Virus record (IMG/VR): IMGVR_UViG_3300046449_000164 | Location: 1 to 23,358 of that record | Origin: a virus | Reading direction: 5' to 3' (one strand) | Length of the DNA stretch: 23,358 bases | Shown here: piece by piece, positions 1 to 23,358 of the stretch | Layout of the letters: every line of letters begins with the position of its first letter | How positions within the stretch are numbered: the first letter of the stretch is position 1 | The notes under the pieces: model-generated | Database searches by the model: none | Seen by the model: the letters and a program-made list of their open reading frames with translations, nothing else | What the model was told of the DNA's origin: nothing | Position numbers and translations under genes: made by a program

Positions 1-857
1 CTTGCATCTAAATTCTTTACAGCTGTTTTTGCTGAAAGGATTGCAGATCGATGTGCCTTATTTGTTTGTGCTGATGCAGCCATTTTGGAATCGATACGTG
101 CAAACGGGATACCTTCTAAACTACGCCTTAGTCCAGTCATCTGGATCTTATTTGCATCAACGAGGTCAACCCAGTCGAGATAGGCACCCTCAAGTATGGA
201 TTTACCTGTTGGGTCATTATTAGATGCAACTGTTCGGAATAGAAGCATGCGATTTCGTGGTATCTTAATCTCTGCCCCATTTCGTCTTACACGTTGGGTA
301 ATACCAGTCAAACCTAGATAGCCCATCCCAGCTGGTGTATTCCATTTTTCAATCGTGGTTGGGTCGATTGGAAGAAAGCTTCTCCAACCAATTTTACCAT
401 CATGATATTTGCTATGGAAATGCGGGTCGGTATCATACCCTGTTCTTGCTTTGAACTGCGGCACCATAATCTTGAAACCCATGTCAATCATATCAAGGAT
501 CTCTCCAATCACATCGCTCATAGGTGTCTGCATATCAGCAACACATTCTCTCAAGAAGATTGCACGCTTTTCTGCCCTACCTCTATTTGGGTCTAATGGA
601 TTTTCCTTGATCGTTATTCGTGGTGTTTGGCACAAAGATTTAAATGCAAGAAGAATACCACTTATTGTTGAGTTGGTTTTCATCTGATTAAATGTGTTCA
701 CCTTTCCACTGATTGACTTAAGGTTTGGTAGTACCTGACGTTCATCTAAGTACAGTGTATAATCTACGTACCCATCTGATTCACCCACATCTGTAGGTGT
801 GTCACCCTGTTTCAGTTCGGGAGCTTTGATGAGTGGGTCTAACGGATTTTCTGGCAT
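1..857 (-). CDS. Portal protein (partial, C-terminus beyond left edge)
   Basis: This leftward open frame starts at 857 and runs off the left edge with 285 codons visible and no stop. The product begins MPENPLDPLIKAPELKQG. Portal proteins form the dodecameric ring at the capsid vertex through which DNA is packaged and to which the terminase docks. The visible sequence has the character of portals of long-tailed phages: an acidic N-terminus, a conserved block reading SFLPIDPTTIEKW, then IPRNRMLLFRT and NNDPTGKSILEGAYLDWVDL, followed by a helical stretch. The gene lies directly downstream of the large terminase on the same strand, the usual order. I chose 857 because GGGAGGAG lies just upstream. 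In-frame ATGs at 887 and 869 would add 10 or 4 residues but have weaker ribosome binding sites. The family call rests on recognition of these blocks plus context. Confidence 0.75.
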   Translation of the reverse strand, partial: MPENPLDPLIKAPELKQGDTPTDVGESDGYVDYTLYLDERQVLPNLKSISGKVNTFNQMKTNSTISGILLAFKSLCQTPRITIKENPLDPNRGRAEKRAIFLRECVADMQTPMSDVIGEILDMIDMGFKIMVPQFKARTGYDTDPHFHSKYHDGKIGWRSFLPIDPTTIEKWNTPAGMGYLGLTGITQRVRRNGAEIKIPRNRMLLFRTVASNNDPTGKSILEGAYLDWVDLVDANKIQMTGLRRSLEGIPFARIDSKMAASAQTNKAHRSAILSAKTAVKNLDA

Positions 858-944
858 TACTCCTCCCATTGTTTGTTTGTTTGGCATTTATTTAATACAG
901 AGCACCTTTTCTCTATCTGGTGATTTGTCGATCCTTATCGAGCC

Positions 945-975
945 GGACTTGATGGGCATCACCACCATCAAGCCC
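945..975 (-). other. Stem-loop between terminase and portal genes
   Basis: In the leftward transcript the arms 975-965 and 955-945 form an 11-bp stem with one G-U pair and a 9-nt loop; the core CTTGATGG/CCATCAAG is perfect. No run of U follows, so it is not a standard intrinsic terminator. It could be an RNA processing or stability element in the packaging operon. Only the structure is seen; the role is not known. Confidence 0.5.
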
Positions 976-1021
976 CAGAGGTTTGCCTATTTAACGTGTG
1001 GATGCCTCAACCACCACATAA

Positions 1022-2590
1022 TCAAATGTAGATATCAAATTCATCTTCAATCTCTACATCAATCGAATACATGTTGTAAGCCCCTTCTGCATCCTCTACA
1101 AGGTCAGCATATAGGTCTGTAAGTACAGCCTTCTTTTCTGATGTTGGTGAGGTAAATGCTTCTGGAACACCTGTCTCATCAAATAGCCCACGAGAGCTTG
1201 AAGGGAAGAGGTATGTTATTGCCCACACAAGTGCATCCATTCTATCTGGAGACTTTTTGTGAACCTGCGGGTTATACTCACACATCTGTGCCTCTAGATC
1301 TCTATGTATTCCAACGTGGTAGATTCTTCCACGTTCATACAGTAAACCTATTGGCTCTGCCCTTGCTTTCTTGCCACGAGATGCCCACACCTTCTTAACA
1401 ACAACCATTGGGTCTATGTTAAAGATAGCTGCTGGGATAAAGTCACCACCATTGTTGGTTTCAACTACGAGACATTCTGCTCGATACTGGTGATAGAGCT
1501 TCACAATTTTTTCGTATATCTCTGAGATCTTTCCTCTACGAGATGCATCCTTGAAAACAAACCCCTTATCCCCACGCCTTCCAGCAACACAGATACCTGT
1601 CTCATCAGAATTGATATCCTCAACAACGTTGGGATCTACACTGATTACAATTTGGTCCATACTATCAATGAGCTTTCTCATTCTGAGGTTGTACTCATCA
1701 GGGTCTTGGTCAAACGTGTCTAGCTCAACCCGCTTGATATCTTCTAGTGAGAATATTGCTCCTAGGTTTTCATCAAGGATCATCCCTAAAACTTCTTGGT
1801 TGTAGAGTGTTGTACCCTCACCAAGTTTCACATCATCAATAAATGATTGTGGAAGTGCATAGTTGTCAAACGTTGTTCCTGTGTGGAAACGTATCTTACT
1901 ACCATCTTTCTTCGATTGTGTGTGTAATTCTTTTAGTGTTCTGATCGGTTTTGGTGATGTCGTGATGGTGTACTTTGGGTGCTTTCCAGCACGTAATGCC
2001 ATCTTTGTCATCTTCCAAATGTCATCATCCCCTCCAGTAAACTTGAAGAAGCAGAACTCATCAGCCCAAACATAATGGAAGTTCTCACCACGTACCCTAT
2101 CACCATTCTCTGAGGAGAATAATTTTGCAGTTGCACCATTTGGCCAAGTAAGTGAGCCTTCCGACTTATTATACTTTGGCTTAAATCCACGTGGTGATAG
2201 TTGCATGATACCAGAGGCACCCTCAACCATATTTGTCCGGCCCATACCAAATGTTGGTGCCAGTAGTCCAATACGACAATCAGGGTGTTGCATTGCAAAC
2301 TCAATGGCTGCTGGTGCCCCTGCCCATGTCTTACCATAAGCACGACCACAACACCAGATTGCACCATTCCAGTCTGGAGAGTCAAAATCATCCCACAACT
2401 GGTCATCTCTGATCATTACACGATAGTCTTGTCCTATGTACCGGAGGATCTCTGCATATCTATCTGGGAATGCACCTTCTAGTTTTCCAAGGAACTCAGC
2501 CCTCTTCTCATTATCAGGTTCCATTATGAGATTCTTACGAATCCACCTAGCCTGTTTTAGGGTATACGGGTGTGTGTATGTTCTTGACAT
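1022..2590 (-). CDS. terL: Terminase large subunit (packaging ATPase and nuclease)
   Basis: This 522-aa protein is the motor that translocates phage DNA into the prohead and cuts the concatemer. The N-terminal ATPase has a Walker A variant CGRAYGKT (residues 81-88), a Walker B strand YVWADE (173-178, D177/E178) and a coupling motif TTSPKP (210-215). The C-terminal RNase H-fold nuclease shows the acidic residues D319 (ISVDPN), E377 (VVETNN) and D452 (DRMDALVWA). All domains are present and the length is normal for the family. The start has a GGGGGG ribosome binding site 3 nt upstream, and the gene lies only 8 nt downstream of the preceding gene, so the two are probably co-transcribed. The leftward 31-bp promoter-like repeat at 3489-3519 is the likely source of late transcription. 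Confidence 0.95.
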   Translation of the reverse strand: MSRTYTHPYTLKQARWIRKNLIMEPDNEKRAEFLGKLEGAFPDRYAEILRYIGQDYRVMIRDDQLWDDFDSPDWNGAIWCCGRAYGKTWAGAPAAIEFAMQHPDCRIGLLAPTFGMGRTNMVEGASGIMQLSPRGFKPKYNKSEGSLTWPNGATAKLFSSENGDRVRGENFHYVWADEFCFFKFTGGDDDIWKMTKMALRAGKHPKYTITTSPKPIRTLKELHTQSKKDGSKIRFHTGTTFDNYALPQSFIDDVKLGEGTTLYNQEVLGMILDENLGAIFSLEDIKRVELDTFDQDPDEYNLRMRKLIDSMDQIVISVDPNVVEDINSDETGICVAGRRGDKGFVFKDASRRGKISEIYEKIVKLYHQYRAECLVVETNNGGDFIPAAIFNIDPMVVVKKVWASRGKKARAEPIGLLYERGRIYHVGIHRDLEAQMCEYNPQVHKKSPDRMDALVWAITYLFPSSSRGLFDETGVPEAFTSPTSEKKAVLTDLYADLVEDAEGAYNMYSIDVEIEDEFDIYI

Positions 2591-2598
2591 GTACCCCC

Positions 2599-3165
2599 CT
2601 ATCGCTTAGGTGAAACATTACTAAGCGTTGACATTAGTGCCTGCATTTCTTCTTCAACTGATCCAACATAATCACTAGCTTCCTCTTCCACCATTCGTGG
2701 TTTTGAGATTTCGATTTGTGCTAGTGTCTTCATCGCCTCTTGCTTCTCTTTTTTAGATGAGTCAGCACTGTTGATGATATCCATTGCAATGTATGTTGGT
2801 GTAGTCATTTGGTGGGCATATAATCCACGGTTGATAGCATACGCAATCATCTGCTTTAGGTATTGTGGACTAACCGAGTCTTTATAAGTACTCGTGATAT
2901 CTTCACTAATCTCTGCTGCCTTCAACTTCTTTGTTTTTTCAGACGAGCATTGACCATCTAGATCATCAGCTTCCGTGTTGAGCTTCTCTGCACGAGCCAT
3001 GAATGCTGATGCCTGTTTCCTCAACTCCTTAGCCTTATCAAGTTTTTCTTCCTTAAGCTTCTTGTTACTTCTACGAGTCTCTAAGGACTTCGCTCTAGCA
3101 GCTTCAGCCTTTTCAGGTGACATACTTGCTAGTCCTCTCTTGGAGGTGTTTGTCTTTTCCGTCAT
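2599..3165 (-). CDS. Probable terminase small subunit or packaging-associated protein
   Basis: A 188-aa, highly charged protein with no motif I can name with certainty. Residues about 15-70 are rich in Lys, Glu and Ala and look like a long helix or coiled coil (SPEKAEAARAKSLETRRSNK). The middle part (SPQYLKQMIAYAINRGLYAH) looks globular, and the tail is acidic. Its place immediately upstream of the large terminase, 8 nt away on the same strand, is the normal place of the small terminase, which binds phage DNA and hands it to the large subunit. The start at 3165 is preferred because GGGGGAAG lies just upstream; an in-frame ATG at 3189 would add 8 residues but has no good site and lies inside a hairpin. 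The function is inferred from position and composition. Confidence 0.5.
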   Translation of the reverse strand: MTEKTNTSKRGLASMSPEKAEAARAKSLETRRSNKKLKEEKLDKAKELRKQASAFMARAEKLNTEADDLDGQCSSEKTKKLKAAEISEDITSTYKDSVSPQYLKQMIAYAINRGLYAHQMTTPTYIAMDIINSADSSKKEKQEAMKTLAQIEISKPRMVEEEASDYVGSVEEEMQALMSTLSNVSPKR

Positions 3166-3183
3166 ACTTCCCCCAGAAAGGTT

Positions 3184-3228
3184 GTGCACCCATTACTTTG
3201 TTATTAACTATTTGTGTAAGGGGTGCAC
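3184..3228 (-). other. Strong stem-loop just upstream of the packaging operon
   Basis: Two 13-nt arms (3184-3196 and 3216-3228) pair in 12 of 13 positions and are bounded by the palindrome GTGCAC; the loop is 19 nt. It ends 19 nt upstream of the ATG at 3165, just outside the ribosome binding site. It has no U-tract in the leftward direction. Likely roles are mRNA 5'-end stabilisation, RNase III processing or translational control, none of which can be decided from sequence. Confidence 0.55.
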
Positions 3229-3395
3229 TATTATATAAATTAGCTCCTCGGCATAAGCAACAAGGAGCATTTTAATGTAGAGAGCTACACTACCCCGACT
3301 CAGTACACTCCATGATTTCATATTTGTGAGACTCTAGCTGAGAGTCTATGAAGTGTTTCCAAGGGCAAAGGGTATAACCATTCAGAATATGTTGT

Positions 3396-3418
3396 GTTTC
3401 CTCCTCTTAGGGTGGTTT
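3396..3418 (-). promoter_or_regulatory. Possible variant phage promoter, leftward
   Basis: Read leftward, this site contains CACCCTAAGAGGAGGAA. It matches the promoter-like repeat at 3489-3519 in its downstream half: CCCTAAGA followed by GA and a G-rich stretch, 12 of 17 positions. The upstream half does not match. It lies in the same non-coding leader and points the same way. It may be a weak or decayed copy, or a chance match. Confidence 0.25.
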
Positions 3419-3488
3419 GCACATATATCTGTGTGATGGATAAAAGTGACCAGCATATGGCTTATTTGCCAGTATAACTTTTGTAATC

Positions 3489-3519
3489 TCCATCGTCTTA
3501 GGGACACTTAAGGAATATC
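3489..3519 (-). promoter_or_regulatory. Phage RNA polymerase promoter candidate, leftward copy
   Basis: These 31 bp, read leftward, are identical to 7487-7517 read rightward. The core is TTAAGTGTCCCTAAGACG. T7-class polymerases recognise conserved sites of about 20-23 bp ending in an AT-rich melting region followed by a purine start; here TCCCTAA followed by GACGA fits, resembling the T3 form CACTAAAGGGA. Both copies lie in non-coding DNA and point at the first gene of an operon. The window encodes the matching kind of polymerase. The repeat is seen; its promoter role is inferred, with start predicted near 3497. Confidence 0.75.
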
Positions 3520-3623
3520 CATATAAAACAGTGTGTTACATATATGGAGTTTTGTCCTATAAATCACCTATTGATTCTATGCATATCCTGTATAAATGAT
3601 AGTGTAGATAGCGGTACTACCAC

Positions 3624-3664
3624 AAGATCTATAAGATCTTAGATCTTTTGATCTTAGATCTTTT
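3624..3664. repeat. Cluster of five GATC sites in an imperfect palindrome
   Basis: GATC begins at 3626, 3635, 3642, 3650 and 3657, a spacing of 9, 7, 8 and 7 bp. Part of the cluster forms a 13-bp stem with one mismatch and a TTTT loop. GATC is the classic target of Dam methylases, and a Dam-like methylase is encoded at 20028-20888. Clustered GATC sites are known at some bacterial origins. The hairpin is too AT-rich to be a convincing terminator. Confidence 0.6.
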
Positions 3665-3816
3665 ACTGGATAAATTAGTTAATAATGATATGTGGATATG
3701 ACAACCAAGTATTAGGTAGATGTATTGTGATGTGATGATAGTTAGGTGTAACAGTTAGACAGGATAGTTGTGTTATTTAAATCAGACATTCACTAAGATC
3801 ATATACTACTAATCAC

Positions 3817-3878
3817 GGGTCGATATAACGTATCAACGATACAATACAAATGACCCACACTACTTACTATAGTAGTGT
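3817..3878. other. Two adjacent stem-loops
   Basis: The first (3817-3856) has an outer stem GGGTC/GACCC enclosing GTATC-AAC-GATAC. The second (3857-3878) has a perfect 8-bp stem ACACTACT/AGTAGTGT with a 6-nt loop. They abut with no gap. No U-tract follows in either direction. They do not fold as a tRNA. The function is unknown. Confidence 0.45.
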
Positions 3879-4011
3879 ATGTAATATCTGCGTGGTGTCT
3901 TTAGTGGTTAGTGGTTGTTTGGTGTTAGAAAATCTACACGTAGGACAGGCAAGGGTTTGGAGGTTTTTGTACTGAAAGTTGCACAGTTAAGTTGGATATT
4001 CTATTTATAAT

Positions 4012-4032
4012 TAAATCAATAACTTACGTCAC
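4012..4032 (-). repeat. 21-bp element, second copy, leftward
   Basis: Read leftward this matches 7462-7482 read rightward at 19 of 21 positions (core GTTATTGATTTA). At 7462 the element sits 4 bp upstream of the 31-bp promoter-like repeat. Here it is followed within about 15 bp by sequence only loosely like that repeat (GAATATCC, then TTAACTGTG). It may be a regulator binding site or the remains of a third promoter. Confidence 0.4.
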
Positions 4033-4102
4033 TCCAAAAGTGCGAATAGTGAGGTGGTGATTTAAGGTCATATTTTTAACCAAAAACCACCACACATCTA
4101 GC

Positions 4103-4585
4103 CTATTTGGTTGGCTTGTTTAATGCAAGGTTGCTATCAGTATATGAGGTGATTTGGTTATCCATTTTTTCAAGGGTATTCTCTTGGAAACTGAAACCAC
4201 GACCATCATGTGTTTCCTTATCTTTCTCATCAATAGCAACCACAGTTTGCGTTGCATTCAACGCTTCAGATGTTCGCTCAATAACCTGAAGTGTGTGGAA
4301 CAACACTCGCAGGCGATTTCCACTATGTACCGATGATACAAGACCTGAACGCTCTTCATTATTAAGCGGTTGACATGGTGCCAACATTTGTTGAATTACA
4401 GCACAGAAGGATTCATCATTATCACTTTCAAGATCTGATAGTGAAACATATTGTTCTTTCTTAACAAACTGGCCAACATCTGGGATATCTACAGGGAACA
4501 TGAAGTTCGCTTCAAGCATCTCAGCTGGTGTCCATACAAGTTTATTCGGAAATGCTGTTTCATTGGTTGTTGTTGTTTTAGTCAT
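4103..4585 (-). CDS. Hypothetical protein downstream of RNA polymerase
   Basis: A 160-aa protein I do not recognise. It begins with a Thr-rich stretch (MTKTTTTNET), then a segment with VWTPAEMLEANFMFPVDIP, a central helical-looking region (RLRVLFHTLQVIERTSEALN) and a polar tail. No signal peptide, membrane segment or zinc motif is visible. AGAGGT lies about 10 nt upstream of the ATG. It follows the RNA polymerase gene on the same strand after 75 nt, so it is probably transcribed with it from the host-type promoter at 7354-7382. A weak second promoter (TTGACT, 15 bp, TATAAG) can be read in the gap. An early gene acting on the host or on the switch to phage transcription would fit the position, but that is inference. 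Confidence 0.7.
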   Translation of the reverse strand: MTKTTTTNETAFPNKLVWTPAEMLEANFMFPVDIPDVGQFVKKEQYVSLSDLESDNDESFCAVIQQMLAPCQPLNNEERSGLVSSVHSGNRLRVLFHTLQVIERTSEALNATQTVVAIDEKDKETHDGRGFSFQENTLEKMDNQITSYTDSNLALNKPTK

Positions 4586-4625
4586 TCGGATTGGTACCTC
4601 TAAGTTAAGTTGGGTGTATCTTATA

Positions 4626-4655
4626 GCAGTTGGGTTGTTAAGTCAACCCAACTAC
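4626..4655 (-). other. Stem-loop between RNA polymerase and downstream gene
   Basis: Arms of 12 nt (core AGTTGGGTTG/CAACCCAACT perfect, extended by a G-U and a G-C pair) enclose a 6-nt loop ACTTAA. It starts just after the polymerase stop codon. There is no U-tract, so a simple intrinsic terminator is unlikely; an RNase III-type processing site or attenuator is possible. The loop side overlaps TTGACT of a weak sigma-70-like promoter reading left. Confidence 0.5.
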
Positions 4656-4660
4656 ACGGC

Positions 4661-7321
4661 TTATTTAAAACAAAATTCTGAATTTAACATTTCATCAGGG
4701 TTCCACTTACCTCTCTTAATCCCAAACTCCTCTGGGGACATCAACTCTCCAAGCATGTCAACATGGAAGTCATCACCAAACACATCTACCAAATGGGTTT
4801 CAAGTTGTGACCTAAAACCTAGGTAGAGATTCTGTAACACAGGGCCACCAAATAGGGAGATAAACTCCTCACGTATAATCCTGTTGAATAATACTGAGTG
4901 GCAACAATGTGCCCCCAGAGAATCATGTACCATCCACAGATTATCAATACCTTCAGTCTTACACCGTGCTGACACAGATACAATAACAGATGCATCAAAA
5001 CTGTGGACGATATCAGGAGCAACGCCTGACTTCATCTTGGCTATATCAAGTTCAGGGATTAACCGACCCTTATGGTCCTTCACCAACTTTGGTACTAACA
5101 CCGTGAATTTCTTTATCTCACCACTAGCACCGAATGGAACACGAAGCAACAGTGCCTTTTCCTTAGGTTTACTCATAGTAACATGAAAACCAATGGGTGT
5201 CTCCCACTTAACAGGTAGATTGTAGCTACCAAGCACACCAGCTACGTAGACAAAGTATTCCATCACAAGCCCAGCACCACGGATCACATTGTTGATAGAG
5301 TCATAAATAAGGCCACCCATTAGTGTTGATGGTGATACGTCTCCATCACGAAACATATCTTCCCAACCCCACTTCACGATACGCTCACCACAGTGTTTTA
5401 TATTTCCGTATCTTGTACCTGAATAGAACTTCACCATTACAGGCTTTTTTACCAAGTCACGGATAACCAAACAATACCGATGTTGTTCCACCTCAGAGAG
5501 CCTCAGGTACACGCTAAGGAATATATCCTCAACATCCACACCAGTAGCCCCAAGTTCACGGATAATGTCCTGAGATGTATTAGAGAGGATGTCCTCCTGT
5601 TCATCGGCCAACACACGGTTTATGGCACCAATTATATCTACCCGACCAAGCCAGTCCTGAGATAGTGGCTGATCAAATGTTTCTATCAACGAGCGTATTA
5701 CCTCTGCGGCACATGCCATGTAGAGATCCTGTACATCCCCGTCTAGCAAGTTTGTGTGCATCGCACCAATTTCATCAAGTGTGATTGCTGAGAGTATTTG
5801 TGCTCCAGAACAAGAAGCATCATTCTGGTCACACAGTCGGTGTAGGAAATCAAAATCCCCCTCACCGTGAGACTCCTTATATGATAACCAATCAACCCAC
5901 TCTTTGATCGCAACAAGGAACTGAAACGGTTTTGATGCGCTCATCCATTCCTTATTGTTTATTGGGTCTAATACACACTCACGCATCCACTGTGTCTCTC
6001 GTTCAACCCACTCAGCACCCTTCCCCCTTCTAAGCTTATCAGTCTTTACACCATCACCAGAATCTTTACCCCAGTGGTTACACACAGCCTTCTGTATAGC
6101 GTACACACCATCAGCACTTCCAATAGGAAGGGAGACAGCGAACTCAACAACAGCCTTCTGGAAATCAGAACCCTGTAAGTTTATACCAGTCATAGCTGAT
6201 GGGTATACACGACAACGGGTGTCGAGTGATGGTGGCCAGAACAACTCATCAAAGTGTTGTACCTCTTCCACAACGTCTAACATGGTCTGGTATGAACGAT
6301 CAAGAGATTTCTTACCCTCAACCTCTTTTAGGTGGAGATTTTTCTTATCCTTCCACCGAAAGAATGCCTTTCTCTTTGCTACAGAATCATCATCCTGATG
6401 TACCATAACATCAGTGACCGTCTCTTTTCCAGTCTTCTTGTTAACCTTAACCCCCTCCACTTTCTCCCAGAGGTATGCATCAGCTTCTCGGTCAACAGGG
6501 CATGGCTCATCGAACTCACCCTTTTCAACCATAAAAACCTTTTCAAGCTCCTTCGGTCTGATACCCTTTAACTGGGTACACACTCCAAAGATAAACTTAT
6601 TAACACGATACGGTGTATTCTGGATTTGGTTAAGGCCAGAATACAGGGTATCACCTCTTGGCTCTATGTGATCTGGGAGTCGTTTCACTAGAGGCTTGAA
6701 CTTTTTAGCCTGCTTAGATAGGTACCCACCACCAGACATAGCTGCCCACCCATCTGGCTTGTGCACCATAGGCATCATGCGTGGTCTTATGATATTGAAC
6801 ATAGCATGGTTATCCTCAACCATCTTCTCAAAAGCCTTGGTTGGTGAAATCATATGGGTTGTCTTTGTCTTTGACTCCCTTTTCAGACTAACACGGAATA
6901 ACTTAGGTAGTGCAAGAAGGACAAGATCAACGAGCTTAATACCTGCTGCAACTTTTAACTTAAGTATTGACTCATCAGCACTGTGTACATCTTCAGCCCG
7001 TTCATTTGCAAGGAGCAACCCAGCACCTGCAACTGCTGCAACAGAAACAACTGATGACTCACCAGACTGAGATAGGTAACCAACCACAGACTTGACACCA
7101 ATAGCTGCAACCTCATCAACTGACAACCCTTTGGTCAGCTTAAAGAATGGTGCTCTCTGTCTTTCAGTAGCTGTTATATACAACTCAATACGTGTTGATG
7201 TTTCAGAAATAAGGTTAACCAGCAAATCACAAGACTCATTCTCCCCAAGAAGTTCAAGTGTATCAGCTAATGATGTTCGCTGCATATCTTGCTTCTCTCT
7301 GGCTAATTGAATATCTCGCAT
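4661..7321 (-). CDS. Single-subunit DNA-dependent RNA polymerase, T7 type
   Basis: This 886-aa protein matches the length of T7 RNA polymerase (883 aa) and carries its catalytic motifs. Motif A is CDQNDASCSGAQILSA, with D501 in the place of T7 D537. Motif B has R621, K625 and Y633, spaced as T7 R627, K631 and Y639. Motif C is WMVHDSLG, with D800 matching T7 D812. Other shared blocks are DTRCRVYPSAM and NLQGSD (about 367-385), APDIVHSFDAS (768-778), and the C-terminal SEFCFK resembling the T7 FAFA foot. The enzyme should transcribe phage genes from its own promoters; the 31-bp repeat is the best candidate. GAGGGAG lies about 10 nt upstream of the start. A near-consensus sigma-70 promoter at 7354-7382 should drive it early. 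No motif is missing or broken. Confidence 0.96.
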   Translation of the reverse strand: MRDIQLAREKQDMQRTSLADTLELLGENESCDLLVNLISETSTRIELYITATERQRAPFFKLTKGLSVDEVAAIGVKSVVGYLSQSGESSVVSVAAVAGAGLLLANERAEDVHSADESILKLKVAAGIKLVDLVLLALPKLFRVSLKRESKTKTTHMISPTKAFEKMVEDNHAMFNIIRPRMMPMVHKPDGWAAMSGGGYLSKQAKKFKPLVKRLPDHIEPRGDTLYSGLNQIQNTPYRVNKFIFGVCTQLKGIRPKELEKVFMVEKGEFDEPCPVDREADAYLWEKVEGVKVNKKTGKETVTDVMVHQDDDSVAKRKAFFRWKDKKNLHLKEVEGKKSLDRSYQTMLDVVEEVQHFDELFWPPSLDTRCRVYPSAMTGINLQGSDFQKAVVEFAVSLPIGSADGVYAIQKAVCNHWGKDSGDGVKTDKLRRGKGAEWVERETQWMRECVLDPINNKEWMSASKPFQFLVAIKEWVDWLSYKESHGEGDFDFLHRLCDQNDASCSGAQILSAITLDEIGAMHTNLLDGDVQDLYMACAAEVIRSLIETFDQPLSQDWLGRVDIIGAINRVLADEQEDILSNTSQDIIRELGATGVDVEDIFLSVYLRLSEVEQHRYCLVIRDLVKKPVMVKFYSGTRYGNIKHCGERIVKWGWEDMFRDGDVSPSTLMGGLIYDSINNVIRGAGLVMEYFVYVAGVLGSYNLPVKWETPIGFHVTMSKPKEKALLLRVPFGASGEIKKFTVLVPKLVKDHKGRLIPELDIAKMKSGVAPDIVHSFDASVIVSVSARCKTEGIDNLWMVHDSLGAHCCHSVLFNRIIREEFISLFGGPVLQNLYLGFRSQLETHLVDVFGDDFHVDMLGELMSPEEFGIKRGKWNPDEMLNSEFCFK

Positions 7322-7353
7322 GTTTAATATACTCCCTCTAATTCGATGGGAGG

Positions 7354-7382
7354 ATTATGTACTAACTATATACCTTTGTCAA
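7354..7382 (-). promoter_or_regulatory. Host sigma-70-type promoter for the RNA polymerase gene
   Basis: Read leftward: TTGACA (7382-7377, perfect -35), a 17-bp spacer, and CATAAT (7359-7354, one mismatch from TATAAT). The expected start near 7347 gives a short leader to the ATG at 7321. This is as close to consensus as sigma-70 sites usually get. It implies that host polymerase makes the phage RNA polymerase early in infection. Confidence 0.75.
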
Positions 7383-7461
7383 ATATAATTGATATTTTAT
7401 TCACAGCTATAAAGGTATAAACTATTAAGTGTGCAGTTAGGTGAATCCACTAAAATAACAG

Positions 7462-7482
7462 GTGATGTATGTTATTGATTTA
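7462..7482 (+). repeat. 21-bp element, copy next to rightward promoter
   Basis: It matches 4032-4012 (reverse strand) at 19 of 21 positions and ends 4 bp before the 31-bp promoter-like repeat. The AT-rich TTATTGATTTA part could be an upstream promoter element or a binding site. Confidence 0.4.
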
Positions 7483-7486
7483 TAAT

Positions 7487-7517
7487 GATATTCCTTAAGT
7501 GTCCCTAAGACGATGGA
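7487..7517 (+). promoter_or_regulatory. Phage RNA polymerase promoter candidate, rightward copy
   Basis: This is the exact 31-bp counterpart of 3519-3489 in the opposite orientation. It lies 39 bp upstream of the first replication gene; a predicted start at G7509 gives a 48-nt leader. No other exact copy was noticed in the window. It would place replication genes and packaging genes under the same phage polymerase. Confidence 0.75.
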
Positions 7518-7556
7518 ATAAACCAACCTAATTAACCTAACTGAGGGAGGAATTGT

Positions 7557-9443
7557 ATGCTCATAAGCACTGGGGATGAAACCAAATTAACCCCGTCTCA
7601 AGCCTCTCGAAGAACTAGGAGGTCATCAAGAAAACAACGTGGTGAGATTGTAAAGAATATGCCATGCCCAAAGTGTAGAGAGGGTGGTGGTGATAGTTCT
7701 GGAAACCACCTAATGGTATTCTCATCAGGGAATGGTTATTGCCAGCGATGTGATAAGTCATTCAGTAAGGAGAGTGTTGATGGGTTTTCTGCTGGCACAG
7801 TTGCGTCACAAAGACGAACATACCAAAACCATAATACCTCCGGTCCGTATAAAAAGAAGCTCACCATGGAAGATATGGATCACCTTGGATACATTGGTGA
7901 CCGACATCGTGGTATTACACCTGAGACAGATCGACACTTTGGTATACGGACAGAAATAAACCCAACCAATGCAACACCTATTGCACGATACTACCCTTAC
8001 TACGTAGAAGATACACCGTATGGGTTTAAAAACAGGCAACTGCCGAAAGTGTGGGACACAGATATTGGTACAATCAAGGGCACTGACTTGTTTGGATGGC
8101 ACCTCTGTACTGGGAAGCGTCACACACTAATTATTGTAGAGGGTGAGGAAGATTGTGCTATCGGTTGGCAGATGTGGAAAGCTATGAATAAGCGCTCACC
8201 ATCAAGACGGATACAGAAACAAAACCCCCACATAGTATCACTACCAAATGGTGCCAAGGGTGCACAAAAGATTTTATTACACCACAGCCTAGAACTAGAG
8301 AAATATGAAAAAATAATCTGGATGGGAGATAACTACACTATTGATGCAGAAGGTGCACTTGCACTCGAAGCGGCAGTACAAGTTCTCGGTGTTGATAAAT
8401 TATTCGTTGCTGAATACAATGATAGAAGAAAAGATCTTTGTGATGTGTGGAAGGCAGAAGAAACCGCAGAAGATGCAATAAACGCATTCTCTGATATGTA
8501 CTTCAATGCCAAGAAATACCAACCAGCTGATATCATCAGTGGTGAAGATGTCTCACTTGAAGAGATAGAACAGGCCGTTGTGAAGGGGTATGATCTTCCG
8601 TTCGAGTCCATAAACGAAATGATACAAGGGCTTCGTCTTTATGAGCATACTCTGATATTTTCCGGTGCAGGTATGGGTAAGTCCACACTATGTCGAGCTA
8701 TAGGTCACTGGATGAATACAGAGCACAACTGGATGGTTGGTAATATTTATCTTGAAGAAAAGAATACGAAAACCATGCAAGGTTATATTGCCTATGACAA
8801 TGAAGTCGCACTTAACCTGTATAGAAAGAACTTTGACTCAATACCAAAAGAACAGCGAGAGGCTTCCAAGAAGAACGTTGTTGATAAAATGTTTTTCCTA
8901 AACCACAACGGGTGTATTGATCCTGATATTCTGATGAATAAGATACGATTCCTGTATAATAAGGGGTGTAAATTAATCATCCTTGATCACATATCCATGG
9001 CGGTAACAGGATCAGATGACGAACGAAAAGATATTGACAGCCTTATGGAAAAGATCTATCAATTTTGTGAGCACAACCCCGTTCATGTACTTTCTGTTGT
9101 CCACCTAAACCGAGACTCAAAGCGAGACTTTACCCGTGGTGCAGAAATCACTGCTAATAACTTACGTGGGTCTGCTGGCCTTTTGCAGATGGTGTGGAAC
9201 GCAATTGCACTTGAAGGTGATAACCAACATGATGAACATTCTAATACAAGGTTTGCACGATTCTTAAAGTGCAGAGAGACTGGAGAGGTTGGGCTTTGTG
9301 AAGGGGCATATCTCTATGATAAACAAACAGGTCACTTTAACTATAGCAAACATACTGGTCGTGATGTGATTGAGCAGTCATTTGAAAAGCAGGTACCGAG
9401 CATGGGAGGTGGGGATGGAAAGTACAACAACAAAGCTACCTAG
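7557..9443 (+). CDS. Bifunctional DNA primase-helicase, T7 gp4 type
   Basis: A 628-aa protein combining primase and replicative helicase. Residues 37-65 form a zinc-binding domain (CPKC and CQRC, four cysteines) that reads primer sites. A TOPRIM domain follows, with VEGEED (194-199) and IIWMGDN (253-259); its usual DxD pattern is not clear here. The C-terminal RecA-like helicase has Walker A SGAGMGKST (369-377), Walker B KLIILDH (472-478) and a following VVHLNRDSKRDFTRG block typical of DnaB/gp4 helicases. It is about 65 aa longer than T7 gp4, partly from an N-terminal Arg/Lys-rich extension. The start has GAGGGAGG 6 nt upstream. It is the first gene of the rightward replication operon, after the promoter at 7487-7517, and overlaps the next gene by 29 nt. 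Confidence 0.93.
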   Translation: MLISTGDETKLTPSQASRRTRRSSRKQRGEIVKNMPCPKCREGGGDSSGNHLMVFSSGNGYCQRCDKSFSKESVDGFSAGTVASQRRTYQNHNTSGPYKKKLTMEDMDHLGYIGDRHRGITPETDRHFGIRTEINPTNATPIARYYPYYVEDTPYGFKNRQLPKVWDTDIGTIKGTDLFGWHLCTGKRHTLIIVEGEEDCAIGWQMWKAMNKRSPSRRIQKQNPHIVSLPNGAKGAQKILLHHSLELEKYEKIIWMGDNYTIDAEGALALEAAVQVLGVDKLFVAEYNDRRKDLCDVWKAEETAEDAINAFSDMYFNAKKYQPADIISGEDVSLEEIEQAVVKGYDLPFESINEMIQGLRLYEHTLIFSGAGMGKSTLCRAIGHWMNTEHNWMVGNIYLEEKNTKTMQGYIAYDNEVALNLYRKNFDSIPKEQREASKKNVVDKMFFLNHNGCIDPDILMNKIRFLYNKGCKLIILDHISMAVTGSDDERKDIDSLMEKIYQFCEHNPVHVLSVVHLNRDSKRDFTRGAEITANNLRGSAGLLQMVWNAIALEGDNQHDEHSNTRFARFLKCRETGEVGLCEGAYLYDKQTGHFNYSKHTGRDVIEQSFEKQVPSMGGGDGKYNNKAT

Positions 9444-10740
9444 ACACACCCTAACCGGATCTGAGGTGAGAAAGCTTCGGAGGAGACAACGTGTAGCTAG
9501 GAAAGAAAAAAGAGCCGAGAGGCTTCGTGGTGAGCGTATAGCTGATAGTGAAACACTAATTTCTCAGGCTGTACAATCAACACTACAAAAGGTTGTTACA
9601 TTTGATGACTTAGATGGTGATCAGTTAAATGCCTACAGAGGTATCCATGAGTGGTGGAACCTGCAAAGAAAGATAGGTGGAGTAGCTAAGCCGTTGAGCA
9701 TTGGGGGGTATGCTGGTACTGGTAAGTCAACACTTCTAAGTATAGCACTCCCAGCACTAAGAGATCCAAATGGTGCAACACCACGTGTAGTGTATTGTGC
9801 GTTCACTGGTAAAGCTGCCAATGTTCTTATGCAGAAATCCCTTGATGCCCAAACCATCCACTCACTGATCTATGATGCTTCAGCAGATCCAGACGATCCT
9901 AATAATGTTATTTTCACACTGAAAATGAAAGAGGATGTAGAGGCAGATCTCATTGTGGTGGATGAAGCAAGTATGGTCCCAGATGATATGAGGGATGACT
10001 TAGAATCCCTTGGAATCGCGATCCTCTATACAGGGGATCATGGACAGCTACCACCAGTTGCTGGGCACGGAAATGTCATGGATAACCCAGATTTTAAACT
10101 GGAAGAAGTTCACAGACAGGCACTTGATAGTGGAATTATTTGTGTTGCTACATCAGTAAGGATGCGGGAACGTGTACACAACGGGACATACGGTGTTGGT
10201 GGTGATGCAATTAAGGTAGGTAGACGGTTTATCAACGATACAGACTTACTTGCTGGTGCTGATGTTGTTATCTGCTTTACAAATATAATGCGTGCTAAGC
10301 TCAATATACGTCTCAGAGAATACAAGGGGTATGATGGTATATACCCATTGGTCGGTGAAAAACTTATTTGTGTAAAAAACAATAAGAACACACGGATGTT
10401 CAACGGACTCATAGTGACTATAACAGCCGTCAGGTATGAGGTTGGTTTTGTTATATTTGATGCAATTGATGATTCAGGAAAGAAGTACTTGGATCTTAAG
10501 GCGTACAGTAACTATTTTGAAGGGGAAGATCACCCACGGATATATGGGCAAACAATGTTTGATGTCTTTGAGTTTGCGTATGCCATCACTGGCCATAAGT
10601 CTCAGGGTTCTCAGTGGCCAAAAGTTATTGTTGTTGAAGAACCAATGACAAGACAGACAATCGATCTTCGTAGACGTTGGATGTACACGACACTAACAAG
10701 GGCATCAAAGCACCTTACTTGGATCTCAAAATTTAGTTAG
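9415..10740 (+). CDS. SF1 DNA helicase, Dda/RecD-like
   Basis: A 441-aa superfamily 1B helicase. Motif I is GGYAGTGKST (97-106, K104), motif II VVDEAS (181-186), motif III TGDHGQLPPV (206-215), motif V AITGHKSQGSQW and motif VI MYTTLTRAS near the C-terminus. This matches T4 Dda in motif set and length. Such enzymes unwind DNA 5' to 3' and remove bound proteins, and can help start replication or recombination. Residues 1-50 are a basic extension. I chose the ATG at 9415, with GGGAGGTGGGG upstream, over an in-frame ATG at 9370 that lies deeper in the preceding gene. The overlap with that gene suggests translational coupling. Confidence 0.9.
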   Translation: MESTTTKLPRHTLTGSEVRKLRRRQRVARKEKRAERLRGERIADSETLISQAVQSTLQKVVTFDDLDGDQLNAYRGIHEWWNLQRKIGGVAKPLSIGGYAGTGKSTLLSIALPALRDPNGATPRVVYCAFTGKAANVLMQKSLDAQTIHSLIYDASADPDDPNNVIFTLKMKEDVEADLIVVDEASMVPDDMRDDLESLGIAILYTGDHGQLPPVAGHGNVMDNPDFKLEEVHRQALDSGIICVATSVRMRERVHNGTYGVGGDAIKVGRRFINDTDLLAGADVVICFTNIMRAKLNIRLREYKGYDGIYPLVGEKLICVKNNKNTRMFNGLIVTITAVRYEVGFVIFDAIDDSGKKYLDLKAYSNYFEGEDHPRIYGQTMFDVFEFAYAITGHKSQGSQWPKVIVVEEPMTRQTIDLRRRWMYTTLTRASKHLTWISKFS

Positions 10741-10748
10741 GAGGTGAT

Positions 10749-10994
10749 ATGCAAGATATTAATTTTAAGGGGAAACTTTATCAGGTTCCTCTTCACTTAG
10801 GGGTTAAGTTTGTTGCTGAAGATGCAGATGGTGAAGTGTACGGATATAAGGTGAAACCAAAGTTCTGCCATAGACGAGGAGAGTGGATACCCACCCCTAA
10901 TGGTGGATGGCATATAAACCTTCACCAGTACCGTGCGGTTTCAGAGGCTGTGACCCCTTGGGAATCCCTTGTGGAAGTATCTGTAAGTACCTAA
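10749..10994 (+). CDS. Small hypothetical protein
   Basis: An 81-aa protein with an excellent ribosome binding site (TAGGAGGTGAT, ATG) 8 nt after the preceding stop. It begins MQDINFKGKLYQVPLHLGVKF and continues with VAEDADGEVYGYKVKPKF. Short phage proteins of the form 'K-Y-x-V-P ... A-x-D-x-x-G-x-V-Y-x-Y ... KP' are common in phage replication regions, but I know no function for them. It is mostly beta-strand in appearance, with no Cys pairs, signal peptide or membrane segment. Its place between helicase and polymerase points only to the replication operon. Confidence 0.8.
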   Translation: MQDINFKGKLYQVPLHLGVKFVAEDADGEVYGYKVKPKFCHRRGEWIPTPNGGWHINLHQYRAVSEAVTPWESLVEVSVST

Positions 10995-11010
10995 ATAATC
11001 TGGAGGGACA

Positions 11011-13269
11011 ATGACTGAATTTTCTAAAAACGTGAAAGGTTCCTCGCAGACAATGGATGCGGAATCTAATGGCCTATTAGAGCCAAAGTTAAAATTTGCA
11101 GCGGGAGTGTTGACTATCGCCCCTGCTGCAACCCGCATTTGGATGGTATGCCACAAAGATAATAAAACTGGAGAGTGTAATGATTTTATTGATGATGAGT
11201 GCCTTAAAGAGCACGGTCGGTCAATTAGAAGACACAACCGACTCTCTAATCGATCAGGTACTAATGTTTACCCATTAAGCCTCTTACCAGCTTTCTATGA
11301 AGAAGTTGGCCAGATAACTGGCCACAACCTTATGAAGTTTGACGCCCCACTTATTGAAAAGATTGTTGGGTATCACATTCCAAGAGAAAAGCGGTGGGAT
11401 ACACTATTACAATCGCAAACCCAGTTCTGTGATAGGGATTATGTTTTCGGGTCAACATCCGGCCCCCACTCCGTTGAAAGCTGGGCACTCCGTATAAACA
11501 AAGGTACGAAGGTCGAGCATGAAGATTGGATGAACTTCAGTCTTGATATGTATAAACGTTGTTGGCGAGATGTTGAGGTACAGGTTGATATAAAAACAGC
11601 ACTAGATGATGAACGTGAAGTTGATCGGATAGAGTGTAATATTGACTGGACAGAATCACTCCGTACAGAACACATGGCTGCATTCTGGATATCATATTCA
11701 GAAAAGTGGGGATTTCCTTGTAACAAACAACATGCTGAAAAATTGGTAGAAACCCTAGATGCAAGTCTTGAAAAGATCGAGGATGAGCTACTACCAAATA
11801 TGCCATTCAGAATAAACTTTGATCACTGTGGGACAAAGATCAATTGGGAAAAGTATTGTGAAGGAATGCTTAAGCAGTCTGGATTAACACAAATCCCACT
11901 TGGGTGGTGTTGGGCAGAAGACTCTTCGAATAAACCCTCACCAATTTGGCAGCCATTTAAGGCTAATGGTGAGTGTAAAGAGTCTGTTAAGGATTTCTGG
12001 AATGGAAAGCCTGCACAACCAGAGATACCAGCCGAACCGGAAAGGTTTGCAACACCAGCACAACTCGATGAAAAGGGTAAGATTGTTGTAAAAGCAATAC
12101 GTGCAAGAAAGGCCAGACCATTAGTGGAAGCGAAGGATAGAAAACCAAACGCATATGAAGATGATGCGGGGCTTACTGACCCACCACTAGTAAGATTCAC
12201 ACATGAAGATGTAGGGGGACCATTCACACGTCTCCGGTGGAACAACTATAACCTTGGGTCCAATGATCAGGTGTTGGAGTACCTACTGAGGTACACGAGC
12301 TGGGAACCAGTTGAGTATACTGACAAGGGAAATCCACGATTAACTGATGACAGCTTTGACTCCATTGGTGAAGACGGTATCGGACAAATGTTGAAGGACT
12401 ATTTAATTGACAAGTCAAGAAGGACAAGTGTTAAAAACTTCAAAGATGAGTCAAAGGGATGGCTAAATCTTCTAAGGGATGATGGTCGTATAACACCACT
12501 CAACCATACAATGGGTACACCAACAGCACGAAGCAGACATGCCAACTTAGTAAATGTCCCTTCTGGGGGTGCTAAGTGGGGTAGGGAGATGCGAGAGTGC
12601 TGGACTGCATATGAGAATGGTAAGATGATTGGCAGTGATGCTAGTGGACTTGAAATGCGTTGTCTTGCACATGAGATGGGTGATGAAGAGTGTACTAACG
12701 AAATTGTTGATGGTGACATCCATACGGTAATTTGGGAATTAATACCAGACTTCTCTAACAGTCGTGGGAGCACTAAGGGTATCGAGTATTGTTTGATCTA
12801 TGGAGGATCTGATACAAAATTAGGATCTCTCGCCAACGTTGATGGTTGTCGAGATGAGTTCTCTTCGGTGGAAAAACTACTGCTACGTGGGTGGGTCAGA
12901 GATGGGGACTTATGGAGACATAAGAACTGGAGTCCTAAGAAGGAATCACTGACGTATAAGGCAGCACAAGATACTGTGTGTGGATCTATTATCCGTATGC
13001 GGATCATGAAAGGTCTTAAGCCACTTGGTGATTGTATTGAGCGTATAACGAAACAGGCCGAGAAGGGGTTCCTTGTTGGATTGGATGGTAGAAAGCTTAC
13101 AGTACGATCAACACATAGTGCACTAAACCTTAAGCTACAATCGACTGGTGCAATTCTTATGAAGACAGCGCTGGTAAGTCTCATGGAGAGACTAGAAACT
13201 GATGGGCTGGTAAGTATAACGGATGGGTATAAACCTAATTCGTTTGTTGAACTATTCACTTTTTACCAT
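11011..13269 (+). CDS. DNA polymerase family A, exon 1
   Basis: Exon 1 encodes residues 1-753 of a spliced 872-aa T7-like DNA polymerase. The 3'-5' exonuclease domain has Exo I MDAESNGL (D16, E18), Exo II HNLMKFD (N106, D111) and an Exo III-like RCWRD187, where the usual Tyr is Arg. The polymerase domain has TPTARSRHANLVNVP (503-517), motif A GSDASGLEMR (D543) and motif B R585...K589...Y593; the Tyr corresponds to T7 Y526. Just before the break comes LNLKLQSTGAILMKTAL, matching the T7 helix before motif C. The exon ends in FYH, whose His is the first residue of the HDE motif. In the unspliced reading two more codons (AAA, TAA) end the frame at 13275. GGAGGG precedes the ATG. Confidence 0.93.
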
Positions 13270-14098
13270 AAATAACATTGTGGTGCTACATGGTGACATG
13301 TAGTAGAAAACCTTCTTAATTGCTGGAATGCTTACCTAGGCAAAACAACTATTGTCGATAGATAAAAGTTGCAAGCTAGTAGAAGTTAATCAGCAGCGAG
13401 GAGATAGATATGAAAGTACTCTACGGGTATAAGATATTGGAAGATGGTACGGTTTTAAGTAAAAGATTCGGCACACCACTTAGTTGGTGTGATAATGGGA
13501 AGGGCTATATGATTAGTGCTATTTCCATTAATGGGGTAAGAAAAGCTGTATCCCACCACATCCTAGTAGCTAAAGCTTACCACGGAGAATGTCCTGAGGG
13601 TTATGAGGTTGGTCATATAGATGACAACAGAAGAAATAACCACCCAAGTAATTTGGAATATGTTACAAAATCAGAAAATAACCAACAGAGTTGGGATAAC
13701 AGGAATAGAAGTGCCACAGGCGTAGAAAATTCCAACTGTAAAATCACGGAAGATCAGGTAAGGGAGATTTGCATCTCATTACAAGATCAGAAGGGTTGTA
13801 ATATATCCAAGTTGTCAAGAGATTTTAAAATCGAGAGAGGGACGATCCAAGCCATCAAATGTAGGCGGCAGTGGATACACATCTCACAAGATTATATATT
13901 TATCTAAACGTTCACAGACTATCGAAAGGCAGCAACAGCTGAACCGAGTAGAGTACGGCCCGAGTGGGTGCCTCACGGCTTAAATGGAAATTGAAGGGAT
14001 CTCAAGTGAGATCATAATATAGTCGCATTCTCCTAGAAATAGGGGGCAGCACATAATTAGTGCGGGGTAGGAGATAACGTTCTTACCTGAAGATAATG
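13270..14098 (+). ncRNA. Group I self-splicing intron in the DNA polymerase gene
   Basis: This 829-nt group I intron has all the core elements. P1: exon end TACCAT (13264-13269) pairs with internal guide GTGGTG (13280-13285), with the required U-G pair at the splice site. P10: CATT (13276-13279) pairs with exon 2 GATG. P2: CTACATG-GTGA-CATGTAG (13286-13303). P element AATTGCTGGAA (13318-13328) and Q element AATCAGCAGC (13388-13397). R element GTTCACAGACTA (13910-13921) and S element ATAATATAGTCG (14014-14025), forming P7. P8-side hairpin GATCTC-AAGT-GAGATC precedes S; a GAAA-loop hairpin (CTCCTA/TAGGGG) follows. The intron ends in G14098. The HNH gene sits between Q and R, that is in the P6 region. 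Insertion is phase 0, between His and Asp codons. Confidence 0.93.
13410..13907 (+). CDS. Intron-encoded HNH homing endonuclease
   Basis: A 165-aa protein encoded inside the group I intron. The HNH core runs from HHILVAKAYHG (49-59) through VGHIDDNRRNNHPSNLEYV (67-85), with H49/H50, H69, D71/D72 and N76/N77/N81 as candidate metal and catalytic residues. The C-terminal part (about 130-155, ISKLSRDFKIERGTIQAIK) looks like a helix-turn-helix for DNA recognition, as in other phage HNH intron enzymes. Such enzymes cut intron-less alleles so the intron is copied in. GAGGAG lies about 7 nt upstream of the ATG. The stop at 13905-13907 lies 2 nt before the R element, so the gene fills the P6 loop without harming the catalytic core. 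It seems intact, so the intron may still be mobile. Confidence 0.9.
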   Translation: MKVLYGYKILEDGTVLSKRFGTPLSWCDNGKGYMISAISINGVRKAVSHHILVAKAYHGECPEGYEVGHIDDNRRNNHPSNLEYVTKSENNQQSWDNRNRSATGVENSNCKITEDQVREICISLQDQKGCNISKLSRDFKIERGTIQAIKCRRQWIHISQDYIFI

Positions 14099-14458
14099 GA
14101 TGAATACCAATTTGGCGTACCAGAAAAGTCATATGAGGAACACAAGGTTTTTGATGTTGATGTTTCTATGTTCCCACTTGGTAGTGATGACAAAAAAGAG
14201 GCCAAGGCTGCAAAGGATGCTGCAAAGGATAAAATTAAAAAAGTTGTAGCTCGATTCCAGAGAAGACAACGGAAAAATGATGGGAAGATTTGGTCTGAAC
14301 CATTTATTGACGTAAAAGCTGGCACAGCAGAAATCATATACTGCAAAGTTGGACAATATTGTGTGGAGGGATTTGAGGCAGCAGGTAAATACTTCAAAAT
14401 GGATTGTCCTATAACAGGCAATTACATGTGGGGTGATAATTGGTTCGACACTCACTAA
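14099..14458 (+). CDS. DNA polymerase family A, exon 2
   Basis: Exon 2 encodes residues 754-872. It starts with DEYQFGV, which joins the His of exon 1 to give HDEYQFGV, the catalytic motif C. It ends CPITGNYMWGDNWFDTH, like the T7 polymerase C-terminus (GKMGPNWAICH). A Lys/Ala-rich helix (about KKEAKAAKDAAKDK) lies between. An ATG at 14096 spans the splice junction and would make an apparent 120-aa protein; it has no ribosome binding site and would lack the His, so it should not be annotated as a gene. The next upstream in-frame codon block has a TAA at 14075, inside the intron. Confidence 0.92.
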   Translation, partial: DEYQFGVPEKSYEEHKVFDVDVSMFPLGSDDKKEAKAAKDAAKDKIKKVVARFQRRQRKNDGKIWSEPFIDVKAGTAEIIYCKVGQYCVEGFEAAGKYFKMDCPITGNYMWGDNWFDTH

Positions 14459-14498
14459 CACTAACTTAATTATTTTTAACAAAGGGGTAAACACTACT

Positions 14499-15476
14499 AT
14501 GAGTATGATTATTGACAATTCAACAGATGGTTCAAATTTCACACCAGATACACCATTAGACACAGAACGCGAATACGAGGGTCGTATTGTTGGTATGGCG
14601 CATGTTGGTCTTATGGAGAACCAAGATTTTGATGACAACACGAAGGTTGTTGAGATCGAACAGGCGATCATTTTGATCGAGCTTACAGAAGAGGATACAT
14701 ACGTACCACGTGGTGCCGAGGGTGAAGAGGTATTTAAGCCACGTGTTCTACCAAAATTTATCAAGTATTCATCTCATGAAAAGTCTGGTTTATATGCTTT
14801 GGCAAAAACTGCAAATAAAAAGGCAGCTTGGGTTGAAGGTAAGAAGGGTATGGTTAATCCAGAGTTGATCTTGGATGAGCCAGTGAGTATCACAATCAAA
14901 GATGGTAAAGATGGTAAGCAGAATATCAGCAAGATCAACCCGATCATGGAAAAACACAAAGCTGGTGTAGAGGCGAAGGTTAGCCCAACATTCTTATATG
15001 ACATCGACACTGGTGCCCATGCAGGTACCACAATTGAAGATGTTCCAGCTTGGATTATCAAATATGCAATGAACAAAGCCTTGAACGTGGAATCTTTTGG
15101 TCAACTTGAAGAGATGGAAGCCTATGTCAAGTCACTTGAAGATAGTAAAGAAGGTGGCAAGCTTGATGGTGATGATAAACCAAAGGACTCAAAAAAGAAG
15201 GCTCCACCTAAAAAGGTTGAAGAGAAGAAAGTCGATAAGGTAGAGAAAGATGCTGATGGTGCTGGTGATGAAGAGAAGCCTGCACCACGAAGAAGCCGCA
15301 GATCTCGTGGAACACCTGATTCTACTATCGACTATTCAACATTCACAGAAGCCCAGCTCGAAGATGCCCTAGAAGAAAAGGGTGTCACCAGTGCAGAGGT
15401 TGATGATATCAGTGACTCTTCCAGTTCAGATGATGATTATCTCGTCCGTATGATTGCCAAGTTGCAGTCTCTATAA
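14499..15476 (+). CDS. Probable single-stranded DNA-binding protein (OB-fold-like)
   Basis: A 325-aa protein. The N-terminal half (about 20-190) begins with REYEGRIVGMAHVGLMENQ and EIEQAIILIELTEED, a strand pattern I associate with phage OB-fold single-strand DNA-binding proteins. From about 210 to 275 there is a low-complexity, highly charged linker rich in Lys, Glu and Asp, with a basic patch RRSRRSRG. The C-terminus holds a small helical segment (TEAQLEDALEEKGVTSAEV) preceding an acidic Ser/Asp stretch. Acidic tails are typical of SSBs that recruit replication partners. It lies between DNA polymerase and exonuclease genes, as T7 gene 2.5 lies near replication genes. AAAGGGG is 11 nt upstream of ATG 14499; ATG 14505 is a possible alternative. 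The SSB call is inference. Confidence 0.5.
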   Translation: MSMIIDNSTDGSNFTPDTPLDTEREYEGRIVGMAHVGLMENQDFDDNTKVVEIEQAIILIELTEEDTYVPRGAEGEEVFKPRVLPKFIKYSSHEKSGLYALAKTANKKAAWVEGKKGMVNPELILDEPVSITIKDGKDGKQNISKINPIMEKHKAGVEAKVSPTFLYDIDTGAHAGTTIEDVPAWIIKYAMNKALNVESFGQLEEMEAYVKSLEDSKEGGKLDGDDKPKDSKKKAPPKKVEEKKVDKVEKDADGAGDEEKPAPRRSRRSRGTPDSTIDYSTFTEAQLEDALEEKGVTSAEVDDISDSSSSDDDYLVRMIAKLQSL

Positions 15477-15483
15477 TTAACCA

Positions 15484-15517
15484 ATGCCCCTAGTATTTAA
15501 TATGGGGGCATATTTTT
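15484..15517 (+). terminator. Intrinsic terminator candidate
   Basis: A 7-bp stem ATGCCCC/GGGGCAT (15484-15490 and 15505-15511) with a 14-nt loop is followed by ATTTTT. It lies just after the SSB-like gene. The sequence directly after it is AAGGAGG, the ribosome binding site of the exonuclease gene, so termination is likely partial and could lower expression of downstream genes. Confidence 0.6.
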
Positions 15518-15530
15518 AAGGAGGTTGATT

Positions 15531-16934
15531 ATGATGATCATTGACAATGCTGAACTTGATTATGTGCTAGACACAGATGGGCTGTTCACATTTACAGAGG
15601 GCGGGCCACTTCTTTTACTGGATGCAGATCCAGTTGCATATAAGGCAGCATCTGCGTGTGATAACCAGAAGCAGGTAATCAAGCTAAATAATGTTGAGTG
15701 CTACTCAGTTGATGGTGGTATCACGGAACTATATGCTGCACTGGGTTTCCATGACTACCGAGACTTTAATGCAATGTTAGATAAAAACCCTGCAATCACC
15801 CATGAAGTGGTGACCACCAGTGATGACTCAACTAACATGTTTCATACAATTAAAGCACAAGTAAAGCGGATCATTAAAGATTCTGGTGCTGGGTCAATTC
15901 GGTTGTTCTTGACTGATGGTGCATCTAACTTCCGGCTAACGGAAGATATTGCCACTGTACTGAAGTATAAGGGTAATCGAAAAGCTGATGCCAAGCCACA
16001 GTTGTTAGGAGAGGCACGTGAGTACCTGATGGAACAACTAGGTGCTGAGATGTGTATTGGTATGGAGGCTGATGATAAACTAGCAATCCTTCATAATGAA
16101 GCGTGGCTAGAAGCTATGGATCTCGCCAGAGAGGAACTTTCCAACAAAGATGGTGCAGTTGCACTATCTGATATAGAAAGTCGTGCCATGGAGCTTACAG
16201 GTACCGTGTTGGCTACAATTGATAAAGATATCAAGATGGTTGCTGGGTTGTTTATTAATCCAGACCAAGACCTTGGTATTGAAAAAATCTTCCCAATGGG
16301 ACACCTTTCACTTGAACAAAAGACTAAGACCAAAAAACTTAGATTTAGCGGTCTTCGTGGGTTCTATGCACAGCTGTTACTGGGAGACTCGTGTGATAAC
16401 ATCTCTGGTGTTTATTTCTGTGGTGATGTAAAGGTCCATGAACTGTTGTCACCTTGTAATACTGAGGAAGAGTTGTTTAAAGCTGTTTACTCCGAGATTT
16501 ATCAAGGGTTCCACAGAGAACATATCAAAGACCTCGATGCCGAAGTTTGTTCTCGTGTAGAGTCAGCAATCCTTATGGGAGAGTCTGATACAAAGAGTAA
16601 TCGTACAAAGTTACGGTCTAAGTTTAAGGGGCTATTGCAAAAGAATGTTGCTTTCTGTGATAAACACTACTACCACTGGAATGAGTATAAACTCAAAGAA
16701 GATGGCACGGTGTCAAATGAACTGACAGATCCAGATGCTGCTGTGGTTCTTACAATATCACCACTCAATTACCTCTTAGAGGTTGCACGATTAGTCTATA
16801 TGCTATCAGTGGAACCAAACGAAGATGGCTCTCATTTGTGGAAAGTCCCAGACCAAAACTGGGTTAATGAAGTTGATAAGCAATACCGTTATGAGAATCT
16901 CAGCAGAATTGAAACTGCGTGGAGTCCAAAGTAG
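15531..16934 (+). CDS. 5'-3' exonuclease, FEN/PIN-like
   Basis: A 467-aa nuclease of the FEN-like family, in the role of T7 gp6 or T5 D15: primer removal and DNA processing. The conserved acidic motifs are in order: LLLLDADPVAYKA (27-39, D31), FLTDG (126-130), YKGNR (146-150), GMEADDKLA (177-185), TIDKD (229-233) and GDSCDNISG (285-293). It is longer than typical phage FENs (about 300 aa): about 45 residues are inserted between EADD and TIDKD, and about 150 more extend the C-terminus. AAGGAGG lies 6 nt upstream of ATG 15531. A TTG at 15525 abuts that site and is too close to be the start. Confidence 0.85.
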   Translation: MMIIDNAELDYVLDTDGLFTFTEGGPLLLLDADPVAYKAASACDNQKQVIKLNNVECYSVDGGITELYAALGFHDYRDFNAMLDKNPAITHEVVTTSDDSTNMFHTIKAQVKRIIKDSGAGSIRLFLTDGASNFRLTEDIATVLKYKGNRKADAKPQLLGEAREYLMEQLGAEMCIGMEADDKLAILHNEAWLEAMDLAREELSNKDGAVALSDIESRAMELTGTVLATIDKDIKMVAGLFINPDQDLGIEKIFPMGHLSLEQKTKTKKLRFSGLRGFYAQLLLGDSCDNISGVYFCGDVKVHELLSPCNTEEELFKAVYSEIYQGFHREHIKDLDAEVCSRVESAILMGESDTKSNRTKLRSKFKGLLQKNVAFCDKHYYHWNEYKLKEDGTVSNELTDPDAAVVLTISPLNYLLEVARLVYMLSVEPNEDGSHLWKVPDQNWVNEVDKQYRYENLSRIETAWSPK

Positions 16935-16944
16935 GGGGTTGTTT

Positions 16945-17538
16945 ATGTCCAAGTTAATCAGTATAGATCAATCACTATCAAAAACAGCGTTGGTTGAATG
17001 GGTAGGTGGTAAGCCAGTTGCTAAACACCTATTCAAGTCTGGAAGCTCCAGTAGTAAAAAACACCTTGCAAATGTAAGGTATTTTGACACAGTGGATGAA
17101 CAGATGGAGTTCATAACATCAAGTATTATTGAACGTGTTGTTGGGTTTAAGCCATCAGCAATTGTCATGGAGGGACTTTCATTTGGGTCAATAGGTAATG
17201 CAACACGAGATCTGGCTGGTTTGTACTATGTGATGAGAAATGCGATGTACCAAGCAAGCTATGACTGGGGCCAGTTGCATGATGTATCTCCTACATCCTT
17301 GAAGGCCATGGCTCGCAACTATTTACCCCTTCAATTGCAAACCGTGCCGAAGCCAAGCGGTAAGGCTGGAACTAACCTTGTCAAGATGGAGAAACCGTTG
17401 ATGATTGCTGCTGTTCCACAAGAACACAGGTGGCTGTATGAGGGTCTTGGGATGTCAGGTATTAAATCAGGAAAAGATGATGTAGCTGATGCGTACTGGT
17501 TGGGAGTTTATTATGAAACAAAAATAAAAGGGGTATAG
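16945..17538 (+). CDS. RuvC-like Holliday junction resolvase
   Basis: A 197-aa RNase H-fold protein. The four acidic residues of RuvC-type resolvases can be placed: D8 in LISIDQSLSKT, E76 in AIVMEGLSFG, and D178/D179 plus D182 in GKDDVADAYWLG. Residues 80-125 include a helical stretch LAGLYYVMRNAMY and SPTSLKAMA, as in RuvC. Phage resolvases of this kind cut branched replication and recombination intermediates before packaging. GGGGG lies 6 nt upstream of the ATG. The gene begins 10 nt after the exonuclease stop and ends 1 nt before the next start, so the three are likely one translational unit. Confidence 0.82.
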   Translation: MSKLISIDQSLSKTALVEWVGGKPVAKHLFKSGSSSSKKHLANVRYFDTVDEQMEFITSSIIERVVGFKPSAIVMEGLSFGSIGNATRDLAGLYYVMRNAMYQASYDWGQLHDVSPTSLKAMARNYLPLQLQTVPKPSGKAGTNLVKMEKPLMIAAVPQEHRWLYEGLGMSGIKSGKDDVADAYWLGVYYETKIKGV

Positions 17539-17539
17539 G

Positions 17540-19216
17540 ATGGGGAAGAAAGGTTTCGATCACGAGACACTGCTGGAGATTGCTAGTCAAGACAAAGCGG
17601 GGGTGAGTGGAAGAAAGATTGCAGAAAGCTTGGGTCTTCATCATAGTAATGTGTGTCGGTTCTTAGCACGTGAGACGCATCTAGGGTTCTGGGAGAAGTA
17701 TACAGGGAAACCACTTGCAGCTGGGTCACTTAACAAGCCACACCTTAAACGTGGGAAAATGTCATCTGATAAGAAGGCATTTATCTTCACATCGGCACAG
17801 AACAACACGTTTGTTCACAGCAAGCTCCTCAAAACACTTCAGGTGATTTCTGGTCGACTAAATGCACCAATTGTTGTTGGGACGTTTACATACGACAAGG
17901 GGGCATATCAGAAGCTCCAGAAGGGTGATAGTTGGTATGCACCAGAGCTTCGTCAGTACATAAATGACGAATCAACTCAGGTTGCTGATGATTTGGTGTG
18001 GTGTGGTGAATTGAACATTCTCCCAACAGCAGCTAATCCGATCTCTGGGCTACAAAATTACACTGGATCAGCAAGCTCTATCATCCCACATTCAAAGGTA
18101 AATCTTGAAAGTGTTGCCTCTCACAAAGGTAAGTCAGCAAAGATGGTTTACACCACCGGATGTGTTACTCAGTCAAACTTTGTTAAAAAGAAGGCTGGGC
18201 AGAAGGCTGAGCACCACCATATTTATGGTGCCCTTTTGGTTGAGATTGACAAAGATGGTACATGGTTTGCGAGACAGCTCATTGCTGAGACCCACACGGG
18301 TAACGTATATGACCTTGATACGTACTACACCCCCGAGGGCTTTACCACTGGCCACCGTGTCATGGGGATCAACTGGGGTGATATCCACGCAGAAAAACTC
18401 TGTCCGGTTGTGGGTGCTGTATCCTTTGGTGTTGCTATGGCTGATGAAGCCAGTATGCCCCATCAGGTTGAGGGGCCTAACATGCTTGATGACTTGAGAC
18501 CCCATCACATGTTCTACCACGACCTGACAGATTTCAAGGTGAGAAATCATCACAACCGAAAGAACCCACTTTTCAAAATTGCAATGATGTATGCAAAGAC
18601 AGAAGAAGTTTCTTATGGTCTTGAGCAGGCTGGCAAGGTGTTGGAATTAACATCACGACCTTGGTGTCAATCTGTGGTTGTTAACTCAAACCATGATGCT
18701 GCTTTGCAGAAATGGGCTACAGAGATTACATGGGGTGAAGATCCTATCAATGCCGAGTTCTTACTTTCCTGTCAGCTGAAGCTGGTACGGGCTATTAAGG
18801 ACAAGGATTCAAACTTCTGCATCTTTGAGGATTCATTAAAGGGCCTTAACGGGACCATTGATGATGTAAAATTCCTTCGACTAGATGAGAGCTACCGTAT
18901 CTGCGGTGACAATGGTATCCAATGCGGGTTCCATGGCCATACAGGTAACAATGGTGCCCGTGGTTCAACGCAATCTTATCGGTTGGCTGGAGAGCGTTTC
19001 AATATCGGCCATCAGCACTCCGCAAACATCCGTGATGGGGTTTATGTTGCTGGTGTGTCTGGTAAGTTGGATATGGGGTACAACGTTGGTATGGGTGGCT
19101 GGTCGCAGTCTCACATTGTAACGTACAAAAATGCTAAGCGTGCGATTATTACTATCAAAGGTAGTCGGTATAAAGCCAAACACCACTACATTGATGGGAA
19201 GTGGATCATCTTATAA
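17540..19216 (+). CDS. Metallophosphoesterase with N-terminal helix-turn-helix, possibly T5 A1-like
   Basis: A 558-aa protein. Residues about 10-45 (ASQDKAGVSGRKIAESLGLH) look like a resolvase-type helix-turn-helix. From about 275 the motifs of calcineurin-like phosphoesterases appear in order: GDIH (280-283), an Asp/His-rich stretch HHMFYHDLTDFKVRNHHN (322-339), NSNHD (382-386), GFHGHTGNNG (463-472) and GHQHS (490-494). These would bind two metal ions, as in Mre11/SbcD nucleases. The length and motif set recall the A1 protein of phage T5, which takes part in host DNA breakdown; I hold this as likely but unproven. It starts 1 nt after the resolvase stop with AAAAGGGG upstream. A nuclease feeding host nucleotides to the phage would fit the dNMP kinase that follows. 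Confidence 0.6.
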   Translation: MGKKGFDHETLLEIASQDKAGVSGRKIAESLGLHHSNVCRFLARETHLGFWEKYTGKPLAAGSLNKPHLKRGKMSSDKKAFIFTSAQNNTFVHSKLLKTLQVISGRLNAPIVVGTFTYDKGAYQKLQKGDSWYAPELRQYINDESTQVADDLVWCGELNILPTAANPISGLQNYTGSASSIIPHSKVNLESVASHKGKSAKMVYTTGCVTQSNFVKKKAGQKAEHHHIYGALLVEIDKDGTWFARQLIAETHTGNVYDLDTYYTPEGFTTGHRVMGINWGDIHAEKLCPVVGAVSFGVAMADEASMPHQVEGPNMLDDLRPHHMFYHDLTDFKVRNHHNRKNPLFKIAMMYAKTEEVSYGLEQAGKVLELTSRPWCQSVVVNSNHDAALQKWATEITWGEDPINAEFLLSCQLKLVRAIKDKDSNFCIFEDSLKGLNGTIDDVKFLRLDESYRICGDNGIQCGFHGHTGNNGARGSTQSYRLAGERFNIGHQHSANIRDGVYVAGVSGKLDMGYNVGMGGWSQSHIVTYKNAKRAIITIKGSRYKAKHHYIDGKWIIL

Positions 19217-19319
19217 TGGATTAGGTCAGGAAAGATTGAACGGAGAATGGGCACCACGGAAACAACTGAAACAAGTGGAGATACCTCACCCGCCTAACTA
19301 ACACAGATGGTGTTTTACC

Positions 19320-19342
19320 AATAGGGATGTGTTGTCCCTATT
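19320..19342 (+). other. Stem-loop upstream of dNMP kinase gene
   Basis: A perfect 8-bp stem AATAGGGA/TCCCTATT with a 7-nt loop lies in the 165-nt gap between the phosphoesterase and dNMP kinase genes. What follows is ATAAAAAA, not a U-tract, so it is not a terminator for rightward transcripts. The rest of the gap holds no gene that I can support. It may be a processing or mRNA-stability element. Confidence 0.45.
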
Positions 19343-19381
19343 ATAAAAAATCATTATCAAACAAGACCAATAGGAGTTAAT

Positions 19382-20026
19382 ATGACAAATGCTTTAAATT
19401 ATTACCCAGCACACTTATTGAAAGGTAAGGTTGTTCTTATGAATGCACCACTGTTATGTGGAAAAGATTACTCTGTAGAGATGCTACAAAAGGCAACTGG
19501 TTGTCAGCACTTAGAGTTTAAGAAGACCCTCCACACAATAGCGATGGCAATAACTGGGTTACCAGAAGCTAAGTACTTTTCCATCTACAATGATAGAGAG
19601 AAGAAAGAGGTTCCGCAAAAAGAGTTCCTTGGGTTATCACCACGTGCCATGCTGATCTGGATTTCAGAAAATGTTTGTAAGCCCAAGTTTGGTGAGCGTT
19701 ATTTTGGTATGCCAGCTGCTGCAAGTGTTGATCTTGAAACGGGTGCTGCATTTTCTGACAGCGGGTTTCCACAGGAGATCTACCCAATCGCTGACCGTAT
19801 TGGTGCGGAGAATGTGTATGTTGTTCGATTTAATAGAGGCGGGGCAGACTTCTCAGCTGATAGTAGAGATTTTCTCCAAAAGAAAGATTGTCCTATTGGT
19901 ACCAACTTTATCGACATGACCAATGATGCGACTATCTTTGAGTTTGTGAATGCAATCACACATTGGATTGCAACTGGTGAAAAGGGTGTGTTCACAGAAG
20001 ACCTATTCACAAACTCGGGGGTGTAA
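19382..20026 (+). CDS. Deoxynucleoside monophosphate kinase
   Basis: A 214-aa kinase. The P-loop is in MNAPLLCGKDY (residues about 20-30; GKD in place of GKS/GKT), typical of phage dNMP kinases such as T4 gp1 and T5 Dnk. A central block (LSPRAMLIWISENVCKPKFG) and FSDSGFPQEI look like the nucleotide-binding and lid parts seen in the family. It would phosphorylate dNMPs, from host DNA breakdown or synthesis, to dNDPs for replication. TAGGAG lies 6 nt upstream of the ATG. The methylase gene begins 1 nt after its stop. Confidence 0.8.
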   Translation: MTNALNYYPAHLLKGKVVLMNAPLLCGKDYSVEMLQKATGCQHLEFKKTLHTIAMAITGLPEAKYFSIYNDREKKEVPQKEFLGLSPRAMLIWISENVCKPKFGERYFGMPAAASVDLETGAAFSDSGFPQEIYPIADRIGAENVYVVRFNRGGADFSADSRDFLQKKDCPIGTNFIDMTNDATIFEFVNAITHWIATGEKGVFTEDLFTNSGV

Positions 20027-20027
20027 T

Positions 20028-20888
20028 TTGCAACTATCACCGATAAAGTATGTCGGGTCAAAAAGGAAACTTCTTGGCCAGATAGAGGACTACATCCCTG
20101 AGAACACATCACACATAGTAGAGCCATTTTGTGGAAGTGCAGCTTTGAGTTTTAGTAAGGAAACACCCTTTTACATCTTCGATGCAAGCCCAGAACTTAT
20201 AAATTTTTATGAGGTACTCATGTCTGATTATGATCGACTTGAGTCTGAGCTGTTATGGATAGAAACAGATCAATCAAAAGGTCTCTATTATGATATGCGT
20301 GCATGGGACCGTGTTGGTAATTTCGAAGATATCCATTCCACAATCCAGAGAGCTGCTCGTTATTACTACATAATTTATGGTGGGTACAATGGTCTGTATC
20401 GTGTAAACAAGAACAACCAGTGCAACACACCCATGGGTGATAAGTGTATGGCTGTCAACTACAAGCAGTTACAACTTGCTCGTGATCATCTGAACAAATT
20501 CTGTCGTGGTGTGTTTTGTGAGCAGTTTGATACGTATAACTCTCCAGAGGGTATGCTCAGCAAAAGCAGCAACCCGTTTGTACTAATAGACCCGCCATAC
20601 TCTGATGGTGATGGTGGTAAGAAGGTATTTAAGGATTACACACCCGAGGGTGATGGTGGTGATTTTTATGAACGACTTCGTGTATACCTCTGGGATCTGA
20701 CCAATGCTGGTATCCCATTCTTGATGACCAATACATGGTGTACATTCATACGTGACTATTTTTCACCATTTGACATTGACAAGGTTGAAACTAAGTACTC
20801 AATTGCTGCTGATGGACAAAAACGTGGACAGGTGTTTGAGGCATTTGTATCTAACAGAACACTACTAGCGGGGGGTATATATGCCTGA
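20028..20888 (+). CDS. Dam-like DNA adenine N6-methyltransferase (D12 class)
   Basis: A 286-aa methyltransferase. The motifs of the Dam family appear in order: PIKYVGSKRKL (5-15, motif X), VEPFCGSAAL (31-40, SAM binding), RYYYIIYGGYNGLYRVN (111-127, like the Dam NGLxR block) and LIDPPYS (186-192, catalytic DPPY). It should transfer a methyl group to adenine, probably at GATC, though specificity cannot be read from sequence. The start is a TTG at 20028, one base after the kinase stop, with GGGGGTG upstream; the first upstream in-frame ATG (19950) lies well inside the kinase gene. The stop overlaps the ligase start by 8 nt. Roles may include defence against restriction or marking of origin DNA. 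Confidence 0.85.
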   Translation: MQLSPIKYVGSKRKLLGQIEDYIPENTSHIVEPFCGSAALSFSKETPFYIFDASPELINFYEVLMSDYDRLESELLWIETDQSKGLYYDMRAWDRVGNFEDIHSTIQRAARYYYIIYGGYNGLYRVNKNNQCNTPMGDKCMAVNYKQLQLARDHLNKFCRGVFCEQFDTYNSPEGMLSKSSNPFVLIDPPYSDGDGGKKVFKDYTPEGDGGDFYERLRVYLWDLTNAGIPFLMTNTWCTFIRDYFSPFDIDKVETKYSIAADGQKRGQVFEAFVSNRTLLAGGIYA

Positions 20889-22017
20889 TATTATGTATAA
20901 GATGACAAAGGGCGGTAAGAAGTTTCAAATCTGGACTGCTTGGGTGGAAGGTGCAGAAGTTATCTGTCAATACGGACAGGAGCTTGGTAAACACACAGCC
21001 TCCAAGTTTACAGCGAAGGCCACCAATGTAGGTCGAGCAAATGAACGTAACCCTGAACAACAGGCACAGTTTGAGTTAGAAGCTCTCTACGTAGACCGTA
21101 AGGACAATAAACACTACCGACTTACCAAAGAGGAGGCCATGGAGGTTTATCATGCCTGTGTTGTTCCTATGAAGATTACCAACTTCAAAGATGCTGAGAA
21201 GAATGTACGATATCCGTGCTACGTCCAGAAGAAGTTTAATGGTAGCCGACTAATGGTTATGAAGCAGCAGTCAATCTCAAAGGTTGGCCGTGTGGAGTCA
21301 TTTGATATCCCTCACCTGTTTGAAGAAGTTAAACTCCTTGACCGTGACATTGATTCAGAGATGTATCACCACGGATTTAGTTTACAACGTATCCGATCAG
21401 CAACATTAAAGCCAAACGAGGATACACCACATCTAGGTCTAGTTATTTTCGACATCCCAGAGCGTGATGTACCATTCAGTGATAAGGTACGTAAGCTGAG
21501 AAGCATCCAAAGACGCATCAGAGAGCTTAACCTTCAGTACCTTAGTGTTGAGATGCCTGTGCTGGTAAACAATCGTGAAGAGCTTGTAGAGCTGTTTGAA
21601 TCGGCAACATCTGAGACAATTGGTGAAGATGGAGAGACAATCTCTGAGTATGAAGGCATTGTAATCCGTAACACTGATAGTGTCTTTGAGTTTGGTGTTC
21701 GCAGCAATGAAATTCTTAAGTGGAAGCCAAGGTTCGATGCTGAAGCAAAGGTAATTGGAATTGAGGCTTGCAAGAACGGGGACGCTAAGTTAATATGCGT
21801 TGCATCAGATGAACTTGAGAATGTTGAGTTCCGAGTGATGATGAAAGTCAAACGAAGAGATGGGGTGAAGTACCCTCGTAAGGTTGTAGACATGGAACCA
21901 TTAGTTGGTCAGTGGATCACATTCAGCTATGAAGAGTTGTCTGATAAGGGGGTACCAACCAAGCCAGTAGGTGAACTTCCTCGTAAGTGTAATGAGAAAG
22001 GAGAACCATTGGAGTGA
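20881..22017 (+). CDS. ATP-dependent DNA ligase with N-terminal WGR-like domain
   Basis: A 378-aa ligase. Residues about 15-80 resemble a WGR-type domain (FQIWTAWVEGAEVICQYG, then NVGRANERNPEQQA), which in other proteins binds DNA ends or nicks. The nucleotidyltransferase domain has motif I KFNGSR (118-123), with K118 the expected lysine for adenylation; the usual Asp of KxDG is Asn. Motif III is DSEMY, motif IV EGIVIRN and motif V LKWKPRF. A C-terminal OB-fold region follows. It would seal Okazaki fragment nicks. GGGGGG lies 5 nt upstream of the ATG, inside the methylase gene, which suggests coupling. The Asn in motif I is a real oddity but the other motifs are intact. Confidence 0.85.
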   Translation: MPDIMYKMTKGGKKFQIWTAWVEGAEVICQYGQELGKHTASKFTAKATNVGRANERNPEQQAQFELEALYVDRKDNKHYRLTKEEAMEVYHACVVPMKITNFKDAEKNVRYPCYVQKKFNGSRLMVMKQQSISKVGRVESFDIPHLFEEVKLLDRDIDSEMYHHGFSLQRIRSATLKPNEDTPHLGLVIFDIPERDVPFSDKVRKLRSIQRRIRELNLQYLSVEMPVLVNNREELVELFESATSETIGEDGETISEYEGIVIRNTDSVFEFGVRSNEILKWKPRFDAEAKVIGIEACKNGDAKLICVASDELENVEFRVMMKVKRRDGVKYPRKVVDMEPLVGQWITFSYEELSDKGVPTKPVGELPRKCNEKGEPLE

Positions 22018-22021
22018 TGCC

Positions 22022-22147
22022 ATGCAACCAGTTCCAGATAAAAATGATACTGATGTAAGAATACGTAGGCGGTTAAGAAGGTCAGGAAAGTCCGAACAAT
22101 ATATCCAGTCATACCTTCGGGGTTGGCATCATGTAAGAAACAGATAA
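22022..22147 (+). CDS. Small basic hypothetical protein
   Basis: A 41-aa frame, MQPVPDKNDTDVRIRRRLRR at its start and ending YLRGWHHVRNR. It fills the gap between ligase and the next gene. GGAG (22011-22014) lies 7 nt upstream of the ATG, and the next gene begins 10 nt after its stop, so the spacing matches the operon. It is strongly basic and could bind nucleic acid. I know no family for it. Support is from position and ribosome binding site only. Confidence 0.5.
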   Translation: MQPVPDKNDTDVRIRRRLRRSGKSEQYIQSYLRGWHHVRNR

Positions 22148-22157
22148 GGAGACAAAT

Positions 22158-22517
22158 ATGTCTAAAATGAAAGCACAGAGAGCAGCATTAGTGGCAACAA
22201 CAGGGACCATGGTTATCCCAATGCTTATCCAACAAAAAGCCTCACTATATGCTGTTGGTGTTGTATTGCTACCGCATGTTGATCCACGCGCAAGCAAGCA
22301 ACTAAAGAAAGATCTTCTTACCATGAAGAAGCAGGTGCACCGTGTTTGTGGCAAAAAAGCTGGTGAAGAGCTGTTATTAATGAACACAGGTAATGTGATG
22401 TTGGCTTACAAAGGTGCCATGGCTTCTGGTGAAGAGGCATTCTCAGAGTTTCTTGAAGAGTGGTCCGGTACCTTCCGCAAAGGTGTTGTTAGTGTCCTTG
22501 GTCGTAAAGTTAAGTAA
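22158..22517 (+). CDS. Hypothetical protein
   Basis: A 119-aa protein with a good ribosome binding site (AAGGAG, 6 nt upstream). The first half is mildly hydrophobic (ALVATTGTMVIPMLIQQ, SLYAVGVVLLPH) but not a clear membrane helix. The rest is helical and charged (KKDLLTMKKQVHRVCGKKAG, SEFLEEWSGTFRKG). It resembles no family that I can name. It lies in the rightward operon between ligase and the DUF7768-like gene. Confidence 0.75.
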   Translation: MSKMKAQRAALVATTGTMVIPMLIQQKASLYAVGVVLLPHVDPRASKQLKKDLLTMKKQVHRVCGKKAGEELLLMNTGNVMLAYKGAMASGEEAFSEFLEEWSGTFRKGVVSVLGRKVK

Positions 22518-22528
22518 AGGGGGTTTTG

Positions 22529-22849
22529 ATGGAACCTGTAATATTAGAGTCACCGTTCGCTGGGGATGTAGATGCTAACATAGAATATGCACAGAAATGT
22601 ATGCATGATATGCTTCTTCGTGGTGAGGCCCCATACGCTTCACACCTCCTGTACACCCAACAGAATGTTCTGGATGACACAGTTCCAGAACAACGAAAGC
22701 TCGGGATTGAGGCTGGGTTTGTTTGGAAGCACATGGCTGGGATGAAAAGTGTAGCTTATCTAGATCATGGTATGTCTGGTGGTATGCAGATGGCAAAAGA
22801 CTACTGCAATGAACACGGACTTCCTTGGGAGGAACGACTTCTTTACTAA
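22529..22849 (+). CDS. DUF7768-like protein
   Basis: A 106-aa protein beginning MEPVILESPFAGDVDANIEY. The block RGEAPYASHLLYTQQNVLDD and GIEAGFVWKHMAGM are characteristic of a small family common in phages and bacteria, related to nucleoside deoxyribosyltransferase-like folds. The biochemical role is not established. The fold relation suggests nucleotide handling, which would fit a replication operon. The start is ATG 22529 with AAAGGGGG 5 nt upstream; a TTG codon just before it is too close to that site. Confidence 0.75.
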   Translation: MEPVILESPFAGDVDANIEYAQKCMHDMLLRGEAPYASHLLYTQQNVLDDTVPEQRKLGIEAGFVWKHMAGMKSVAYLDHGMSGGMQMAKDYCNEHGLPWEERLLY

Positions 22850-22888
22850 ATAACATGGGGGTGATTTATAGCAAATCATAGCAGGCAT

Positions 22889-23358
22889 GTGGGGATTATT
22901 CGACCCACAGTGCCTCACCCTGACATCTTTTTTGGTAATGTGCGTGAAGTATCGGAGTATGCTGGTGTTAGTAGAAGAACAGCATGCAACATGATTGACA
23001 CGGACGGTTATACAACCAGAAAAGGTTTCAGAAGAATGACTCCTGAGGAGGAGAATAAATACTACCAGCCACCACAGCCAAGAAACCAAAAGGTAAAACA
23101 CAAACAACATGAATCTAAGCGGTTTTGGCACATCACATTCTTCAGAAACTGGGAGAAAGGTGATCCCTCTCCAAAAGATCCTGTTGATCACTTCTCTGGT
23201 ACAATCACCGAATTTAACAACTTCACTGGTTGTAAGCCATCTCAGCTTGTCAGGATGCTGAACACACATTTCAAGGTAAAAGATAAGTATCCACTCGCAA
23301 CATTTCACGGATGGCGTGTAGCCCGTGTTCGGAAGTATATCAAGCCCGCACCACACTC
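22889..23358 (+). CDS. Putative DNA-binding protein with helix-turn-helix (partial at right edge)
   Basis: An open frame from about 22865 runs off the right edge with no stop. Near the N-terminus GNVREVSEYAGVSRRTACNM looks like a helix-turn-helix of the MerR/excisionase or terminase-small type. Then come a Lys/Gln-rich linker (PPQPRNQKVKHKQHESK), RFWHITFFRNWEKG and GTITEFNNFTGCKPSQLVRM, perhaps a second helix-turn-helix. The start is unclear: GTG 22889 has a short AGG site, while GGGGGTG at 22857-22863 lies upstream of an ATA at 22868 in the same frame. No in-frame ATG precedes the first motif. It may be a transcription regulator or an HNH-associated DNA-binding module. The function is not known. 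Confidence 0.6.
   Translation, partial: MGIIRPTVPHPDIFFGNVREVSEYAGVSRRTACNMIDTDGYTTRKGFRRMTPEEENKYYQPPQPRNQKVKHKQHESKRFWHITFFRNWEKGDPSPKDPVDHFSGTITEFNNFTGCKPSQLVRMLNTHFKVKDKYPLATFHGWRVARVRKYIKPAPH

Follow-up and report, generated by a model that had tools for sequence, protein, structure and literature searches.

The promoter of phage T7 RNA polymerase consists of TAATACGACTCACTATA followed by the start GGG. The specificity loop of this enzyme reads promoter positions -11 to -7, with N748 contacting -10 and -11, R756 contacting -9, and Q758 contacting -8 (PMC5937735). The promoter of the psychrophilic phage VSW-3, TTAATTGGGCCACCTATA followed by GTA, was predicted from its location and recurrence and then confirmed by 5' RACE, and polymerases of this type have been treated as a property of short-tailed phages (PMC9624206). 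Siphoviruses very rarely carry a polymerase gene, according to the accessible part of the report on Shewanella phage KASIA, which discusses the polymerase with no cognate promoter named (PMC8541194). A literature search, for which some of the sources were accessible in part, found no promoter described for the polymerases of KASIA or Colwellia phage 9A, and an earlier mention in the 9A genome paper is possible.

The DNA analysed here (the window, 23,358 bp) is an entire source record and a fragment of a phage genome. It is part of a phage related to 9A (Franklinbayvirus) and KASIA, both of which encode a T7-type RNA polymerase, and its own polymerase belongs to the same clade. A 31-bp repeat in divergent orientation had been proposed as the promoter of the phage's polymerase. 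Judging from the sequence comparisons below, we hold it very probable that the repeat is this promoter and that it serves both arms of the genome.

Results

The two copies of the repeat, GATATTCCTTAAGTGTCCCTAAGACGATGGA, match at 31 of 31 positions when one is read directly as the reverse complement of the other (Table 1). Neither is overlapped by an open reading frame of at least 50 aa, and the claimed identity, divergent orientation and non-coding location are thus all borne out. When the arms were lengthened to 53 bp, they were 85% complementary, so exact identity ends at about the 31-bp limits. With up to three mismatches allowed, the 18-bp core has no third site in the window, and the search that the original prediction had called for gave no copies scattered inside genes. 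The core pair appeared in none of 100 dinucleotide shuffles of the window. Because the window is a fragment, to which this copy count applies, more copies may exist.

An exact 16-mer scan of IMG/VR with the motif gave one in-gene match in an unrelated contig (L005), which was judged to be chance, and otherwise only a contig that was counted as the same phage. This contig (L003/L004, 8.6 kb) shares 8,197 bp with the window at 100% identity; L004 (IMGVR_UViG_3300045789_000692, 8,628 bp) matches window positions 1-8197 and continues 431 bp leftward into the portal gene. A cluster of AGATCT/AAGATC repeats was also seen at window positions 3625-3664, in the non-coding DNA that separates the polymerase operon from the leftward promoter copy.

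The gene layout is as originally described, with the RNA polymerase gene between the copies, primase/helicase to the right and the terminases to the left. The polymerase additionally gave a profile match to the solved T7 RNA polymerase, and the residue numbers of its hairpin were counted from the T7 profile alignment and a family alignment. An AlphaFold model of the polymerase from four sequences was too poor (mean pLDDT 48) and was left out of fold searches. The first gene of the left arm has no PHROG or Pfam match, and its name is therefore given by position.

Table 1. Positions of the predicted promoters, genes and hairpins in the window
Feature	Position	Strand	Basis or details
Terminase large subunit	1022..2590	-	Pfam Terminase_6N/6C, PHROG 2; 71% identical to 9A terminase
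Small-terminase-like gene, first of the left arm	2599..3189	-	49% identity to the gene immediately 5' of the terminase in 9A
Conserved hairpin in the predicted leftward leader	3243..3268	-	Lower stem covaries in four distinct sequences, 40/40 cells paired
Leftward promoter copy (predicted)	3489..3519	-	Predicted +1 3494; toward the terminase genes
Gene of unassigned function, directly 3' of the polymerase gene	4103..4585	-	34% identity over 120 aa to a 9A gene in the same place
T7-type single-subunit RNA polymerase, 886 aa	4661..7321	-	PHROG 414, E 2.7e-132; Pfam RNA_pol PF00940, E 1.9e-42
Polymerase stretch aligned with the T7 specificity hairpin, about residues 721-749	5075..5161	-	T7 profile and family alignments
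Sigma70-type promoter of the polymerase gene (predicted), TTGACA-N17-CATAAT	7354..7382	-	11/12 consensus bases; consensus match only
Rightward promoter copy (predicted)	7487..7517	+	TTAA 7495-7498, GAT 7512-7514, predicted +1 7512; toward the primase/helicase gene
Primase/helicase, first gene of the right arm	7557..9443	+	PHROG 239, E 3.2e-138

Rfam gave no match in the window at gathering scores, and no tRNA was found there. At 13275-14096, a group I intron carrying an HNH endonuclease gene (13410-13907) seems to interrupt the DNA polymerase gene of the window; the Rfam group I intron family RF00028 matched at 13788-14046 with E 2.4e-5, under its gathering score. According to the accessible part of its report, the DNA polymerase gene of KASIA contains an HNH-bearing intron (PMC8541194).

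Relatives were collected from IMG/VR (L013, L014, L015, L024 and L025; L014 is the 75-kb G001) and from a GTDB MAG contig (L023). Since L013 and G001 share one motif version, they were counted as one lineage, and the six lineages are the window, 9A, KASIA, G001/L013, L023 and L024. The window polymerase is about 48-51% identical to others of the 9A/KASIA clade and about 26% identical to those of the next cultured phages. 9A and KASIA resemble the window in gene order, in the polymerase (about 50% identical), in the terminase (71% for 9A) and in carrying a motif version of their own in the two corresponding gaps, but they differ from it in the middle of the motif. The genes of L023 (CAKZOO010000059.1, 75,105 bp) follow a 9A-like order, and its polymerase and that of the window are about 54% identical; L023 lies in a MAG labelled Flavobacteriaceae and is probably a misbinned phage contig.

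Each of the five other lineages was found to carry its own version of the motif in the gaps before the primase and terminase genes, facing outward and nearly absent elsewhere. The general form is TTAA-N13-GAT, with N14 in L023. When 16 sites from the six lineages were aligned on GAT, this triplet was present in every one, and the upstream TTAA was present throughout except in one 9A copy. The middle is near-constant inside one genome and varies from lineage to lineage, with TTAA and GAT kept. From the end of the motif to the primase start there are 40-53 nt across lineages. The primase gap of L015 carries the KASIA version, and that of L025 the L024 version.

TTAA-N13-GAT alone is too short as a search pattern, with tens of matches per genome, and thus only pairs with a common middle were counted. 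For each genome, the best ungapped outward 23-mer pair between the two non-coding gaps was scored against 300 dinucleotide shuffles. The best pair was this motif in all six lineages, and its score was reached by two shuffles for KASIA, one for L024 and none for the other four. The KASIA and L024 pairs, each taken alone, are marginal against shuffles; for the predicted promoters, the agreement among lineages in place, geometry and orientation is the stronger argument. Both L023 and L024 were discovered after the rule was set, and both obey it.

Phage 9A has one copy of its own motif ahead of the primase gene and three, in the opposite orientation, ahead of the terminase genes. Its whole genome (105 kb) contains only five sites within 6 mismatches of 22, all of them intergenic and in the sense direction. 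The fifth (HQ317390.1, 28290-28311, minus strand) lies within the tail operon, some 50 nt ahead of COPG_00047, and has 3 mismatches and CTAA for TTAA; it may be an internal promoter of lower strength for late genes. In each of G001/L013, KASIA, L024 and L023, the gaps before the primase and terminase genes hold two or three copies of a motif specific to the lineage. The predicted starts are 61345 (plus strand) and 57391, 57460, 57600 and 28292 (minus strand) in 9A, and 59955 (plus strand) and 53257 (minus strand) in KASIA. A 4-mismatch match at position 53477 of G001 is in a gene and antisense and is probably due to chance. When the 9A motif was used as a query against KASIA, the matches were in-gene or antisense, and they were dropped because KASIA's own pair fits better.

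The polymerases of KASIA and L024 are 89% identical outside the 29-column hairpin stretch and 63% identical inside it, which places the hairpin in the lowest 0.7% of equal-length segments. Aligned to the T7 profile, the equivalent of T7 N748 differs between the two (D to K), and so does the equivalent of R746 (K to R). Four positions, -11, -10, -9 and -7 (counting the G of GAT as +1), distinguish KASIA from L024 in both promoter copies, and the close flanks of the promoters are mostly shared. Of two polymerase pairs compared, co-change of the specificity region and the loop was therefore clear in this one, whereas the 9A/L023 pair showed no excess change in the hairpin; the link between motif and enzyme thus comes from KASIA and L024. 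We consider it fairly likely that the lineages represent six natural polymerase/promoter pairs that are built on the single layout TTAA-N13-GAT, differ in the sequence recognised and are probably mutually orthogonal, and that specificity has switched between close relatives through changes centred on the hairpin, with the promoters of both arms following.

No copy of the motif lies ahead of the polymerase gene in that gene's own direction. The gene is situated between two predicted promoters that face away from it, so neither would directly yield its sense transcript. A candidate promoter of the form TTGACA-N16/17 was found before the polymerase gene in all six lineages, at the place of the sigma70-type candidate in Table 1.

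The predicted leftward transcript has a leader of about 300 nt, and this leader contains a conserved hairpin with an 8-bp stem, a 2-nt bulge, and a short upper stem and loop. The upper part is conserved, and four pairs of the lower stem are changed on both sides. The hairpin was also found ahead of the small-terminase-like gene in 9A, KASIA (53095, minus strand), L023 (13882, plus strand) and L024 (12409, plus strand), and it had no Rfam match at gathering scores. It is possibly a packaging or translation signal, and its covariation agrees with transcription of that strand from upstream of the hairpin. In KASIA (MZ568826.1 near 53138; L007 26615-27352), KASIA_p090 is annotated to start 5' of the hairpin. 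From its sequence, the true start looks like a later ATG after GGAGG (MAEEVSTPRRSRRGF), and the KASIA leader would then equal those of the other lineages in length.

Discussion

The prediction of two promoter copies is based on the identical 31-bp pair and on the place, orientation and geometry shared with five other lineages. The proposal that a motif of the phage polymerase heads both arms gained support from sequence in these lineages, where it recurs at the same two places, and from the joint change of motif and hairpin between KASIA and L024. Under this proposal, host RNA polymerase would first transcribe the phage polymerase gene from the sigma70-type promoter, and the phage enzyme would then bind both copies. 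TTAA at -17 to -14 would act as the upstream AT-rich element, the lineage-specific stretch at about -13 to -7 would be read by the specificity hairpin, and an AT-rich stretch near -5 to -3 would melt. RNA would begin at the invariant G of GAT, with the rightward copy driving the replication arm and the leftward copy the packaging and structural arm. We infer the binding, the initiation, the exact +1 and the temporal order (host polymerase, phage polymerase, both arms) from the sequences.

The start site is the one part of the original prediction that we would correct. It had been placed at the G at 7509 and 3497, as in the T3 promoter, where TAAA is followed by GGGAGA. Taken alone, the window does look like a T3 start at this point (TAA followed by GACGA), but the base there varies among lineages: the window has G, 9A, G001 and L024 have T, and KASIA has either of the two. 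The GAT three bases downstream is invariant in all 16 sites, so +1 is likelier at 7512 and 3494. The KASIA/L024 switch falls at -11 to -7 only if GAT supplies +1, and this choice also puts TTAA at -17 to -14. TAAT of the T7 promoter occupies the same place, and its spacing (TAAT-N13-G) equals that of TTAA-N13-GAT. A true promoter starting at 7509 and 3497 is, therefore, unlikely.

The motif could instead be the site of a phage activator that steers host RNA polymerase to middle or late promoters, with the phage polymerase using other sites. T4 MotA is an activator of this kind, directing host RNA polymerase. The conserved small gene of unassigned function that follows the polymerase gene could suit such a role, and the 9A motif includes TATTAT, which resembles a -10 box. 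A TATAAT-like box at a fixed place is found in 9A only; at that position the window has TAAGAC, and KASIA and L024 have CAATGT, CAAGGT or CATTGT. Further, the promoter differences between KASIA and L024 accompany changes in the polymerase hairpin, and no second repeated intergenic motif was found that could serve the phage polymerase. Together, these points make an activator site highly improbable. Even less credible is that the repeat is a replication origin, a packaging site or a recombination site and no promoter at all, although one copy adjoins the terminase genes and the other adjoins the primase gene. The orientation is fixed toward the genes, the distance to the primase start is constant, the middle varies by lineage with the layout staying the same, and 9A has three copies before its packaging operon and one in its tail operon. 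In addition, KASIA packages by long direct terminal repeats, and these lack the sites, as far as the accessible part of its report goes (PMC8541194).

If the motifs are promoters of the phage polymerase, they supply sequences that can be tested with a clade of T7-type enzymes from long-tailed phages, for which we found no promoter described before. Bacterial hosts from cold water or a mine mat have served to culture two phages of this clade. KASIA and L024 would show how promoter specificity switches in nature, much as T7 and T3 do, and the other lineages are a source of candidate polymerase/promoter pairs for RNA synthesis, orthogonal and possibly cold-active. The arrangement also suggests a transcription plan for Franklinbayvirus-like phages, in which a central polymerase gene is accompanied by one outward promoter set per arm.

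By their geometry and the homologous polymerase, the motifs are predicted T7-class promoters. They form a motif of about 20 bp that is repeated in intergenic DNA, in the sense direction and ahead of operons, at 16 sites in six lineages. They also have the T7 layout and spacing, with an upstream AT-rich element, a specificity region, a melting region (less clearly AT-rich in the window and L023) and a purine at +1. Like the T7 and T3 promoters, they are paired with a homologous single-subunit polymerase, keep the spacing from AT-rich element to purine start, vary by lineage at the middle positions that the loop reads, and occur as intergenic sense copies. Those of the 9A group differ in sequence and start with GAT rather than GGG. 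From 2 to 5 copies were found per genome, in two divergent sets around the polymerase gene, and the carriers are long-tailed phages of about 75-105 kb. The VSW-3 promoter is the nearest experimentally mapped promoter in layout that we found; it shares TTAA upstream, 14 bases to a G start and few intergenic copies, but not the middle sequence. What is new would thus be the sequence family, the low copy number, the divergent arrangement and the long-tailed carriers of a promoter whose T7-class kind is already known.

Follow-up and report, generated by a model that had tools for sequence, protein, structure and literature searches.

Introns at one position of the DNA polymerase gene have been described in several phage groups. 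The T7-like phages phiI and W31 carry them at E. coli position 881, with endonuclease genes in P6a (PMC3428280, 2012). In Pectobacterium phage CB7, splicing of CB7_50 has been reported on the basis of RT-PCR (PMC7344957), and the CB7 record identifies the CB7_50 intron as the one lying between the His and the Asp-Glu of polymerase motif C (hereafter, the H/DE site). For Shewanella phage KASIA, spliced cDNA has been reported at the level of the polymerase gene, which has two introns; the same work reports no introns in Colwellia phage 9A (PMC8541194).

The locus analyzed here lies on a 23,358-base fragment from an uncultured virus record, the whole of which we refer to as the window. Our analysis indicates that its family-A DNA polymerase gene is almost certainly interrupted in motif C by a mobile group I intron that probably belongs to subgroup IA2 and carries an HNH homing endonuclease gene in its P6a loop. 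The anatomy of the element, its homology, the covariation of its helices, the empty site in a relative and the same-site relatives were established directly. The features of the locus are, in window coordinates:

11011-13269, + strand: exon 1 of the family-A DNA polymerase, 753 codons, ending ...LFTFYH (motif C His); Pfam DNA_pol_A, 9A alignment
13264-13269, + strand: P1 5' strand UACCAU in exon 1, U.G at the splice site; 6/6 pairs with 13280-13285
13270-14098, + strand: group I intron, 829 nt, starting AAATAA and ending G; same-site introns, covariation over 11 distinct introns including the window's, covariance model
13276-13279, + strand: P10 strand CAUU, partner GAUG of exon 2 (14099-14102); 4/4 pairs in the window, 43/44 cells over 11 introns
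13280-13285, + strand: internal guide sequence GUGGUG, the P1 3' strand; pairing with the exon 1 end
13286-13303, + strand: P2 hairpin CUACAUG-GUGA-CAUGUAG; 7/7 pairs, double changes in 6/7 columns
13311-13315, + strand: P3 5' strand CCUUC, partner 13993-13997; 65/66 cells over 11 introns, compensatory changes in 5/6 columns
13321-13326, + strand: P4 5' strand UGCUGG (element P), partner 13390-13395; pairing across introns
13390-13395, + strand: P4 3' strand UCAGCA (element Q); pairing across introns
13396-13398, + strand: P6 5' strand GCG, partner CGU (13909-13911); third pair covaries as G-C, C-G or U-A in relatives
13403-13410, + strand: P6a 5' strand GAUAGAUA, partner 13897-13904, bracketing the HNH gene; direct sequence reading
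13410-13907, + strand: HNH homing endonuclease gene, 165 aa, in the P6a loop; Pfam HNH_3 E=7.5e-17, PHROG 59 E=7e-31
13917-13921, + strand: P7 5' strand GACUA (element R), partner 14020-14024; 55/55 cells over 11 introns
13993-13997, + strand: P3 3' strand GAAGG; pairs with 13311-13315
13998-14013, + strand: P8 hairpin GAUCUC-AAGU-GAGAUC; 6/6 pairs, double changes in 6/6 columns
14020-14024, + strand: P7 3' strand UAGUC (element S); pairs with 13917-13921
14030-14045, + strand: P9 hairpin with GAAA loop; 6/6 pairs, double changes in 6/6 columns
14049-14063, + strand: P9.1 hairpin GCAC...GUGC; predicted fold
14066-14087, + strand: P9.2 hairpin GGUAGGA...UCUUACC; predicted fold
14099-14458, + strand: exon 2, 119 codons plus stop, beginning DEYQFGV (motif C Asp-Glu); 9A alignment, same-site relatives

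Left unspliced, the polymerase frame (11011-13275, Pfam DNA_pol_A) terminates in HK-stop, and a second frame from 14096 reads MDEYQFGV..., its ATG (14096-14098) consisting of the final three intron bases. Excision of 13270-14098 fuses CAT to GATGAA, and the resulting 872-aa product is 58% identical over its full length to the single-gene polymerase of 9A, in an alignment that continues unbroken over the junction, including YHDELQFGVPE. Splicing also gains a second DNA_pol_A stretch, with a score of 74.3 bits versus 67.8 bits unspliced. Because the spliced protein aligns with 9A continuously over the junction and gains DNA_pol_A score, the junction proposed in an earlier note on this DNA is confirmed to the single base: exon 1 ends with CAT (His753) and exon 2 starts with GATGAA, restoring HDEYQFGV, in agreement with the same-site relatives. 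The intronless 9A gene and the same-site introns likewise bear out its claim of an 829-nt intron between the His and the Asp-Glu, and it was right that the existing annotation yields a polymerase missing motif C, exon 1 alone being without its Asp-Glu, together with a false 120-aa ORF, whose start codon is intronic. A single 872-aa polymerase thus replaces a truncated enzyme and a spurious 120-aa gene. Of the alignment to T7-like polymerases that the note had envisaged, continuity across the junction held against 9A; the closest polymerases, however, come from siphophages, namely Colwellia 9A and Shewanella KASIA, rather than from T7-like podophages. Queries of viral contigs with exon 1 retrieved distant polymerases only.

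The splice signals are those expected of a group I intron. The 5' splice site is marked by the U13269.G13280 pair, and G14098 is the terminal intron base. Both the P1 pairing proposed earlier (TACCAT with GTGGTG, U-G at the junction) and the P10 pairing (GATG with CATT) are complete, although in the relatives conservation of P1 extends to the inner four pairs only (CCAU/GUGG). The P, Q, R and S elements named in the note are all there, P and Q forming P4 and R and S forming P7, together with P3, P6, P8 and P9; the window hence presents a P3, P4, P6, P7 and P8 core with a paired, G-binding P7. A single U-U mismatch closes the inner end of P3; all other pairs of P2, P3, P7, P8 and P9 hold. The hallmark of subgroup IA2 is the presence of P7.1 and P7.2 between P7 and P3, linked by GUA. 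In the window, the interval between the P7 5' and P3 3' strands spans approximately 70 nt and contains the shared GAGUAGAGUA motif. IA2 is a probable assignment for the intron.

Introns with an in-frame H/DE junction were taken from metagenomic phages and from phages of the rV5-like, Seunavirus, phiTE and Vibrio groups; covariation was assessed over 11 distinct introns, the window's included (10 for P2, 9 for P4). Because MAFFT misplaced the R element in the short Vequintavirinae introns, helices of the 11 introns were aligned by hand and the covariance model was limited to five. Helix segments were picked by eye, so that the counts lean towards the model, and since hand alignment may flatter pairing, we added strand-swap and slide controls, for which P1 and P10 are too invariant. 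In the hand alignment, pairing was observed in 62/70 (P2, 10 introns), 65/66 (P3), 64/66 (P8) and 63/66 (P9) cells, with double changes in 6/7, 5/6, 6/6 and 6/6 columns, respectively, and none of 2000 strand swaps equaled the observed pairing for any of these four helices. P7 paired in 55/55 cells (matched by 3/2000 swaps) and P4 in 52/54 (14/2000). When the 3' strand was shifted by 1-3 bases, pairing was lost in P3, P7 and P8 alike, slid partners reaching 36-43/66 cells in P3 and at most 11/30 in P7 (on a subset of six introns).

The covariance model, built from five relatives with the window excluded, matched 13910-14047 at E = 1.6e-13, the next match in the window lying at E = 0.47, and folding of the ORF-deleted intron yielded z = -4.3 versus shuffled sequences. 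An Rfam search of the window at the gathering score returned no match; at a relaxed score, RF00028 reached 29.5 bits against a cut-off of 50, in a poor alignment with the 5' half misplaced. The low score probably reflects the position of the HNH gene, which divides the core in two. The RF00028 gathering score governs detection and does not define a group I intron structurally. The covariance search over 13260-14100 suggested by the note had a divided outcome, with Rfam falling short of its cut-off and the relatives-built model identifying the 3' core.

Viral contigs screened for the conserved intron start yielded further same-site introns. The H/DE site is occupied in Shewanella phage KASIA, rV5-like Vequintavirinae, Pectobacterium phages phiTE and CB7, and Vibrio and metagenomic phages, with cargo consisting of an HNH gene of the window's family, a different HNH gene, a LAGLIDADG gene or none: one fixed site with variable endonuclease cargo. 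In one viral contig (L014, 10997-11915, + strand), the same-site intron carries a LAGLIDADG_2 gene downstream of the P7 5' strand in place of an HNH gene in P6a: the insertion site is unchanged, but the endonuclease has been swapped. In KASIA (L001), part of the first polymerase intron (4217-5478) matches the second (6022-6303), which hints at one intron spreading within a gene.

The HNH protein gave a weak match to the I-HmuI structure 1u3e (E=0.0019), and a query of viral contigs with it returned one distant locus only. Its gene lies in the P6a loop, the P6a stem (13403-13410 with 13897-13904) being built from the first base and the last codons of the reading frame, as read directly from the sequence. 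The HNH_3 and PHROG 59 matches and the core surrounding the gene support the note's placement of an HNH gene within a group I intron at motif C. Judging from its enzyme family, the putative nuclease would promote homing: it probably acts on intronless alleles, cleaving or nicking them close to motif C, whereupon the intron would be copied in by recombination. Mobility is supported by the occurrence of related intron cores among phages whose polymerases are approximately 30% identical around the site. It is conceivable, though unlikely, that the enzyme doubles as a weapon, cutting the active-site codons of co-infecting intronless phages and blocking their replication, with a motif as its target that escape mutants would find hard to alter. 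The analogy is with PhiPA3, for which an intron endonuclease is reported to interfere in this way between co-infecting phages (PMC11620839).

The window copy would, on sequence grounds, be spliced by the standard pathway, its P1 U.G pair, P10 and terminal G being the expected signals for two transesterifications. A guanosine bound at P7 would attack after U13269 of the P1 U.G pair, and the freed exon 1 end would then attack after G14098, so that CAT is ligated to GATGAA and HDE is re-formed. The first three intron bases are followed by a UAA in frame with exon 1, a feature of 12 of the 13 introns compared (in the remaining one, the first in-frame stop lies at 24 bases); this codon presumably stops ribosomes ahead of the core, and such stops may allow RNA folding free of ribosomes (review, PMC3984707).

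Non-splicing HNH introns do occur in phages, as illustrated by CB7_245 (PMC7344957), and the P3 mismatch could be taken as a sign that splicing has been lost, leaving the phage with a split or truncated polymerase. We consider this very improbable: every other core pair is intact and covaries with the relatives, both exons are open and conserved, the HNH frame is intact, and exon 1 alone would leave an essential gene without the motif C Asp-Glu. More improbable still is a natural split polymerase, with two subunit genes flanking an HNH gene and no RNA splicing. Gene callers would give the same output for such an arrangement, and Aeromonas phages do have annotated split polymerase genes, but here the gap is spanned by a group I core, joining the exons re-creates the 9A reading frame exactly, and splicing is reported for same-site relatives. 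The reading as a group I homing intron with an HNH gene in motif C, which the note had advanced, is supported by same-site and intronless relatives, by covariation and by published RT-PCR on same-site relatives. An intein was ruled out by the stop codon that lies three bases inside the insert.

Elsewhere, the window encodes a T7-type single-subunit RNA polymerase (4661-7321, - strand) in what is a 9A/KASIA-like siphophage, and the KASIA paper describes such enzymes as very rare in siphoviruses (PMC8541194). Its large terminase gene (1022-2590, - strand) is uninterrupted; in KASIA, an HNH intron splits this gene. The replication module includes a 558-aa protein (17540-19216, + strand) that matches PHROG 1745, 'DNA transfer protein', at E=1e-171 and has no Pfam match.

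Among described systems, the second KASIA intron shares the identical site (FTFYH/DEFQFGV) and a related core, in the polymerase closest by identity, but it is 282 nt long and lacks an endonuclease; KASIA also has an extra intron, at IHTV/IW, that the window lacks. The CB7 and phiTE (Vequintavirinae) introns share the H/DE site, an intronic HNH gene and a homologous core, but differ in length (687 nt), in encoding a different, shorter HNH protein and in a polymerase only ~33% identical around the site. The T7-like phiI/W31 introns (I-TslI) resemble the window's in their HNH gene in P6a and, by published position, in their site: residue 881 of the E. coli enzyme is the His of motif C, with Asp882-Glu883 next to it. 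They are IA2 introns, the probable subgroup of the window's as well. The introns of SPO1, Bastille and Pf-WMP3 (I-HmuI, I-BasI and I-PfoP3I) are likewise HNH-bearing group I introns of family-A phage polymerases, but are inserted at E. coli position 674, outside motif C (PMC3428280). Since phiI/W31, CB7 and KASIA establish both site and architecture, which are already known and widely occupied, the window intron joins an existing homing-intron family. Within the 9A/KASIA lineage it is a clear instance of an intron whose core recurs in phages with polymerases sharing only ~30% identity around the site.
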